Below, in pieces: positions 1 to 64,000 of a stretch of DNA of 64,000 nt. This stretch comes from Aeoliella mucimassa. GTDB taxonomy: Bacteria > Planctomycetota > Planctomycetia > Pirellulales > Lacipirellulaceae. The position numbers and the translations under genes were made by a program. A model generated the notes under the pieces. That model saw only the letters and a list, made by a program, of their open reading frames with translations. It searched no databases and was not told where the DNA came from. The DNA is taken from the NCBI RefSeq assembly GCF_007748035.1, contig NZ_CP036278.1:806001-870000 (forward strand), in the 5' to 3' direction. Every line of letters starts with the position of its first letter. Within the stretch, counting starts at the first letter, position 1.

Positions 1-1305
1 GGTACCTGCCTGCTGCGTGGGTGTATTCCCTCGAAAGCCCTGTTGCACGTGGCCAAAGTAATTTCCGAAGCCGGCGACATGGCCGACTGGGGAATCGAGT
101 TCGATAAGCCAAAGATTGATGTCGACAAAGTTCGGGCGCGGAAAGAAAAGATCATCGAGACCCTTTCCGACGGTCTCGCAAGCCTGGCGGTACGACGCAA
201 TGTCAAACGCATTCACGCACGCGGCGTGTTCGTTGACTCTAATACCCTAGAACTCGAAGGGGGCAACCCCGAGACCTACGAGAGCAAGCGTTTGACGTTT
301 GATCACTGCATTCTGGCGACCGGTTCGGTGCCCGCGATGCCCAAGGCGTTCGATATTGGCTCGCCGCGGGTGTTCGACTCGACCGGCGCTCTGGCGCTGG
401 CCGACATCCCTGGCTCGCTGTTGGTCGTGGGTGGTGGATACATCGGACTCGAGATGGGCACGTTCTACGCCGAACTCGGTGCGAACGTTTCGGTGGTCGA
501 GTTGACCGATGGATTGCTGCCGGGCGCGGATCGCGATCTGGTGAAGCCGCTTATTAAACGCGTACACGAACGCTTCCTAGGCATCCACACCGGCACGAAG
601 GTGGTTGGTCTGAAAGATGTCGGCGAGTGCGTGGAAGTCGAGTTTGAAGGCCCCGAACACAACGGCGTGCACAAGTACGACCGCGTGCTGATTTCGATTG
701 GCCGCCGACCGGTATCCGGCGGTTTTGGCCTGGAGAACACCAAGGTCACCGTGAACGAACGTGGGTTCGTAGAGACCGACGATCAACAACGCACAAGCGA
801 CCCTTCGATTCTCGCCATCGGCGACGTGGCCGGCGAGCCGATGCTCGCTCACAAGGCTGCCGTGGAAGGCAAAGTGGCTGCCGAAGTGCTGGCCGGCGAA
901 CCTGCCGCGTTCGACGTGCAAGCGATGCCGGCCGTGGTGTTCACCGATCCCGAGATTGCTTGGGCCGGACTCACTGCCGAGGAAGCCAAGCAGCAAGGTC
1001 GCGCGGTGAATATCGCCCAGTACCCATGGCAGGCCAGCGGTCGCGCCATGGCCAACGGCCGCACGGATGGACTGACGAAATGGATTATCGAGCCCGAAAC
1101 CGAGCGTGTGCTTGGTTGCGGTATTGTCGGCAACGGGGCCGGCGAGCTTATTAGCGAAGCGGTGCTGGCCATCGAAATGGGTTGCCACATTCGCGACATC
1201 GCCGAGAGCATCCACCCGCACCCGACACTCAGCGAAACTATTGCCTTTGCTGGCGAAGTGCATTTGGGCACCGCCACCGAAGTGTATCGACCCAAACGTA
1301 AGTAA
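1..1305 (+). CDS. lpdA: dihydrolipoyl dehydrogenase (E3), 5' end outside window
   Basis: This is the flavoprotein that reoxidises dihydrolipoamide on E2 with NAD+ in 2-oxoacid dehydrogenase complexes. The reading frame is open from base 1. The first visible residues, GTCLLRGCIPSKALL, contain the redox-active cysteine pair, so about 40 N-terminal residues including the first FAD-binding glycines lie outside the window. The NAD-binding motif GGGYIGLEMG is near residue 141 of the fragment, the second FAD motif AIGDVAGEPMLAHKA near 271, and the catalytic His-Glu segment HPHPTLSE near 406. A later start at base 43 would remove the active-site disulfide and is rejected. The gene lies 90 bases upstream of aceE in the same direction, so it is probably the E3 of the pyruvate dehydrogenase complex. 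The identification is firm; only the 5' end is missing. Confidence 0.96.
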   Translation, partial: GTCLLRGCIPSKALLHVAKVISEAGDMADWGIEFDKPKIDVDKVRARKEKIIETLSDGLASLAVRRNVKRIHARGVFVDSNTLELEGGNPETYESKRLTFDHCILATGSVPAMPKAFDIGSPRVFDSTGALALADIPGSLLVVGGGYIGLEMGTFYAELGANVSVVELTDGLLPGADRDLVKPLIKRVHERFLGIHTGTKVVGLKDVGECVEVEFEGPEHNGVHKYDRVLISIGRRPVSGGFGLENTKVTVNERGFVETDDQQRTSDPSILAIGDVAGEPMLAHKAAVEGKVAAEVLAGEPAAFDVQAMPAVVFTDPEIAWAGLTAEEAKQQGRAVNIAQYPWQASGRAMANGRTDGLTKWIIEPETERVLGCGIVGNGAGELISEAVLAIEMGCHIRDIAESIHPHPTLSETIAFAGEVHLGTATEVYRPKRK

Positions 1306-1395
1306 GGTGTTCGGCATTGGCCGCTCGGAACGCCAGACGCAAGTTCCCGAGCCCCGGTTCTCCCACCTGCAGTCCTTAGCCCCTACAAGCAACCT

Positions 1396-4107
1396 ATGTC
1401 TTCAATCGACGTCAATCAACACCACTCGCCGATTCCCGACGATAGCGACCCGACGGAAACCGCCGAATGGCTCGAATCGCTCGACTACGTTCTCGAGCAC
1501 AAGGGCCCCGAGCGAGTCAAGCAATTGCTAGGTGCGCTCGAAGAAGCCGCCCACCGCAACGACGTTGAGCTGCCGTTCACGGCAACTACGCCTTACTTGA
1601 ATACGATTCCCCGCAACGAGCAGCCGGCCTATCCCGGCGATCGTGAGCTGGAACGTCGTATCAAGAGCTATGTCCGTTGGAACGCGATGGCCATGGTCAC
1701 CCGGGCCAACCGTCATCCTGCGTCTCCTGGTGGACACATCTCGACCTTTGCGTCGAGTGCAACGCTGTACGAAGTCGCCCAGAACCACTTCTTCCGTGGC
1801 CGCGGCGAAGATGGCTTCAGCGGCGACCAAATCTACTTCCAAGGCCACGCCGCACCCGGCATGTACGCCCGCGCGTTCCTGGAAGGTCGACTGACCGAAC
1901 AGAACCTGGTGAACTTCCGCCGAGAGCTCTCGGAAGGGGGCGGCCTGAGCTCGTATCCCCATCCATGGCTGATGCCCGACTTCTGGGAATTCCCCACCGT
2001 GTCGATGGGCCTGGCTCCGATCATGGCGATCTATCAGGCTCGCTTCAACGAGTACATGACCGATCGTGGTCTGGCGGACTTGTCGAACAAGCACGTCTGG
2101 GCGTTCCTCGGCGACGGCGAATGCGACGAGCCCGAAACCCTGGGTGCCATCTCGCTGGCTGCTCGCGAGCAACTGCAGAACCTGATTTTTGTGATCAACT
2201 GTAACTTGCAACGGCTCGACGGGCCGGTGCGTGGCAACGGCAAGATCATCCAGGAACTCGAAGGCACCTTCCGCGGTGCTGGCTGGAACGTGATTAAGGT
2301 CATCTGGGGTAGCGACTGGGATCCGCTGATCGAGCAAGATCACGACGGTATCCTGGCCAACCGCTTCATGGAGATCGTCGACGGTCAGTATCAGAAGTAC
2401 TCCGTATCGCCCGGCAGCTACATTCGTGGTCACTTCTTCGGTGCCGATCCTCGCTTGGAAGCGATGATCAAGCACTTGTCGGACGAACGCCTGGCGAAGA
2501 TGCGCCGCGGTGGTCACGATCCCGAAAAGGTCTACGCTGCGTACCACCGAGCCGTGTCGCTCAAGAATGGCAAGCCGACCGTGGTGATTGCCAAGACCGT
2601 AAAGGGTTATGGCGTTGGCGAAGGTGGCGAAGGCCGCAACATCACCCACAACCAGAAGAAGCTCAACGAGCAGGAACTCCGCGAGTTCCGCACTCGCTTT
2701 GGTATTCCGATTTCCGACGAGCGTGTCGCCGAGGCTCCGTTCTACCGTCCACCGGAAGACAGCCCCGAAATGCAGTATATGCGGTCGCGCCGCGAGGCTC
2801 TTGGCGGACCGGTTCCGTCGCGTAATGCTTCGCGCAGTGCGATCAGCGTGCCGAAGCTGCCCGACTATCACAAGACGGTTCACAGCAAGCTGGTAAGCAA
2901 AGGCGAGGGTAAAGAGTTCTCGACCACGATGGGCTTTGTCCGCTTGCTGACCGACCTGCTACGCGACAAAGAGATGGGCAAGTACATCGTGCCGATCGTG
3001 CCGGATGAGTCGCGCACGTTTGGTATGGAAGGCTTGTTCCGCCAGATCGGCATCTACGCCCACGCAGGCCAGATGTACGAACCGGTCGACGCCGACCAGA
3101 TGGCCTTCTACAAAGAAGCCCAGGATGGTCAGCTGCTGGAAGAAGGCATTACCGAAGCGGGTAGTATGAGCAGCTTCAACGCTGCGGGTACTTCGTACAG
3201 CTCGCACGGCGTGCCGATGATTCCGATGTTCATCTACTACTCGATGTTCGGATTCCAGCGCATCGGCGACCTGGTGTGGGCGGCGGCCGATATGCGAGCC
3301 AAGGGCTTCATGCTCGGCGGTACCGCTGGACGTACCACCCTCAACGGCGAAGGCCTGCAGCACCAGGATGGTCACAGTCTGGTGAACGCGATCGCCTTCC
3401 CCACGGTGCGTGCTTACGATCCGGCCTACGCCTACGAAACCGCCGTGATTATCTTCGAAGGCATGAAGCGGATGTACGTGGATAACGAAACGTGCATCTA
3501 CTACATCATGCTCGAGAACGAAAACTACATGATGCCCGAAATGCCAGAAGGATGCGAAGAAGGCATCATCAAAGGCATGTACCGCATCAATCAAGCCGAG
3601 AAGCGTGGTAAGCATCACGTGCAGCTCTTCGGTAGCGGTGCGATCCTGCGTTGCGTGCTCGAAGCACAGCAGCTATTGGCCGAGAAGTACGACATTTCGT
3701 CCGACGTGTGGAGCGTAACCAGCTACACCGAACTCCGCCGCGATGCCCAGGAGTGCCGCCGCTGGAATATGCTGCACCCAGGCGAAGAGCCTCGACGCAG
3801 TTACCTGGAGCAACAGATCGAAGGGCTCGACGGACCGTTCATCGCTGCCAGCGACTACTTGCGGGCGTTGGCCGAGCAAATCGATCCCTGGATTCCTGGT
3901 GGCATTTTCGCCCTGGGAACCGATGGCATGGGTCGCAGCGAAAGCCGCGAAGCACTCCGTCGCCACTTTGAGGTGGACGCCGAGTTCGTTGCGCTGGCCA
4001 CCATCACGCAACTCAAAGAGCGTGGTGCCGAAGGGCTGCCATGCTTGAAGCAAGTGATCGAAGACCTCGGTATCAATCCCGACAAGAAATCGGCACTGTA
4101 CGCCTAA
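1396..4107 (+). CDS. aceE: pyruvate dehydrogenase E1 component, homodimeric type
   Basis: This thiamine-diphosphate enzyme decarboxylates pyruvate and reductively acetylates the lipoyl group of E2. At 903 residues it has the length of the single-chain (AceE) E1 rather than the alpha/beta type. The thiamine-diphosphate motif begins GDGECDEPET near residue 239 and ends in the paired-Asn stretch NCNLQRLDG. The N-terminal part carries GGHISTFASSATLYEV, typical of the family, and the pyrimidine-binding part contains EGITEAGSMSSFNAAG. The start is ATG, with no strong Shine-Dalgarno site. It sits between lpdA and aceF, giving gene order E3-E1-E2, so all three enzymes can be made from one transcript. 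No anomaly was seen in the frame. Confidence 0.97.
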   Translation: MSSIDVNQHHSPIPDDSDPTETAEWLESLDYVLEHKGPERVKQLLGALEEAAHRNDVELPFTATTPYLNTIPRNEQPAYPGDRELERRIKSYVRWNAMAMVTRANRHPASPGGHISTFASSATLYEVAQNHFFRGRGEDGFSGDQIYFQGHAAPGMYARAFLEGRLTEQNLVNFRRELSEGGGLSSYPHPWLMPDFWEFPTVSMGLAPIMAIYQARFNEYMTDRGLADLSNKHVWAFLGDGECDEPETLGAISLAAREQLQNLIFVINCNLQRLDGPVRGNGKIIQELEGTFRGAGWNVIKVIWGSDWDPLIEQDHDGILANRFMEIVDGQYQKYSVSPGSYIRGHFFGADPRLEAMIKHLSDERLAKMRRGGHDPEKVYAAYHRAVSLKNGKPTVVIAKTVKGYGVGEGGEGRNITHNQKKLNEQELREFRTRFGIPISDERVAEAPFYRPPEDSPEMQYMRSRREALGGPVPSRNASRSAISVPKLPDYHKTVHSKLVSKGEGKEFSTTMGFVRLLTDLLRDKEMGKYIVPIVPDESRTFGMEGLFRQIGIYAHAGQMYEPVDADQMAFYKEAQDGQLLEEGITEAGSMSSFNAAGTSYSSHGVPMIPMFIYYSMFGFQRIGDLVWAAADMRAKGFMLGGTAGRTTLNGEGLQHQDGHSLVNAIAFPTVRAYDPAYAYETAVIIFEGMKRMYVDNETCIYYIMLENENYMMPEMPEGCEEGIIKGMYRINQAEKRGKHHVQLFGSGAILRCVLEAQQLLAEKYDISSDVWSVTSYTELRRDAQECRRWNMLHPGEEPRRSYLEQQIEGLDGPFIAASDYLRALAEQIDPWIPGGIFALGTDGMGRSESREALRRHFEVDAEFVALATITQLKERGAEGLPCLKQVIEDLGINPDKKSALYA

Positions 4108-4213
4108 CCCACAGAAGGTGGTCGCAGAACGCCCAGCCGCAGGTGCCGACCAATTCCGAATCCATGACCACCCGCGTTTATCGCGGGAGAATTAACATAG
4201 CGGGCAAACGAAT

Positions 4214-5548
4214 ATGGCAACTGAAATCACTCTGCCAAGTCTTGGCGAAAACATCGACTCGGGCGACGTCCTTTCCATCCTGGTTTCCGAAGGTGATTCG
4301 GTTACCAAAGACCAGGATTTGATGGAAATCGAAACCGACAAGGCAACCGCTGCTGTGCCGAGTCCTTCGGCAGGCACCATCATCAAGATCCTGGTCGCCG
4401 AAGGCGATACAGTAAACGTGGGTGCTCCGATCTTTGAGATCGATGGTAGCGCCGCTCCGGCACCTCCGAAGGAAGAGCCCAAGCCGGCACCGAAAGCCGA
4501 AGAGCCGAAGCCCGAGCCTGCCGCCGAACCGGCTCCCGCTCCTGCAGCACCGGCACCCGTGGCCGAAACGCCCGCCCCGGCACCTGCTACTCCCGCTCCC
4601 GCAGCCCCGGCGAAGGAGTCCGCACAGAACATTCCTGGCGATGGCCAGGCTAGCTCCGCGGCTGGACCCAGCGTTCGGCGTCTGGCACGCGAACTCGGCA
4701 TCGACCTGCGTCGGGTGCGTCCGAGCAGTGGTGGTCGTTTGACCGAAGAAGACGTCCGCAGCTTCGTGCGAGACGAGCAAGAGAAAGCCAAGCAAGCAGC
4801 CAGTGCCAGCGTTACCCCCCCGGGGTCTCCCAACTCCGACGGGCAGGGCGCCGTGCGAATCGAAAAGATGAGCCGCACCCGCAAGACCATCGCGGCCAAC
4901 ATGGTAGCGAGCTATACCACGATTCCGCAGCTAACAAACTTCGACGACGTCGACGTGACCGAACTCGAAGAGATGCGCCGCCAGTCGAAGGAAGACTACG
5001 CGAAGCGTGGTCTGAATCTGTCGCAGATGCCGTTCCTGGTTAAGGCGATTGCCTCGAGCCTGAAGCTGCACCCGATCGTCAATGCGTCGGTCGATATGGA
5101 TGCAGGCAACGTCATCTATAAGGAATACGTGAACATCGGCATCGCCGTCGATACCGAAAGCGGTTTGCGAGTACCGGTGCTGCGTGACGCCGATCGGCTG
5201 TCGATTTCGCAGATCGCTCGCGAGCTCGATCGCATCATCCTCGCTGCTCGCGAAGGAACCTTGAGCATCGAAGACATGCGTGGCGGTACTTTCACCATCA
5301 GCAACATGGGCGCAGTAGGTGGCACTTACTCGACCCCGATCATTAACCCGCCAGAGGTGGGGATCTTGCTGGTGGGTCGCAGTCGCATGCTGCCGACCAT
5401 CGTCGGTAGCAGCATTGAGCCTCGGTTGATCATGCCGCTGTCGCTCACGTACGACCACCGCGTAGTCGATGGAGCCGACGCTGCCCGATTCCTGAACGAG
5501 GTGAAGGGTTTCCTAGGCGCTCCCGGTCGTCTGCTGCTGGCACCGTAA
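4214..5548 (+). CDS. aceF: dihydrolipoamide acetyltransferase (E2 of pyruvate dehydrogenase)
   Basis: E2 forms the core of the complex and transfers acetyl groups from lipoyl-lysine to CoA. Domains in order are: one lipoyl domain (residues 1-80) with the lipoylated lysine in EIETDKATAA at K43; a long Pro/Ala/Glu linker (about 80-135); a peripheral-subunit-binding domain (VRRLARELGIDLRRVRPSSG); a second short linker; and the catalytic domain ending in DHRVVDGADAARF, with H415 and D419 as the acyltransferase residues. At 444 residues with a single lipoyl domain it is of ordinary length. It follows aceE by 106 bases. The lipoyl lysine would need the lipoate-attachment machinery, and a ligase-fold gene is encoded at 10.0-10.8 kb on the other strand. 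Confidence 0.96.
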   Translation: MATEITLPSLGENIDSGDVLSILVSEGDSVTKDQDLMEIETDKATAAVPSPSAGTIIKILVAEGDTVNVGAPIFEIDGSAAPAPPKEEPKPAPKAEEPKPEPAAEPAPAPAAPAPVAETPAPAPATPAPAAPAKESAQNIPGDGQASSAAGPSVRRLARELGIDLRRVRPSSGGRLTEEDVRSFVRDEQEKAKQAASASVTPPGSPNSDGQGAVRIEKMSRTRKTIAANMVASYTTIPQLTNFDDVDVTELEEMRRQSKEDYAKRGLNLSQMPFLVKAIASSLKLHPIVNASVDMDAGNVIYKEYVNIGIAVDTESGLRVPVLRDADRLSISQIARELDRIILAAREGTLSIEDMRGGTFTISNMGAVGGTYSTPIINPPEVGILLVGRSRMLPTIVGSSIEPRLIMPLSLTYDHRVVDGADAARFLNEVKGFLGAPGRLLLAP

Positions 5549-5562
5549 AGCTCGGGCGGTGG

Positions 5563-5568
5563 TATAAT
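5563..5568 (+). promoter_or_regulatory. possible -10 element (TATAAT) before the Uma2-type gene
   Basis: A perfect TATAAT lies 35 bases before the ATG of the next gene, just after the aceF stop codon. I could not find a convincing -35 box at 16-18 bases upstream, so this is only a possible promoter that would separate the Uma2-type gene from the pyruvate dehydrogenase transcript. Confidence 0.3.
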
Positions 5569-5603
5569 GAGGGTATCCCTAATGCAGTGTCAGGAGGTTA
5601 CTC

Positions 5604-6218
5604 ATGTCCATCGACTCGCTGGTCTACGCAACGTTTGACCAAACGTCGCCCCATACAACATTGGGCCCCCACACCGCAGACGATTACCTGTCGCTGCCGG
5701 AAGGGGAACGCGTGGAGCTATTGAGGGGAAGATTGACCATGATGTCACCTGCACCTACGCCGCGGCACCAGCACATCGGCGCGAATCTCTGGCGAGTCTT
5801 CGACGATATCGCTGCCCAGCAAGGGGGGATCGCAATCGTATCGCCGGTGGATGTCGTACTGCTACAGCGAACGATTGCCCAGCCCGATGTGGTTTACTTG
5901 CGTCCAGAGAAGAAGCAATTAGTTGGGCAGCGTATCGAAGGGGTACCCGACCTACTGGTCGAAATCGTTTCGCCCTCCAGTAGGCGAATCGACCGCGTCG
6001 AAAAGTTGGATCTCTACGCCAAGGCGGGGGTGCCGGAGTATTGGATCGTCGATCCCGATTCCCGCATCATTGAATTTCACACTCTCGATGGCGAGAGCTA
6101 TCGGGTCGTTGCTCACGACTCGGGTAAGTACCAGTCGGCGCAATTTGCCGAGGTGGTGCTCGACCTGACTGCATTCTGGCAAGAAATCGATCGCCGGTTG
6201 CCGCCGAAGCAGCAGTAG
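5604..6218 (+). CDS. Uma2 family (DUF820) putative endonuclease
   Basis: The protein has the PD-(D/E)XK-like fold signature of the Uma2/DUF820 family: QPDVVYLRPEKKQ, then DLLVEIVSPSSRRIDRVEKL, then LYAKAGVPEYWIVDP. The Asp in QPDVVY and the Glu in LVEIVSPS are the expected metal-binding acidic residues, and the lysine of RVEKL is close behind. At 204 residues it has the normal family length. Such genes are common, often in many copies, in planctomycetes and cyanobacteria, and their biological role is not settled. A good Shine-Dalgarno site (AGGAGG) precedes the ATG by about 7 bases. It is not obviously tied to its neighbours. Confidence 0.88.
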   Translation: MSIDSLVYATFDQTSPHTTLGPHTADDYLSLPEGERVELLRGRLTMMSPAPTPRHQHIGANLWRVFDDIAAQQGGIAIVSPVDVVLLQRTIAQPDVVYLRPEKKQLVGQRIEGVPDLLVEIVSPSSRRIDRVEKLDLYAKAGVPEYWIVDPDSRIIEFHTLDGESYRVVAHDSGKYQSAQFAEVVLDLTAFWQEIDRRLPPKQQ

Positions 6219-6293
6219 ACTTCATGTTCTGCCCACTCGCCGTACGGGGGTGGCGGCCCTACAGTGGAGTAGTTCACCCAAGGGCCATCGACG

Positions 6294-6962
6294 ATGCTAA
6301 CCGAATTACGCTCGCCATCGGAAAATGAGGCAGACCTTCTCCATGATGACGCTGTTTCGCGTGATCTGGTGGTGCTGACGCATGGCATTTCGTCGAGCAA
6401 GTGGTTCTTGTTGCCTCTTGCGCGACGTTTACGTCAGCAGGGGTTCGATACGCTGCTGCATAGTTACTTTTCGCTTTGGGGATCCAACCGGCAGATCGGC
6501 CGGCGGTTTGCTCGGCGATTGCATCGCTTGGCCGCCCGGTATCCCGATCGCACGATTCATGTGGTCGCTCACAGCATGGGCAGTATCGTGACTCGCTGCG
6601 CGTTGCTCGAACGGGTTCCCGACTCGCTGGGGCGGATCGTGATGGTGGGGCCTCCGAATCGAGGCTCGGATGTTGCCCAGCGTATTTCGAACTCCACAGG
6701 CTGGTTGATGCCGACGCTCAAGGAACTGTCGGACACGCCCGACAGTTTTGTCAACCAATTGCCAGCTAGCGTGAGTCCCTACGATGTCGGCGTGGTGGTG
6801 GCTTCGCACGACCGGGTAGTGCGGCCCGAGTGCACTACCCTAGACGACCTAACCGACCAAGTCGTGCTGCGAGGATTTCACACTGGGGTACTCTGGCGTC
6901 CAGAAACCGCGTTGCATGTTGGGCATTTCCTGCGAACTGGCCGATTTCTTGCCGTAGAATAG
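6294..6962 (+). CDS. alpha/beta hydrolase (lipase/esterase-like)
   Basis: This 222-residue protein begins its fold with LVVLTHGISSSKWFLLPLARRL (oxyanion-loop His-Gly) and carries the nucleophile elbow VVAHSMGS with the presumed catalytic Ser94; the usual first Gly of GxSxG is Ala. Further conserved-looking parts are MVGPPNRGSDVA and the Asp in VVASHDRVVRPE, with a late His in GFHTGVLW as the likely third triad member. No signal peptide is seen, so it is probably cytoplasmic. The pattern matches PGAP1-like or triacylglycerol-lipase-type hydrolases that act on hydrophobic esters, but the substrate cannot be named. The next gene begins less than 100 bases downstream in the same direction. Confidence 0.85.
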   Translation: MLTELRSPSENEADLLHDDAVSRDLVVLTHGISSSKWFLLPLARRLRQQGFDTLLHSYFSLWGSNRQIGRRFARRLHRLAARYPDRTIHVVAHSMGSIVTRCALLERVPDSLGRIVMVGPPNRGSDVAQRISNSTGWLMPTLKELSDTPDSFVNQLPASVSPYDVGVVVASHDRVVRPECTTLDDLTDQVVLRGFHTGVLWRPETALHVGHFLRTGRFLAVE

Positions 6963-7047
6963 GTGAGCGACCAATTGTCCGCGTCTTGGTGCGAAGTAAC
7001 AATTGTGGTTGCTGCTTCCTCCCTGCAAATCCGACTGGATACTCGTC

Positions 7048-7764
7048 ATGTACCTGCCCGGCCTGCTGCGATCGCGACTTGCTCCTGTGTGGCGGTGGAC
7101 CTGGCGCATTTGCCAGCCGATCGTGGTTCTGATGCTGGCATTCGGCGGGGCGTTGCTCGTGGGGCAGATTCCGGTGAATCGCGACTTCCAGGCTCCTGCC
7201 GAAGGGGTCGAGATCTTTGTGTACGTCGATTCGGCGCATTCGAAGATCGTGGTACCGCTTCGCAACGAGGTCCGCGACTGGAGCCCATGGTTCTCGACCA
7301 GCGATTTTAAGTCGCTCACAGGCAAGGAGTCGTACGTCGCCTTCGACTGGGGCGATCGCGAGTTTTTTCTCAATACTCAGCGTTGGAAAGACATAAAAGC
7401 GGATCTCACCGCGTGGGCGATGCTCTGGCCGACCGACACGGTGATGCACGTGACGATGAAGACCAAGCCAGAAGAGAACCACCTGTACCGGTCGGTCACG
7501 ATCACGCCGGAAGGCTATGCGAAGATGGTCGAGTTCATCGAGTCGCACTTTCGGCTCGACGGTTCCGCTCGCTTGGGGGGAACGCATCCGCGACTGATTC
7601 CAGGGCGTGGTTTTGTGAACCACGACGCTTTCTACGAAGGTCTCGGCACCTACTCACTGTTCTACACCTGCAACGCTTGGACTGGCGACGCCTTGCAGGT
7701 GGCCGGGGTGCGTACTGGTTGTTGGACTCCGTTTCCGGTAGGCATTATGCAGACCGACGACTAG
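7048..7764 (+). CDS. DUF2459/TIGR02117-like membrane-anchored protein
   Basis: The start is taken as the ATG at 7048, giving MYLPGLLRSRL, a basic N-terminus, then one membrane segment (about residues 20-40: CQPIVVLMLAFGGALLVG). A TTG start at 7003 is possible but would add a poor N-terminus. The exported part has features I associate with the DUF2459/TIGR02117 family: IFVYVDSAHSKIVVPL, YVAFDWGDREFF, then TCNAWTGDALQVAG near the C-terminus. The His in DSAHSKIV and the Cys-Asn in TCNAWT suggest a papain-like or NlpC-like arrangement; that is inference from spacing only. Some members are annotated as urease-associated, but no urease gene is nearby. The function is unknown. Confidence 0.75.
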   Translation: MYLPGLLRSRLAPVWRWTWRICQPIVVLMLAFGGALLVGQIPVNRDFQAPAEGVEIFVYVDSAHSKIVVPLRNEVRDWSPWFSTSDFKSLTGKESYVAFDWGDREFFLNTQRWKDIKADLTAWAMLWPTDTVMHVTMKTKPEENHLYRSVTITPEGYAKMVEFIESHFRLDGSARLGGTHPRLIPGRGFVNHDAFYEGLGTYSLFYTCNAWTGDALQVAGVRTGCWTPFPVGIMQTDD

Positions 7765-7808
7765 TCGGTTAACTCTTCAGCGAACACTTCGCGAGTCGAT
7801 TCGCTTGG

Positions 7809-9182
7809 CTAATGGACCACATTCACCGCGACCCGGTCTTCCAGGTTCGGGCGGAACAACATCAGCAGCAGGAATGGCAAGTACCAGGCAAGGGCCAGGC
7901 CGCCGGAGTGGGCGTGCCAGAACTGAACGCCGAGCATCACCGCGGCCGAGCACGAGAGCAGCGACGCCAGCGTCTTGGGCGACGGCCAGAATGGCATCGA
8001 CAGCACGCTCATGCCGAGGAACGTCGCCAGCACTGGCCAGCGGAACACAGGGTTCCAGTACTGCCAGGCGCCGGAGAGGTTTTCCATTTTGGGGAGCCTT
8101 ACGCCGAACATCTGTTGCATGCGTTCGACGAACATCGGAAAATCGACACTCGTGGCGATCTGCGTGATGATCATCGCCAGCAAGGCCACCGCAAATCCAA
8201 TAAGGAAACGCCAAACGCCGCGCTGGCGATAGAAGCTAATCCATAGCGGTAGCAGGAATACCGGGTAGTAGAGTGTGCCGAACGCCAGGCCAAGCATCAG
8301 GCCTGAGAGAATCGGTAACCGATAGCACACCACGGCCCAAACCATGAACGCGGTGGGGATCACGTGGGTGCCGTTGCCGGTCCAGATGGCGGTGTAAGGC
8401 AGCAGCAAATAGAGCGTCGCAGCCGCGCAGCCCATGGTGAAGTTTTCGAAGTGCCGTACCCCAATCAGGATCATGCCCAACACAATTGCAGCCTGGCACA
8501 AGATGGTCACCACCTTGGCGGTCACCTCCTGAGCGTTGGTGAAACCGGCGTCCTCCGGGGCGTCGGTTGCAGGAGCATTGGTCGCATTCTCTTTCGCGGT
8601 GCCATTCGCTTCGGCGGGCTTTGGCTCCACTACCACTGGCTGAGAGCCTTCGTCGCCGAGCACGCCCGACGTCGTGATCGAGGGGAGCCAGAACACCAGC
8701 GCGCAGCCTGGGCCGTGCGTGTCGAGTGAAGCCCCTTCGACTCGCGAAGCCTCGCGGTGGCTCAGGTGCTCGGCCCGCTGGGCGGAGAACATGTCGGATT
8801 CGTCAGGGGCACCGTTGATGATATTGGCCATCAGGAAGGCCGACATCGAGACGGCCAGGAACAGCAGCCCCGCGGCATTCATGTTTGGTTCGAGCATCGG
8901 TCGACGGACCATCGCCGAGTCCCAAAGAGCCCGAACCAACAGCAGGGCGTTCACTCCGAACAGCCACCAATAGCCGAACAGTTCGGTGCTGGTCGAAACG
9001 GAGTCGAGCCCCGGGCGGAGGCACAGCAGGCCAGGGGCCAACATCAACAGCAGCAGCAAATCGAGGTTCCGAATGCTGAACAAGCGGTTGAATTTAAAGA
9101 ACAGGGCAATAATCAACAGCGCCGACAGATACGCCCACGTTGTGGGGTCTGGCTTTTCGTAGCGATAAAGGAACTCGCTCAT
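7809..9182 (-). CDS. polytopic membrane protein, possibly glycosyltransferase-like
   Basis: This 457-residue protein has about ten hydrophobic segments and a hydrophilic insertion at about residues 165-220 rich in Ala, Glu, Thr and Pro (VVVEPKPAEANGTAKENATN). The stretch LSGLMLGLAFGTLYYPVFLLPLWI resembles the G-x-x-LG-x-K/Y-x-P-x-x-LP pattern of membrane glycosyltransferases that use polyprenyl-linked sugars (GT87/DUF2029-like), but I do not see the Asp-bearing first loop clearly, so this is a weak suggestion. The start is an ATG at 9182. It is a stand-alone gene on the minus strand, converging with the DUF2459-type gene. The reading frame is certain; the function is not. Confidence 0.72.
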   Translation of the reverse strand: MSEFLYRYEKPDPTTWAYLSALLIIALFFKFNRLFSIRNLDLLLLLMLAPGLLCLRPGLDSVSTSTELFGYWWLFGVNALLLVRALWDSAMVRRPMLEPNMNAAGLLFLAVSMSAFLMANIINGAPDESDMFSAQRAEHLSHREASRVEGASLDTHGPGCALVFWLPSITTSGVLGDEGSQPVVVEPKPAEANGTAKENATNAPATDAPEDAGFTNAQEVTAKVVTILCQAAIVLGMILIGVRHFENFTMGCAAATLYLLLPYTAIWTGNGTHVIPTAFMVWAVVCYRLPILSGLMLGLAFGTLYYPVFLLPLWISFYRQRGVWRFLIGFAVALLAMIITQIATSVDFPMFVERMQQMFGVRLPKMENLSGAWQYWNPVFRWPVLATFLGMSVLSMPFWPSPKTLASLLSCSAAVMLGVQFWHAHSGGLALAWYLPFLLLMLFRPNLEDRVAVNVVH

Positions 9183-9374
9183 CGACGCAGGTTGGTAGGA
9201 GGATAAAGTAGGCTTGTCGAGCGGATCGCGTAATTCGCTCCAGCTTGCAGAATAAGTGAATCAGTACGGTTTTCAATGCCTGCGCAGCCGGGTCGGGGCT
9301 TGCCGGGCAATCGACGTTCGGGTGGTAGCGATTACAGGGACCACGCCGGGCGGTGGTAGCCAATCGGCTGTCGC

Positions 9375-9950
9375 TTAGGCCAGCCACTCAGCGGCTTTTT
9401 CGATCAGTCGCAGGACGCTCTCTTCTTCGATGCGGTCGCGAAGTTCTTGCTGATCGAACCATTCGACCGCATGAGATTCTTCGCTGGTGACGAGTGTTTG
9501 ATTGGCTCCTGCTATAAATAAGAATCGAATATCGTGGTGCTCGTGGGCCTCTTCGATCAGTTGGCCCTGCTGGTCGTAGCGTGCGGGAATCTCGTGCACG
9601 TCGACATCGAGCGGCACCAGAGTACCTTCGAGTTGGTACAACGTGATGTCGGTCAGGCCGGTCTCCTCAGTGGCCTCGCGCCAGGCGACCTGCACCACGT
9701 CGCCATCGCCATCGGCATGCCCGCCTGGCTGGAGCCATTTCCCCAACTTGCGGTGATGTACTAGCGCGGCCTGTTGGTGATCCGACGAAACAACCCAGGC
9801 CGAGCCCGTAATATGCCCTGGTTTGCACGTTCGCTCAAAACAGTCGGTGTGTTGTTCGACCAAGGCAGTAATTCGCGCTACCATTGGCTGCTCGTTGGGG
9901 TAGAGCGCGAGGTATCGTTCGAGCATCTGGAGAAGGTTGTATCGATGCAT
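9375..9950 (-). CDS. Nudix hydrolase
   Basis: The Nudix box is visible as GGHADGDGDVVQVAWREATE followed by ETGL, near the middle of a 191-residue protein. The REATEETGL half is canonical, with both metal-binding glutamates. The upstream glutamate of the usual G-x5-E spacing is replaced by Gly, as happens in a subgroup of Nudix proteins with GGH-D-type boxes. The N-terminus (HRYNLLQMLERYLALYPNEQ) is helical and lies outside the catalytic fold. The enzyme would hydrolyse a nucleoside diphosphate linked to another moiety; the substrate cannot be read from the sequence. The start is an ATG at 9950, with the lipoate-ligase-like gene 94 bases upstream on the same strand. Confidence 0.9.
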   Translation of the reverse strand: MHRYNLLQMLERYLALYPNEQPMVARITALVEQHTDCFERTCKPGHITGSAWVVSSDHQQAALVHHRKLGKWLQPGGHADGDGDVVQVAWREATEETGLTDITLYQLEGTLVPLDVDVHEIPARYDQQGQLIEEAHEHHDIRFLFIAGANQTLVTSEESHAVEWFDQQELRDRIEEESVLRLIEKAAEWLA

Positions 9951-10044
9951 AATCGTGTTTCATCACCAGGTACTTGAGGAATTACTGCAACGGTTCCACT
10001 CGTCAGCAGCCAAGGGAAGAGCGCTGTTATTATGGTATCCAGGG

Positions 10045-10770
10045 CTAACGGCTCCGGTTCCACTCGTCCAACTTGTATTTGGTGGCTAGCAATGCCTCCA
10101 TCTTATCACGTGGCCAACTGCTGAATTGTTCACTCGCATCCCACTCCTGGGCAATCGCCTGGCGCAATTGGTCGGCCGTGGTTGGCAGGTTGGCGATGAA
10201 ATCGTCGTGGCTGCGGCCGTCGCGGTACTCTGGGGCTCGTGGGGGCTGTTTGAGCAGCGTGGGGATTAACGGCAAGTCGAAGTCGTACAGCAGCGTGCCA
10301 TGGTACAGATAGGCCCCGCGGCCGAGTCGCAGACTGTTGCCCGATACCTTGCGGCGGTGGCCATCGCCGCCGACGATGGTCAGATCGCTGGTGCCCGCCC
10401 GCTCGATCGGGAGCCCCAGCCCACGGATGGCATGTACCATTTTGTCGAGCACCCGTTGGTGCAGCCCGTCGATGTCGGTCTGGTGCGGGGCGACCGGCTC
10501 GACCACGGTATACATCAAGCACCCCGGACCGGTGACGATCGACAGCCCGCCGCTTATTCGGCGGAGCACTGGCACCAAGCGGTGCTGGCACTCCTGCTGG
10601 TGAACTTCCTCGACAATCCGCGACGCCCGACCGACGACGACCATCGGTTCGGCGGTTTCCCAGAATCGCAAGACTCCCGCGGATTCTCCTTGCTCGCACA
10701 GGTGGAGCAGTGCTTCGTCGAGGGCCAAGTTGGCGGCTGGTTGGTCGAGGGTGAGGTTCAGCAGGTGCAT
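10045..10770 (-). CDS. lipoate-protein ligase / octanoyltransferase family protein
   Basis: This is a BPL/LPL-fold protein of about 241 residues. The start is the ATG giving MHLLNLTLDQPAANLALDEAL; a GTG seven codons upstream is also possible. Family marks are ANLALDEALL, ETAEPMVVVGRAS, the VLRRISGGLSIV segment that corresponds to RRxSGGG, and RKVSGNSLR with the active-site-type lysine. In the second motif the usual His after the glycines is not where expected (GGLSIVTGPGC), so the acyl chemistry may differ from LplA. It could attach lipoate or octanoate to E2 and GcvH; the nearby pyruvate dehydrogenase genes fit but do not prove this. A missing C-terminal LplA domain and the 240-residue length favour the LipM/LplA-core group. 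Confidence 0.85.
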   Translation of the reverse strand: MHLLNLTLDQPAANLALDEALLHLCEQGESAGVLRFWETAEPMVVVGRASRIVEEVHQQECQHRLVPVLRRISGGLSIVTGPGCLMYTVVEPVAPHQTDIDGLHQRVLDKMVHAIRGLGLPIERAGTSDLTIVGGDGHRRKVSGNSLRLGRGAYLYHGTLLYDFDLPLIPTLLKQPPRAPEYRDGRSHDDFIANLPTTADQLRQAIAQEWDASEQFSSWPRDKMEALLATKYKLDEWNRSR

Positions 10771-11226
10771 CGATGTTCGGCAGGCAGGCACTTAGCGCGC
10801 GGGTCGCTCTGTCTCTCTCGGGGCCATTCTTGGTGACTTTGACGGTTGCAACGATTGAGTCGGCAGCGGTTAGCGAAACACGCGCTGTTGGTCGGTTTTG
10901 TTCCTTGTCGCCAGGCGGGGTGTCGCCCCACAATGCTGGAGACTTGAAAGTTTTTTCGTGACGGAAGTGCAATGTGGCTTGATACTTTTCGATTTGCTAG
11001 CAGCTGTAGCGATCGAAATTAATTTGCCGCGCTGCGATTCACATGGCACACTTCTCTAGCATGGTCCATCGCCAGAGATAGGCCATTTTAGCGGGTGCAC
11101 GTCGCGGGGACAAAGGCGGCGAGTGCGAAACAACAGGGCCCCACTGCCGGCTAACAGGCCGGAAATCGAGGGCTCAGCGACATGGGAGTCGCACCTACTA
11201 GGGGAACATTGTAGTTGGGTGTAAGA
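10771..11226. other. intergenic region without recognised gene
   Basis: This divergent spacer of about 450 bases separates the minus-strand ligase-like gene from the plus-strand repeat protein. It should hold both promoters, but I saw no convincing -35/-10 pair, no terminator and no RNA gene. Short frames here look non-coding. Confidence 0.5.
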
Positions 11227-12399
11227 ATGACTGCTTCTCAATCCGTACGCTGCTTTTTGGCAGCTTTGATCGTAATTGGCTCGCTTCCGCAGGCACCCGC
11301 AAGTGCTCAGGACGCGGGCTGCGCGCCGGCCTATCGGTACGTGTGTCAAACCGTGTACGAGGAGCAGCAGGTAACCTGCTATCGTACCGTGAATGAGACC
11401 GCGTACGAAGAACGGGAAATTACCCGTCAGGTGCCGGTGTACGAAACCCAGCAGCGTGAGCGGCGGTACGCCGTGTTGCGCCCAGTGACCGAGACCAGCA
11501 CCCGCCGCGAGCGGTACACGGTGCAGCGTCCGGTGGTTGAGACCCAATATCGCGACGCCAGCTACGACGTGGTGCGGAACATTGTGGAAACCGCCGAACG
11601 AGAAGAGCGTTACACAGTGCAGCGTCCCGTGGTCGAAACTCAGATGCGGCAAGAGCAGTACTGCGTGCAGCGTCCGGTCGTCGAAACCTCGTATCGCGAT
11701 CAGGTTCGCACGGTCATGCGTCCCGTGACCACGTGCCGTACGCAATACGTCGACCAAGGCTGCTACGTTGACCAGGTGGTCGGCGTGCAACCCGGCGCGA
11801 CCACAGGGCCTCGTTTGCAGTATGTACCACCGACTCAAACCGTGAATCCCGCGACCGGAGTGGTGCAGACCACGCGGCCAGGCCTGGCTTGGGTAACCCA
11901 GCAACAGCCTCCTCAGCAGGTGGTGCAAAAAGTCTGGAAGCCCAATCTCGTCGCTGTGCAGGTGCCGATGACTCAGATGGTGCCTGAACAAGTAGTCGAG
12001 AAAATCCCCGTGCAAGTCACCCGCATGGTCACCGAGCAACACACACGCGAAGTGCCCGTGCAGGTATGCCGAATGGTGACCGAAGAGCAGGTTCGCAAGG
12101 TGCCTTATCAAACCTGTCGTCAGGTGGTCGAGCGAGTCGAACGCCAGGTGCCGGTTCAGGTTTGTCGGATGGTGACCGAAGAACGCGTTCGCGAAGTACC
12201 TGTGACCACTTGTCGCATGGTGCGTGAAGAAAAGGTAGAGCCTTACTCGGTGCAGGTTTGCAAGTTCGTGACCAAGGTCGAAAAGGTGCAGGTTCCGCAC
12301 GTGGTGCAGAAGCAGGTACCTTATACCTCGACGATTCGCGTGCCGAAAACCGTGATGGTCCGAGTACCGGTTGATCCTTGCGACGCCTGTGCTGGCTAA
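11227..12399 (+). CDS. exported 16-residue-repeat protein (planctomycete YTV-like)
   Basis: The start is the ATG at 11227, giving a signal peptide (MTASQSVRCFLAALIVIGSL, cleavage near ASA-QD). The mature part is almost wholly made of 16-residue repeats. The N-terminal block (about residues 45-165) has units such as RYTVQRPVVETQYRDA and RYTVQRPVVETQMRQE. A Pro/Gln/Thr linker follows (about 170-240). The C-terminal block has units such as VPVQVCRMVTEEQVRK and VPVQVCRMVTEERVRE, many with one Cys at a fixed place, and the chain ends DPCDACAG. The Tyr-Thr-Val units and regular Cys match what I know of YTV proteins reported from planctomycete cell walls, so a disulfide-linked envelope role is plausible. 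No enzyme motif is present. A strong terminator follows. Confidence 0.85.
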   Translation: MTASQSVRCFLAALIVIGSLPQAPASAQDAGCAPAYRYVCQTVYEEQQVTCYRTVNETAYEEREITRQVPVYETQQRERRYAVLRPVTETSTRRERYTVQRPVVETQYRDASYDVVRNIVETAEREERYTVQRPVVETQMRQEQYCVQRPVVETSYRDQVRTVMRPVTTCRTQYVDQGCYVDQVVGVQPGATTGPRLQYVPPTQTVNPATGVVQTTRPGLAWVTQQQPPQQVVQKVWKPNLVAVQVPMTQMVPEQVVEKIPVQVTRMVTEQHTREVPVQVCRMVTEEQVRKVPYQTCRQVVERVERQVPVQVCRMVTEERVREVPVTTCRMVREEKVEPYSVQVCKFVTKVEKVQVPHVVQKQVPYTSTIRVPKTVMVRVPVDPCDACAG

Positions 12400-12444
12400 T
12401 CGATCGAGCTAGTTAGTTGCTGCTCGGCCCGAATCATAATTAAT

Positions 12445-12500
12445 AAACACAAACGGCGAAGCCACTTGCAATTGCTAGCTGCTTCGCCGTTTTTGTGTTT
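12445..12500. terminator. bidirectional rho-independent terminator
   Basis: An inverted repeat with arms AAACACAAACGGCGAAGC (12445-12462) and GCTTCGCCGTTTTTGTGTTT (12481-12500) sits between two convergent genes. The GC-rich inner stem is flanked by A-rich and T-rich outer arms, so it can end transcription from both sides. One arm has two extra T residues. Confidence 0.85.
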
Positions 12501-12520
12501 GTGTTGCAGCTTGACCTGGG

Positions 12521-12889
12521 TTACCAGGGGCCCCGCACGTAGTACACGCCCATGTTGGTGGTGTCGTGCGGCCAGCGGGGAGTCATTTGGAATCCGCCAC
12601 CGCCGAAGCCTCCTTGGCCTGGGTAGTCGCGGCCAAACTGGTGGTCGATTCGCGAAATCCGCGAGCTGCCGACACCCCAGCCCCAGTTGGTCTGCAGTTG
12701 GGCAGTCGGGGGAACTACCAAGGCAACTGGCTGACCGTAAGCCGAGTGGGCGTAGCCGCCGTGCCAGTTGGTGCAGGCGGCACGATGGCCAGCCCAGTTG
12801 TAAGGATCGATGGCCTGAGCGCTATCGGCGGAGATCGTCGCTACGACCACGCCGGCCGCCAGGGCCAGTAACGTAGTGAACTTGGTCAT
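12521..12889 (-). CDS. small secreted hypothetical protein
   Basis: This 122-residue protein has a clear signal peptide (MTKFTTLLALAAGVVVATIS, cleavage near AQA-IDP). The mature part is short, rich in Gly, Trp, Tyr and His (YNWAGHRAACTNWHGGYAH; GQGGFGGGGFQMTPRW) and ends YYVRGPW. No known domain was recognised. The gene converges on the YTV-like repeat gene across a shared terminator and is followed upstream by another small secreted protein on the same strand, which suggests a group of envelope or matrix proteins. The start is ATG with only a weak GAGAA upstream. Confidence 0.75.
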   Translation of the reverse strand: MTKFTTLLALAAGVVVATISADSAQAIDPYNWAGHRAACTNWHGGYAHSAYGQPVALVVPPTAQLQTNWGWGVGSSRISRIDHQFGRDYPGQGGFGGGGFQMTPRWPHDTTNMGVYYVRGPW

Positions 12890-12987
12890 AATCGTTCTCG
12901 TGTGAGTGAAGATGAATTCGTAAGCCCGCAGCGATCGTGCGACCGGTTGGGCGTTGCTGAATAACTTGAGCGAGACTCAATCGCTGG

Positions 12988-13419
12988 TTACGGCAGGCAA
13001 CCTTCGAGCCAAGAAGCGGCATCGCGGACGTGACCGCCACCTTCGAGAACGCCTGGAATCCACCAACCATGCTTCGTGCCATAGCGAGCGGTGGTGCGAG
13101 TCCAGCCAGATCCCTGGTGGTAGTTGTAGTACGAGCGTTGATGGCCGTACAAATACTCATTCGGGTAGAACGGCTGATAGGTGCCGTAGGTGTGGCCCAC
13201 GTTCACCGGTACCGGCAACGGCGACACATACATCTCGGCGGGCACACCGCCAGGGCCGGGAGCGACGTACTGGTTGTAGAACAGGTCTTTGGAGTACTGG
13301 TAGCTGATCGGACGGCGACCGTTCCAGCCATATTCGGCATCGGCCGTCTGGGTGGGTAGCGATTGCCAGGCCACGGCGGCAACCACGGCCGCCAGGGCCA
13401 TTTGTTGTAGCGAACGCAT
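12988..13419 (-). CDS. small secreted Tyr/Gly-rich hypothetical protein
   Basis: The start is set at 13419 because the ATG there has AAGGAG ten bases upstream and begins a normal signal peptide (MRSLQQMALAAVVAAVAWQS, cleavage near ADA-EYG). The longer frame to 13542 would put an Arg/His/Pro-rich leader before it. The mature protein of about 115 residues is rich in Tyr, Pro, Gly and Asn, with clusters such as YQYSKDLFYNQYVAPGPGG and YLYGHQRSYYNYHQGSGW. I do not recognise the family. It lies next to a second small secreted protein and the YTV-like protein. Tyr-rich, low-complexity composition suggests a structural rather than catalytic role. Confidence 0.75.
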   Translation of the reverse strand: MRSLQQMALAAVVAAVAWQSLPTQTADAEYGWNGRRPISYQYSKDLFYNQYVAPGPGGVPAEMYVSPLPVPVNVGHTYGTYQPFYPNEYLYGHQRSYYNYHQGSGWTRTTARYGTKHGWWIPGVLEGGGHVRDAASWLEGCLP

Positions 13420-13794
13420 GATGGGCGTGCTCCTTTTCCGGAGGTTTGAGTCAGCCCGCCGCGCGTGGCGGACCATGGGGAAAGGGGGCCGCCGCGGGGG
13501 GTGTCGATGTGCAGGGTCGGCATGCCGCATACAGCACGCCACATCGACCGGCGGTTTGGGGGTCGTTATTGTTCCTCGGTAGGATACGGGGCCTAAGTTA
13601 GGTCCGCAGGCAAGGAATCGGACAACAGGACCCCCGCGGGTGAATCTTTATTTGCCAGCTGTAACAGTTGAACACATCGTACTAGTTTGACGGGGCAATG
13701 TGCCTGGGAGTGGCGGCGTTCGCTCGTTATAATTGCGATTTCCCTCAAAGTTTAACATGTCCACCTGGATCCCTCGTCTTCGGAGCAACTAGCC
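13420..13794. other. divergent intergenic region, possible -10 box for top6B
   Basis: This spacer separates a minus-strand secreted-protein gene from topoisomerase VI B. A TATAAT lies at 13728-13733 on the plus strand, about 62 bases before the topoisomerase start, without a clear -35 at the right distance (a TTGACG at 13687 is too far). An ATG at 13757 is followed in frame by TAG at its twelfth codon and is not the gene start. Nothing else was recognised. Confidence 0.35.
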
Positions 13795-15900
13795 TTGGCC
13801 AGCGCTTCCCGTAAGAAGAAACCCGCGAACTCCACTTCTGACAGCACCGAGTCCGACACCGCGGCCCCCAAGCGTTCGTCGGCCCGCCGGAGCACCGCCA
13901 AGGCAATGGCGGCCAATCAGAAGGAGATTTCGGTCAGCGAATTCTTCGCCAAAAACCGTCACCTGCTTGGATTCGACAACCCTCGTAAAGCGCTGCTCAC
14001 CACGGTGAAGGAAGCCGTCGATAACTCGCTCGACGCCTGCGAAGAGGCCGGCATCCTGCCCGAAATCTGGGTGCACATCCAGCAAACCGGCACCAACCGC
14101 TACAAGGTCGGCATCCAAGACAACGGCCCCGGTATTCTCAAGAAGCAGATTCCGCTGATTTTCGGAAAGTTGCTCTACGGGTCGAAATTTCACCGCCTCC
14201 GCCAAAGCCGTGGTCAGCAAGGTATTGGTATCTCGGCCGCTGGCATGTACGGCGTGCAAACCACCGGCAAGCCGGTCAAAATCATCTCGAAGGTCTCGGT
14301 CCGCAAGCCGGCCCATTACTACGAGATTCAGATCGACACCAAGAAGAACGAACCGAAGATTCTCAATGGCAAAGGGGAGGGGGTCGATATCCCTCCCGGC
14401 GCCAAAGGCGAGAAGGTGATCGAGAAGCATGGCATCGAGTGGGTCGACCAGCCACACGGAACGCGGGTGACCATCGAGCTCGAAGCCAAATACGTTCGTG
14501 GCCGAGGGAGCGTCGACGAGTATCTGCAGCAAACAGCGATTGCCAATCCGCACATCACGCTGCACTACACCGACCCCGAAGACTACGTGTACGAATACCT
14601 GCGCAGTGCCGAGGTGTTGCCGCCGGAGCCGAAGGAGATCAAGCCGCATCCCTATGGAGTGGAGATTGGCCGACTCGCGCAGATGATCGAAGAGTCGGAA
14701 CCAATGACCACCAGCGAGTTCTTTCGCACCAAGTTCTCGCGACTCACACCCGGCGTGACTCGCAAGCTTTGCGAAGCGGCCGGCGTGACCATGCGTACCG
14801 GGATTCGTAAGCTGAACCGGTCGCACGCCGACAAAATCTACGAGAAGATTCAAACCACCAAAATCTCGCCGCCCGCGACCGACTGCATCTGCCCGATTGG
14901 CGAGGACCTGATTCTCAAGGGCCTTCACCAGGTGGTGCCTGGCGAGTTTTACGCCGCCGCCACGCGGCCCCCTTCGGTGTATCGTGGCAACCCGTTCCAG
15001 ATCGAGGTCGGGTTGGCCTACGGCGGTAGCGCTCCCACGCAAAACGTCACGATGGACCTGTTGATCGAACTGCTGGAAGAGACCGACACCCGCACGGTTC
15101 GGCAATTCCTCATTCACACGTTCAACGGACTCGGCGGCGAAGGAGCCGACAAGATCGTAAAGACAGCCAAGCTCAAAACACGCCAGAATCCAAGCGGGCT
15201 GAAGCCGAAGGATCGTGAGAAGCTGTTCGAGGCAATGAAGAACGTGAACGTCGCCGAAGGGCAGCAGATGGAAGTGATGCGATACGCCAATCGCGTGCCA
15301 CTGCAGTTCCAGCAATCCGCCTGTGCGGTCACTCAAACCGTGATCGGCACCAACTGGCGCGGCTACGGGCTTAGCCAGTCGCGCGGGGCGATGCCCAAAG
15401 GACCGGTGAGCCTGATGGTGCACATCGCCAGCGTGTGGGTGCCATTTACGAGCGAAAGCAAGGAAGCGATTGCCAGCTATCCGGAAATCCAGAAAGAGAT
15501 TCGCCTCGGCCTGCAGGCAGTCGGGCGTAAGCTCGGCATGTACCTCCGCCGCCGGCAACGGGTCAAGCAACAAAGCGACCGCCGCGAGATCTTCATGCGA
15601 TATCTGAAGGAAGTCTCGGGCGCGGTCAGCGCGATCAACGGTGCCGAGAAGGACGAGCTCTACGATCAACTGCTGAAGGTGGCCAAAAAGGTGACGAGCG
15701 ACGCCGACATGCAGCTCGACGACCGAGGTCGCCCGATCGAAGAAGATCCCACCGAAATGGACCTGGGCGACAACGTGCTGATCGTCGACCCGGCCGAGCA
15801 CGAAGCCGCGATTAATCGTGTGGAGAAGGTAGAAGAAGACGAGGAGATGGAGGAAGGGTACGAAGAAGAAGCGGAATGCGAAGAAGAGCAAGAAGAGTAA
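13795..15900 (+). CDS. top6B: DNA topoisomerase VI subunit B
   Basis: This is the GHKL-ATPase subunit of a type IIB topoisomerase, which opens and closes on ATP to pass one duplex through a break made by subunit A. The ATP-site motifs are [12 protein letters not shown] (E73, N77), QDNGPGI (from D109) and [15 protein letters not shown] (from G140). A helix-two-turn-helix and transducer region follow; KSVTF-like lysine candidates lie in the [13 protein letters not shown] segment. At 701 residues it exceeds the roughly 530 of archaeal subunits because of a Lys/Ser-rich N-terminus (about 40 residues) and a C-terminal tail of nearly continuous Glu/Asp. The start is a TTG with GGAG upstream; no ATG is in frame before residue 38. 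Subunit A follows by 117 bases. Confidence 0.93.
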
Positions 15901-16017
15901 CAAGTGCTCCTCTTCAAATTGGCAAACGCCTGAAACTGGCGAATGCTGTCGTTCGATTTTCCTTTCCTCCATCATTCGTGTGCCCGCTTTACCGCGTAAC
16001 TTACAACCCAAAAAGCC

Positions 16018-17172
16018 ATGGCCAAAAAACGCCCCGTACGCCCGACTCCCACCAAAGCCCCCGTCAAGCTGACCGCTCGCGACAAGAAGACCCTCTCGTC
16101 GCTCACCGGCCTGGCCGATGGGGTGGTGAAAGCGGCAAAAACCAAACGCGATCCGTACGTCGATATCCCCAGCCGCACGCTGTCGAACGTCCACTACAGC
16201 GCCCGCAAGCGGATCATCGAGATGGGCAACAACAAGAACCGCCGGCAGTTGTTCGACCTGTCGCAGGCCAAGGCCTACATGCGGACGATGCTCGTCGCCA
16301 AGGGGTGCAAGGAGCTGATTGGCGAGGGGAAGACTACCAGTCTCCGGGGTATGTTCTACATGCTCAAGCACAAGATTGAAAAAACGAATGAGAATACCTT
16401 CGACAATCAAAACGAGTGTGATCCGATTATCGAGGATCTTGAAGTTCTTATCGGTAGTATTCGTGAAGAGTTGCATCTATACGCCAAGACAGCAGGCAAC
16501 ATGGTCGGCCCACTTACTCTCATCGATAAAGGCGACGTCATTGATTGCGCCAGAATGGGGTCGGGGGGGTATGGAATTCCATCGATTGTTGAGTCTCATG
16601 TTATCGAACTCGATAAGAAAAAGTGTGGAGCAGAGTTCATCCTGCATGTTGAAAAAGACACCGTGTGGCAACGGTTCAACGAGGATCGATTCTGGGAGAA
16701 ACACAATTGTTTGCTAACCCATGGAGGTGGTCAGCCTCCTCGGGGGGTCCGGCGGTTGTTGCATCGCATGCACAACGAACTAGAGTTGCCTGTCTATTGC
16801 TTGCTCGACAACGACCCCTGGGGGTACTACATCTACAGTGTGATCAAGCAAGGCTCGATCAATCTGGCGTTCGAGTCGCAACGCATGGCGATTCCCGATG
16901 CTAAGTATCTTGGCGTACGCAGTAGTGATTTTGAGCGCTGCGAGTTGACGGATGCAGCAATCATTGGGTTGAACGACAACGACCGCAAACGAGCGAAACA
17001 AATTGCTAAGTATCCTTGGTTTGAGAAAAAGAAGAAGTGGCAAGCCGAGATACAGCGGATGCTCAAAAACGACTTCAAGATTGAGGTCGAAGGACTAATG
17101 ACAAAAGGCATAAGTTATGCCACGGAGGAGTACGTACCGGAGCGGCTGGACGCGCAGGACTGGCTCGACTAG
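16018..17172 (+). CDS. top6A: DNA topoisomerase VI subunit A (Spo11-like)
   Basis: Subunit A makes the double-strand break through an active-site tyrosine. The winged-helix (CAP-like) segment TTSLRGMFYMLKH places the catalytic residue at Y114. The Toprim acidic residues are visible in ILHVEKDTVW (Glu) and CLLDNDPWGYYIY (Asp-x-Asp), with the family segment THGGGQPPRGVRRLLHRM between. At 384 residues the length is normal. It lies just after top6B, which is a natural A2B2 pairing. Codon use changes sharply after about base 16370: before it codons end mostly in C or G, as in top6B, while after it A/T-ending codons (AAT, GAT, CTT, ATT) become common. This suggests a mosaic or recombined gene. The N-terminal 40 residues are Lys/Pro-rich. 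Confidence 0.93.
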   Translation: MAKKRPVRPTPTKAPVKLTARDKKTLSSLTGLADGVVKAAKTKRDPYVDIPSRTLSNVHYSARKRIIEMGNNKNRRQLFDLSQAKAYMRTMLVAKGCKELIGEGKTTSLRGMFYMLKHKIEKTNENTFDNQNECDPIIEDLEVLIGSIREELHLYAKTAGNMVGPLTLIDKGDVIDCARMGSGGYGIPSIVESHVIELDKKKCGAEFILHVEKDTVWQRFNEDRFWEKHNCLLTHGGGQPPRGVRRLLHRMHNELELPVYCLLDNDPWGYYIYSVIKQGSINLAFESQRMAIPDAKYLGVRSSDFERCELTDAAIIGLNDNDRKRAKQIAKYPWFEKKKKWQAEIQRMLKNDFKIEVEGLMTKGISYATEEYVPERLDAQDWLD

Positions 17173-17261
17173 CCGGTCCTGCCGTTGCCACGGCGATACG
17201 CGTGAGTAAAGTTGAGTGCGTTGAGCGAATTCAACCAATCGCCAAATTGCAGGGGGGCTTG

Positions 17262-17957
17262 ATGTCTGACGATCTAAATCCGTTTGCCTCGCCGGAGGGC
17301 TTTGACAATGCCGGTTTCGATCCTGCTAGTCAGGACGATGCCTGGACGCGAGAAAATCCGGCCGCCATGCGCAAGGTACGAACTGGCCTAACGCTGGTGT
17401 ATTTCGGTATCTGCGGGATGGTGTTGAGTGTCTTGGCGATGGCACTCGGCGGCATCGCCGGTATCTTGGCAATCATGTATCCTGGTATCGTGGTGCTGGT
17501 CATAAGTACGATTGCAGTGTTTGTCGGGGAGTGCTTCTGCATGGCCGCTCCTGCGGAATCAGGGGCCAGATTCTTGGCACAGATAACAGTCGGCATACAA
17601 GTACTCAATTTCGTCATGTCATTTGTTGTGGAACAGATAGATCTGCCGTTCCAGGTGGAAGTGGGACTCAATTGGATTCTGGGACTAGCAAACCTGGCAG
17701 CGACTATTTGTTTCGTGTTGTTCTTACGTACCATGGCACTCTACATTGCTCGCCCTGATATTGCGAAGCAGGCCATGATGTCTTTGGTTGTTGGTGTGGT
17801 TTCCGGTGTTTGCTTCATTGTCATAGCTGTACTCAGTGTGGCTCTGCAGATGGAGCCGCTCGGCACCCTGTTCATTCCGGTGTTAATCGGTTTCCTCGTA
17901 TCGTTTGTGATGTTCGCTAACAGCGTGAACAATCTCCGTAAGGCGATTACCGTTTAG
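17262..17957 (+). CDS. four-to-six-helix membrane protein with NPFASP N-terminus (paralogue 1)
   Basis: The start is set at 17262, where ATG follows AGGGGGG, giving MSDDLNPFASPEGFDNAG; the frame is open upstream to 17202 but with no supporting signal. About 230 residues: a short acidic cytoplasmic N-terminus with NPFASP, then hydrophobic segments at roughly 50-70, 75-95, 115-135, 150-170, 180-200 and 205-225. No catalytic motif is seen. It is a paralogue of the next gene, sharing RVRTGLTLVY-like, LYIARPDIA-like and MFANSVNNLRKAI-like segments at the same places. The NPxASP start recurs at 35869 in an RDD-type protein. The function is unknown; membrane location is certain. Confidence 0.82.
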   Translation: MSDDLNPFASPEGFDNAGFDPASQDDAWTRENPAAMRKVRTGLTLVYFGICGMVLSVLAMALGGIAGILAIMYPGIVVLVISTIAVFVGECFCMAAPAESGARFLAQITVGIQVLNFVMSFVVEQIDLPFQVEVGLNWILGLANLAATICFVLFLRTMALYIARPDIAKQAMMSLVVGVVSGVCFIVIAVLSVALQMEPLGTLFIPVLIGFLVSFVMFANSVNNLRKAITV

Positions 17958-17986
17958 CGGATCAATCGGTTGTGGAGGGGGGAGCT

Positions 17987-18721
17987 ATGGACGATTCGCT
18001 CAATCCGTTTGCCGCACCGCAGACCGACAATAGCGACCGCCCTCAGGCGGAGTGGAATCAGTCGCAACCGCAGGCGATGGCTCGAGTGCGGTTGGGGCTG
18101 ACGCTTGTGTACGCGGGGTTGTGTTGCTCGGTGCTGGCGGTGCTCGGCTTGGTGGTGTTCGCTATGATGGGTTTGGAGGACGCCAACGGCAACTTTGCCC
18201 CCGATCAGGCGCCGTACTGGATTCCTGCTCTCGGTGTGTTACTCGTGGCGATACTCTTCTTCGCTGGCGAGGTGCTGTGCTTGTCGGTTCCTCGGGAGAC
18301 AGGCAGCCAGCAGTTGGTCGTTATATCGCTCGTGCTGCAAGGCGTTGCCATCCTGGCGTTGGTAGTGCCGGTGCTGCTGCGAGGATTCGGGATGGATAGC
18401 TGGTTCTGGTGGGGGATCGGAGCGAACCTGGCCGGAGCACTCTCGCTGCTGTTCTTCTTGCTGTTCATTCACAGAGTAGCTGTGTACATCAGCCAGCGTG
18501 ATATCGCTACGAAGGCGGTCTTCTCCATGGTGCTAGGTGCGATTTCGTGCTTGATCTTCTACGGTTCGGTGATTTCCATTTACCTAGTAGAGACGGGCAG
18601 GTTGGAGTTGGGGGTGTTTACCAGCGGGTGGGCGGCTGCCTTCGCAGCGCTCTGCATGCTGATTGCTTGGGTGATGTATGCGAACTCGGTTACCTACCTG
18701 CGGCAGGCGATCTCTGCCTGA
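17987..18721 (+). CDS. membrane protein with NPFAAP N-terminus (paralogue 2)
   Basis: The start ATG at 17987 is preceded by GGAGGGGGGAG and gives MDDSLNPFAAPQTDNSDRPQ. The 244-residue protein parallels the preceding gene throughout: RVRLGLTLVYAGL against KVRTGLTLVYFGI, VAVYISQRDIATKA against MALYIARPDIAKQA, and YANSVTYLRQAISA against FANSVNNLRKAITV. The tandem arrangement with a 29-base gap points to duplication of one membrane gene followed by divergence. No known enzyme or transporter motif was found. It is probably co-transcribed with its partner and may form a heteromer with it, which is inference only. Confidence 0.82.
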   Translation: MDDSLNPFAAPQTDNSDRPQAEWNQSQPQAMARVRLGLTLVYAGLCCSVLAVLGLVVFAMMGLEDANGNFAPDQAPYWIPALGVLLVAILFFAGEVLCLSVPRETGSQQLVVISLVLQGVAILALVVPVLLRGFGMDSWFWWGIGANLAGALSLLFFLLFIHRVAVYISQRDIATKAVFSMVLGAISCLIFYGSVISIYLVETGRLELGVFTSGWAAAFAALCMLIAWVMYANSVTYLRQAISA

Positions 18722-18756
18722 TCGAGGGTAGTGTTTTTGCTTGGTTGTTGTGGGGG

Positions 18757-19158
18757 TTATAGAATCGGCAAATGGCAGATTAGGATGATCACGCCGATCA
18801 CGCCGGCGCCGAGCGAGGCGACCAGCACCGCCCCGCTGGCGACGTCCAAAGCGTCGCGAATCTCGGGGTGCTCTTCTTGGGTGATCGCTCGCGACAGATG
18901 CTCGATGGCCGTGTTCATCAATTCGGCCGTGAGCACCATGGTGATGCAGAGCACCAGGGCTAGCCACTCGGTTTTCGAAATGCCCAGCCACACGGCGACG
19001 CCGCACACGACCACGGCCGCCGGCAAGTGTACGTGGAAACTATCCTCGCGCCAGGTGGCCGCACGCAGCCCGCGAAACGCGCAGGCGAACTTGCTGGTCC
19101 AGCGTCCTACGATCGATGGCCGGTTCGTGCGATCGGTTTTCCCATGGTTGGCTTTCAT
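18757..19158 (-). CDS. dgkA: diacylglycerol kinase, DgkA type
   Basis: This is a small integral membrane kinase (133 residues) that phosphorylates diacylglycerol or undecaprenol. The family marks are the amphipathic start KFACAFRGLRAATWREDSFHVH, the conserved core TAELMNTAIEHLSR, which holds the catalytic Glu and Asn, and three membrane helices. The last helix (VLVASLGAGVIGVIILICHL) closes the chain. The start ATG at 19158 has no strong Shine-Dalgarno site. The gene ends 36 bases from the convergent membrane-protein pair, and the lptD-like gene ends 5 bases upstream on the same strand, so the two may share a transcript. Its envelope-lipid role fits the neighbouring outer-membrane protein. Confidence 0.93.
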   Translation of the reverse strand: MKANHGKTDRTNRPSIVGRWTSKFACAFRGLRAATWREDSFHVHLPAAVVVCGVAVWLGISKTEWLALVLCITMVLTAELMNTAIEHLSRAITQEEHPEIRDALDVASGAVLVASLGAGVIGVIILICHLPIL

Positions 19159-19163
19159 ACACG

Positions 19164-22100
19164 CTATTCTAATCCACCAGCTCCGACAGGGGGGATGTCG
19201 ATGCCGGTTGATTTGGTCAGATTCAGTGATGGCAGGAATCGCGGCTCGATCAGCAGGTTGAAGCCGACGTTATCCTTCGACTCGTCGATGTTCGCACCAA
19301 CGCTCACGATGAGCGACTCGCCGATGCGGCTGAACGTAAGCGACTGGCCAATGTTGCCCGCTTCGCTGAAGTCGATCACCGCACTGGCCGAAGCAACCCA
19401 CTTGGGACCCATCCGATAGTTCAGCGTGGCGGTCAGCACGTCGGCCGTAAACGGGCCGCGAAGCGTGCGGTAACCTAAGTACATGTTGCCTCGCGAGGGG
19501 CGGTTCATCAGCATGCCGGCCGAGATGGTTCGCAGCCCGTCGCCGAAGAAATCGGCTGCTCCGTCCGACAGCAGGGTGAATCGATCGCCGAGGTGCCAAC
19601 GCAAGTCGTAGTCGGCCAGGCCGAAGTCGGAACCGTAGTTGTCGCGGCCATCGTTGGGGAACCAGGTGACGTTCGAGTCGAAGGTCAGCCAGTCGACAAT
19701 GTGTTGCTGCCCGGGCGTGCCGCGTTTGGTTTGCAGGCGGTGCCGCATGCCCATGCGGACGAGCGACAGGTCGTCGGCCACTTCCATCGCAGGCGACGTG
19801 ACCAGTCCTTGCGTGTTGGTTCGCAGCAGATAGTACCGAGGATCGAACTTGCGATCGATCGTGGTCGGCGAGGTCGTGGGATCGAAGTAGGTGTTCGCCA
19901 GCGGACCACCAAACGGCGAGTAGAACAACCGTCGGCGGATGTCGTCGAACACGTCGTCGTCGAGTTCATCGTACATCGGCAATTCAGTCATGTCGCGATT
20001 GCTATCCGAGTAGGAAGCCTCGACGTCGAACACCACCTTATGGGCCAGACCGTTCAGGTTGAACACAGGGTCCTGAATCGCCGGGTTGGCGGTCCAGAAC
20101 GGAATGCTCGCTTTCATGCCGAGTTGGTAGTACGCCCGATCGAGGCTGTTGCCTTCGAGGTCGGCACCCCAGTGACCGAGTTCGCCGGTCGCGTACGGAA
20201 CCACTTTGAAGGGCTCGAAGTTCAGCGGCATCGCCAGCTGATGGCGGGTGAGTAGTCGCTCGCCTTTGCCGTCGATGCGGTCGCCGGTTGAGGTTTGTTC
20301 CCACGGCAGTAGAGCGAACTGCCCTGCCAGCGTCGGATCGCTCGGGGTCCCCGCGATGTTTTGGTTCGCGTACGCCAGGCTGGTGTGCGAACTCCAGGTT
20401 ACCGACTCGTTCGCCAGGTCTTGCCCCAGCATGTAATGGTCGAATCGTGGGAGCCATTGCGTTTGCGTGACGAAGCCATTCAGCTGGCCGTTGGCTTCGA
20501 TGCCGAGCGACCAGTTGTCGCGGACCTTCTTGAGTCGCACGCCGGTGAGCTGATCCTTGCGCTCGTCCCATTCCTGCTCGTAATACTGTTCGAGGAACGT
20601 GCGATCGCTGATCCAACCGATCTCGGCTTGCGAGGTCCAGCCTTCCAGCAGCCCGTCGGCGAACTTCTGGCGATGATTCCAGAACACCCGCCCGCGGAAC
20701 GTTTCTTCCGGCGCGATTGTCCGGCGACCGAAGCCGAGGTTGTCGACCCCTTTGTCGTCGACGAACCAGGCATCCAGCAGTCCGCTAGTGGGACCGAGGA
20801 TGTCGAAGAAGCTATCGCGACTGTATTCGACCGTGGTTCCGTAGCCGAATCCGCGTTTGTTCAAGTAGTCGAGGCTCACGTCCCAATCCACGCCCGGCGG
20901 CTTGTTCCGCATGCCGAGCACTTGCCAAACGTCGAGGTCCACAAGCGTTTGGAACCCGTAGATGCGGTCGTTGCGTACCCGCAAGTTGCTCACGTAGTAG
21001 CTCGGTTTCTCCAAGTCGGTCGCCAGGGTTGGCCAGTAGAAGATCGGGAAGTTCGACAGGTACACCACGTTGCCGCGGCTTTGGGCAAAGCTTGTGCTCT
21101 CGTATTCAGGTTCTAGAGTAACGGGGTTCACCGCTTGCGTGCCGGTATAGGGATCGATTTTTGGTCGTTGCGAGTTTTCGAAAGTAATGGTGCCGCTACC
21201 CAGGTGGAAGCTTGGCACTTCCAACCGACTGGCGGTGAGCAGGGCGTCGTGGGCGACGAATCGCGACGCGTCGAGTTGTTCGATCACGTTTGCCTTGAGT
21301 CGCACCAGGCCTGCGTAGTCGACCCCTTTCAGGTTCGACAGCGGAGTCAGCAACTCAGCGTTGATGATCGTGCCAACATTGCGGCGCACATCGTAGTACA
21401 TGCGATCGGCGTAGACCGTGCGATCGCCTTGGCGGAAGACAATGTTGCCTTCCATGTAAATCTCGAGCGGTACATCGTTGCGTTGTTCAAAGGTGCCGAG
21501 CATCAGCGAACCAGCCGACCAGGCGACGATGCGATCGGCCTGGATGTCGATCACGTCGACCGATCCCAGCTCGGTGGGCAGCTTGTCGCTCTTGAGTCCT
21601 TCGATGATGACTTGCACGCCGCCGCTGATGGTCACGGCCGCTTCGCCGCTCGGTGTCTGACGCAGGTCGTACTGCGTGCCGACGTCGCTTCGCGGAACGA
21701 TGCGTACCTTCCGAACTCCGAGTGCGTTTGGCACCTCGGGGCCGGGCGGGGCCACCAGCGGTTGGTTGTATTGTTCGAACTGCACCTGCTGCACCGGCGA
21801 GCTGTTCGCAGTCGGTCGCACGGGCGCAGCCATCGCGGCGGTCGCTTGCGTCGCCGAAGCTTGCAGCTGAGCCGATGCTCGTGTGTAGATCGCGGGAGCG
21901 GCCGCCGGCGGGGGCGACTGCTGCACGATGCTCCAGGCGACGCCGGGTCCGGTACGCCAGCGGCCGAACCACTGCGGAACCGTTTGCTCGGCCTGGCTGA
22001 CCGCGTTGCTACGGTGGGTGAGCGTTACCGCTCGGCCAGTCTCCGGCTCGGCGTAGACCAGCACCTTGTGAACCTGGTCCGGCGAGTCGGGCTCCGGTGG

Positions 22101-22613
22101 GTCGATCCACACGATCGCCTCGCCGGCGGTCACCACGTTGTCGCCTTGCGCCAGCGAGCAACCGCCCGACAGGTGCCAGACTTCGTACGCCCCATCTTGC
22201 CATTTGCTCGCCGCGTTCGCACTGATCGCAATCGCCGGATCGCCGAGCGGGCGAGGCAAAAACACCTCGGCTTCGACCACCGGCGTTGCGAGCATCGCGC
22301 ACAGCATCAGCGCTACCGCGAAGCACACGCGACGCGAGCAGCAGCAGTTCGAGCTTAACGACGAGCGGACGATGGACCTGGCTTCCTTGCCATACGATAC
22401 GAAACGACGAGCACCTGCCCTCTGGCGAAGTCCTTTTCGCGCAGATAGAGGGGCGCGGGAGTATAGGAAGCACCCGTTCGTGGGGTCAAGCCACGTTGCT
22501 CCCGGTGCTAGCATGCGTAAGCTGTTATGCAGCATGGGCTTAAGAGCGATCGCTCGACGACGTCGCCCGAAGCCACGACAATCCGCACCCAGCGGGTTAC
22601 CATGCCGAGTCAC
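19164..22613 (-). CDS. LptD/OstA-like outer-membrane LPS-assembly protein
   Basis: This large protein has an N-terminal hydrophobic signal segment (VCFAVALMLCAMLATPVVEA), an OstA/LptA-like periplasmic part (DIQADRIVAWSAGSLMLGTF; EIYMEGNIVFRQGDRTVYADR; MYYDVRRNVGTIINAELLTP) and a long C-terminal part rich in alternating and aromatic residues, as in the LptD beta-barrel (YVSNLRVRNDRIYGFQTLVD; MNRPSRGNMYLGYRTLRG). The frame runs to 22613, but the true start is uncertain: about 80 residues precede the signal segment, and in-frame ATG codons lie at 22535 and 22514. LptD inserts lipopolysaccharide into the outer leaflet; planctomycete homologues imply an outer membrane. Cys-rich patterning of E. 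coli LptD is absent. Palindromes lie in its upstream region. Confidence 0.82.
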   Translation of the reverse strand: MTRHGNPLGADCRGFGRRRRAIALKPMLHNSLRMLAPGATWLDPTNGCFLYSRAPLSARKGLRQRAGARRFVSYGKEARSIVRSSLSSNCCCSRRVCFAVALMLCAMLATPVVEAEVFLPRPLGDPAIAISANAASKWQDGAYEVWHLSGGCSLAQGDNVVTAGEAIVWIDPPEPDSPDQVHKVLVYAEPETGRAVTLTHRSNAVSQAEQTVPQWFGRWRTGPGVAWSIVQQSPPPAAAPAIYTRASAQLQASATQATAAMAAPVRPTANSSPVQQVQFEQYNQPLVAPPGPEVPNALGVRKVRIVPRSDVGTQYDLRQTPSGEAAVTISGGVQVIIEGLKSDKLPTELGSVDVIDIQADRIVAWSAGSLMLGTFEQRNDVPLEIYMEGNIVFRQGDRTVYADRMYYDVRRNVGTIINAELLTPLSNLKGVDYAGLVRLKANVIEQLDASRFVAHDALLTASRLEVPSFHLGSGTITFENSQRPKIDPYTGTQAVNPVTLEPEYESTSFAQSRGNVVYLSNFPIFYWPTLATDLEKPSYYVSNLRVRNDRIYGFQTLVDLDVWQVLGMRNKPPGVDWDVSLDYLNKRGFGYGTTVEYSRDSFFDILGPTSGLLDAWFVDDKGVDNLGFGRRTIAPEETFRGRVFWNHRQKFADGLLEGWTSQAEIGWISDRTFLEQYYEQEWDERKDQLTGVRLKKVRDNWSLGIEANGQLNGFVTQTQWLPRFDHYMLGQDLANESVTWSSHTSLAYANQNIAGTPSDPTLAGQFALLPWEQTSTGDRIDGKGERLLTRHQLAMPLNFEPFKVVPYATGELGHWGADLEGNSLDRAYYQLGMKASIPFWTANPAIQDPVFNLNGLAHKVVFDVEASYSDSNRDMTELPMYDELDDDVFDDIRRRLFYSPFGGPLANTYFDPTTSPTTIDRKFDPRYYLLRTNTQGLVTSPAMEVADDLSLVRMGMRHRLQTKRGTPGQQHIVDWLTFDSNVTWFPNDGRDNYGSDFGLADYDLRWHLGDRFTLLSDGAADFFGDGLRTISAGMLMNRPSRGNMYLGYRTLRGPFTADVLTATLNYRMGPKWVASASAVIDFSEAGNIGQSLTFSRIGESLIVSVGANIDESKDNVGFNLLIEPRFLPSLNLTKSTGIDIPPVGAGGLE

Positions 22614-23239
22614 ACGACCCCCTCAACGCCCGCGAATAGATTCCCAATTTTCCCACCGATGGGAAAATTGAATCTCGCGCCGACCTTTAAAACCAGGGGT
22701 TTTCTCGTCGGAATAGATTCCCATTTCCCAAAACGCATCCGATGGGAATCTATTTTCGGGCTGGGAAACAATCGTAAGTCCTTGCTCTGTAATAGGTTGC
22801 GTGAACACCTCCGTTGAAATGGCCCAAAATAGATTCCCACCTATGGGAAACAATTCTCCTGTACTCGGGGTAGGGGACTATGAGTGGGGATGCATGGGGG
22901 GCGAAGCTCTCCGCGGAGGGGGATTACCCAGCCTGCGGAGTTTTCCCCATCCGCGCAGCAGCGAACCCCAACGCAAACAACCAATCGCCAGCGCGTCGCC
23001 AAACGTTTGAACTCGTCGCATCAATTCATCTCACCACCTCCTATCCAACGAACAACCAACCTCCAACTTTCAACAGGCTTTAATGACTGTTCATTAGACC
23101 ACCATTGGTGGCCATTTTCCATGAAAATCTTCCCGATCCGATCCCATTACTTTGCCTGCTGGCACGCTGGCGGGGCGAATCTGGAGCTTGTCGTCAACTT
23201 TCTCTGGCAAACCGCGCTGCGGCGCGTATGATTTAGGCC
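22614..23239. other. long intergenic region between lptD-like and redoxin genes
   Basis: About 600 bases lie between divergent genes. The left 240 bases hold the palindromes listed separately. The rest (22860-23239) is a mixed-composition stretch with several short open frames in all phases, none with a plausible start site, signal peptide or domain. Both promoters should lie here; I could not place them with confidence. Confidence 0.5.
22632..22854. repeat. cluster of TTCCCA/TGGGAA palindromes sharing AATAGATTCCCA
   Basis: The 12-mer AATAGATTCCCA occurs three times on the plus strand (22635-22646, 22712-22723, 22828-22839) and once inverted (22743-22754). Each copy is part of an inverted repeat. 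At 22646-22669 there is a perfect palindrome with 10-bp arms, AATTTTCCCA and TGGGAAAATT, around CCGA. At 22834-22849 TTCCCA and TGGGAA surround CCTA. At 22712-22754 the arms are wider apart (13-bp arms, about 17-base loop). They could be operators for the divergent lptD-like and redoxin genes, or a dispersed palindromic element. Confidence 0.75.
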
Positions 23240-25216
23240 ATGAACAAAACACCCTTCTCGTCTGCTTTTCGTTTTCAACTGTTCTGCCTGCTGCTGGCGG
23301 TCGCCGCTAGCGGACTCATGGGCCGCACGGCCGTGGGGGCCAACTCGCTTGGCAAGGTAGTGCCGGGCTTCGAGCTGCCCGATCATCTGGGCAAATCGCA
23401 CACGCTCGCCGAGTTCGCCGACAGCAAGCTGGTGGTCGTCGCTTTCCTTGGCACCGAGTGCCCGCTAGCGAAGCTCTACGCCGGGCGGCTGCAGGCCATT
23501 GCCGACGACTACGCGGCCCAAGGGGTAGCGGTGGTGGCGATCGATGCCAATCGGCAGGACTCGCTTCGCGAACTAGCCGCCTACGTGCATCGTCACGAAC
23601 TCAAGTACCCGTTGCTCAAGGATCAAGCGAATCGCGTGGCCGACCTGTTTGGTGCCGAGCGGACGCCGCAGGTGTTCGTGTTGGATCAGCAAAGGGCGAT
23701 TCGTTATCAGGGACGAGTCGACGACCAGTACGTGGTCGGCATCGTTCGCGCCCACGCTGATCGCCAGGACCTGCGGATCGCACTCGATGAGCTTCTTACT
23801 GGGCAAACGGTTTCGGAGCCCGTGACCGAAGCGTTGGGCTGCATCATTGGTCGAGTTCGCGAGCCGGAAGCGTCGAGCAACATCACTTACAGCCAGCATG
23901 TGGCTCCCATTCTGCAAGCCAACTGCGTGGATTGTCATCGCGAAGGGGAGATTGGCCCTTTCCAGTTAACCGACTACGACGAAGTGAGCGGCTGGGGCGA
24001 GATGGTGGTCGAGGTGGTTCGCGAAGGGCGGATGCCGCCGTGGCATGCCAATCCCAAGCATGGCGAGTTCGCGAACGATCGCAGCATGAGCGAGGCCGAC
24101 AAGCAAACGATCTATAAGTGGGTAGCCGCGGGATGCCCCGAGGGTGACTCGAGCGAGGTGCCCCCGCCGCGCGAGTACACCGAAGGGTGGCAACTTGCCC
24201 GCCAGCCCGATGTGGTGTTTGCCATGCCGATGCCATTCGAAGTGCCGGCCGACGCCGGACAGCAGGGAGTGCCTTACCAGTACTTCGAGGTGCCAACGAA
24301 CTTCGAGAAGGATACTTGGATTGAAGCCACCGAAGTGCAGCCAGGCAATCCGCAGGTGGTGCATCACACGATTGTGTACGCCCAGCCCCCCGAGGGGCGT
24401 CGCCGCCGCGATTGGATCTTCCTGTCGGCCTATGTGCCAGGGCTGCGGGCCGATGGGCTGCCCGAGAAGTCGGCCAAGCTGGTACCGGCCGGCTCGACGC
24501 TGATTTTCGAAATGCATTATACGCCGGTTGGCTCGCCGCAGACCGATGTCACCAAGATGGGCGTGCTGCTGGCCGATCCGGCGACCATCGAGCGCGAAGT
24601 GGTAACCGTGGAGGTCGGCAACACTGGGTTCGAGATTCCTCCGCAGGACTCCGCGTACGAAGTGACCGCCACCAGTCGCCCGATTGCCGAGCCGGTGACG
24701 TTGCTCTCGATGTCGCCGCACATGCACTTGCGTGGCAAGGCGTTTCGCTACGAGTTGGTCACCCCCAACGGCGACCGCGAGATCCTGCTCGACGTGCCTG
24801 CGTACGACTTCAACTGGCAAACGCGGTACGTGCTCAAGGAGCCCCGCGTGTTGCCGGCTGGCGCGGTGATTTACTGCCGCGCGTTGTTCGACAACTCGCC
24901 CGACAATCTGGCGAACCCCGATCCAAATGCATCGGTGCGGTGGGGCGATCAGAGCTGGGAAGAAATGATGCTCGGCTTCTTCGACGTGATGATGCCGCGT
25001 GACGACTCGCGACGCGCGGGGGCCAAGTCGGTGAGTACCGGGCTCGATATCGTAGGGCTGTTCGACACCGCCGACGCGGATACGAGCGGCGGGCTCGACC
25101 GCGAAGAGTCGAAGGCCCACCCGCTGGTGCATCAGCACTTCGACGGCATCGACACCAACCACGACGCCCAACTGCAACTCGGCGAGATTCTCACCGCAGT
25201 CGCCAAGCTTCGCTAG
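23240..25216 (+). CDS. redoxin / c-type cytochrome / copper-monooxygenase-like / EF-hand fusion
   Basis: This 658-residue exported protein has four recognisable parts. A signal peptide ends near AVGA-NSL. Residues about 35-190 form an AhpC/TSA-type thioredoxin fold (GKVVPGFELPDHLGKSHTL) with a single cysteine, C74, in GTECPLAK and no CxxC partner. Residues 215-300 hold a c-type heme site CVDCH (C229, C232, H233). The following region resembles ascorbate-dependent copper monooxygenases, with HHTIVYA near 375 and MSPHMHLRGKAFRYEL near 490 as likely copper ligands. The C-terminus has two EF-hand-like loops (DTADADTSGGLDREE; DTNHDAQLQLGE). Similar fusions occur in planctomycetes. An extracytoplasmic redox role is likely; the substrate is unknown. 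Confidence 0.85.
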   Translation: MNKTPFSSAFRFQLFCLLLAVAASGLMGRTAVGANSLGKVVPGFELPDHLGKSHTLAEFADSKLVVVAFLGTECPLAKLYAGRLQAIADDYAAQGVAVVAIDANRQDSLRELAAYVHRHELKYPLLKDQANRVADLFGAERTPQVFVLDQQRAIRYQGRVDDQYVVGIVRAHADRQDLRIALDELLTGQTVSEPVTEALGCIIGRVREPEASSNITYSQHVAPILQANCVDCHREGEIGPFQLTDYDEVSGWGEMVVEVVREGRMPPWHANPKHGEFANDRSMSEADKQTIYKWVAAGCPEGDSSEVPPPREYTEGWQLARQPDVVFAMPMPFEVPADAGQQGVPYQYFEVPTNFEKDTWIEATEVQPGNPQVVHHTIVYAQPPEGRRRRDWIFLSAYVPGLRADGLPEKSAKLVPAGSTLIFEMHYTPVGSPQTDVTKMGVLLADPATIEREVVTVEVGNTGFEIPPQDSAYEVTATSRPIAEPVTLLSMSPHMHLRGKAFRYELVTPNGDREILLDVPAYDFNWQTRYVLKEPRVLPAGAVIYCRALFDNSPDNLANPDPNASVRWGDQSWEEMMLGFFDVMMPRDDSRRAGAKSVSTGLDIVGLFDTADADTSGGLDREESKAHPLVHQHFDGIDTNHDAQLQLGEILTAVAKLR

Positions 25217-25233
25217 CTGCGATCGATCACCGA

Positions 25234-25620
25234 CTACAGCGGATAGGGATCGGCCTTTAGATCCGGCAACTTGGTGCGCGGCAAGCTTCGCCATCGTTGT
25301 TGGTAAGTAGGGTCGTCGCCGGAGTCGCTGGTCCATGTCACCAGCACTCCCTTGGCGTCGAACACGTAAGCCGGCGCACCTGAGGGCAGCATCCACATCG
25401 GCGGCAACGGCGCGATGCTCTCCAGGTACTTGTTGCCAGCCGAGTCGGTCAATACGTAATTCGACGCCGGTTCGTGCTGTTCACGAAACACGGAGTAACG
25501 CAGGCCAGGCATCGAGGGTGCGATCGACGCATAATACTGTTGGGTGGAATGCACCCATAACCACATCGCTAGCACCAGAGCGATCAACCAACCGATGGAT
25601 TGTAGTAGGCGTCGTAGCAT
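25234..25620 (-). CDS. hypothetical protein with one membrane segment
   Basis: The start is taken at 25620 (ATG, giving MLRRLLQSIGWLIALVLAMW), which begins with basic residues and a single hydrophobic helix; the frame is open to 25686 without a better start. The remaining about 105 residues lie outside the membrane and contain SMPGLRYSVFREQHEPASNY and APAYVFDAKGVLVTWTSDSG, with a Tyr/Pro-rich end. No family was recognised. It converges on the redoxin fusion with an 18-base gap. It is probably a membrane-anchored periplasmic or cytoplasmic protein of unknown role. Confidence 0.68.
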   Translation of the reverse strand: MLRRLLQSIGWLIALVLAMWLWVHSTQQYYASIAPSMPGLRYSVFREQHEPASNYVLTDSAGNKYLESIAPLPPMWMLPSGAPAYVFDAKGVLVTWTSDSGDDPTYQQRWRSLPRTKLPDLKADPYPL

Positions 25621-25824
25621 GGTGATCGTCGCGCTGAGGGGAACCGTAGTCGTGCGGAACGAGTGATCGAGCGAATCGCGACTCATGGGATTCTAGGAGC
25701 AGCGAGTATGCTTCGTTATGCGCAAATTTCTCGTGGTCTGTAAGGATTATGGCGCAGAACCGGCGGTATTTGTGGGCTCTACGGCGAAAAATGGGCGTGA
25801 GGTGGGCATTTGTTTGCAATCCGC

Positions 25825-25923
25825 TATAATTAGGGCAGACTTGCAATAAATACTGGAAGCTTCAGGAGGCGCAGGTTGCGCTTTGAGTGCGACCGCTGCG
25901 CATTTTTTGCGCACTCTGCCTCC
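25825..25923 (+). promoter_or_regulatory. possible promoter and structured leader of the sucrose operon
   Basis: A TATAAT at 25825-25830 lies 181 bases before the sucrose synthase ATG, with no clear -35. Between them the leader can fold: GGAGGC (25865-25870) pairs with GCCTCC (25918-25923), GAGTGCG (25885-25891) with CGCACTC (25910-25916), and GCGCA/TGCGC (25869-25881) can form a competing small hairpin. The fold is seen by eye; a regulatory role is inference. Confidence 0.35.
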
Positions 25924-26005
25924 AGCAAGGGGAGTCTAGTGATGCCGGAAAGGCTTGGCGTCGGTACCCTTTGTGGACCCTTAGATACGAAAGAGTTCGT
26001 GTTTT

Positions 26006-28489
26006 ATGCCTTCTACCTCCACGCTGCAACAGGAGATGGAAAACAAACAACCTCAACCGAATGGCACCTCGCCTCCTACGGGCAATGGTGGCAATGGGCA
26101 AGATGCGTTTCTTACTACCCGCGATCTATCGTCGTTCGGTGCCCCGTTTGGCCGGATTAAAAAGTTCGCGGCCACGCTCAAAGCGACCGGCGAACCACTG
26201 TTTCTGGCCGATCAGATTCAAGAGCATCTCGAAGCGTTTCTGGAGAACGAACAAGACCTTACGCCCCGCGACGCCAAGGCAATCCGCCGCGTGTTCCGCG
26301 GTTGCAGTGAGATCGTGCTCGAGGCCGACTCGGCCTACGCGCTGCTGCGTCCTGGCATTGGGCTCAAGCAAATCGTCTGCATTCACCCCGAATTCGATAA
26401 GTTCGAAGAGGTCGATCGCGGCAAGTTTCTCGAAATCAAAGACTCGCAAATCCAGGGCTACGACGAAGCTTCGAAGCGCGGGCTGGTGCTCGACTTCTCG
26501 CCGTACTTCCGCGATTATCCCAAGGTGTTGCGCCCTCAGGAGATGGGCGAAGGCATCGCGCTGCTAAATCGCCGCTTAGCGTCGCAACTCAACGGCCAGC
26601 CCGGCGTGTTCCGTCAGGGGCTGCTCGGGTTTTTGCGAAACCGCAAACTTGATGGAGTGAGCATTCTTGTGAACGAGCATCTCTCGTCGCCCGAGGTGTT
26701 GCTCAAAGAGTTGCCAGTGGTGCTCTCGCTGCTCGAAGATTACGACAACGACGAACCGTACGCCGAAGTAGCTCACGAATTGCGAACCCATGGCTTCGAG
26801 CCTGGTTGGGGAAGCACCGTGGGGCGGATTGCCGAGAGTCTCGACTTACTGCAGCAGGTGCTCGAATCGTCGGAACCGGCGCAGTTCGCCGAACTGCTCA
26901 CCCGCTTGCCGCTGATTCGCACCGTGTTGATGGTGTCGCCACACGGGTGGTTTGCCCAAGATGGCGTGCTCGGCAAGCCCGACACCGGTGGTCAGGTGAC
27001 CTACGTGCTCGACCAAGCGCTCGCGATGGAGCAAGAACTTCGCAAGCAGTTCGAGCTGTCTGGCGTGTCGGCGACGCCGAAGATCGCCATCCTCACGCGG
27101 CAGATTCCCAACGCCGAGGGAACGACCTGCAACATGGTGCGGGAGAAGATTCACGGCTCGGAAGACAGCTGGATCATCCGCGCTCCGTTCCGCGACATGC
27201 AGGGCGAAGTACTAAACGACTGGATCTCGCGGTTCCGCATCTGGCCTTACCTCGAAGCGTACGCGGAAGAGAGCAAGCAACTGGTGGTCACCGAGATGCT
27301 CGGCCCGCCCGACTTGATTATCGGCCATTACACCGATGGCAACCTGGTAGCCAGCCGCCTGGCCGACGACCTGAACACGACGCACTGCGCCTGCATCCAC
27401 GCGCTCGAGAAAACCAAGTACCTGCTCAGCGATATGCACTGGGAAGGGTTCGAGAAGGACTACGCGTTTAGCATGCAGTTCACGGCCGACCTGATTGCGT
27501 ACAACTCGGCCGACTTCATCGTGTCGAGTTCCTACCGCGAAGTGGGGGGAACCGATACCGAGATGGGCATGATCGAGTCGTACGAGCTGTTCTCGATGCC
27601 AGGGCTGTACCGGGTGCAGTCGGGCTTCGATCCGCGACTCGCTCGGCACAACATCGTTCCACCGGGGGCGAGTCCCAAGTACTTCTTCCCGAATACCGAT
27701 CATGGTCAGCGCATCGATGCGGTCACTCAGTCGCTGAGCGAGCGGTTCATGCAAGCTCAACCAGCCGAAGGCGACGTAGGGGTGCTCGATCATCCCGAGC
27801 GGCCGATCGTGTTCGCCATGGCCAGAATGGACAAAATCAAGAACCTCTCAGGTCTGGTGGAGATTTTTGGCAAGCATGAGAAACTGCGCGACTCAGCGAA
27901 TCTGCTGCTGGTCACGTCGCTCAACAACGCGGAACTCTCGAGCGATCACGAAGAGATCGAAGAGGTGAACCGCACCTACGAATTGATCGAGAAGTATAGC
28001 CTGAACGGACACATCCGTTGGTGTGCGGCTCGACTCGATAAGGTGGAAACCGGCGAAGTATATCGCATCGTCGCCGACCGCGGCGGCGTGTTCGCCCAGC
28101 CGGCGTTCATGGAAACTTTCGGCCTGACCGTCATCGAAGCGATGGCCTGTGGGTTGCCAGTTGTGGTAACCTGTTTTGGTGGTCCCTCGGAGATCGTCGT
28201 GCCTGCGGAGTCGGGCGAGGTGATCAACCCGAACCATCAAGAGGAGTTTGCCGAAGCACTTTACCGCACGATCAGCGACACCGATCGCTGGAGCGCGTAC
28301 TCCACAGGAGGCATCGCCCGCGTGGAAGAAAAGTTCACTTGGAAACAGCACGCGAAACGCGTGACCGGCCTAGCGAATGTGTACAGCTACTGGAATCACC
28401 TTGACGTCATGAATCGTCAGGCTCTCGACCGGTACATCCATACGCTGTATCACACCGTTTACCGACCTCGCACTCAGAGCCTGCTCTAA
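26006..28489 (+). CDS. sucrose synthase
   Basis: This 827-residue GT4-family protein matches sucrose synthase, which interconverts sucrose plus a nucleoside diphosphate with NDP-glucose and fructose. It has the N-terminal regulatory region typical of the family (about residues 1-270), then the catalytic part with MVSPHGWFAQDGVLGKPDTG and GGQVTYVLDQALAMEQEL, then ADFIVSSSYREVGGTDTEMG and YRVQSGFDPRLARHNIVPPG, and the nucleotide-sugar E-x7-E site FMETFGLTVIEAMACG near residue 705. Length and order fit plant and bacterial sucrose synthases. The start ATG at 26006 is followed by a second ATG ten codons later; either could be used. Sucrose-phosphate synthase follows 12 bases downstream, so the two are almost certainly one operon. 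Confidence 0.94.
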   Translation: MPSTSTLQQEMENKQPQPNGTSPPTGNGGNGQDAFLTTRDLSSFGAPFGRIKKFAATLKATGEPLFLADQIQEHLEAFLENEQDLTPRDAKAIRRVFRGCSEIVLEADSAYALLRPGIGLKQIVCIHPEFDKFEEVDRGKFLEIKDSQIQGYDEASKRGLVLDFSPYFRDYPKVLRPQEMGEGIALLNRRLASQLNGQPGVFRQGLLGFLRNRKLDGVSILVNEHLSSPEVLLKELPVVLSLLEDYDNDEPYAEVAHELRTHGFEPGWGSTVGRIAESLDLLQQVLESSEPAQFAELLTRLPLIRTVLMVSPHGWFAQDGVLGKPDTGGQVTYVLDQALAMEQELRKQFELSGVSATPKIAILTRQIPNAEGTTCNMVREKIHGSEDSWIIRAPFRDMQGEVLNDWISRFRIWPYLEAYAEESKQLVVTEMLGPPDLIIGHYTDGNLVASRLADDLNTTHCACIHALEKTKYLLSDMHWEGFEKDYAFSMQFTADLIAYNSADFIVSSSYREVGGTDTEMGMIESYELFSMPGLYRVQSGFDPRLARHNIVPPGASPKYFFPNTDHGQRIDAVTQSLSERFMQAQPAEGDVGVLDHPERPIVFAMARMDKIKNLSGLVEIFGKHEKLRDSANLLLVTSLNNAELSSDHEEIEEVNRTYELIEKYSLNGHIRWCAARLDKVETGEVYRIVADRGGVFAQPAFMETFGLTVIEAMACGLPVVVTCFGGPSEIVVPAESGEVINPNHQEEFAEALYRTISDTDRWSAYSTGGIARVEEKFTWKQHAKRVTGLANVYSYWNHLDVMNRQALDRYIHTLYHTVYRPRTQSLL

Positions 28490-28501
28490 GAAGGGAAGCA
28501 G

Positions 28502-30679
28502 ATGTATTTGCAATTGATCAGTATCCACGGGCTGATCCGTGGTGAGAGTGTGGAGATGGGGCGCGACGCGGATACGGGTGGTCAGGTGCGCTATGTACTG
28601 GAGCTCGCTAAGACCCTCAGTAAATTTCCACAAGTCGAACAAGTCGATTTGTTCACTCGGCGCATCAAGGATCGCCGGGTGTCGGAAGACTACGCGGAAG
28701 AGATCGAGCAGCTGACGCCGAATTGCCGAATCGTGCGACTGCCGTGCGGCGGTGGTAAGTACATTCGCAAGGAGCGTCTCTGGCCGCACCTCGACGAGTA
28801 TGTCGACGCGATGATTTCGTTCACCCGCCGCGAAGGTCGCGAGCCGGCGCTGGTGCATGGTCACTACGCCGACGCGGGGTACGTGGCCAAGGAAGTCGCC
28901 TCGATGTTCGGCGCCCCGTTCGTGTTCACTGGACACTCGCTAGGCAAGCCGAAGCTCGATTACTTGGAGAGCGAAGGCTGGACCATCGAGCAAGCAAACA
29001 AAGAGCTGGCCATCGAGCAACGCATTAACGTCGAGCAAGATTGCCTGGCAGTCGCCGATTTGGTGATCACCAGCACTCGGCACGAACGCGACCACCAGTA
29101 TCGCGATTATTTCCGCGACGGCGACCTGCGTTTCGAGGTCATCCCGCCCGGTACCGACCTCGAGCGGTTCTTCCCGTACTATGAGTACGACATGCCGAGC
29201 GCGGAGATCGACGAACGCTTCAAGCAAGCACGGGTGCGGATGAATCACGACCTGGGCCGATTTCATCTGGCCTCGGACAAGCCATTGATCCTCGCCCTCT
29301 GCCGGCCCGACCGCCGGAAGAACATCGGTGCGCTGATCGATGCCTACGGTCAAAGCAACGAGCTGAAAGCCATCGCCAACCTGGCCGTGTTTGCCGGCAT
29401 TCGTCAGGACATCGAAACGATGCCCGACAACGAACAGCAGGTACTCACCGACATGCTGCTGGCGATGGATCGCTACGACCTGTACGGCAAGATGGCGATT
29501 CCCAAGAATCACGACTCGGAGTACGAGGTGCCCGAACTTTATCGGTTGGCCGCCGCCAGCCGGGGTATTTTCGTGAACACCGCGTTCACCGAGCTGTTCG
29601 GCCTCACGGCCATCGAGTCGTCGGCTACTGGATTGCCATTCGTCGTCACCGAAAATGGCGGCCCGCAAGACATCGAAGAGAACTGCAAAAGCGGCTTGCT
29701 GGTCGACGTCAACGACCAGCAGCAGCTCACCAGCTCGATGATCAAGCTGCTTACCGACAACATGGCGTGGACCGAAGCGTCTACCAACGGTGTGAACCGC
29801 GTTCGCGAGTTCTACACCTGGGAGAGCCATTGCGAGCGATACCTGGAAGTGATCGACGAACTGGTCGACGTGGCGAAGCCCCCCCCCACGGTTCGCTCGC
29901 CGCTCGGGCGGCGGATCGCGACGCTCGATTGCATGCTGATCACCGATATCGATAACACGCTACTCGGCGACGATGCCGCGTTGGAGTCGCTGAAGGAGAT
30001 CATTCACGAAAACCGCGATCGCATGGGCTTTGGCGTCGCTTCGGGGCGGGCCTTGGAGCTCGTGAATCAGGCCTTGGAGGATAACGGCATCGAGGAAATC
30101 GATGTGGTCATCGCTTCGGTTGGTTGCGAGATCTACTACGGCCGCGACCGCGTGCCTGATAAAGGCTGGGCGAGCCAGCTCCGCGCTCGCTGGCGGCCCG
30201 ATCGGATCCACGAAGCGCTCGATCCACTGTCGTTCCTCACCCTGCAAACCGCGGAACACACGCAGCGGGAGTTTAAGGTAAGCTACGACCTCGACGCCGA
30301 GGCCGACGCCGACGACGCGCTCGCGCTGATCCACGAGCACCTCGCCCGCGCGAAGGTGGGCTACACGCTAGTGTTCTCGCATGGCACGTTTATCGATCTG
30401 CTGCCGCATCGAGCGTCGAAGGGCAAGGCGGTCCGCTACCTGTCGGGTAAGTGGAACGTACCGCTCAATCGCGTCGCCACGGCTGGAGACTCGGGCAACG
30501 ATCGCGATATGCTCATGGGCCAGACTGCTGGCATCGTCGTTGGTAACTACGACGAGGAACTATCGACGCTCAAAAACAGCAAGACCAACAAGGTCTACTT
30601 TGCCAACGCCCACTGCGCGGCTGGCATCATCGAAGGCTTACAGCACTACCGACTGATCGAAGCTCCGGTCACCATGTGA
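28502..30679 (+). CDS. sucrose-phosphate synthase with C-terminal sucrose-phosphatase-like HAD domain
   Basis: Residues 1-460 form a GT4 glycosyltransferase: ISIHGLIRGESVEMGRDADT, GGQVRYVLELAKTL, HGHYADAGYVAKEV, FTGHSLGKPKLDYL, and the donor-site segment FTELFGLTAIESSATGLPFV. This matches sucrose-phosphate synthase, which joins UDP- or ADP-glucose to fructose-6-phosphate. Residues about 478-715 are a HAD phosphatase domain: LITDIDNTLLGDD (motif I with both Asp residues, near 481), GVASGRALELV, SKGKAVRYLSGKW (motif III Lys) and TAGDSGNDRDML (motif IV). With both nucleophile and acid Asp present, the protein may make free sucrose by itself. A Shine-Dalgarno-like AAGGGAAG precedes the ATG. It follows sucrose synthase by 12 bases. 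Confidence 0.93.
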   Translation: MYLQLISIHGLIRGESVEMGRDADTGGQVRYVLELAKTLSKFPQVEQVDLFTRRIKDRRVSEDYAEEIEQLTPNCRIVRLPCGGGKYIRKERLWPHLDEYVDAMISFTRREGREPALVHGHYADAGYVAKEVASMFGAPFVFTGHSLGKPKLDYLESEGWTIEQANKELAIEQRINVEQDCLAVADLVITSTRHERDHQYRDYFRDGDLRFEVIPPGTDLERFFPYYEYDMPSAEIDERFKQARVRMNHDLGRFHLASDKPLILALCRPDRRKNIGALIDAYGQSNELKAIANLAVFAGIRQDIETMPDNEQQVLTDMLLAMDRYDLYGKMAIPKNHDSEYEVPELYRLAAASRGIFVNTAFTELFGLTAIESSATGLPFVVTENGGPQDIEENCKSGLLVDVNDQQQLTSSMIKLLTDNMAWTEASTNGVNRVREFYTWESHCERYLEVIDELVDVAKPPPTVRSPLGRRIATLDCMLITDIDNTLLGDDAALESLKEIIHENRDRMGFGVASGRALELVNQALEDNGIEEIDVVIASVGCEIYYGRDRVPDKGWASQLRARWRPDRIHEALDPLSFLTLQTAEHTQREFKVSYDLDAEADADDALALIHEHLARAKVGYTLVFSHGTFIDLLPHRASKGKAVRYLSGKWNVPLNRVATAGDSGNDRDMLMGQTAGIVVGNYDEELSTLKNSKTNKVYFANAHCAAGIIEGLQHYRLIEAPVTM

Positions 30680-30696
30680 TCAACCAACGCGATCAA

Positions 30697-32073
30697 TCAA
30701 GGTTGCGAAGCGGTGCGGCGAGTTGCATAGCCGCAGCCAGTTGTTAGCAGCAATATCACGGATAGCGTGGTCGAGGTTGCTGGCTCTGGTACTGCGCTTA
30801 CCGATAGAGCGTCGGACGCTTCGATGGAAGTCCCCAGGTGGTCGCGCCAAACAGTGTAGTCAGCCAGCGAAACCACTCCGTCGAAATTGCCATCGGCCGC
30901 GAACTGCAACGCATCGCCCTCACTACCGAATTGCTGCTTCCACACCTGGTAGTCGTCGAGATTCACAGTGCCGTTGCGGTCGTAATCGCCAGGCAGCAGT
31001 AGCGTTACGGTTGTTTCGCTGGCGATGTTGGCCTCGCTCGGCAGCGTATAGGTCTGGCCATCCATCAGCGTGGCTGTGATCGATACCCCGGTCGGCATTG
31101 TCGCGGCCAGGCCCGGAGTGAGGTACTCGGTGATGTCGAAACTATTCAGCGAAAACGCGGTGCCATACAGATGCACTGCATGGTCGGTGCCGCTGGAGAG
31201 GTCGAGCGAGTCGATCTCGCCCCCCAGCCAGTGAATGGTCGTGCGATCGCCGGCGGTGCGGGCCGATTGCAGTTGCCCTCCGGTCATTGTCAGCACTCCA
31301 TCGTCACGGAGCTGCAGCAAGGTCACGTTGCCGCTGTGCTGCAGTAGTCGACTATCGAGGCTTCCGCCGACGCGAGCGTTGAGCACTTCGCCTCCTTCGA
31401 TCACCAATCGCCCGCCACTGCTAGTCCCGACGTTGGCCTGGATTACGGTGCCTGCGTGAATCGTCGCGTTGGCTTCTCCCGGGTTCGCGGTGCCAGAGGT
31501 TTGCTCACCGGTGTCGACAAACATCAGATCGATCGTTCCGCCATCGAGTTCGAGTTGGCTCGATGCAGCGCCTCCCTTCACGGTCGCGTATTGTGAGTCG
31601 ACCTGATGCAGGACCGCCTGACCGCCGGAGCCACCGACTTCGATACTCCGCAGTGACATGTCGGCAACTTCTACCTGCCCGCCAGGAACGAACAGGTCGC
31701 GAACGGAACCACCGCTGATAATGCCTTGGCTGCCAGTGTTGGCGGTAAGGCTCGCGAGCGATCCGCCAGTGACCGAGAAGGTGACCGACCCGCCCGACTG
31801 ATCGGTGGGAGCCAGCTGCAGACCGGAGCCGACCACGCCGCCGGAGATGGAGGCCGAGATGTTGTCAGAATCGTCCGTCGTGCCGGCCAGGAAATCCTCG
31901 CCAAGCACCCCGCCGGTACCAACGCGAAGTGTGGTGTCGGAACCAATCGACGAGGGAGCGAGATCGGGCGGCACTTCGATCAATGTCTGCGACCAGATCG
32001 TCGCACTGCTGTGAAACCACACCGAACCAATCAGGTAAACCAACCACACCGCACTGACAGAATAGGTTTTCAT
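30697..32073 (-). CDS. exported protein with dockerin-like repeats and PEP-CTERM-type anchor
   Basis: The start is set at 32073 (MKTYSVSAVWLVYLIGSVWF), a signal peptide; the frame is open to 32130. The long middle is Gly/Ser/Thr/Val-rich with short parallel-beta-like repeats (SGGSVTFSVTGGSLASLTAN; SGGRLVIEGGEVLNARVGGS), as in right-handed beta-helix or autotransporter-like surface proteins. Next comes a dockerin-like pair of calcium loops, GDYDRNGTVNLDDYQVWKQQ and DGNFDGVVSLADYTVWRDHL. The C-terminus reads AVPEPATSTTLSVILLLTTG followed by Arg-Arg, a PEP-CTERM-type sorting tail. This is a typical planctomycete surface protein. Its ligand or substrate cannot be told, and no exosortase gene is in the window. 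Confidence 0.8.
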   Translation of the reverse strand: MKTYSVSAVWLVYLIGSVWFHSSATIWSQTLIEVPPDLAPSSIGSDTTLRVGTGGVLGEDFLAGTTDDSDNISASISGGVVGSGLQLAPTDQSGGSVTFSVTGGSLASLTANTGSQGIISGGSVRDLFVPGGQVEVADMSLRSIEVGGSGGQAVLHQVDSQYATVKGGAASSQLELDGGTIDLMFVDTGEQTSGTANPGEANATIHAGTVIQANVGTSSGGRLVIEGGEVLNARVGGSLDSRLLQHSGNVTLLQLRDDGVLTMTGGQLQSARTAGDRTTIHWLGGEIDSLDLSSGTDHAVHLYGTAFSLNSFDITEYLTPGLAATMPTGVSITATLMDGQTYTLPSEANIASETTVTLLLPGDYDRNGTVNLDDYQVWKQQFGSEGDALQFAADGNFDGVVSLADYTVWRDHLGTSIEASDALSVSAVPEPATSTTLSVILLLTTGCGYATRRTASQP

Positions 32074-32234
32074 GGCGAGAAGCTCTCTGTGCATTAAGTC
32101 CACGGCCGGCATTCCTAGCACATCCCCCAAACAGCTGATTGTAGCCTAACCAGCCCCACCCAACAAAGTCGCCTGTTTGGTGGGAATGCTGGAATTGTCG
32201 GAGGCATAATTGTAGCGAGTGTGATCAAGATCCG

Positions 32235-32708
32235 TCACACACTCGCCGAAATACCGGCAATCAACCAGAAGTGGGCCATCGCGACGAAAACTACCCAGAG
32301 TACGTAGCCGAGCACGCTGGTCCAGTGTAGTCGTCGTCGGCCGATGGCCATCAGCAGCATGGTTCCAGCGAAGAATAGGGGGACTAGCACCAATGCAAAT
32401 AGAAAGTAGCCCGAGGAAAAGATGGCAAACGCGTCGATGGCGAGCGTCGAAACGAGTAAGCCGAAGTTCAACGCAGCGTAGCCGACTGCGGCAACCAGGC
32501 ATCCCACCGCCCAGGAGGGGTGTTCACGTCCGCGGTGCGCGCCGAAGACCATCAGAAGCAGGCTCAACACGAACACTTCAAGTATTGCTAGCTCGAAGCT
32601 ACCGATGGAAAGTAGTCCGCAGAACAGGGCAACGAGCGTGGTCGTAATCAACAACCCTGCGACAGAGAATTGAAGTCGGTAGGTGCGGGGAGGAGGCGGA
32701 TCGTCCAT
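32235..32708 (-). CDS. small polytopic membrane protein
   Basis: The start is set at 32708 (MDDPPPPRTYRLQFSVAGLL); the frame extends to 32804 but would add a non-membrane leader lacking any start signal. The 157-residue protein has four or five hydrophobic segments (FSVAGLLITTTLVALFCGLL, LAILEVFVLSLLLMVFG, VGCLVAAVGYAALNFGLLVS, FLFALVLVPLFFAGTMLLM, VLGYVLWVVFVAMAHFWLI). The start R-x-QFSVAGLL resembles the (R)FSLxxLL motif that opens many short planctomycete membrane proteins of unknown role. No catalytic motif was seen. The ABC permease gene ends 12 bases upstream on the same strand, so it could be a third member of that operon. Confidence 0.75.
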   Translation of the reverse strand: MDDPPPPRTYRLQFSVAGLLITTTLVALFCGLLSIGSFELAILEVFVLSLLLMVFGAHRGREHPSWAVGCLVAAVGYAALNFGLLVSTLAIDAFAIFSSGYFLFALVLVPLFFAGTMLLMAIGRRRLHWTSVLGYVLWVVFVAMAHFWLIAGISASV

Positions 32709-32719
32709 TGCGGTACGCG

Positions 32720-34042
32720 TTAGTAGGCGACTTTGGCTTGCCGACGTAGCAAGGCCGTGCCTAACAGGATACCAGCAATCCCAACCGTTATCAGCACCAG
32801 GCAAGGTGTTAGCATTTCGCTCCAGGTGAACTGCCGCCAGATGGCTCCTTCGAGAGCAAGGATCGCCCAGCGGATGGGGCTCAGGCCGCTAAAGTCTTGC
32901 ATGAATCTCGGCATGAACATCACCGGCACCATGCAGCCGCCGAACATGGCCATCACCAAGTTGCAGGCCCAGCCGATGCCAGCGGCCGATTGCTCGGTCC
33001 GCCCCAGCACGGCGAGTGTCATCATGATGCCCACGAAGCAGAACGCAATGCACGAGCTAGCAACCGCCAGACTGGCAAAACTCAACGGCCGCATGCCGAG
33101 CGTCAGACCCAGGCAGGTCATCATCACGATCACCCCGATGGCGGCAAGAAAGCAGGCGAGCCCTTTGCCTGCTAGCACCTGGAAGGTGCTCACCGGAGCG
33201 ACGCTTAAACGTACCATGGTGCCCATCGTTCGCTCTCTGGCGATCGAGATCGTAAAGCCGGCCACGCACCCGAGCACGCCCCACATCATGGCTTGGGGGA
33301 AGCTAACATCCCATCGCGAGCGAATCTTCTTGAGTTGCCCGCGGACGCTTGACGGATCGATTTCGCGGGTGACGTCGATCGATTCGATCTTGGCAAACTC
33401 GAACTTAAAGCCTCTGCTCGATGCCTCGGTGTTCGGCGAGTCGGTAGCCGACTCGGCAGGCGTCAGGAGTTTGTCGATTTGCTCCAGCAGGTCGAGCGAC
33501 ACCCGCCGGCCGCGAGGGTCGAGGTTCTCGGCAGCCGCGATTCGCTCGCTGGTAGTCGTGACCCACGATTGCAACTGGGCGGGGATGTCGAACCGATCGC
33601 TGATGAGCGTGCCCATCGTTTGCATGACGAAGCCTTGTAGCATGGCCCCTTCGGCGACTCGCGACGGATCGATCCCCAGTTGTAGCGTGGGAGGTTCGCC
33701 GAGTAGTGCGCCTGCGCGGTCGCCAAACCCCTCAGGCAGCACGATCATGGCCGCGTAGTTGCCTTTGCGCACCTGCTGTTGGGCGTCCTGCAAGTCGGTC
33801 GCTATCAGCTCGATGCTCTTGTTCGCGCCGAGACGTTCAATGAACTTGGCCGAGGCTTCGGTGTTGTCCTGGTCGACCATGGCCACTTGCATGGTGCCCC
33901 GCGAGTTCCCCCCGAGCCCACCGATGACCACACCAAAGAATATGCCCATCAGCACGGGGAACACGAAGATGAAAAACGCGCCCAGGCGGTCGCGCATCAG
34001 GAGTTTCAGATCTTTCAGGGCCATGGTGACGATTGCATGCAT
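32720..34042 (-). CDS. ABC-2 family transporter permease
   Basis: The start is fixed at 34042: this ATG overlaps the TGA of the ATPase gene (ATGA), a strong sign of coupled translation. The longer frame to 34297 lies antisense-like within the ATPase coding region. The 440-residue protein has one N-terminal membrane helix (LGAFFIFVFPVLMGIFFGVV), a large extracytoplasmic domain (about residues 40-240) with MQVAMVDQDNTEASAKFIER, and five C-terminal helices, including the re-entrant ABC-2 region (GWACNLVMAMFGGCMVPVMF; FSGLSPIRWAILALEG). This is the DrrB/YhgE-like exporter layout. With the ATPase it would export a lipid, drug or polymer; the substrate is unknown. Confidence 0.9.
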   Translation of the reverse strand: MHAIVTMALKDLKLLMRDRLGAFFIFVFPVLMGIFFGVVIGGLGGNSRGTMQVAMVDQDNTEASAKFIERLGANKSIELIATDLQDAQQQVRKGNYAAMIVLPEGFGDRAGALLGEPPTLQLGIDPSRVAEGAMLQGFVMQTMGTLISDRFDIPAQLQSWVTTTSERIAAAENLDPRGRRVSLDLLEQIDKLLTPAESATDSPNTEASSRGFKFEFAKIESIDVTREIDPSSVRGQLKKIRSRWDVSFPQAMMWGVLGCVAGFTISIARERTMGTMVRLSVAPVSTFQVLAGKGLACFLAAIGVIVMMTCLGLTLGMRPLSFASLAVASSCIAFCFVGIMMTLAVLGRTEQSAAGIGWACNLVMAMFGGCMVPVMFMPRFMQDFSGLSPIRWAILALEGAIWRQFTWSEMLTPCLVLITVGIAGILLGTALLRRQAKVAY

Positions 34043-34941
34043 CAGTCGCGTAAGCTCCTGCCGGTGAGCGTGAGAAACACGCTTTCGAGCGTGGGTTGCG
34101 TGAGGTTGAGCGTTGCAAACTCGACCCCTTGTTGGGCGAGCCGCGAGATGGTTTGCATGGCGTCGACCGCTTCGCATTGCCATTGGCCGTCGAGCACCTC
34201 GCCTGGTAGCTGCACGTTTTCTGGTACATGCACCAGTGTCGCGCTCAAGGTCGAAGTTTCCGCGTGCTGCCGAATCAGCTCGGGCACGGTGTCGCAAGCC
34301 AGCAAACGACCGCTATCGACAATACCGACGCGGTCGCACAGCCGCTGGGCTTCTTCCATGTAGTGAGTGGTATAGATGATCGTCAGGCCCGAGTCTTGCA
34401 GTTGCTCGATGCACTGGAATAAGTGGTTCCGCGATTGTGGATCGACGCCGACGGTTGGCTCGTCGAGCAGCACGATGGAGGGCTCGTGAATCAGGGCGAC
34501 TGCTAGGTTGAGCCGTCGCTGCATGCCGCCGGAATACTCAACGACCCGGTCGTGCTTGCGATCGCCGAGTTCGCTGAAGTCCAAGCACCATTCGATCCGC
34601 TCCTTGAGGTGCGGCCCGTGCAGCCCGTAGAGCTTGCCAAAGAATTGCAAGTTCTCCAGCGCGGTCATGTCTTCGTAGAGCGACAACGCTTGCGGGGCGA
34701 GGCCGATTTGCCGGCGCACGGCAGGCGAGCTCGGGGGCCCGCTCGCGCCGGCTTCGATATGCACGGCCCCTTCGTCGGGCGAGAGCAAGCCGACCAGCAT
34801 GCTGATCGTGGTGCTCTTGCCAGCTCCGTTGGGACCCAGCAGCCCAAAGGTCTCGCCTCGCGAAATCTGCAGGCTTAAGCCATCGACCGCTCGTAGCGAA
34901 CCGAACGACTTGCTGGCTTCATCAATGCGTAACGCGATCAC
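34042..34941 (-). CDS. ABC transporter ATP-binding protein
   Basis: This 299-residue ATPase has all required motifs: Walker A GPNGAGKSTT, Q-loop GLAPQALSLYEDMTALENLQ, signature YSGGMQRRLNLA, Walker B SIVLLDEPTVGVD and the switch His in YTTHYMEEA. It belongs to the DrrA/CcmA-like group that partners ABC-2 permeases. The C-terminal 80 residues (LSATLVHVPENVQLPGEVLD) form the usual DUF4162-like extension. The start codon is GTG at 34941, giving an N-terminus VIALRIDEASKSFGSL (first residue Met in the cell). The permease begins inside its stop codon. No regulator or substrate-specific gene is adjacent. Confidence 0.94.
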   Translation of the reverse strand: MIALRIDEASKSFGSLRAVDGLSLQISRGETFGLLGPNGAGKSTTISMLVGLLSPDEGAVHIEAGASGPPSSPAVRRQIGLAPQALSLYEDMTALENLQFFGKLYGLHGPHLKERIEWCLDFSELGDRKHDRVVEYSGGMQRRLNLAVALIHEPSIVLLDEPTVGVDPQSRNHLFQCIEQLQDSGLTIIYTTHYMEEAQRLCDRVGIVDSGRLLACDTVPELIRQHAETSTLSATLVHVPENVQLPGEVLDGQWQCEAVDAMQTISRLAQQGVEFATLNLTQPTLESVFLTLTGRSLRD

Positions 34942-35185
34942 TGTCGGCGAAGCTCCTGGTATCAGCAGGGACCACCAAAGTCCCTTGAGGTAAACAATCG
35001 AAGCGGCCGTGTGAACTTCGAGCCTTCATTAGAACTGTCGCCATGGAGCAGGGGAAGATGCGGTATCCGCCCAAAATCGTTCCCTGGCGACCCCTATACC
35101 ATTTGGGTTACATGAAAGAAAATGTGATTCACTGGTGATTTCTCCGGTGCGTGGTGAAGTGAACAGCCTCAGAGAAGAGTGATAG

Positions 35186-35653
35186 ATGAGCGTATCGATT
35201 CCCCCTGGTAAGGGACCGCAGCAGGAGTGTGACCGAGCAGGCGCGATGCAAGAGACTTCAGGGGAAGAACCCGATGCTCTCACTGCTTTGCTTGCCATCT
35301 TGCTGGCGACGATCGCGATGCACTTGATTGGCACCGCCACGTTGTTGGCCATCGTGTCGGGGCCGTTTTATGTTTTGGCTACTCCTTTTGTGGCGATGTT
35401 TGGGTGGTACTTCCTTCCAGTCGAAGCAGTAGTCGCGCTGCTGCAGTGGACGATGGTGGATGGCCAGCGACGCTCTCGTCTCGCGCTGGCTTGGGTGATG
35501 ACTGCCTTGCCGGCCGCAGTGTTCATGGCTGTCGTGGGACCCAAGGAGGAGGGTGACCTGCAATTGTGGACGGTCGGGTATGCGATTGCCACGCTGCTGG
35601 CGGCAACCGCTTCGCTGAAAATGATCGACGCCTTGAAACGCGAGCGAGCCTAG
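35186..35653 (+). CDS. small membrane protein, unknown function
   Basis: This 155-residue protein has a hydrophilic N-terminus (about 30 residues, with GEEPDAL) and four hydrophobic segments: LTALLAILLATIAMHLIG, ATLLAIVSGPFYVLATPFVA, ALAWVMTALPAAVFMAVVG and WTVGYAIATLLAATASL. A short basic stretch (DGQRRSRLA) lies between the second and third. No family was recognised. It stands alone, transcribed away from the ABC genes. The composition and codon use match the neighbours, so it is likely a real gene. Confidence 0.65.
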   Translation: MSVSIPPGKGPQQECDRAGAMQETSGEEPDALTALLAILLATIAMHLIGTATLLAIVSGPFYVLATPFVAMFGWYFLPVEAVVALLQWTMVDGQRRSRLALAWVMTALPAAVFMAVVGPKEEGDLQLWTVGYAIATLLAATASLKMIDALKRERA

Positions 35654-35868
35654 TCAACGTCGTCGTCCAAAGCGAGGGTAGCGGCCACTCGTGGGGGCGG
35701 TATGGGGTATAAGTGCTGGGGTGATGGCACGAAGGGACCGAGGGAAGTATGATCTGTAATTGCCAGTAGCAGAGTAGGAGTTCCCTCGGCAGATAGGCCG
35801 TTGAGAAGGGGGGCAGCCACCTGCAGAACACCTTGTAAACCATGGTCAAGCCGAGGGAGAAGTGAGCT

Positions 35869-36363
35869 ATGTCCCAGCAGAATCCGTATGCAAGTCCCGT
35901 TTCCAATCCGCTGGGCCCGGGGAACGTGGTCGACAATGTCGACGTGGAGTTGCCGATCGCCACCCAAGGCAAGCGACTTCTCAATCTGATTATCGATAAC
36001 ATCGTCCTGCAAATTGTGTCTCGTGTGGTTGGGGTGGCCGTGGGTGCCGCCATGATTCGACCGGGGGAGGTGATAACCCCAGAGAAGCAGTCCACCTTGT
36101 TTGTCGTCGCGATGATCATGGGGTTAATTGTTGCGGTGGTGTACTTCTTGGTTATGGAGAGTCTCTTCCAGAAGACCATCGGTAAGATGCTGACTGGAAC
36201 CAAAGTAGTAGATGTCGACGGCCGCCGGCCTTCGTTCCAGCAACTTCTGGGACGCTCGCTTTCGCGGTTCGTGCCGTTTGAGGCCTTCTCGTTTCTGGGT
36301 GGATCTCGCCCTGTGGGCTGGCACGATTCGTGGTCGGGCACACGGGTAGTGATTGGGAAATAA
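35869..36363 (+). CDS. RDD family membrane protein with NPYASP N-terminus
   Basis: The start ATG at 35869 has a GGGAGAAGTGAG stretch upstream and gives MSQQNPYASPVSNPLGPGN. Residues about 40-150 fit the RDD family: the Arg-x-x-x-D-like opening GKRLLNLIIDNIVLQIVSRV, a second helix (TLFVVAMIMGLIVAVVYFLV), then the conserved ESLFQKTIGKMLTGTKVVDV and a late segment QQLLGRSLSRFVPFEAFSFL. RDD proteins are small membrane proteins, some linked to ion exchange, but the role here is unknown. The NPYASP start matches the NPFASP/NPFAAP starts of the two paralogues at 17.3-18.7 kb, although the membrane parts are unrelated. A terminator-like hairpin follows. Confidence 0.85.
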   Translation: MSQQNPYASPVSNPLGPGNVVDNVDVELPIATQGKRLLNLIIDNIVLQIVSRVVGVAVGAAMIRPGEVITPEKQSTLFVVAMIMGLIVAVVYFLVMESLFQKTIGKMLTGTKVVDVDGRRPSFQQLLGRSLSRFVPFEAFSFLGGSRPVGWHDSWSGTRVVIGK

Positions 36364-36368
36364 TGACG

Positions 36369-36424
36369 GAAAGCGGCCGCGGGAGACTCGGATGAGCTAA
36401 CTTTCTGAGGCTCCCGCGGCTTTC
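36369..36424 (+). terminator. hairpin terminator after the RDD gene
   Basis: The left arm begins GAAAGCGGCCGCGGGAG and the right arm is CTCCCGCGGCTTTC, a strong GC-rich stem with a two-base bulge, just six bases after the RDD stop codon. There is no long T run, so a rho-independent role is likely but not typical. Confidence 0.6.
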
Positions 36425-36480
36425 ATCCAATTAGCAGCGGGCGTTGTCAATCAGTGTGGGTTTGGCGAACAGGAGATTCC

Positions 36481-36852
36481 ATGCTTCGTTTCTACGAGAG
36501 TTTTGCCGCCTGTTTTGGCACCGTGGTGTTGGCGGTGATCTTCGCGTCGCTAGTCACAGAGTATAGGCTAGAGTTTGAGGCCAACTACAAGTTGCTGATC
36601 TTGTGCTTGTTGCTAGCGTTTGGGTACGCGACGTTTCGAAACGTGGTGGCGCACTTTTGCGACCCCGACGAACAACTCAAGCGATTGTCGATGCGGGTGC
36701 ACATGCTCGAACAACGGTTGATGCAAGCGCATCCGGAATTACGAGGGGAGACGATCGATGCGTTCGAGTGCCCAAAGTGTAACATGGTATCGACAACGCT
36801 CACTCCCGATGGCAATTGCCCCTATTGCCATGCGGCCGTTGCGGTGGACTAG
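36481..36852 (+). CDS. small membrane protein with C-terminal zinc ribbon
   Basis: The ATG at 36481 has AGGAG six bases upstream and begins MLRFYESFAACFGTVVLAVI; an in-frame start at 36454 is weaker. The 123-residue protein has two hydrophobic helices (about 10-30 and 40-60), a coiled-coil-like stretch (DEQLKRLSMRVHMLEQRLM) and a C-terminal zinc ribbon with paired cysteines (FECPKCNMVSTTL; GNCPYCHAAVA). No known family name was recognised. Such ribbons often bind zinc for protein contacts. The gene overlaps the convergent methyltransferase gene by four bases. Confidence 0.72.
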   Translation: MLRFYESFAACFGTVVLAVIFASLVTEYRLEFEANYKLLILCLLLAFGYATFRNVVAHFCDPDEQLKRLSMRVHMLEQRLMQAHPELRGETIDAFECPKCNMVSTTLTPDGNCPYCHAAVAVD

Positions 36853-37691
36853 ACCCTGTCGGCCTGCTTCGGCGTGAGATACAACCATTCCATCGCCGCA
36901 GGGCGGTTCTCTCGCACCACTTGCCGGCGGTGCTCGAGGCTCATGTCGGCGATCTCGGGATAGTCGTAGTACTTTGCCTTTTGAATGTCGTCGATCGACG
37001 TGAAGCACTGCACGTGGTGTGATGGTTCAAACATCCGTTGCAGGGTGGTGCTGATCTCGATGTCGATGAAGTCGTGCGTTTCGATCAACAGGTCGTGCGG
37101 AGCCATCGCCCGTACGGTGGGCTCGTCGAACAGTTGCTTCTCGTAGCCCTCGCAGTCGCACACAATCAACGCCCGGCCCGAGTAGGGCAGGGTGCGCAGT
37201 GTTTCGCCATCGCAGAACTCGCCGATCTCCACTCGCTTGCCCACTCCATTCGCAGCGGCCATCGCTTTGCAAAGCTGCGTCGCGTCGGAGTTTGTGTCGA
37301 AGGCGAACACCCTGGCCGTGGGAATGCGCATCGCCAGGCCGACCGCGTAGTACCCCTCGGCGCAACCAATGTCGACGATCTCGGTGTAAGGCTGCGTGCA
37401 GAGCTTCGCGATCAGCGGTTCGAGTTCCCGCTCGTACGAGCCGAGTAGTTTGGGATACAGCATGCTGCCGATCGAAAGCATGTCGGGGTATTTCATGCCA
37501 GCGAAGTTGCCATGCAGCACCGTTTTGTCGGCGAAGATATCGCGATCGAACGGAGGAAGCTTCTGCGGCGCTAGCACGTACCTCGCGTACTCCATGTACT
37601 TTGCCGCCGGCACCACGGTGTGATTCAGCGCGGCCCAGATGCCATCGACACGCACCGCGCGTTTGACAATCGATTTCATCGGTGACTTCAT
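36849..37691 (-). CDS. SAM-dependent methyltransferase-like protein
   Basis: This 280-residue protein has the class I methyltransferase nucleotide site EIVDIGCAEGYYAVGLAMRI near residue 110, an acidic second strand end (VFAFDTNSDATQL) and a following motif with LIVCDCEGYEKQLF in the place where FkbM-like methyltransferases have DxEG. A basic N-terminus (MKSPMKSIVKRAVRVDG) precedes it. The acceptor cannot be named; FkbM relatives methylate sugars and other small molecules. The gene is convergent with the zinc-ribbon gene, and their stop codons share the palindrome CTAG at 36849-36852. No partner gene is nearby on the same strand. Confidence 0.8.
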   Translation of the reverse strand: MKSPMKSIVKRAVRVDGIWAALNHTVVPAAKYMEYARYVLAPQKLPPFDRDIFADKTVLHGNFAGMKYPDMLSIGSMLYPKLLGSYERELEPLIAKLCTQPYTEIVDIGCAEGYYAVGLAMRIPTARVFAFDTNSDATQLCKAMAAANGVGKRVEIGEFCDGETLRTLPYSGRALIVCDCEGYEKQLFDEPTVRAMAPHDLLIETHDFIDIEISTTLQRMFEPSHHVQCFTSIDDIQKAKYYDYPEIADMSLEHRRQVVRENRPAAMEWLYLTPKQADRV

Positions 37692-37959
37692 GTCGATAGC
37701 GCCTGAGAAAAGTACAGCAGGTGGGTGTGACTGGCGGAGTCATGAGAAGAGGGCGTTCACCGAGTCTACCAAATAATCTCGTTCTGGAAACGCAGTTTGC
37801 AAAGATCGAAATAGCTATGTATCTACTGAAAAATAGTGAGTGCGCAATAATAAGTGAAATACTGGCAAGCTAGCAGGCGAAGGTGCGGAATGGCGCAAGG
37901 TGCGAATTCCCGCCGATAGATTCTAGAGGGGGCAGATCGCCCGTATGCAATTCGCACAC

Positions 37960-40278
37960 TCAAGGATCGAGCGTATACAAAATCACGTTCACGCCGATTC
38001 GTGCGGCGTCTTCGCGGGTGTAGCCACGGCATTCGATTGCTTCGTGCTTTTCCAGGGCGCAGCTCAGGTCGAGCGGCGAGAAAATCACTCCCCACCGATC
38101 GTTGATCTTCAGGCCTTCTAGCTCGGGTTCACGCTGCCGCACTCGGGCGGCGAGCGGAGTGTCTTGTTCGGCTGGTTGCGGGTCGCGAACTTCCACTCGT
38201 TTCAGGTCGTAACCGCCGTGGGCGGTCGACAGCAGGTCGTCGGTTGCTTCGATTCGCTCGAGCGAGTCGTCGGGCATCACCAGCGACATCTCTCGCCGAA
38301 ACGCTTTGCTGAACGCGTCGGATGCACAAATGGAGTCGGCCAGGATGGTGCCGCCGTTTTCGAGGAACTTACGGAGGTTGTTTCGCTCGGCCGGAGTGAA
38401 GCGGAAATCGTGCCGGCCATGCATGAACACCATATGGTAGCGGAACAGGTCGTCGCCGCCGGCACTGATCAAGCGATTGTCGTCGGCAATGCGAAGCTTG
38501 ATCTGCCCTTGCGAAGCGGTACGCAGTAAGTTGGCCAGCGCGCCAGGAGCGTCGTCGCATCCCCCGCCATGGCGAAGCTTGGCAACTTCGATCGTGCCGC
38601 GCCCTTGAATCTGGTTCTTCGCGTCGGCGGCAAACTCGTCGACAAAACCTTGTTCCTTGGTCTTCGGCTCTCGGTTGGTGGCGTACGTCAGCACGTTGAT
38701 GCCGATGGTCATCGCGTCGTCGATCTGCTGTTCGATGGCCACGGGGTACTCGTCGGAGCGCGTTGGGCGGTTCAGCTCCCAGTAGCACGATAGGTCTTCC
38801 TCGCAGAAGATCACGCAGGTGCGGCAACCATACTCCACGCTCCACAGTTTGCCGACGTACGGCGATTCGGGGCGGGTGACTTCCTCCATGCGCCAAATCG
38901 GATGGCTCGCTGGCACTTGCTGTAGCCGATACTCCGGTTCGGGGAATACCTTGGCCATCAGCCGACGGATGCCGCCGTTGAATTGCTCGGAGTCGCGACA
39001 GCACGACTCGGCAAAGATGAAGCCGCCACGGTCGATGTAGTCGCGCAGCTTCTTGGCATACGGTTCGAGTTCCGGCGCGCGGTTGCCACTGATGTAGATC
39101 ACCGGAGTCTGCAGCAGGTCTTCGACGGTCGCACTGCTGGGGTTCATGATCTGCCAGGTGAGTTTCGACTCCCACTTCTTTTCGGCATACGCGGTCAGGT
39201 TCGCAGCATCGCGGCGGTGATTGTTCCAGTCGTCGCCGGGACCATGTTGCAACTTCCCCATCACGATCGGCCAGCGACCTTTCGATAGGAACAGCAACGC
39301 CATCGACGTGGCAATGTGCGGGTTGCCTTCGGTGCTATTCCCTTTCCAGAAGTGGGCGAGCGGGTCCTGGTGGTTCACCAGGTACTCGGCCCCTTCGCGA
39401 TACCAGTCGCTCTTGCCGATCAGCCGTCGGGCGCTCAGGCGACCCGCCCGCTCGACACCATATAAGTAGTAGAAGTGCCAGCTCTCGCTAATGGCGAGCG
39501 GCCCCGGATTGCGTTCGACCGAGAAGTGTTGCCCCAGCCAGGCGAGGGCGGCTTCCAGGTGCTTGTCGTCTTCGTGCTGCTGACAGCAGAGCACACGCCC
39601 TGCAGCCACGCGGGCGTCGCCTTCGTCGACCGCAAGTGAGGTGATGACGAGCCCGCCGATGCCGGCGCAGGTCATGCTGCCGGAGGGTGGATTGTTGCCA
39701 TATTCCCAGGAGCCATCAGGATTTTGGGTGCGTCGCCAGAAGTCGGCCGCTAGCGCCCAGACGGCCGGATCGACCTTGATGCCAGCGCGTTGGGCTTCGT
39801 ACAGCGCGAGTACGGCAAACTGCGAGTTACTTTTGTCGCCGCCCGATCCGGGGTACGACCAGGCACCGCGGTTCCCGCCATTCTTGATCTGGGTTTCTTC
39901 GAACCAGCGGACATTCCGCTCGAGGATCGCACGGTCGCGTTTCGGCTCGGCCGCAGCCAGCACCATGGTCTGCAGGGCCACGGTGTAGGTGCCATTGAAC
40001 TCGCTAGTACGCAGGTATTTCAGCGATTTCTGCATCGCCACGCTATCGACATCCACCCCCGAGTTCAGCAGGGCGAGGGTGGCCAGGGCGGTGACACCGC
40101 CGGGGGTGCCGACCGAGTCGTTCCAGGTGCCGCGGGGGGATTGCTCGCGGAGCAAATAGTCGCGTCCCCGGTCGATGGCCGCAGTAACATCGGCCGCCGT
40201 GATGGCTCCCCGTGCAAATGGTGGGAATAGGAGGAGTGCGGCGATCGTAACGATTAGTAAAGTGCGCGCGTCGCGCAT
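37960..40278 (-). CDS. exported DUF4159 protein with N-terminal alpha/alpha-toroid (prenyltransferase-like) repeats
   Basis: This 772-residue protein has a signal peptide (MRDARTLLIVTIAALLLFPP, cleavage near ARG-AIT). Residues about 30-330 carry repeats resembling the squalene-cyclase/prenyltransferase toroid (AIDRGRDYLLREQSPRGTWN; WALAADFWRRTQNPDGSWEY). Residues about 375-500 resemble a class I glutamine-amidotransferase-like/DUF4159 part (VIYISGNRAPELEPYAKKLR; YIDRGGFIFAESCCRDSEQF), and a second DUF4159-like domain follows (VAKLRHGGGCDDAPGALANL; LRKFLENGGTILADSICAS). The start ATG has AGGAG seven bases upstream. DUF4159 genes often lie near MoxR/BatA operons in planctomycetes, and the moxR gene is divergently placed 165 bases away. 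The biochemical role is unknown. Confidence 0.85.
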   Translation of the reverse strand: MRDARTLLIVTIAALLLFPPFARGAITAADVTAAIDRGRDYLLREQSPRGTWNDSVGTPGGVTALATLALLNSGVDVDSVAMQKSLKYLRTSEFNGTYTVALQTMVLAAAEPKRDRAILERNVRWFEETQIKNGGNRGAWSYPGSGGDKSNSQFAVLALYEAQRAGIKVDPAVWALAADFWRRTQNPDGSWEYGNNPPSGSMTCAGIGGLVITSLAVDEGDARVAAGRVLCCQQHEDDKHLEAALAWLGQHFSVERNPGPLAISESWHFYYLYGVERAGRLSARRLIGKSDWYREGAEYLVNHQDPLAHFWKGNSTEGNPHIATSMALLFLSKGRWPIVMGKLQHGPGDDWNNHRRDAANLTAYAEKKWESKLTWQIMNPSSATVEDLLQTPVIYISGNRAPELEPYAKKLRDYIDRGGFIFAESCCRDSEQFNGGIRRLMAKVFPEPEYRLQQVPASHPIWRMEEVTRPESPYVGKLWSVEYGCRTCVIFCEEDLSCYWELNRPTRSDEYPVAIEQQIDDAMTIGINVLTYATNREPKTKEQGFVDEFAADAKNQIQGRGTIEVAKLRHGGGCDDAPGALANLLRTASQGQIKLRIADDNRLISAGGDDLFRYHMVFMHGRHDFRFTPAERNNLRKFLENGGTILADSICASDAFSKAFRREMSLVMPDDSLERIEATDDLLSTAHGGYDLKRVEVRDPQPAEQDTPLAARVRQREPELEGLKINDRWGVIFSPLDLSCALEKHEAIECRGYTREDAARIGVNVILYTLDP

Positions 40279-40443
40279 GTCGTACTCCTCGGTGCAGGGC
40301 GAACAACCAACGTTGAGCCTAAGTATCGTACGCTACGTTATTTACCTCGGCCACCACCCTAACTATTGCAGATTGTCGCTAGTCGCAAGCACCGATAGAA
40401 TGAAACGTTTGCCGCCCTCGGCCGTCAGCACAGGATATCGCAA

Positions 40444-41490
<1,047 letters not shown>

Positions 41491-41543
41491 CTATGCTTTG
41501 GGATGGGACGCGGATATTCGCGGATTTGGCAGGATCGACGCGG

Positions 41544-42359
41544 ATGAGAGGTGATGGCAGGAATCTAACAAGAAGGTGTTTCCTCGCTGGCTCTGCTTTG
41601 GGATCGTTGGTGTGTTTCTCTGGATGCAATGTTGGCGCGAGCATGACAAATTCACGATTGAGAAAATTGCTTCAAGAGTACGAGCGTCCGTATCAGCGAC
41701 TGCAATTTGTGTCCGGCGACCTGGGCGCGATAGCAACGACGAAAGTTGGTGGCACGCCGTGGTGGCCTAGCAACGTTGACCGCCCCAAATGCGTCGACGG
41801 ACATCTCATGTCATTCGTCATGCAAATCCGTGTGGATGAAGTACCTGGATTCGATCAGCCGCCAACCTTGTTATCGTTCCATTACTGCGACAGTTGCACT
41901 CTCGAAGGCAAAATGCCTTTTGGCTGGACGGATCAGGGGCATCAGTTGCGGTATAGTGTCCAGCTATTCTCCGATCTTGAGTGCGTCCCCGATGGATTAC
42001 AGGTGGTCGCAGAGTCTCGTGCTCCGGTCGCTAAAGTGCAACGGCTTGACGGGAGTGAGACTCTGAACTTGTTTGATATTTGGGAGACCTTTCCGGCGAC
42101 ACAATCACAAGATTTCGAGATGGACGACAGCATTCTTGGACTGAATGAGGAGTGTTCGAAGTTGGGAGGATGGCCTAGCTGGTATCAGAATCCTGAGTAC
42201 CCCGAAGACGATGACGGAAGCGTTATGAGTTTTGTTGGGCAGCTGTGCGGCTCCGAAAGCGCCAAGAATGCATGGGGTTGCGGAGCTGTCTATCTGTTTG
42301 TTTCCGAGTACGACGAAGACGAACCACAGCAAGCCGACATGGTGATTCAAACCACTTAA
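41544..42359 (+). CDS. DUF1963-like putative lipoprotein
   Basis: The start is set at 41544 (MRGDGRNLTRRCFLAGSALG). An earlier in-frame ATG at 41493 lies in repeat-like DNA (CGCGGAT units), so it is less likely. The N-terminus has twin arginines (LTRRCFLAG) and a lipobox-like FSGC, suggesting a Tat-exported lipoprotein. The body contains TTKVGGTPWWPSNVDRP, LMSFVMQIRVDEVPGF and LLSFHYCDSC, like the DUF1963/YwqG family; two Cys-Asp/Ser-Cys pairs may bind metal. About 271 residues. The base composition is more A/T-rich than in moxR and DUF58, consistent with a later insertion into the operon. The function is unknown. Confidence 0.75.
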   Translation: MRGDGRNLTRRCFLAGSALGSLVCFSGCNVGASMTNSRLRKLLQEYERPYQRLQFVSGDLGAIATTKVGGTPWWPSNVDRPKCVDGHLMSFVMQIRVDEVPGFDQPPTLLSFHYCDSCTLEGKMPFGWTDQGHQLRYSVQLFSDLECVPDGLQVVAESRAPVAKVQRLDGSETLNLFDIWETFPATQSQDFEMDDSILGLNEECSKLGGWPSWYQNPEYPEDDDGSVMSFVGQLCGSESAKNAWGCGAVYLFVSEYDEDEPQQADMVIQTT

Positions 42360-42440
42360 CGCGAACTACGAGGATTGCGATGTGTCATACTGAAGGAGCT
42401 TCCAGCGACCGAAGGATCTCACGCAGCGAGTGGTAAGAAG

Positions 42441-42512
42441 GGGAACGCTAATCTTCGCTAATCGACGCTGATATCCATTCATTAGTGATGATTAGCGAAG
42501 ATTACTGTTCCC
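42441..42512. repeat. long palindromic intergenic element (copy A)
   Basis: A perfect 14-bp inverted repeat, AATCTTCGCTAATC (42450-42463) and GATTAGCGAAGATT (42490-42503), is enclosed by GGGAAC (42441) and GTTCCC (42507-42512). It lies between the DUF1963-like and DUF58 genes. A related element with the same GGGAAC ... AATCTTCGCT(A/G)AT parts occurs at 60987-61047, so this is a dispersed repeat family rather than a terminator unique to this site. Confidence 0.75.
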
Positions 42513-42544
42513 AAAACAGCAACGAGATCCCCTAGAACGTTCTT

Positions 42545-43441
42545 ATGGCCACAGTCGAGCAATACCTGAAGCCTGCAGTGATTCAGCAGATCAAGCGGCT
42601 CGACTTGCGCGCGCAGTTCATTGTCAAAGGCTTTCTGCAGGGGCTGCATGCCAGTCCGTTTCATGGCTTTTCGGTCGAGTTCAGCGAGCATCGTAAGTAC
42701 ACGCACGGAGACAATCCGCAGGACATCGACTGGTTGGTCTACGCGAAAACCGATAAGTACTACACCAAAAAGTTTGAGGCCGAGACCAACATCACTGGCT
42801 ACCTGGTGATGGATCAAAGCCGGTCGATGGCCTACACCTACCGGCAGGAGCTCACGAAGTTCGACTACTCCATCTGCCTGGCGGCCGCGCTTTGCTATTT
42901 GATGATCCAGCAGAACGACCCGGTCGGGCTGGTGACGTTTGGCAAGAAGATCGAGCAGTTCTTGCCGCCGAAGAGCAAACGCCAGCAGATTGCCAGCGTG
43001 CTGTCGGTGCTGGCGAAGCTCGAACCTGTCGGCGAGACCGATATCTCCAAGAGCCTCACGCAACTGGCCGCGATGATCAAGCATGCCAGCCTGGTGATGG
43101 TATTCAGCGACCTGCTAGGGGACGCCGACGACACGATCTCGTCGCTCCGCCGACTCCGCCACGGCGGCAACGATGTGATCTTGTTCCACGTGCTCGACGA
43201 AGCCGAAGTTGCTTTTCCTTTCCATGGATTGATGGAACTCGAGGATCCCGAAACCAAACAAAAACTCGAAGTCGACGCCGATAACTTTAAAAAGGATTAC
43301 ACCGAAGAGCTCAAGGCATTCCGCGATCAGTACAGCGCCGAGTGCTTCAAGTCGGGCATCGACTACGTTCCCCTCGACACCAGCATGCCCTTCGACCGCG
43401 CGCTGATGGAGTATTTGGTGACACGCAGGCAGAGGGCGTAA
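42545..43441 (+). CDS. DUF58 domain protein
   Basis: DUF58 proteins accompany MoxR and are related to VWA domains. The 298-residue protein has the opening LKPAVIQQIKRLDLRAQFIV, the DUF58 signature YTHGDNPQDIDWLVYAKTDK, and a MIDAS-like VMDQSRSMAY (D-x-S-x-S form) near residue 98. A later acidic segment is VMVFSDLLGDADD. No membrane helix is seen, so it is cytoplasmic or peripheral. In its usual setting it would sit directly between moxR and batA; here moxR is about 1 kb upstream and batA about 0.5 kb downstream because of inserted material. Confidence 0.93.
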   Translation: MATVEQYLKPAVIQQIKRLDLRAQFIVKGFLQGLHASPFHGFSVEFSEHRKYTHGDNPQDIDWLVYAKTDKYYTKKFEAETNITGYLVMDQSRSMAYTYRQELTKFDYSICLAAALCYLMIQQNDPVGLVTFGKKIEQFLPPKSKRQQIASVLSVLAKLEPVGETDISKSLTQLAAMIKHASLVMVFSDLLGDADDTISSLRRLRHGGNDVILFHVLDEAEVAFPFHGLMELEDPETKQKLEVDADNFKKDYTEELKAFRDQYSAECFKSGIDYVPLDTSMPFDRALMEYLVTRRQRA

Positions 43442-43443
43442 GA

Positions 43444-43471
43444 GGCTGTCGGCCATCGGCTATCAGCTGTC
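43444..43471. repeat. heptamer array (left), four units of RGCYRTC
   Basis: Four adjacent 7-mers, GGCTGTC, GGCCATC, GGCTATC and AGCTGTC, begin three bases after the DUF58 stop codon. The same 7-mer occurs in inverted orientation at 43869-43910 on the other side of the four-helix-bundle gene, so the two arrays form an inverted pair around it. Confidence 0.85.
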
Positions 43472-43511
43472 GGCAAGCAAGAAAACACCGAGCAGAATTG
43501 AGCAACCTAAG

Positions 43512-43901
43512 ATGCAGAACTTTCGAAATCTTGATGTGTGGAAGCTTGCGCATGAATTTACGTTGAAGGTCTATCTCGAGACTCGCTCGTTTCCCAGTGA
43601 TGAACGGTTTGGTTTGACTTCTCAACTTCGGCGAGCAGCTTCTTCGATTGGTGCCAACCTGGCTGAGGGATGTGGTCGAGGCACAGATGCAGATTTTGCT
43701 AGGTTTGTTCAAGTGGCACTTGGGTCAGCGAGCGAAGTCGAATACCACTTGCTCTTGGCCAGGGACTTGCAGTTGTTGAAAGCCGAATTGCATGCCACAT
43801 TGGAAGCAGAAATACAACGAGTTAAACGAATGCTTGCCTCGCTCCTGAAGAGGCTGCGAGATCCGAACGACAGCCGACAGCCGACAGCCGACAGCCGATA
43901 G
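43512..43901 (+). CDS. four helix bundle protein (S23/bAvd-like)
   Basis: This 129-residue protein matches the TIGR02436 four-helix-bundle group: FRNLDVWKLAHEFTLKVYLE, then FPSDERFGLTSQLRRAASSI, then GANLAEGCGRGTDADFARFV, then ALGSASEVEYHLLLARDLQL. The group includes proteins once called S23 (encoded in 23S rRNA intervening sequences) and Avd-like accessory proteins of diversity-generating retroelements; most have no known function. No reverse transcriptase is nearby. The last residues and the stop codon are encoded by the right-hand heptamer array, so a change in repeat number would shift the frame and alter the tail. The gene is wedged between DUF58 and batA. Confidence 0.9.
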   Translation: MQNFRNLDVWKLAHEFTLKVYLETRSFPSDERFGLTSQLRRAASSIGANLAEGCGRGTDADFARFVQVALGSASEVEYHLLLARDLQLLKAELHATLEAEIQRVKRMLASLLKRLRDPNDSRQPTADSR

Positions 43902-43910
43902 CCGATAGCC
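43869..43910. repeat. heptamer array (right), six units, inverted relative to the left array
   Basis: Four GACAGCC units (43869-43896) and two GATAGCC units (43897-43910) are adjacent without spacing. They are the reverse complement of the left array's GGCTGTC/GGCTATC. The array codes for the end of the four-helix-bundle protein, including the TAG stop at 43899-43901, and ends seven bases before the batA-like ATG. Confidence 0.87.
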
Positions 43911-43917
43911 ATTCCCC

Positions 43918-46047
43918 ATGTCTTTCCTCGCTCCCACCTTGCTTGCTGGCGCTGCTTTGATAGCCCTTCCGGTTATCTTGCATCTGGTGATGCGCCGGGA
44001 GCCGAAGCGGGTGGAGTTTCCGGCGCTCCGTTTCGTTCGCAAGCGGCAGAGCACGAATCAAACGCGGTTGCAGTTGCGGCATTGGATTCTGCTGGCGCTG
44101 CGTTGTGCGTTCATCGTGTTGCTCGCGCTCGCGTTGTCGCGTCCCGTATGGCGGGGCACGGGGTTGTCGGCCGCTGGTAGCGAAGGCCTGGCGGCCGCGG
44201 TGGTGATGGATAACTCGCCTCGCATGAGCTACCTCTCCGACAATCAAACGCGGCTCGACAAAGCCAAAGAGACCGCCGCCTGGCTGATTGAACAGTTGCC
44301 GGCCGACAGTGAGTTGGCCGTCGTCGAGCCGGGCCGTTCGCGGCGGGCGAAGCTCGGCGATCGCGACTCGGCGTTGCTGCGAGTCGAGCGGGCGAAGATC
44401 GCTACGTCGGCACCGTCGCTGGCCGATGCGGTGAACGAAGCGATTCGCCTGGTGGCGGAGCGAGAGAACCATCGTCGTGAGATTTACGTGTTCACCGACC
44501 TGGCGGAAGCCGCCTGGAACGATGCCGCGGTCACGCAACTGGTCGCCGCGCTCGACGAACACCCCGCGACCAAACTCTATCTGGTCGACGTCGGCGAGTC
44601 GAAGTCGATCAACGCCGGGCTGGGCGAGCTGGAACTCTCGGCCGAGCATCTGGCCACCGGCGAGTCGGTCACGCTGCGGACCTATGTGACCTCCACCGCC
44701 GAGGTGGCTGGCACCAGTCGCCGTGTGGAGTTGTGGCTCGACGAACCAGGCAAGAAACCAACCAAACGCGGCGACGCCTCGGTGACGCTGAGCACCTCGA
44801 ACGAAGCGGTAGAGTTCCCCTTGGCTGGTCTGGCTGGTGGGGTGCATCAAGGCTACGTGCGACTCTCGGGCGACGATCCTCTGACGATCGACAACACGCG
44901 ATACTTCACCGTGGAAGTCGAAGCCCCTCCGCAGTTGCTGCTGGTTGGCATCGACGAAGCAGCCACTCGGTTGATGTCCGAAGCGTTGGCCCCCTCGGTG
45001 TTGGCCCAAACCGCCGCGGCTCGTTTTGGCTGCGATCGCATCTCGTACAACCAACTGCCAGCTACCAACATGGCCAGCTACGACGCGGTGCTGTTGCTCG
45101 ATCCACCTCCGCTGCACGACGATAGCTGGCGGAAGCTTAGCGACTTCGTGCAATCGGGCGGCGGGCTGGCGGTGTACCTTGGTCGTCACTCGGTGGGGCA
45201 GCTCGAAGCGTTTAACACGCCTGCTTCCAAGCTGTTGCTCCCTGCGGAGCTGCGGTGGGTGACTACTAGCAGTACCTATCTGTCGCCGAACAACTACAAC
45301 CATCCGGTGCTCAAGCAACTGGCCGACATCGGTGCCGCGACCCCGTGGCCCGCGTTCCCAGTGTTCAAATTTTGGTCGATCGGCATCCCCGATCCGGCCG
45401 CCAACGTGGTGGCCACCTATGCCGAGGGGTCGCCAGCGATTGTCGAAGGCTTTCTCGGTGCAGGTCGGGTGTTGCTGTTTACGACCACCGGAGCGGATCG
45501 CGCGAGCGACGACCCCTGGAACCTGTTGCCGACGAATCCCGATCCGTGGCCCTTCCTGGCTTTGACCGAAGGTACCGCCGACTACCTGGTGGGAGCCGAT
45601 ACCCAGCCGCTGAACAATCTGGCGGGGCGAGTGATGACGTTGCCGTTGCCGCGCCGTAGCGACCTGGCGACCTTCGTGCTCCGCCCGCCGACTGGCGATC
45701 CGCTGCCGCAGAGCTTGTCGCCCGGACAGCAGGAGATTGTGGTGACCACCACCAGCGAGATCGGTAACTATCGCGTGCAGTCGGGCGGGTCTCAGGCGCG
45801 GTTCGATCGAGGCTTCAGCATCAACACCGCCGATAGCGTGGGTCGCCTGCAGCGAGCCGATGCCACGCAGTTGGTGGCCGCGCTCGGGAAGGATCGTGCC
45901 GAGCTTGTCGAAGGCCATAGCAACCTGGCCCGCAGCATCGACCTCGGTAGCGTAGGTCGCGAGCTGTTTGGGTGGCTGATTGCGTTGGTGGCCTTGGCCT
46001 TGGGGGCCGAGCAGTTTTTGGCCGACCGTTTTTATGCCAGGCAGTAA
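43918..46047 (+). CDS. BatA-like membrane protein with VWA-like region
   Basis: The N-terminus has the BatA signature: FLAPTLLAGAALIALPVILH, then LVMRREPKRVEFPALRFVRK, then a second helix LRHWILLALRCAFIVLLALA. A VWA-like domain follows, but its MIDAS reads VVMDNSPRMS, so the second Ser of D-x-S-x-S is displaced. Residues about 330-520 resemble a glutamine-amidotransferase-like segment (LLVGIDEAATRLMSEALAPS; YDAVLLLDPPPLHDDSWRKL). A C-terminal helix (LFGWLIALVALALGAEQFLA) anchors the end. The length is 709 residues. It is co-directional with and 42 bases before the next VWA protein. It probably works with MoxR and DUF58 in the envelope; the exact role is unknown. Confidence 0.88.
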   Translation: MSFLAPTLLAGAALIALPVILHLVMRREPKRVEFPALRFVRKRQSTNQTRLQLRHWILLALRCAFIVLLALALSRPVWRGTGLSAAGSEGLAAAVVMDNSPRMSYLSDNQTRLDKAKETAAWLIEQLPADSELAVVEPGRSRRAKLGDRDSALLRVERAKIATSAPSLADAVNEAIRLVAERENHRREIYVFTDLAEAAWNDAAVTQLVAALDEHPATKLYLVDVGESKSINAGLGELELSAEHLATGESVTLRTYVTSTAEVAGTSRRVELWLDEPGKKPTKRGDASVTLSTSNEAVEFPLAGLAGGVHQGYVRLSGDDPLTIDNTRYFTVEVEAPPQLLLVGIDEAATRLMSEALAPSVLAQTAAARFGCDRISYNQLPATNMASYDAVLLLDPPPLHDDSWRKLSDFVQSGGGLAVYLGRHSVGQLEAFNTPASKLLLPAELRWVTTSSTYLSPNNYNHPVLKQLADIGAATPWPAFPVFKFWSIGIPDPAANVVATYAEGSPAIVEGFLGAGRVLLFTTTGADRASDDPWNLLPTNPDPWPFLALTEGTADYLVGADTQPLNNLAGRVMTLPLPRRSDLATFVLRPPTGDPLPQSLSPGQQEIVVTTTSEIGNYRVQSGGSQARFDRGFSINTADSVGRLQRADATQLVAALGKDRAELVEGHSNLARSIDLGSVGRELFGWLIALVALALGAEQFLADRFYARQ

Positions 46048-46089
46048 CCACAGAATCCAATAGTCCACTTCCGTTTTTTTCGTTCGTTC

Positions 46090-48387
46090 ATGTCTCTCAC
46101 GTTTTATCCCGTCGGCGGTTATGTCTTCGTAGCGATTGTCGCTGCGATGCTGCTGGTGGTGCTTGCGCGAGTGGTTCCGCGGCACGTGGAAGTTCCCTAC
46201 GGACGGTTGCTGACGCTCAAACTGTTGCGACTGCTGGCGATCGTGCTGTTGTTGCTCACCATGCTGCGACCCACGCTCACGTTTACTGAGAGCACGCCCG
46301 AGGAAGCCACCTTGCTGATTCTGGCCGACCGTTCGCGAAGCATGCAGGTGGCCGACGCGGTCGACAACGGCTCGCGGTTCGATGCCATGAAGCGTTTGCT
46401 CAACTCGTCGGCCAGCGATCTCGACTCGATGGGCGAGCACTGGAAGGTGCGGGCGTATTCGTTCGCGGAGACCGTAGAGCCAGCCGAGATGGAAGGGGGG
46501 CGCATCAAGCTGCCAGCCACGCCCGATGGGCAGCAGTCGCCATTGGGAGCGGCGCTGCAGGAGTTGCTCGACACCGAAGGAGACGAACGCCTGCGGGGAG
46601 TACTGGTGCTGAGCGACGGTGCCCAGCGGGCGGTGCCACCGCTCGATGCCGCGCCGCAGTTGATCGCCCGCCAGTACGCTGCCGAGGGCATTCCGCTCTA
46701 TACGTTCTACTTTGGCCAGCCCGGCAATAGCGATCGCTCCGATCTGGCGATTGAAGACTTGCTGGTGAGCGGCACCGTGTTTGCCAACGCGCCGATGCAG
46801 GTCCGTGGGCAGTTGCACGCCGAAGGGTACAACAATCGCGACGCGACCGTGCAGCTCTTGTGGGAGAAGAAAGCCGCGTACGGCACCAGCAAGATGGAGG
46901 TGGTCGACACCACTCGGCAAGCGGTGGTGACCGCCGATAGCCGGATGCCAGTGGTGCTGCGATACACCCCGGCCGAGCCTGGGGAGTACAAGCTGACCAT
47001 GCGGGCCGAAAGCCCCGATGGCGAACTGATTACTACCAATAACGAGTCGAGTACGTTCGTCACGGTCAGGGCAGGGGGCATCAAGGTGCTCTACTTGTAT
47101 GGTGCTTCGCGAATCGGTGGCGGCGGCGGAGTGGAGCAGGCGTTCGTTCCGCGAACCATTGCCGAGTCGCCCGACATCCTCGTGACCACCAAGCTGTTCA
47201 ACTACACTCGCTTGCAGCAGGACCTGCGCCGCGAACTGGTACCCGGTGCGTACGACGTAGTGGTTCTGGCGAACGTCGACAAAGACGCGTTGAACATGGA
47301 AAGCTGGACCGCGCTGGCCGCCATGGTGCAGCAGGGAGCCGGCTTGCTGATGACCGGTGGCTACCATAGTTTCGGCCCCGGTGGTCATCGCGATACGGCG
47401 ATGGCCGACGTGTTGCCGATCACCATGGGGCTGGCCGAGCGGCAGATTTTCCGCGACTCGTTGCGACAAGACATGCACATCGCAGGGCCGCTGCCGATGC
47501 GTCCTTCGGGCAACGTGGGGCCGACGCATCCGGTGATGCAGGTCTTGCCGAACGCCGCGCCGGGCAGCGGCTGGGAGGCCTTGCCGCCGCTCGATGGGGC
47601 GAATCGCCTGTCGCGCAATTCGCTCAAGGCGAACTCGCAGGTTCTGGCCGAAAGTGCCGACGCCGCGCGGCATCCGCTGCTTGTCGCCGGTCAGGCGGGC
47701 AACGGTCGCACGCTCGCCTTCGCCGGCGATACCACCTGGCGCTGGAAGATGCAAAACCATGGCGACGAGTTCCGCCGTTTCTGGCGACAGGTCGTGCTCT
47801 GGCTCGCCAAGAAAGATGGCACGCCTGAGGGCGAGGTCTGGATCGATCTGGCGACGCGGCGTATCAGTCGCGGTGGGCGGTTGGACATGGAAGTCGGAGC
47901 CACTCCGCGCGATTCCGACAACCCGCAGGCGACCATCGACTTCGAAGTCACCATCACACTGCCCGACGGTACCACCGCTCCGCTGGCAACCGTAGCGACC
48001 GATGCCGGACGACGAGCCGGCACGTTTGCCACGACCGACCAACCAGGCGACTACCTGGCGCAGGTCATCGCCAGCATTCAAGGCGAAGTGATCGGCACCG
48101 CCCAGGCGCGGTTCCTCGTGCCGAGCCAAGACCTGGAGCTCGACCGCCCCGGCGCCGAGCCAGCTTTGCTGGCAAGCCTGGCGAAGATGACCGACGAGTC
48201 GGGCGGTCAGGCGTTTGCCCCCGAGGAGCTGCCCTCGCTGCTCAAGAAGCTGGCCGACGAAAAACCGGAACTCAAAACGGAAGTCGTTCGTCGGATCACT
48301 TACTGGGATAAGTGGCCCGTGCTGCTCGCGATGGTCGGCTTGGTAGGTCTCGAGTGGTACCTGCGAAAGCGATGGGGCTTGGTCTAG
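46090..48387 (+). CDS. VWA / glutamine-amidotransferase-like membrane protein
   Basis: This 765-residue protein has two N-terminal helices (GGYVFVAIVAAMLLVVLARV; LLRLLAIVLLLLTMLRPTLT), a VWA-like domain with ILADRSRSMQV as an intact D-x-S-x-S MIDAS, and GVLVLSDGAQRAVP. A central beta-rich part follows, then a class I amidotransferase-like region (RELVPGAYDVVVLANVDKDA; MVQQGAGLLMTGGYHSFGPG) and a C-terminal helix (KWPVLLAMVGLVGLEWYLRK). It is the last gene of the MoxR operon and resembles the cytoplasmic-membrane VWA proteins found there in planctomycetes. Its natural partner is the BatA-like protein before it. A very long open frame on the opposite strand is a codon-bias shadow. Confidence 0.88.
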   Translation: MSLTFYPVGGYVFVAIVAAMLLVVLARVVPRHVEVPYGRLLTLKLLRLLAIVLLLLTMLRPTLTFTESTPEEATLLILADRSRSMQVADAVDNGSRFDAMKRLLNSSASDLDSMGEHWKVRAYSFAETVEPAEMEGGRIKLPATPDGQQSPLGAALQELLDTEGDERLRGVLVLSDGAQRAVPPLDAAPQLIARQYAAEGIPLYTFYFGQPGNSDRSDLAIEDLLVSGTVFANAPMQVRGQLHAEGYNNRDATVQLLWEKKAAYGTSKMEVVDTTRQAVVTADSRMPVVLRYTPAEPGEYKLTMRAESPDGELITTNNESSTFVTVRAGGIKVLYLYGASRIGGGGGVEQAFVPRTIAESPDILVTTKLFNYTRLQQDLRRELVPGAYDVVVLANVDKDALNMESWTALAAMVQQGAGLLMTGGYHSFGPGGHRDTAMADVLPITMGLAERQIFRDSLRQDMHIAGPLPMRPSGNVGPTHPVMQVLPNAAPGSGWEALPPLDGANRLSRNSLKANSQVLAESADAARHPLLVAGQAGNGRTLAFAGDTTWRWKMQNHGDEFRRFWRQVVLWLAKKDGTPEGEVWIDLATRRISRGGRLDMEVGATPRDSDNPQATIDFEVTITLPDGTTAPLATVATDAGRRAGTFATTDQPGDYLAQVIASIQGEVIGTAQARFLVPSQDLELDRPGAEPALLASLAKMTDESGGQAFAPEELPSLLKKLADEKPELKTEVVRRITYWDKWPVLLAMVGLVGLEWYLRKRWGLV

Positions 48388-48503
48388 TGCGTATGGCCTA
48401 TCCATGTTCTTACATGGCGGTCGATTTTCCCGCAGCTTACAATCGAGTAGCCGGAACACGTACGTTGAAAACGCTCTAATTTGTAGCAAGCTCCCCGCCG
48501 AGC

Positions 48504-48914
48504 TTAGGACGCAGGGCGATTGCCTTCCAGCGAGCAGCCCTTGGTATCGCATCGCCTGGTGAGTCGCAGGCGATTCTTGGCGAACACCACGTACGCGGCG
48601 TTGAGCAGTTGCTTGACGATCGGCAACCGACTGGCGGCCACCGACCAGCGAAAGCCCACCGCACCGTACAGATAGCGGAACACCTCGACTCCGGTGACGA
48701 TCGTGCCGTCGGGCAGCCGGCCATGAATGCGGTCCATGAGCTGCTGGTAGTCGATGCCCAACTCGGTGGCCGAGAAGCCCTCGGCGGTGATGTCGGTAAA
48801 GCGGATGCGATCGTTGCGGTCCCACCGACGCAGCATGTCCATCTCGCGGACACAGAGCGGGCAGAGTCCGTCGTAGAACACTTCGATGTCGTAGTCGGTC
48901 GTCGGCGAGGGCAT
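48504..48914 (-). CDS. DCC family (DUF393) thiol-disulfide oxidoreductase-like protein
   Basis: The DCC motif that names the family is present at the N-terminus as EVFYDGLCPLCVREMDMLRR (Asp, then Cys-x-x-Cys). Other family features are RIRFTDITAEGFSATELGI and a C-terminal part VFRYLYGAVGFRWSVAASRL. The 136-residue length is normal. The start ATG has GGAGAG eight bases upstream. The family is predicted to have a thioredoxin-like fold, but few members have been studied. It is transcribed away from the amt gene and converges on the VWA gene. No signal peptide was seen, so it is probably cytoplasmic. Confidence 0.88.
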   Translation of the reverse strand: MPSPTTDYDIEVFYDGLCPLCVREMDMLRRWDRNDRIRFTDITAEGFSATELGIDYQQLMDRIHGRLPDGTIVTGVEVFRYLYGAVGFRWSVAASRLPIVKQLLNAAYVVFAKNRLRLTRRCDTKGCSLEGNRPAS

Positions 48915-49212
48915 CTTGGAAACTCTCCGTCGTGCGGGTGGGGACTCCTCTAAGGAATCTTAGTTTGTCCACCGGCGGTGGGTAGTCGATCAGGGTGGGG
49001 TAGTCGTCGGGAATTTCGTTCATTTTTCTTCTAGTGGACGCTCCCCAGTCGGACCTGCGAAACGCCGTACCTTTACGAAATGGCATCGATATCGCTATGT
49101 TAGAAGCCGCACGTTTGGCAGTTAACGGCCGGGGGGAACCGCCTGCTGCTCGCCAAATGCTTGTCTTGCAAATCGATCTGATCCTTAGCTTTCTCATATT
49201 GGAGGTTTGGCA
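48915..49212. other. divergent intergenic region before amt
   Basis: About 300 bases separate the DCC gene from amt. I looked for a sigma-54 promoter of the TGGCAC-N5-TTGC type, expected before nitrogen-regulated genes, and did not find one. No hairpin or RNA gene was recognised. Confidence 0.4.
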
Positions 49213-50684
49213 ATGAGCGATGGTGCTCTATTGCGACGAGGTTTGGTGCTTGGGCTCGTAGCACTCGTGCTCTGCGGAGCATCGGCGTTGGCTCAGGACC
49301 CCTCCGATGTCGATCTGCAGGCACAGGTGAAGACCGCCCAGAAAACGGCCGAAGAAGCCGCCCTGGCGGGGCACAACGCCTGGATGCTCACGAGCACAGC
49401 GCTGGTGCTGTTCATGACCGCCCCGGGGCTCGCGCTGTTCTATGGTGGTTTGGTCCGCAAGAAAAACGTACTGAGCGTGATGATGCAGTGCTTGTTCCTC
49501 ATGGGACTGATGACCGTGCTGTGGGCCGTGTATGGCTACTCGTTGGCTTTTGGTGGCAACGACAACGGAGAGAATCCGTACATCGGCAATGGCGAGTATT
49601 TGTTTATGCAGAACGTGCAACGCAGTTGGCCCGAGGGGGGCGAGCTGGTCGAGCCGATGTTCAACGAAGGCGAGACGTATCAGATTCCCTTGCTCACCCA
49701 CATGCTGTTCCAAGGCATGTTCTTCATCATCACCCCTGCACTGATTTGCGGTGCGTTTGCCGAGCGGATGAAGTTCAGCTCGATGGTCGTGTTCGTCGTA
49801 CTGTGGGGTACGCTGGTCTATTGCCCGTTGTGTCACTGGGTATGGGACGGCGGCATCCTGGCGTTCGACGCCGATAACTATATGTTCGAAGGCGCCCGGA
49901 CAAATTCGTGGGCTGGCGGTGCACTCGACTTTGCCGGTGGTACGGTAGTGCATATCAGTTCGGGCATCTCGGCCTTGATTTGTGCCATCATGCTTGGCCG
50001 CCGCATCGGGTGGGGGCACGACGACATGCGCCCGCATAACCTTACTTACACGGCCATGGGAGCAGCGATGCTGTGGGTGGGGTGGTTTGGCTTTAACGCG
50101 GGTAGCGAACTGGCGAGCGACCACCTGACCTCCAGCGCGTTTGCGGTCACCCATTTCTCGGCCGCGGCAGGAGCAGTTGCTTGGGCGCTGTACGAGTGGA
50201 TCTCGCGCGGCAAGCCAAGCGTGCTGGGGACCGCGTCGGGCGCGGTGGCCGGGCTCGTGTGCATCACGCCGGCCGCAGGGTTCGTGAACCCGATGCCTGC
50301 TCTCTTCATGGGGCCCTGGCCGGCGTAGTCTGTGCGTTTGCTTGCGGTACCCTGAAGAACAAGCTCGGCTACGACGACTCGCTCGACGCCTTCGGCGTGC
50401 ATGGCGTAGGCGGTACGCTGGGAGCCGTGTTGACCGGCGTGTTCGCCACGCGGGCCTGCTGGGACATCACCGGGCAGGGCAAGCCGCTGGGATTGCTCGA
50501 GCATGGCGACATCATGCTGGGGCAAATCGTGGCCGTGCTGGTGACTTGGGTCTATAGCGTGATCGTAACCTATGTTTTGCTCAAGCTGATCGACGTGGTC
50601 ATGGGACTGCGAGTCAACGAAAAAGACGAACGTTCCGGCCTGGACGTCAGCCAGCACGAAGAAGAGGGGTATATCCTCTTCTAG
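49213..50684 (+). pseudogene. amt: ammonium transporter with apparent one-base frameshift
   Basis: The product is an Amt/AmtB channel, which conducts ammonia or ammonium. An ATG at 49213 with GGAGG seven bases upstream begins a signal-like first segment, MSDGALLRRGLVLGLVALVL. Family segments follow: GLALFYGGLVRKKNVLSVMM, ICGAFAERMKFSSMVVFVVL and FAGGTVVHISSGISALICAI. The frame then stops after PMPALFMGPWPA at 50328. Adding one G to the GGGG run at 50310-50313 would restore MGALAGVVCAFACGTLKNKL and the rest of the channel (LDAFGVHGVGGTLGAVLTGV) to the stop at 50684, giving exactly 490 residues. It may be a sequencing error, a recent mutation or, less likely, a recoding site. The P-II gene follows, as is usual. 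Confidence 0.88.
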
Positions 50685-50741
50685 CCCGAAACTGCCGTAC
50701 AAACCCACTTTTAGGGAACATCCGCAGGCCACCAGGTGTGG

Positions 50742-50771
50742 TTGGGCTTGTCGACAGAAATTTGCTAGAAT
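50742..50771 (+). promoter_or_regulatory. possible promoter of the P-II gene
   Basis: TTGGGC at 50742-50747 and TAGAAT at 50766-50771 are 18 bases apart, an acceptable spacing for a housekeeping promoter, about 58 bases before the P-II start. Neither hexamer is perfect and I cannot test it, so it is offered as a possibility only. Confidence 0.25.
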
Positions 50772-50774
50772 TAA

Positions 50775-51167
<393 letters not shown>

Positions 51168-51311
51168 TCGCCCAATTGTCTTGATCTTGTGGATCGCAGC
51201 GGCTCTGTGGGGGAGCAGCAACCGTGTGCGACGCGCCCTGCGTGAGCTACGTTTGAGTGAATTCAGGCGATCCGCGCTCCGAGTAAACCCGTCCAAATAT
51301 CCACCTGCGAC

Positions 51312-53960
51312 ATGGCTTCTTCCATTCGACTCCGCAACACGGTACTCGTCGCCCGCGAGCAAGTGCAGACGGGACTGGAGGAAGTTCGTCGGTTGCACGA
51401 CTCGGGGCTGGCTAGCGTGCAGGTCTGCGCCCGCATTTCGTCGGTGATCGACCAGGTGCTGCTCAAGCTGTTCGAAGCCTCGCTCGACAGCATGCCCGAA
51501 GACCAAGGCAAGAAGCTCCGCGAGCGGGTCGCGCTGGTCGCGGTAGGCGGCTATGGTCGCCGGCAGCAAGCACCTTGTTCCGACGTCGATCTTATGATCC
51601 TGTACGCCGGGGCTCAGGACGATGCCGTTCGGCAGTTCACGCAGCGACTCACTCAGGACCTGTTCGACACCGGGCTCAAGCCTGGGCACAGCTTGCGAAC
51701 CGTTGCCGAGGCGGTCCGCCTGGCCCGCAGCGATACGGTGATCTGTACGTCGCTCATCGAGTCGCGTTTGGTCATCGGCAGTTTGCCGCTGTTCGAGGAG
51801 TTCCGCCGGACGTTCCAGCAAATGGTCGAACGTCGCGGCACCGCGTTCTGTCGCGAGTTCATTATGGCTCGCAAGGAAGAGCGTCATAAGTTTGGCGAAA
51901 CGGTTTATCTGTTGGAGCCCAACATCAAGCGCACGCCGGGTGGTCTTCGCGATATTCATTTGTTGCGTTGGTTGTGGTTTGCCAAAAGCGGCGAGTCCGA
52001 TCCCAATCGCTTGTTGCAAAAAGGGGTGATTTCGAATTTCGATCATCGACGTTTGATGTCGGCCCAAAGCTACTTGTTGCATGTGCGAAACGAGATGCAC
52101 TTCGGCTCCAACAGCGGCAGCGACGTGCTGACTCGCACCGAGCAAAAACGCATTGCCGAGAAGTTCCAGATTCGCGACAAAGGAGCGATGCTGCCGGTCG
52201 AGCTGTTCATGAGCGACTACTTTCGGCATACCAGCCATGTGTCGTTCCTGACCACCCGCATGTGCGACCTGGTGTCGCCGCCGCCGGTGATGTCGTGGGT
52301 GCTCGAGCCGATGCTTAGCAAAGCTTTGTCGGCCGAGTTCCGCATGGGCACGCGGGAGATCTCGGCCACGCAGCTTGGCACCACGAAGCTGGCGAAGAAC
52401 CTGGAGGATGCGATCAAGCTGGTCGACTTGGCGCGCTTGTACGACAAACGCATCGCCCAGGAAACGTGGTACCACGTTTATCGCTCCGCACCAGCGTATT
52501 CGATGGAACTCACGCCGCTGGCGGTGCGGCGGTTTCGCGAGATGCTCGACAGCCCATTGCTGCTGGTCGAAGCGCTTCGGCGGATGCACGAGCTTGGCAT
52601 CCTCGAAAAGGTGCTGCCCGATTTCACCGCAGCGCGCTGTTTGTTGCAGTTCAATCGTTATCATAAGTACACGGTCGACGAGCATTGCATTCGCTCCGTC
52701 GGCGAGGCGACTAAGCTCGGCGAGCGGAGCGACCACGCGGGGCATGTGTATCGGAAGCTCACGCGAAAGTGGTTGTTGCATCTGGTGTTGCTCTTGCACG
52801 ATCTGGGGAAGGCCTTGCCAGGCGACCATAGTGAAACCGGAGCCGAAATCGCCCGTCGTATCGGGCCGCGGCTCAACCTGACCGACGAGGAAACCGCCCT
52901 GGCTGCCAGGCTGGTGCAGAAGCATTTGTGGATGACCCACGCAGCGCTCTGGCACGATACGAGCAACGCCGACTACGTGCGGCAGTTTGCCAGCAAGATC
53001 GAGACTCCCGAAGAGCTCGACATGCTCTACGCATTGAGTTGTGCCGACCTGGCGGCAGTCGGCCCCGGCGTGCTCAACCAGTGGAAGGTTAACGTGCTCG
53101 GCGAGTTGCATCGTCGCGCCCGGGCGTTGCTTACCGACACGCCGGACGTCGAGCAGTTGCCTCGCCGCAAGGCCGCCCGGCACGCGGTCTGGAGTCAGCT
53201 CAAGCAGCAGGAACAGCACGATCACTGGTACGAGGAAATGTTCCGCGGGCTGCCCGAGTCGTTCGTCACGACCGTTGCGCCGGAAACCATCGCTCAGGCG
53301 CTGCGCAGTTTTGCCACGCTCGAAGAGCGGCAAGGCATCGCGTTCGCCAACTACATTGCCGAGTCGAAAACCGTCGAGTTCATTGCCGGTGTGAGCCAAG
53401 GCGTCGGGCGGGGTATCTTCTCGGCCATGGCCGGCGTGCTGCGGAGCCAAGGCATGAGCATCCTGGCCGCCGAGACCGCCGCGCTGCACGACGACATCCT
53501 GTTGCTTCGCTTCCAGGCGACCGACACCGATCACAAGGATAGCAAAGAGCCGAGCGCGCCAGAGCGTCTCGAGAAACTCTGCAAGGCGATGGTCAAAGCG
53601 ATCGACTCCGACGAGCCGCCGAAGTTCCGCCGCATCTGGGGACAAGACGCCCATAACGACGCGGAAGAGCTATCGACCCTTAAGTCGGAAGTGCGACTCA
53701 ACACCGACATCTCCGAAGACAGTCTCATCATCGAAGTCTTTGCATTCGATCGCATCGGGCTGTTGTACGAACTCGCCCGAGCGGTGCACGAGATGAACCT
53801 CAGCATTCGCTTTGCCAAGATCGGCACGCACCTCGACCAGGTGGTCGACGTGTTCTACGTGACCGAGCGCAATGGGTCGAAGCCAGCAGGGCACGATCGG
53901 CTGCATGGCATCTACCTGCGAATGATGGAAGTCATCGAAGCAGCCCCTGCAAGCAAGTAA
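51312..53960 (+). CDS. glnD: [protein-PII] uridylyltransferase / uridylyl-removing enzyme
   Basis: GlnD adds and removes UMP on P-II in response to glutamine. The 882-residue protein has all four domains in order: nucleotidyltransferase with VGGYGRRQQAPCSDVDLMIL near residues 77-96 (Gly-Gly then Asp-x-Asp); a linker (DIHLLRWLWFAKSGESDPNR); an HD phosphohydrolase domain with YTVDEHCIRSV and LVLLLHDLGKALPGDHSETG near 495; and two C-terminal ACT domains (SKTVEFIAGVSQGVGRGIFS; SLIIEVFAFDRIGLLYELAR) that sense glutamine. The length and motif set match well-studied enzymes. The ATG at 51312 has no clear Shine-Dalgarno site. Linked to amt and glnK, it completes a nitrogen-sensing module. Confidence 0.95.
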   Translation: MASSIRLRNTVLVAREQVQTGLEEVRRLHDSGLASVQVCARISSVIDQVLLKLFEASLDSMPEDQGKKLRERVALVAVGGYGRRQQAPCSDVDLMILYAGAQDDAVRQFTQRLTQDLFDTGLKPGHSLRTVAEAVRLARSDTVICTSLIESRLVIGSLPLFEEFRRTFQQMVERRGTAFCREFIMARKEERHKFGETVYLLEPNIKRTPGGLRDIHLLRWLWFAKSGESDPNRLLQKGVISNFDHRRLMSAQSYLLHVRNEMHFGSNSGSDVLTRTEQKRIAEKFQIRDKGAMLPVELFMSDYFRHTSHVSFLTTRMCDLVSPPPVMSWVLEPMLSKALSAEFRMGTREISATQLGTTKLAKNLEDAIKLVDLARLYDKRIAQETWYHVYRSAPAYSMELTPLAVRRFREMLDSPLLLVEALRRMHELGILEKVLPDFTAARCLLQFNRYHKYTVDEHCIRSVGEATKLGERSDHAGHVYRKLTRKWLLHLVLLLHDLGKALPGDHSETGAEIARRIGPRLNLTDEETALAARLVQKHLWMTHAALWHDTSNADYVRQFASKIETPEELDMLYALSCADLAAVGPGVLNQWKVNVLGELHRRARALLTDTPDVEQLPRRKAARHAVWSQLKQQEQHDHWYEEMFRGLPESFVTTVAPETIAQALRSFATLEERQGIAFANYIAESKTVEFIAGVSQGVGRGIFSAMAGVLRSQGMSILAAETAALHDDILLLRFQATDTDHKDSKEPSAPERLEKLCKAMVKAIDSDEPPKFRRIWGQDAHNDAEELSTLKSEVRLNTDISEDSLIIEVFAFDRIGLLYELARAVHEMNLSIRFAKIGTHLDQVVDVFYVTERNGSKPAGHDRLHGIYLRMMEVIEAAPASK

Positions 53961-54551
53961 CGCAGCGGGCGAATACCGCAGCAAGCAATTCGCTCAGCAG
54001 GTAAGTTGCTCAACAAGCAAGTCGCTTCACCGGCGAGCCATTCCGCACTCAACCGAGGTTTTGCCCCCACGCGATCAGGTGGGGGCTAAACGAATCGTCG
54101 TAACTCGTGCAGTCGCAGTAGGTTACGATTTTGCCCCCACTCGCTAACGGCGAACATCGATTCGTGGGGGCTTTATTCGCTTCTTGGCGAGCAAACCCGT
54201 CGTCCTAAGTGCCAGTCGCAGCACGACTTACGGCAAAGCCTCCATTTTTGGGGGCGTCGGTTTTGCCCCCAGGCGATTTCGAGTGGGGGCAATACGCAAG
54301 TCGAAGCACGCCCCGAACAGGTTTGCGAGAAGAGGGAAGCAGGCGAGTTGTCAAAGAACGGTAGGGTTCAGGTGTATATCTATTAGAGCAGTTGAAGACG
54401 CGATTGCAAGCGTTATTTTTGGCCACTTGGCCGAGCGAGAGTCACCCGTTACCCCCCTGGAAAAGCATGTCCCCCGGGGAGAGGAATGCTGTCGCCGACG
54501 CGGCAATGTCTATTGACACCGGCGAGTCCCGGTACTAGTGTGAAGAAGTGA
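53961..54551. other. long intergenic region after glnD
   Basis: About 590 bases without a supported gene. The first 100 bases have loosely repeated GCAAG/CAAGTCG stretches; the middle holds the three GC-rich palindromes listed separately; and the last 150 bases precede the next gene. A frame at 54184-54516 has no recognisable features and runs through a palindrome, so I do not call it a gene. Confidence 0.5.
54063..54290. repeat. three GCCCCCAC/GTGGGGGC palindromes
   Basis: Three inverted repeats share the arms GCCCCCA(C) and (G)TGGGGGC, each preceded by TTTT. They lie at 54063-54086 (8-base loop), 54133-54171 (23-base loop) and 54265-54290 (12-base loop). Part of a fourth, TTTTTGGGGGC, is at 54245. 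The arms are the same but loops and spacers differ, so they are separate copies of one palindrome family. They may serve as transcription terminators after glnD. Confidence 0.8.
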
Positions 54552-55919
54552 ATGCGGAAGAGCGCAATTAACCTTTTGGGGCAAACCATGTCGACAACAT
54601 CACGCGATCGCTCGTGGACCGTCTGGGGACTTATCTTTATCGCAGCCGGCTATGCGTCTGCCAGCCATGCTGCCGAGTTTATTCCCATCAACGACCAAAC
54701 GGTGTTAGGCCACGCGTCTTCGATATTTTCGAATTCTTACAATATCACGGCCATTTCAGGCGACGGGACGGTGGTCGCCGGTTCGAGTCACGCAGTCGGG
54801 GCGATCTATGATTGTGCCAGGTTTGATTGCGGATCGGGTGGATTTGCCTATTCGCTAAAAGATCGGGAGCGAGTGATACTCGAAGGGAGTCCCCGCACCG
54901 ACACCTATATCGGTGGCGCACCTGTATCGGTACGCGATCTTTCGTATGACGGCCAGCAGGCATTGCTGCTTGGCGAGTATCGTCATTATGAGTCGTACCT
55001 ATCGACCCCGCAGGGAGAAAACTACCTGCGCGACAATATCGTCGTAGGGGACTATCTAAGTGCTTCGTCCATGTCGTCGGACGGTGGAGTGATTGTCGGT
55101 GTCCATGGTTCCAGTGGATTTGTATGGACGGAGCAGACTGGCCTGCAACCCGCTCCCGTGGTGGATCCCGAGGTGAACTTCATTCCCTCCCAAGTTTCGG
55201 GTGATGGTACAACGATGTTGTTATCGGATTCGGACTATTTCCTATCGATAGTGAATCCCTTGGTGCTTTCGGTTCTAGCATCGAATGAATGGTCGCAACG
55301 AGCGGCAGTCTGGCATGATTCGGGGGAATCGTACCAGTTGACGCCAGTGGAGGGGAACGAGCATCTAAGTGTTACCCGCTTGTCGGAAGATGGAACCGCG
55401 GTTATTGGCAGTTCCTACAACTACTTGCCGTCGACATCCAACCAAATAAGGCTATCGGTGCCCACCGTCTGGCGCGATGGTATTGCCAGCGAGTTGCCAC
55501 TGCCGGCTGGATTCGAGTCGGGCTCGGCAATCGGCGTTTCTGGCGACGGGGGGACAATCGTCGGAAATGCCATCCTCGAAGTCAAGGACTACCCGCTCTT
55601 CGTTAATGTGGACATGCAAACAGACTTACTTCTCGACAATCGAGCCGTCATTTGGCGTGATGGTCAGCTTCACATTCTGCAAGACTGGCTCTCGGACGAA
55701 TGGGGCCTGGCCGAGGAGCTCGAAGGCTGGACACTCACTTCGGCCGCGGCGATTTCCGCCAACGGGCAAACCATCGCTGGTGCCGGTGTGAATCCGGACG
55801 GGGAATACGCTAGTTGGGTAGTGACCCTGCCGGTTCCCGAGCCAGGTGCTTGTGGACTGCTTGCGGCATCGCTGCTGGCGTTCGCCCTTTACCGCTGGCC
55901 ACGCACCAAAGCGGCTTAA
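54552..55919 (+). CDS. exported PEP-CTERM protein with repeated 'SGDG/V-GSS' units
   Basis: Two starts are possible, 54552 and 54588; the second gives a tidier signal peptide (MSTTSRDRSWTVWGLIFIAA, cleavage near SHA-AEF). The mature part has repeats like HAF-type extracellular repeats: ITAISGDGTVVAGSSHAVGA, ASSMSSDGGVIVGVHGSSGF, AIGVSGDGGTIVGNAILEVK and AAISANGQTIAGAGVNPDGE. The C-terminus VPEPGACGLLAASLLAFALY followed by RWPRTK is a PEP-CTERM anchor. A surface or matrix role is likely; the ligand is unknown. No exosortase lies in the window. It converges with the ExbD gene 31 bases downstream. Confidence 0.85.
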   Translation: MRKSAINLLGQTMSTTSRDRSWTVWGLIFIAAGYASASHAAEFIPINDQTVLGHASSIFSNSYNITAISGDGTVVAGSSHAVGAIYDCARFDCGSGGFAYSLKDRERVILEGSPRTDTYIGGAPVSVRDLSYDGQQALLLGEYRHYESYLSTPQGENYLRDNIVVGDYLSASSMSSDGGVIVGVHGSSGFVWTEQTGLQPAPVVDPEVNFIPSQVSGDGTTMLLSDSDYFLSIVNPLVLSVLASNEWSQRAAVWHDSGESYQLTPVEGNEHLSVTRLSEDGTAVIGSSYNYLPSTSNQIRLSVPTVWRDGIASELPLPAGFESGSAIGVSGDGGTIVGNAILEVKDYPLFVNVDMQTDLLLDNRAVIWRDGQLHILQDWLSDEWGLAEELEGWTLTSAAAISANGQTIAGAGVNPDGEYASWVVTLPVPEPGACGLLAASLLAFALYRWPRTKAA

Positions 55920-55950
55920 CCGGCCGAAGTGCTCCGCTACTCTTCGGCAG

Positions 55951-56361
55951 CTACTCTTCGGTCACGGCGAACGATACGTCCCAGATGCCAGCTTTGGCGC
56001 ACGCGACTAGCACCGGTTTGACCTCGCCGAAGGCGATGCCCTGGTCGGCGCGGATGCGTACTTCGAGCGGGCGGCCAGCTTGGCCCCGTTCGTAGGCCAG
56101 GCGGGTGTCGAGTTCCGCCAGAGTGGCTTCGCTCGCGCCGAGCAGCACGGTGCCATCGGCTTTTAGGTTGATGGTAATCCGCTCGGTGTGGGTCTCTACC
56201 GACTCGTCGCCAGTGCTGGCGGTCGGCAGGTCGAGTTCCATCTGCGTTTCTTGTTGTGCTAGGTGGCTGCTAACCAGAAAGAAGATGATCAGCAGAAACA
56301 CGACGTCGATCATCGGCGTCATGTTCATCGAAACCGGTTTGCGATGTTGATCGTTTCGCAT
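55951..56361 (-). CDS. ExbD/TolR-type biopolymer transport protein
   Basis: ExbD-type proteins work with ExbB to turn proton flow into mechanical work on a periplasmic partner. The N-terminal helix reads MNMTPMIDVVFLLIIFFLVS, with the proton-carrying Asp in MID. The 136-residue length and the periplasmic C-terminal domain (RITINLKADGTVLLGASEA; LEVRIRADQGIAFGEVKPVL) fit the family. The ExbB-type gene lies 45 bases upstream on the same strand. The end of the gene carries a 14-bp tandem repeat (GCTACTCTTCGGCA then GCTACTCTTCGGTC at 55936-55963) that duplicates the stop-codon region. No TonB or TonB-dependent receptor gene is nearby. Confidence 0.92.
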   Translation of the reverse strand: MRNDQHRKPVSMNMTPMIDVVFLLIIFFLVSSHLAQQETQMELDLPTASTGDESVETHTERITINLKADGTVLLGASEATLAELDTRLAYERGQAGRPLEVRIRADQGIAFGEVKPVLVACAKAGIWDVSFAVTEE

Positions 56362-56406
56362 CGTGAGGGAACCGTGGGCAACGACGTGCTGATAGCAAAG
56401 GGGCGA

Positions 56407-57177
56407 CTAGGTCGATTGCCCTGGTTGGTTGTTCTGGCGTTTCAGCAGGATTTTCTTCACCGGCACCAGCAGGCGACGGGTGGTCGACACGGTTTCGGCC
56501 ATCAGGCCATCCACCCGGTTCCGAAACACCGCGTACGCAGCGAGCGACGGAATGGCGATCAGCAGGCCGCCGACCGTGGTGACGAGCGCCTGGTAAATGC
56601 CCGAGGCGAGTTGCCCCGCGCGGGCGGCCCCTTGGGTGTCGGCCACTTCGCGGAAGGCGAGAATCATACCGACCACGGTGCCGAGCAGTCCCACCATCGG
56701 AGCAATGTTGCCGAGCAGGCTAAGGTACTCGATCTTGCGAAACAGCCGCCCCGCTTGTTCGGCCGCTTCTTCTTCCATCGCTTTCTCCATGGCGGGCCAA
56801 CCGGCTTCGACTTCGGCCAGGGCCGCGCTGGTCATCGCTCCCAAGGCCGAGGGGTACGATTCGCACTTTTGCACCGCGTGTCCCACCTGTCCTTGGGCGA
56901 GACTCTCGGTGAGTCCGGCGACCAGTTCGTCGGGAATCAGATTCTTGCGGCGAATCGTCAGCAGATGCTCGACGGCCAGCGCCATGCCGGCGATCGATAG
57001 CAGCACCAGCAGCGAGACGATCAGGAAACCGACGATGCCGCCGGAGAAGATGATATCGATGAACGAGTCGGCCGAAGCGGCGGGCTGCTGAGCTGCGCCG
57101 TCGTTCTGGGCGTAGCTGGTGCTGGCCATTCCAGCGGTGGCCAACGTGGTGAGCAGTAGAAGAAGATGGCGAGGCAA
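56407..57177 (-). CDS. MotA/TolQ/ExbB proton channel family protein
   Basis: The start is set at a TTG (57177), which has AAGGA nine bases upstream and begins a signal-like segment LPRHLLLLLTTLATAGMAST; the frame is open to 57273 without a better signal. A Gln/Ala/Ser-rich periplasmic stretch follows, then the first channel helix (IVGFLIVSLLVLLSIAGMAL) and the conserved TolQ/ExbB core KIEYLSLLGNIAPMVGLLGT followed by VVGMILAFREV, and LVTTVGGLLIAIPSLAAYAV. About 256 residues. A cleavable signal before the first ExbB helix is common in planctomycete members. It forms a pair with the downstream ExbD and lies after TPR and VWA genes in the same direction. Confidence 0.9.
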   Translation of the reverse strand: MPRHLLLLLTTLATAGMASTSYAQNDGAAQQPAASADSFIDIIFSGGIVGFLIVSLLVLLSIAGMALAVEHLLTIRRKNLIPDELVAGLTESLAQGQVGHAVQKCESYPSALGAMTSAALAEVEAGWPAMEKAMEEEAAEQAGRLFRKIEYLSLLGNIAPMVGLLGTVVGMILAFREVADTQGAARAGQLASGIYQALVTTVGGLLIAIPSLAAYAVFRNRVDGLMAETVSTTRRLLVPVKKILLKRQNNQPGQST

Positions 57178-57279
57178 GCTAAGTCGTCCTTGTTTAGCAG
57201 TGCTTACAACGAGCGGTGGCCGCCCGTCGTCGGGGGGAGTCGTCGACCGCCCAAAACAAACATGGTTGTGCAACGCGGC

Positions 57280-58257
57280 TTAGTGTAACACACCTTGGGC
57301 TTCTCGTGCGGGGGCAGTTTGCGGGTACTCGTCGACCACCTGGCGAGCCAGCTTGGTGGCTTCCTCCACTTGCCCGGCCAGCCGCAGCACCTCGGAGGCC
57401 CGCCAGAGCGAGTGGGCGGCCAACTGCGGTTGCGGTTTGGCGAGCATACTCGCCCGCAGGTACGCGAGGGCCGCGGGATCGTACTGTTTGAGTTGCCGCC
57501 GGGCGTCGCCGAGTACCAGCCAGCCGCCAGCTTGCAGCGACTCGGGGGCTTGGCGAACCCGGGTTTCCCAGCGGGCGACATCGTCGGCCTTGGCGGTGAC
57601 GATCTGTGGCCGCCAGCTTTGCATTTCGGCCAACCAGGCGATTGATGGATCGGGCGACTTCAGTAGTTTGTCGATGGCTTGCTCGGCCCGACCTCGCTCG
57701 GCAGTGGCCAGCGCGTAACTCGCACCTAGAAGCTGGGCGATCGGCACCTCGGTGTTGTCGAGCCATTCGTTGGTCGCGGCCGCAGGGATCGAGTCGTCCG
57801 CGTACCAGGCCAGTGGGGCCTCGGCCAGCGCGGGGGTCGCGATATCGCTCCTGGCGAGTTCCACCAGCAACCGCCCCGCAGTCATGTAGTCGCCAGTCGC
57901 CGCGTAGCAGTGCATCAGGTGCTGCATCGCCAGCCGGCGAACCCACGGACGGTTATCGGTACGGGCGGCCTTGGCCAGCAGGTCGACCGCCTCGCGATAC
58001 TTCTGGGCGTCGATCGCGGTGAGCGCGTCGTGCCAGCCGTCGGGCCATTTGGTATCGATCTTCACCACACGCGATGCGGGGAAGCTGCGTTCCGAGCCGG
58101 CAACGCTCTTGATGGTGAGCTTGCTGCCGGTGTAATCGACCACCTGGCCGTCGACCATGATCCGCCCGGCACCGTCGTCGCTGCCGGTCAGGGTTACGGT
58201 GTCGGCCACCGCGGGCGAGGCGAGCAGTAGCGCGATGGCAAACAGGATTCGATTCAT
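57280..58257 (-). CDS. exported protein with TPR-like repeats
   Basis: The start is set at 58257 (MNRILFAIALLLASPAVADT), a signal peptide; a start at 58278 would add seven residues. A short beta-rich part (VTLTGSDDGAGRIMVDGQVV) is followed by helical TPR-like repeats, such as YREAVDLLAKAARTDNRPW, HLMHCYAATGDYMTAGRLLV and SLWRASEVLRLAGQVEEATK. About 325 residues, without catalytic motifs. It sits between a VWA gene and the ExbB/ExbD pair on the same strand, so it is probably a periplasmic scaffold in the same system. The beta-rich start resembles an SH3-like domain, which is a guess. Confidence 0.8.
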   Translation of the reverse strand: MNRILFAIALLLASPAVADTVTLTGSDDGAGRIMVDGQVVDYTGSKLTIKSVAGSERSFPASRVVKIDTKWPDGWHDALTAIDAQKYREAVDLLAKAARTDNRPWVRRLAMQHLMHCYAATGDYMTAGRLLVELARSDIATPALAEAPLAWYADDSIPAAATNEWLDNTEVPIAQLLGASYALATAERGRAEQAIDKLLKSPDPSIAWLAEMQSWRPQIVTAKADDVARWETRVRQAPESLQAGGWLVLGDARRQLKQYDPAALAYLRASMLAKPQPQLAAHSLWRASEVLRLAGQVEEATKLARQVVDEYPQTAPAREAQGVLH

Positions 58258-58327
58258 GTTTCTCAGCGGGGGACGCACAGCAGCAAAACTTGGAAGGTAA
58301 GCTCACCTGGCCTGGCGGCCAGTGTGG

Positions 58328-59290
58328 TTAGGGACTCGATCGCAGGCTGTTGGTGTTCACGTAGCAGTACTGGCCGCCGGTGCGATTGGCCAGCTCGCGA
58401 AGGAAGTTATTCCGCCGCGGATCGGGGCCGACGCCGAACTCTACAGCACAGATCATGGCATTGTAGCGTTGGTTGATGCGAGCGACCTCGTCGAGTTCGC
58501 CAGCCGACATCGGGCCATCCGCGTCGGTGAGAAAGAAGATCACGTCGGGCCCTAGTCGCAACGCTTCCTTGAGTGCGTTGATCCGATCGGTACCCAACGC
58601 GGCCGTGACTCCGAGCACCTGCTTGCCTGCGATTGTCTTGTTTTGCTCGGTGGCAAACGCGACGCGCTGGCGGTTGTTGATGGTCATCGGATACGCATGC
58701 ATGTTGAAAAAAATGATCTGGAACTGGTGGATCTCGTCGAGTGATTTCAGGCTTTCGCCAACCTGCTGTTTGGCAGCTTGCAGAGGGGGGCCTTCCATAC
58801 TGGCCGAACGGTCGACCAGGTAGACGAACTTGGTGCCGGTGCCGGTGACACCGAAGAACGGCACCGCCGCTTTGTCGCCGATGTCGCCATGAACGCCGCC
58901 GGTGGTGCCGCCGGCTTCGGCCGCCGCGGTGGAGCTTCCGCCCGACTCCTGAATGGTGCCAACCGCATCCGGCAGTTCCGGCAGCGACTCCGCCGAATTG
59001 CTATTGGCAGTCATCTCGGGCAGGGCTTCGACCGGATCGCTCGGCGTGGGGTTCGAGCTATTGTTCGTGGAATTCTGGTCGGCCAGGTTATCGTCCTCGC
59101 CTTCGAATTTCACTCCATCGGCGGTGGAGCGTTTGAGCACGATGCCGATGTCTCGCGAGGTGACCTCGGCCGAGCCCTGCGGCATGCGGCTAATCCAGAA
59201 CAGCAGCAGCGTAATCAGGGCGGTATGGATCAACGTGGAAATAATCCACGAGGGGATCATGGCTCGCTTTTCGGCGGTGTCGAGATACAT
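58328..59290 (-). CDS. membrane-anchored VWA domain protein (TonB-like topology)
   Basis: The start is set at 59290 (MYLDTAEKRAMIPSWIISTL); a TTG start at 59332 is possible. One N-terminal helix (WIISTLIHTALITLLLFWIS) is followed by a low-complexity Ser/Glu/Asn/Pro linker to about residue 135. A VWA domain follows, with KFVYLVDRSASMEGPPLQAA (intact D-x-S-x-S MIDAS) and DVIFFLTDADGPMSAGELDE. About 320 residues. A single N-terminal helix plus a long flexible periplasmic linker is the layout of TonB, and ExbB and ExbD are encoded next to it, so this protein may be what the proton motor drives. That is inference. The final segment contains a lone Cys (GGQYCYVNTN). Confidence 0.87.
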   Translation of the reverse strand: MYLDTAEKRAMIPSWIISTLIHTALITLLLFWISRMPQGSAEVTSRDIGIVLKRSTADGVKFEGEDDNLADQNSTNNSSNPTPSDPVEALPEMTANSNSAESLPELPDAVGTIQESGGSSTAAAEAGGTTGGVHGDIGDKAAVPFFGVTGTGTKFVYLVDRSASMEGPPLQAAKQQVGESLKSLDEIHQFQIIFFNMHAYPMTINNRQRVAFATEQNKTIAGKQVLGVTAALGTDRINALKEALRLGPDVIFFLTDADGPMSAGELDEVARINQRYNAMICAVEFGVGPDPRRNNFLRELANRTGGQYCYVNTNSLRSSP

Positions 59291-59471
59291 GGGCGAGAAG
59301 AAAAGGGTAAAGTCGATAGGCAAGGTCGGCAAACGCCCGGTCCGCTGGGATTCTAGAATCGCTCACCAGCAGGGTCAACGCAAGTTCGCTGCTTGCAAGG
59401 CTGCCATCGGTGCGATGTTTTTCGTATAATCACGGTTTTCCCCGCCCACTTTCCCCATTCCCCCTGAGCAT

Positions 59472-60059
59472 ATGTCGCTTTCCGTCATCCATTACCCGCA
59501 TCCGACGCTTCGTCACAAGTCCCTGCCGCTCAAGCGAGTCGACAAGCAGCTCAAGGCCTGGGTGGAGGAGATGTTCGACCTGATGTACGAGCACGAAGGG
59601 GTGGGGCTGGCTGCCAATCAGGTGGATCTGCCGTACCGGCTGTTCGTGATGAACCCGACCGGCGACAGCCAGCAGCGGGACCAGGAACAGGTGGTGATCA
59701 ACCCGGTGATCTCGAAGGCCAAGGGACAGCAAAAGGGGAACGAAGGCTGCCTGAGCCTGCCAGGCGTGCACGCCGACGTGGTGCGTAGCAACGCGATTCA
59801 TCTGGAAGCGTACGACCTGTCGGGCAACCTGATTGTGGCCGACCTCGACGGCTTCGCCTCGCGGGTGGTGCAGCACGAAACCGACCACCTCGACGGCATC
59901 CTGTTCATCGACCGCCTGAGTGATGGCGAACTAGCCGACGTGCGACACCTGGTGCATGAATTCGAGATCGACTTCCAAAGCCGCCTGAACACTGGCGAAG
60001 CCCCCACCGAAGAACAAGTCGCCGAGCTGTGGAGCGAGCTGGAAAAGGCCCGGACTTAG
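59472..60059 (+). CDS. def: peptide deformylase
   Basis: This metalloenzyme removes the formyl group from new N-termini. All three family motifs are present: HEGVGLAANQVDLPYRLFVM (motif 1), EGCLSLPGVHADVVRS (motif 2, with the metal-binding Cys) and VVQHETDHLDGILFIDRL (motif 3, with HExxH). The 195-residue length is normal, with a slightly long C-terminal helix region. The ATG at 59472 begins MSLSVIHYPHPTLRHKSLPL. The formyltransferase gene fmt normally adjoins def; here an insertion sequence and a palindrome lie between them. Confidence 0.95.
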   Translation: MSLSVIHYPHPTLRHKSLPLKRVDKQLKAWVEEMFDLMYEHEGVGLAANQVDLPYRLFVMNPTGDSQQRDQEQVVINPVISKAKGQQKGNEGCLSLPGVHADVVRSNAIHLEAYDLSGNLIVADLDGFASRVVQHETDHLDGILFIDRLSDGELADVRHLVHEFEIDFQSRLNTGEAPTEEQVAELWSELEKART

Positions 60060-60069
60060 GCGAAAGGGG

Positions 60070-60935
60070 GGAACACTAGGTCGTGTTGACATTTATGTAG
60101 CGTAGATTTTGTCGAAATGGTATCACGGTGTCGTCCCCTACCTGCTCATGGAGGAGCGAATAGATGCGACGGCACGAACTGACAGACGAACAATGGTTGA
60201 AGATTCGAGGCCATTTGCCTGGCAAATCCGGCGATCCCGGTCGAACCGCGGCGAGCAATCGTCGGTTCGTGAACGCGGTGTTGTGGATCGCCCGCACAGG
60301 CGCGCCGTGGCGCGATCTTCCCACTCGCTTTGGCCCTTGGAATTCGGTATTTCAGCGTTTCAATCGATGGTGCAAGCGTGGCGTCTGGCGGCAAGTCTTG
60401 GAGACTCTGGGCGAAGAGCCCGACTTGGAGCACTTGCTACTCGACTCGACAACGGTCCGAGCCCATCAACACGCAGCGGGCGTAAAAGGGGGCTCGGTGG
60501 CGAAGCCATGGGCCGCTCGCGCGGAGGTTGGGGAACGAAAGTCCACGCCGCGGTAACGGGCGATGGCCGCCCGGTTCGTCTGACTTTGACGGGTGGCAAC
60601 CGACACGACATGCACCAAGCAGAAACGCTGCTGGAAGGACTAACTCCCGAATACGTCGTCGCCGACAAAGGGTATGATTGCCATTGGTTTCGCGATCAGA
60701 TTCGTCGCCAAGGCGCGAAGCCGGTGATTCCGACTCGCCGTGGGTTTCGACAGAAAAGGTACGATCGCACACGCTATAAACTCCGAAATGTCGTGGAGCG
60801 GTTCTTCAACCGGTTAAAACACTACCGTAGGGTCGCTACACGATACGATAAAACTGATCGAAACTACGATGGATTCCTCTGCCTGGCGTCACTCATGATC
60901 AGCTTGGCATGAATGTCAACACGACCTAGTGTTCC
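60070..60935 (+). mobile_element. IS5-family (IS427-like) insertion sequence
   Basis: The element is about 860 bases and has terminal inverted repeats: the left end from 60070 and the right end up to 60935 match over about 28 bases with one difference, both starting GGAACACTAGGTCGTGTTGA when read inward. If the target duplication is CTAG (60076-60079 and 60926-60929), a common choice for the IS427 group, then the empty site would have been GGAACACTAGTGTTCC, a perfect palindrome. The transposase gene inside needs a -1 frameshift. No second copy is in the window. It separates def from fmt. Confidence 0.88.
60164..60912 (+). CDS. IS5-family transposase, two frames joined by a probable -1 frameshift
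   Basis: The first frame (60164-60556) starts MRRHELTDEQWLKIRGHLPG and carries the N-terminal DNA-binding part and the first catalytic Asp (LLLDSTTVRAH). The remainder is read in the -1 frame to 60912: TKVHAAVTGDGRPVRLTLTG, then YVVADKGYDCHWFRDQI (second Asp) and RNVVERFFNRLKHYRR (Glu). The frames overlap around the AAAAGGGGG run at 60484-60492, where AAA can re-pair after slipping back one base. The joined product is 249 residues, the usual length for this group. Programmed frameshifting is known in IS427-like elements; an ordinary mutation cannot be excluded. A Shine-Dalgarno site (GGAG) lies 10 bases before the ATG. Confidence 0.88.
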
Positions 60936-60986
60936 TAAAAATCGTTTTCGTGCGTTTTCAATTCCCGTAGCGCATGAAGAACAAGG

Positions 60987-61047
60987 GGAACCGCTGATGA
61001 ACGCCAATCTTCGCTGATAGAGTTTATTGGCGTCGATCAGCGGTTCC
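60987..61047. repeat. long palindromic intergenic element (copy B)
   Basis: Arms of 22 bases (60987-61008 and 61026-61047) are complementary apart from two positions, starting GGAACCGCTGAT and ending ATCAGCGGTTCC. The loop contains CTTCGCTGAT. It shares GGGAAC, AATCTTCGCT(A/G)AT and a similar size with copy A at 42441-42512. It sits between the insertion sequence and fmt. The following 40 bases contain imperfect CTTTGTGAC/CTTCGTGAC/CTTTGTGG repeats. Confidence 0.75.
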
Positions 61048-61107
61048 AATTTTCTTTGTGACCTTCGTGACTTTGTGGTATCCATCCCCAACCCCGCTCC
61101 CGTCGCA

Positions 61108-62052
61108 ATGAAACTCTTAATGCTTGGCACTGGTCCTTTTGCGGTTCCCACGTTGCGTCGTCTGGTGGCGGCGGGGCACTCGGTGCCGCTCGTGGTGTCG
61201 CGGCCGTTTCGGGGGCGGAAGAATGCCCCCAAGCCGCCGATGCACGAGGCCGCCGTCGAGCTGGGCATCGAGCTGTGGACGCCGGAGAGTGTGAACTTGC
61301 CGGAGTCGGTCGAGCGGCTCGAGTCGCTCAACGTCGACCTACTGGTGGTGTGCGACTACGGCGAGATCCTCAAACCGGCCGCCCTGGCCACCACGCGGCT
61401 GGGGGGCATCAACCTGCATGGCTCGTTGCTACCGAAGTACCGGGGGGCCGCGCCGGTGCAGTGGGCCGTGCTCAACGGCGACCCGGTCGCTGGCAATACC
61501 GTGATTCAGATGACCGCGGGGCTCGACGCCGGCCCGTGCCTGGCTCAGCAGCGGGTGCCGGTTGATCCTGACGAGACGGCCGGGCAGCTCGAGGAGCGGC
61601 TGGCCGAACTGGGAGCCGAGGCCGTTGTGGAGGTGGTCGCCAAGCTGGCGGATGGCACCGCCGAGCCGGTGGAGCAAGTGCATGCCGAGCGGAGCAAAGC
61701 CCCTCGGCTGGCCAAGCAGGATGGCGAGCTGCACTGGAGCGACTCGGCCGCGGCGATCAAAAACCGCGTGCGGGCGATGTCGCCCTGGCCGCGGGCGTAT
61801 GGGTTTTGGCAAATCGAGGGTCGTGAGCCACTGCGGGTGGTGATCGATCGGGTGCAGCTGGTCGAGCGGGCCGAGTCGGTCGAGCCTGGCAGTGCTATCA
61901 CCGATGGCAATCAGCTGCTGGTCGCCACCGGCGACGGCTGGCTCGAGATCATCGACTTGCAGCCAGCCGGCAAGCGGGCCATGGCGGCAGCCGACTTTCT
62001 GCGGGGGTACAGCGGCGGGCGGTTTGTGAACCAGCCAGGTTCGCCGGAGTAA
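61108..62052 (+). CDS. fmt: methionyl-tRNA formyltransferase
   Basis: The enzyme transfers a formyl group from 10-formyltetrahydrofolate to initiator Met-tRNA. The start is the ATG at 61108 (MKLLMLGTGPFAVPTLRRLV); an earlier in-frame codon at 61027 lies inside repeat DNA. The folate-site motif INLHGSLLPKYRGAAPVQW contains the catalytic His, preceded by the Asn in GGIN, and the catalytic Asp is in MTAGLDAGPC. The C-terminal oligonucleotide-binding domain begins near residue 205 (ELHWSDSAAAIKNRVRAMSP). About 314 residues, normal length. It acts in the same pathway as def, which lies upstream across the insertion sequence. Confidence 0.95.
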   Translation: MKLLMLGTGPFAVPTLRRLVAAGHSVPLVVSRPFRGRKNAPKPPMHEAAVELGIELWTPESVNLPESVERLESLNVDLLVVCDYGEILKPAALATTRLGGINLHGSLLPKYRGAAPVQWAVLNGDPVAGNTVIQMTAGLDAGPCLAQQRVPVDPDETAGQLEERLAELGAEAVVEVVAKLADGTAEPVEQVHAERSKAPRLAKQDGELHWSDSAAAIKNRVRAMSPWPRAYGFWQIEGREPLRVVIDRVQLVERAESVEPGSAITDGNQLLVATGDGWLEIIDLQPAGKRAMAAADFLRGYSGGRFVNQPGSPE

Positions 62053-62190
62053 GGGGATTGGCAGATCGAGCACTACGCGGCCGCGATGTGGGCTGGTTTT
62101 CGCGTTTTGGCTAGTTCGCCTTTCGCCTTTCCGCTTGGGCGAGTACCATAGACCGACTGGATTTTGTGCCCCACCGCAAGGATTGCCGCG

Positions 62191-62370
62191 ATGGATCGTC
62201 GGGACATCATATTGCTAATTATCGGCGTCTGGGTGGCCATTGCGTCGCTGGTGCGGATGATGCGGTCCCGTCGCGACTTTTTGTTAGCAAAAGTCAAAGA
62301 GCAATTCGACGCCCATCGCCGCCGGGAAGCGGAGCTGACCAATGCCGAAAAGGCGAACCGGCGGGCCTAA
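62191..62370 (+). CDS. small single-span membrane protein
   Basis: The start is set at 62191 (MDRRDIILLIIGVWVAIASL), giving 59 residues. One membrane helix (IILLIIGVWVAIASLV) is followed by a basic patch (RMMRSRRDF) and a charged helical tail (LLAKVKEQFDAHRRREAELT). The basic residues after the helix suggest that the C-terminus is cytoplasmic. No family was recognised. It is a plausible small gene because the frame starts cleanly and composition matches; it lies between fmt and miaB on the same strand. Confidence 0.6.
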   Translation: MDRRDIILLIIGVWVAIASLVRMMRSRRDFLLAKVKEQFDAHRRREAELTNAEKANRRA

Positions 62371-62495
62371 GCGGATGTCGGTCGCCGCAAGGCGTCAGGC
62401 TTGCCACGCGAGTAGCCGCCGGCCACTGAACGGCCCCCCCCGAATCGCACATTCCAAGTTCCTAGTTGTCCCTTGAGCCCCCTCCTGCCATCCCT

Positions 62496-63995
62496 ATGCC
62501 CAAGCTGTATATCGAAACCGTCGGTTGTCAGATGAACGTGCTCGACAGCGAGCTCGTGGTTGCCGCGCTGCGTAAAGAAGGTTACGAGCTGACGAGCGAC
62601 TCGGCCGCCGCTGACACGGTGATCTTCAACACCTGCAGTGTTCGCGAGCATGCCGAAGAAAAAATCTACAGCGCCTTGGGACGACTGAAGAACGCCAAGC
62701 AATCGAATCCCGAGAAGGTGATCGGCGTCATCGGCTGCATGGCTCAGAATCACCAGCGGACCGTGTTTGAGCGGGCGCCGTACGTCGACCTGGTGGTCGG
62801 CCCTGGCCAGTTGCATCAGGTGCCGGAGCTCATTCGCAAGGTGCAGCAAGGGAGCGGGCAGCAGCTCGAAGTGAGCCTGGGCCGCAAGGATGGCTCGCGC
62901 GAGAACATCACTCGCAGCCATGAGAGCTTCGACCCGCTTCGCGATCCGACGATGCGGCCGACTCCGTTCCAGGCGTACGTGCGGATTCAGATCGGCTGCG
63001 ACAAGTTCTGCACCTACTGCATAGTGCCGAGTGTTCGCGGGCCGGAGCAAAGCCGGTCGCCGCAGCACATTCTAGCCGAAGCCCGCCAGCTGGCCGACGA
63101 GGGTTGCAAAGAGATCACGCTGCTCGGGCAAACCGTGAACAGCTACAAATACACCGAAGGCGAAACCACCACGCGCTTTAGCGACCTGATTACCTCGCTG
63201 CACGACATCGAGGGGATCGATCGCATCAAGTTCGTGACGAACTACCCCAAAGATATGACCGACGATCTGTTGATCGCGGTTCGCGATCTGCCAAAGTGCT
63301 GCAAGTACCTGCATGTGCCTGCCCAGAGCGGCAGCGACGCCCAGCTCAAGACTATGCGCCGCGGCTACACCGTGGCCGAGTACCGCGAGATGCTCGCCCG
63401 CACGTACGAGATGATTCCCAACGTGGCGGTCACCAGCGACTTTATCGTCGGCTTCAGCGGCGAGACCGACGAAGACTTCCAGATGTCGATGGACCTGGTC
63501 CGCGAGTCGCGGTTCAAGAACAGCTTTATCTTCAAGTACAGCGAACGCCCCGGCACCAAGGGGGCCCAGCACATGATTGACGACGTACCCGACGCGGTAA
63601 AGCGGGCTCGTAATCAAGAGATGCTGGCCCTGCAGAACGAAATTAGCGAGGAAGACAACCAACGTTTCCTCGGCGGCAAGGTCGAGGTGCTGGTGGAAGG
63701 ACTCAGTAAAGCGGCAATCAAAAAGGAAGCTGAACTGCAAAACGCCAACGAGCAAATTACCCCCTCCCCTAGCCCCTCCCCGCAAGGGGGAGGGGAAGGC
63801 CATGGGATGGCCCCACAAGGGCAACAGACTCAACTCACAGGGCGGACCATGTGCGACCGCATCGTGGTGTTCGATGGCAACCGCCGGCAAGTGGGCGAGA
63901 CCATCGACATTGCGATCTACGACGCCAACGCCCACACGCTGTTCGGCTCCGTAGTCACCCAGCACCTGACGCCGGAGTTGGTGACGTTGAGCTGA
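62496..63995 (+). CDS. miaB: tRNA-2-methylthio-N6-dimethylallyladenosine synthase (MiaB) with repeat insertion
   Basis: This radical-SAM enzyme adds a methylthio group to i6A37 of tRNA. The start is the ATG at 62496 (MPKLYIETVGCQMNVLDSEL). The first cluster cysteines are in ETVGCQMN, FNTCSVREH and VIGCMAQNH; the radical-SAM triad is GCDKFCTYCIVPS. The C-terminal TRAM domain is interrupted by an in-frame stretch of about 30 residues containing TPSPSPSPQGGGEGHGMAP, which is encoded by a CCCCTCCCC...GGGGAGGGG palindrome (63761-63796). After it the TRAM sequence resumes (LTGRTMCDRIVVFDGNRRQV). The enzyme is probably still active because insertions in loops of this domain can be tolerated, which is inference. 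Confidence 0.93.
   Translation: MPKLYIETVGCQMNVLDSELVVAALRKEGYELTSDSAAADTVIFNTCSVREHAEEKIYSALGRLKNAKQSNPEKVIGVIGCMAQNHQRTVFERAPYVDLVVGPGQLHQVPELIRKVQQGSGQQLEVSLGRKDGSRENITRSHESFDPLRDPTMRPTPFQAYVRIQIGCDKFCTYCIVPSVRGPEQSRSPQHILAEARQLADEGCKEITLLGQTVNSYKYTEGETTTRFSDLITSLHDIEGIDRIKFVTNYPKDMTDDLLIAVRDLPKCCKYLHVPAQSGSDAQLKTMRRGYTVAEYREMLARTYEMIPNVAVTSDFIVGFSGETDEDFQMSMDLVRESRFKNSFIFKYSERPGTKGAQHMIDDVPDAVKRARNQEMLALQNEISEEDNQRFLGGKVEVLVEGLSKAAIKKEAELQNANEQITPSPSPSPQGGGEGHGMAPQGQQTQLTGRTMCDRIVVFDGNRRQVGETIDIAIYDANAHTLFGSVVTQHLTPELVTLS
63761..63796. repeat. CCCCTCCCC / GGGGAGGGG palindrome inside miaB
   Basis: The stretch contains CCCCTCCCCTAG, then CCCCTCCCC (63773-63781), a GCAA loop and GGGGGAGGGGAA (63786-63797). 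This resembles a GC-rich palindromic repeat widespread between genes in many bacterial genomes; here it lies inside a coding region and is translated. Confidence 0.78.
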
Positions 63996-64000
63996 GGGTT

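Follow-up and report, generated by a model that had tools for sequence, protein, structure and literature searches.

Among the closest described relatives of the element studied here are the intervening sequences (IVSs) of 23S rRNA genes. According to the available part of one report, the Coxiella IVS has three GACAGAT heptamers, the number of which varies among strains, and a 28-bp stem with excision by RNase III (PMC4990558). The same part describes the S23 protein of X. campestris as a homopentamer, and notes heptamers in the Coxiella element only (PMC4990558). S23 proteins (PF05635/TIGR02436) are found in many bacterial phyla and have been represented by a structure since 2006, and the literature surveyed gives no function for them. 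A full-text search of published, mostly open-access papers returned no link between S23 genes and heptamer arms beyond the Coxiella IVS paper.

RAYT genes form a second comparable system. A pair of inverted REPs encloses them, genes and repeats apparently co-evolve, and cognate REPs are abundant where a rayt gene is present, while REPINs, which are inverted REP doublets with spacers, are regarded as non-autonomous mobile DNA (available parts of PMC2817692 and PMC3116915). Heptamer repeats have also been reported in their own right. X. campestris has 186 arrays of the GGGAATC type with a preferred unit number of four and no identified role in the available text, two arrays stand in convergent orientation in 70 cases, and repeats of this type were reported to form G-quadruplexes in vitro (PMC4692102). 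Heptamers were reported to outnumber every other class of longer repeat in most genomes of one survey, with slippage as the suggested cause (available part of PMC4679880). The origin of the heptamer repeats of Xanthomonas, Nostoc and Beggiatoaceae is left unexplained in the available parts of both papers (PMC4679880, PMC4692102), and neither 'S23' nor 'four helix' occurs in their main texts.

Here we describe an S23 gene between inverted heptamer arrays in the window, the whole 64-kb stretch of Aeoliella mucimassa DNA analysed, and follow the arrangement through other genomes. On balance, we favour the reading that the window block belongs to a widespread class of short elements in which the S23 protein reads its own heptamer and keeps or spreads the arms in the manner of RAYTs and REPINs, with no known nuclease.

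Results

The window block and its S23 protein

The preliminary description of this DNA had placed an S23-type gene between inverted heptamer arrays in a MoxR gene cluster (Table 1). The coordinates and the arm match confirm the block: the best match between left and right arms covers 31 nt with 87% complementarity and 405 nt between. The four left heptamers are present as claimed, at a spacing of two bases, not three, from the DUF58 stop codon (TAA, 43439-43441). The six reverse-complement heptamers on the right were borne out, ending 7 nt upstream of the batA ATG (43918), and this arm does encode the tail of the S23 protein, with the TAG stop codon falling within it. Deletion of the block would leave a gap of about 9 nt between DUF58 and batA. 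This S23 copy sits between two protein genes, not in a 23S rRNA gene.

Table 1. Features of the window block and its surrounding gene cluster (positions in the window).
Feature	Position	Strand	Remarks
MoxR-type AAA ATPase, context gene of cluster	40444..41490	+	PF07726, E 3.2e-65
Upstream host gene, DUF58 with vWA domain	42545..43441	+	PF01882, E 1.7e-51
Left heptamer arm	43444..43474	+	GGCTGTC GGCCATC GGCTATC AGCTGTC GGC (four RGCYRTC units, then GGC), G-rich orientation
S23 / 23S_rRNA_IVP / TIGR02436 four-helix-bundle gene, 129 aa	43512..43901	+	PF05635 and TIGR02436 profiles
Right heptamer arm, six reverse-complement units	43869..43910	-	Encodes last residues and stop of the S23 ORF
Downstream host gene, batA-like (aerotolerance regulator N-terminal, vWA)	43918..46047	+	PF07584, E 1.9e-20
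Further cluster gene, GATase1-like domain, context	46090..48387	+	PF07090, E 2.3e-15

The right arm is the sole strong 7-periodic tract of the 64 kb (score 33); one other tract reached the threshold (score 10), and six Markov simulations of the window gave 0-1 tracts of score at least 10 each. An Rfam scan of the block returned two sub-threshold matches only, which we take as chance. Just before the DUF58 start, at 42441-42512, the window also holds a gene-less inverted array with units of about 10 bp (GCTAATCNNC) and the outer bounds GGGAAC/GTTCCC.

The assignment of the gene to the S23 type was upheld by both profiles, PF05635 (E 8.9e-38, 129.2 bits against a curated cut-off of 33.8 bits) and TIGR02436 (E 9.8e-37, 125.5 bits against 24 bits). 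In a Pfam scan of the five cluster genes of the window, PF05635 was the only domain of the S23 protein at E 0.001, with no tyrosine transposase domain, and the Pfam and NCBIfam profile search found no catalytic domain. The AF2 model (pLDDT 93.9) is a four-helix bundle, with helices at residues 8-26, 35-54, 59-85 and 91-116, and has the fold of the solved S23 relatives 2GSC and 2RLD (TM 0.95 by target length for 2GSC), each of which contains five chains. A search of phages gave no S23 match at E 1e-5.

S23 genes commonly lie between mirrored heptamer arms

The window's own genome has three S23 genes, and the other two (L002 and L003) likewise lie between inverted tandem arrays, with the words GTTGGRN and ATGATTT. 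To the 3 own loci we added 29 that came with a search of relatives and 40 from the upper ranks of its list, giving a first set of 72 that leaves aside weaker S23 places, some of these with stop codons. A second set took the best 80 of 587 confirmed S23 matches, one genome per species, and spans Pseudomonadota, Bacteroidota, Acidobacteria, Chloroflexi, candidate phyla, Clostridia and two archaeal MAG contigs. With L144 (duplicate), L126 (run of N) and L127 (an archaeal contig with too little upstream sequence) removed, the controlled subset comprised 149 loci.

Matched inverted arms occur at S23 genes far above chance. At a score of at least 14, they were found at 118 of the 149 loci, compared with 4/149 flank pairs taken from different loci and 5/471 shifted pseudo-genes of the same loci; at a score of at least 12, the count was 129/149 against 8 mismatched pairs and 15 shifted windows. 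Tandem periodicity, with 7 (or 14) as the main period, was present upstream at 95 and downstream at 108 of the 149 loci, versus 34 of 549 control windows. After 11 duplicates were merged, the pooled set held 211 S23 loci from many phyla. Matched inverted arms, such as the preliminary description had suggested looking for around other TIGR02436 genes, are present at 189 of these at a score of at least 12, usually with different heptamer words; the remaining 22/211 have no matched arms at that score, which counts against the reading we favour.

A 7-bp unit is found at 156 of the 181 clearly periodic loci, an 8-bp unit at 19 and a 9-bp unit at 4, with one locus each of unit 10 and unit 6. Matched unit-7 arms are 30 nt long at the median and most commonly contain 4 units (69 loci) or 5 units (45), and their left arm has more G than C at 144 of 156 loci, more C than G at 9 and equal amounts at 3. 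Unit variants follow one another in mirrored order on the two arms: when units were permuted with the register re-optimised, the true order was better at 118 of 137 loci and worse at 15, with 4 ties. Thus, as read from these loci, two mirrored arrays enclose the majority of the S23 genes examined, each array having about 3-5 copies of a word of 7 bp (sometimes 8-9 bp), and the window cassette is one instance of a widespread element class. Cassettes of the same genome are never near-duplicates (89 pairs, maximum identity 0.73), which again speaks against the favoured reading. The largest number of S23 matches in any genome of its sample was 20, in G013; some of them are fragments because G013 is a draft of about 700 contigs.

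Plasmids carry the same arrangement. Among 28 plasmid records with a match, 8 S23 loci were read, and all 8 had matched arms. In cyanobacterial plasmids, S23 genes with matched arms lie between cas6 and cas4 (L381, L385) and between cmr2 and cmr3 (L383). The available part of one survey lists 18 S23 genes among the functions found with CRISPR-Cas (PMC3936711); our loci suggest that S23 genes in cas loci are insertion cassettes, not CRISPR-Cas functions. Matched arms also flank the S23 genes L379 and L380 near a TrbI/VirB10 gene, identical in two Trichormus strains.

The heptamer word follows the S23 protein

The 156 unit-7 loci yielded 122 distinct consensus words, and no consensus word recurs within any of the 32 genomes with at least two unit-7 S23 genes (32/32). 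A word similarity of at least 0.7 is reached in 6 of 80 same-genome pairs, so that the words are not fully private, a point against our reading. Between genomes, only 1-2% of pairs below 50% protein identity reach a word similarity of 0.7, versus 77% of the 48 pairs at 70-80% identity. Word similarity correlates with protein similarity overall (Mantel rho 0.24, 0/500 permutations as high) and in the 80 same-genome pairs, in which the host is constant (rho 0.41, 0/300 permutations). By these comparisons, the heptamer word changes together with the S23 protein and differs among the S23 genes of one genome. Unit length follows the protein weakly: 7 of 20 nearest neighbours also had units of 8 or 9 (null 2.3, p 0.022).

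Residues associated with the word were sought in different-genome pairs below 55% identity, with overall identity removed and kinship ignored. Net of overall identity, the residues C54, G55, D59, F62, Q67 and A109 (window numbering) were associated with the word, and none of them was in the top 14 of a flank-GC control, in which z reached up to 6.4. The control and the heptamer list (identity <0.70) have 5 of 14 top columns in common; R32, G57, A63, Q102 and R103 are therefore not to be used. In the AF2 model, residues 54-67 form the end of helix 2, a turn and the start of helix 3, and it is at this helix 2-helix 3 turn of the model that the associated residues cluster. Residues 54-67 may thus be a recognition patch for the word.

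Gene-less copies of the arms

As far as the fetched loci show, several genomes with a cognate S23 also contain scattered gene-less inverted pairs of its word, and array counts correlate with cognate S23, imperfectly. Among 79 Luteimonas-family genomes, GGGAATC arrays are found in 22 (1-279 matches; the reversed control gave 2 matches in all), S23 genes in 35, and both together in 19; for any S23 against any array, p is 2.9e-6 with kinship ignored. With strict cognate arms of GGGAATC, GTGAWTC or GGGACCS in the 79 genomes, arrays were present in 13 of 14 genome-heptamer combinations, and in 12 of 14 at five matches or more (Fisher p 0.0005, 0.0002 and 0.006, respectively, kinship ignored). Arrays of at least five matches also occur where a strictly cognate S23 was not found, for GGGAATC in 14, GTGAWTC in 7 and GGGACCS in 2 of the 79 genomes. 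GGGACCS arrays without a strictly cognate S23 are present in G056 and G076, and GGGAATC arrays with no S23 found in G089 and G098. In G107, whose S23 has GGGAATC arms, the more degenerate pattern GGGATTN had 181 matches versus 34 for GGGAATC; G087, whose S23 has GGGATTC arms, had only 5 GGGATTN matches. All these cases of imperfect matching count against the favoured reading.

In G105 and G088, the pattern used recognised convergent pairs at 21 of 25 fetched gene-less loci; their arms have about 3-5 units, in some cases more. The 21 interiors of these pairs (33-244 nt) look unrelated, and a MITE-like conserved interior was not found in the two genomes, nor was a target-site duplication seen by eye beside the 21 gene-less and 2 S23 pairs. 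The loci read included no exact pair of empty and filled sites from strains of one species. By eye, a terminator-like hairpin lies inside the gene-less pairs L284, L285 and L287. Several gene-less pairs also have a short motif in common just inside the arrays, GGCCAGA/TCTGGCC in G001 (L408-L411, L413, L415) and GGAARAGC in G105 and G088 (L264-L288), again judged by eye; this is perhaps an extra end signal.

The window-type word GGCTNTY had at least four matches in 6/6 cognate genomes versus 3/33 others (p 2.6e-5, kinship ignored); the six cognate relatives were assigned by eye from fetched S23 arms, those of G003 being looser (GGCTRTR). In the GGCTRTC and GGCTNTY searches, the reversed-pattern control is not independent for tandem arrays. 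Eight array sites of the sister species G001 lie away from S23; 6 of them are gene-less inverted pairs, 2 have an array on one side only, and the single array site read in G003 is a gene-less pair. In the window's own genome, 0 of 11 other sites of the word are gene-less inverted pairs, a result against the favoured reading. At 10 of them the word stands at one end of a different, dispersed repeat, and the eleventh site is isolated; three exact GGCTRTC units occur at the window array only. The dispersed repeat (L397-L405 and L407; ..GGCTTTTTAGTGATTGGAGGTGAT..CGACTAGCGACGCGCAGG..) carries the window heptamer at one end, and no matched right arm was found at these loci.

Samples of 400 kb, too few to weigh alone, were also read. 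G014 (6 S23 genes) has unit-7 inverted pairs at three sites in one 20-kb stretch (L321), for which arms of resident S23 genes rank at best 1, 6 and 10 of 156, and 0 such pairs were found in G035 (no S23 match) and G000 (3 S23 genes). Units of 9-10 bp were also seen in pairs of G014, while G035 had one pair with 10-bp units and one with 8-bp units.

The preliminary description had counted arrays at intergenic sites with no gene against a cassette. Such arrays do exist; where inspected in detail they are often inverted pairs that share their heptamer with a resident S23, so that they extend the cassette idea and do not end it.

Empty and filled sites

An empty site between DUF58 and batA in relatives had also been proposed as a check, and junctions with almost no gap were found. 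Of 39 genomes searched, 30 loci were fetched and 27 were readable, including the window; 4 of the 27 junctions have a gap of only 0-12 nt. The S23 gene with unit-7 arms is present at 4 (window included), gene-less unit-7 arms at 5, unit-8 arms at 1, and other sequence at 13, including the borderline unit-7 case L037. The four S23 genes at this site formed one clade in 0% of 200 bootstraps; more than one arrival is therefore likely, with losses possible, so that from this tree S23 has likely reached the DUF58-batA junction more than once.

At a second junction, guaB-guaA, the 30 loci read came from Xanthomonadaceae. Gene-less arms with at least four different words (by eye) stand there in seven genomes, and the junction is nearly gapless in G123, G080 and G124, G123 being 97% identical to G088 over the GuaA N-terminus. 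Other loci have terminators or further inverted repeats. A different inverted-repeat element, of the GGGAATCC/GGATTCCC type with CGCGGGAATGAC at its right end, was seen by eye in four genomes (L293, L295, L307, L308).

Alternative explanations

S23 could be a passenger: a different enzyme, such as a RAYT or a host polymerase, would spread the inverted heptamer elements, and some of these would carry the gene. The protein has no nuclease domain, array sites greatly exceed S23 genes in several genomes, the interiors of gene-less pairs look mutually unrelated, and arrays are present in genomes that have no cognate S23, all of which fits a passenger. A passenger would not be expected to have a heptamer that tracks its sequence even within one genome (rho 0.41) or word-associated residues that cluster at one turn, and we regard this explanation as unlikely.

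The arms could instead act in RNA only, as an intervening sequence whose RNase III-cut stem frees the S23 message from the host transcript, dispersed arrays then being unrelated or processing sites. Folded as RNA, the window block has its arms paired (MFE -171.3, z -2.9, 0/100 shuffles as good), and it pairs better than as DNA (z -1.5, 10/100 shuffles as good). The excision by RNase III reported for 23S rRNA IVSs and the Coxiella stem with its GACAGAT heptamers (available part of PMC4990558) agree with such a role, as does an S23 gene with inverted GACAGAG/GACGGAT arms inside a plasmid 23S rRNA gene of Azospirillum lipoferum. Against it, the arm mismatches read as sense RNA have no G-U bias (136 wobble-compatible versus 194 not, that is, G-U versus A-C); selection for a sense-RNA stem alone is therefore unsupported, and the stem was rejected as the sole selected feature. 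Moreover, a plain stem needs no 7-bp period, no word that follows the protein and no gene-less copies matching the resident S23. We consider an RNA-only role quite unlikely.

Ordinary simple-sequence repeats, arising by polymerase slippage or upheld by G-quadruplexes and lying beside S23 by chance, are highly improbable. The abundance of heptamers with slippage as the proposed cause (PMC4679880) and the G-quadruplexes formed in vitro by GGGAATC-type repeats (PMC4692102), each from the available part of the paper, speak for them. Such repeats would not match across the gene in mirrored order or be confined to so few control windows (34/549), and among the 156 consensus units, 53 have GGG, 52 have GG only and 51 have neither. 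Finally, the proposal of the preliminary description that the right array is a C-terminal frame switch, in which gain or loss of one 7-bp unit alters the protein tail, is rejected as barely conceivable: the window array does encode the S23 tail and stop, and the right arm begins upstream of the stop codon at just 62 of 189 loci, the stop lies 5' of the array in congeneric copies at the same site (L009/L075 and L010/L054), and the array-encoded last residue block is modelled with low confidence (mean pLDDT 55).

Discussion

How the block is laid out, how widely this recurs, how its words match the protein and how gene-less copies are linked to it can be read directly from the sequences. To account for them, the reading we favour would have S23, a homopentamer in a solved relative, bind its own tandem heptamers via the helix 2-helix 3 turn. 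By analogy, the arms and the S23 protein would act like REP sequences and a RAYT, with the protein keeping or spreading inverted-arm copies and the gene-carrying copy encoding the reader. Pairing of the arms in DNA or RNA could keep them mirror images of each other. No nuclease domain is known in S23, so a host enzyme or a strand-switching step would have to provide the cutting and joining. The stem in the transcript could be cut by RNase III, as in 23S rRNA IVSs, and an operon would then suffer almost no harm from an insertion; the window copy would be such an insertion between DUF58 and batA. The small mobile or repeat-guided cassette of the preliminary description thus stands as a repeat-guided unit, far wider than the window, while its movement is something we infer, as are the binding by S23 and the role of the ring.

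A wider proposal, possible and put forward tentatively, is that these elements are a nuclease-free, repeat-coded form of selfish DNA in which S23 rings read private 7-base words, keep mirrored ends and seed gene-less copies, and which would include the IVSs, the S23 genes of cas operons and the heptamers of Xanthomonas and cyanobacteria. If each S23 reads the heptamer at its ends, the function of S23 and the origin of heptamer repeats become one testable question, and the 156 heptamer-armed loci would be ready protein-word pairs for binding assays and for breaking the code. S23 genes in cas, MoxR and conjugation operons would then be insertions, not parts of those operons. Our results suggest that S23 reads a word of its own, with many unexplained bacterial repeats as its satellites.

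Compared with known systems, the S23 protein is similar in fold to Avd of diversity-generating retroelements (4DWL, 8UBB/8UBE; TM-score 0.83-0.85 by target length), at a Foldseek E of 0.045-0.1, weaker than for 2GSC/2RLD. Unlike Avd, it scores 13.9 of 80 bits against NF033474, far below the cut-off.

The heptamer repeats of Xanthomonas and Nostoc (GGGAATC, GGGGAYT) and the TAACTGA repeats are approached by the Luteimonas S23 gene L107, whose product is 73% identical to XCC0516 and whose arms are made of GGGAATC units. In contrast to our elements, these repeats are linked to no gene in the available parts of PMC4679880 and PMC4692102. Unlike G-quadruplex repeats, the window unit has GG only and no GGG.

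As in the 23S rRNA IVSs, the S23 gene lies within complementary ends in an element of about 430-470 bp, and the ends of the window block (31 nt, 87%) are paired in the RNA fold. The window copy differs in lying between protein genes; the 23S words, when searched across the set of S23 loci, were found at L386 only. The IVS literature surveyed does not give heptamer ends, protein-matched words or gene-less relatives as general features.

The RAYT/REPIN system differs in protein and in repeat, S23 being a four-helix bundle that lacks the tyrosine-transposase domain and its repeat a tandem heptamer array. Its plan is nevertheless similar: the window gene is flanked by two cognate inverted repeats, and, with kinship ignored and the protein unrelated, the presence of S23 correlates with the abundance of its cognate repeat.
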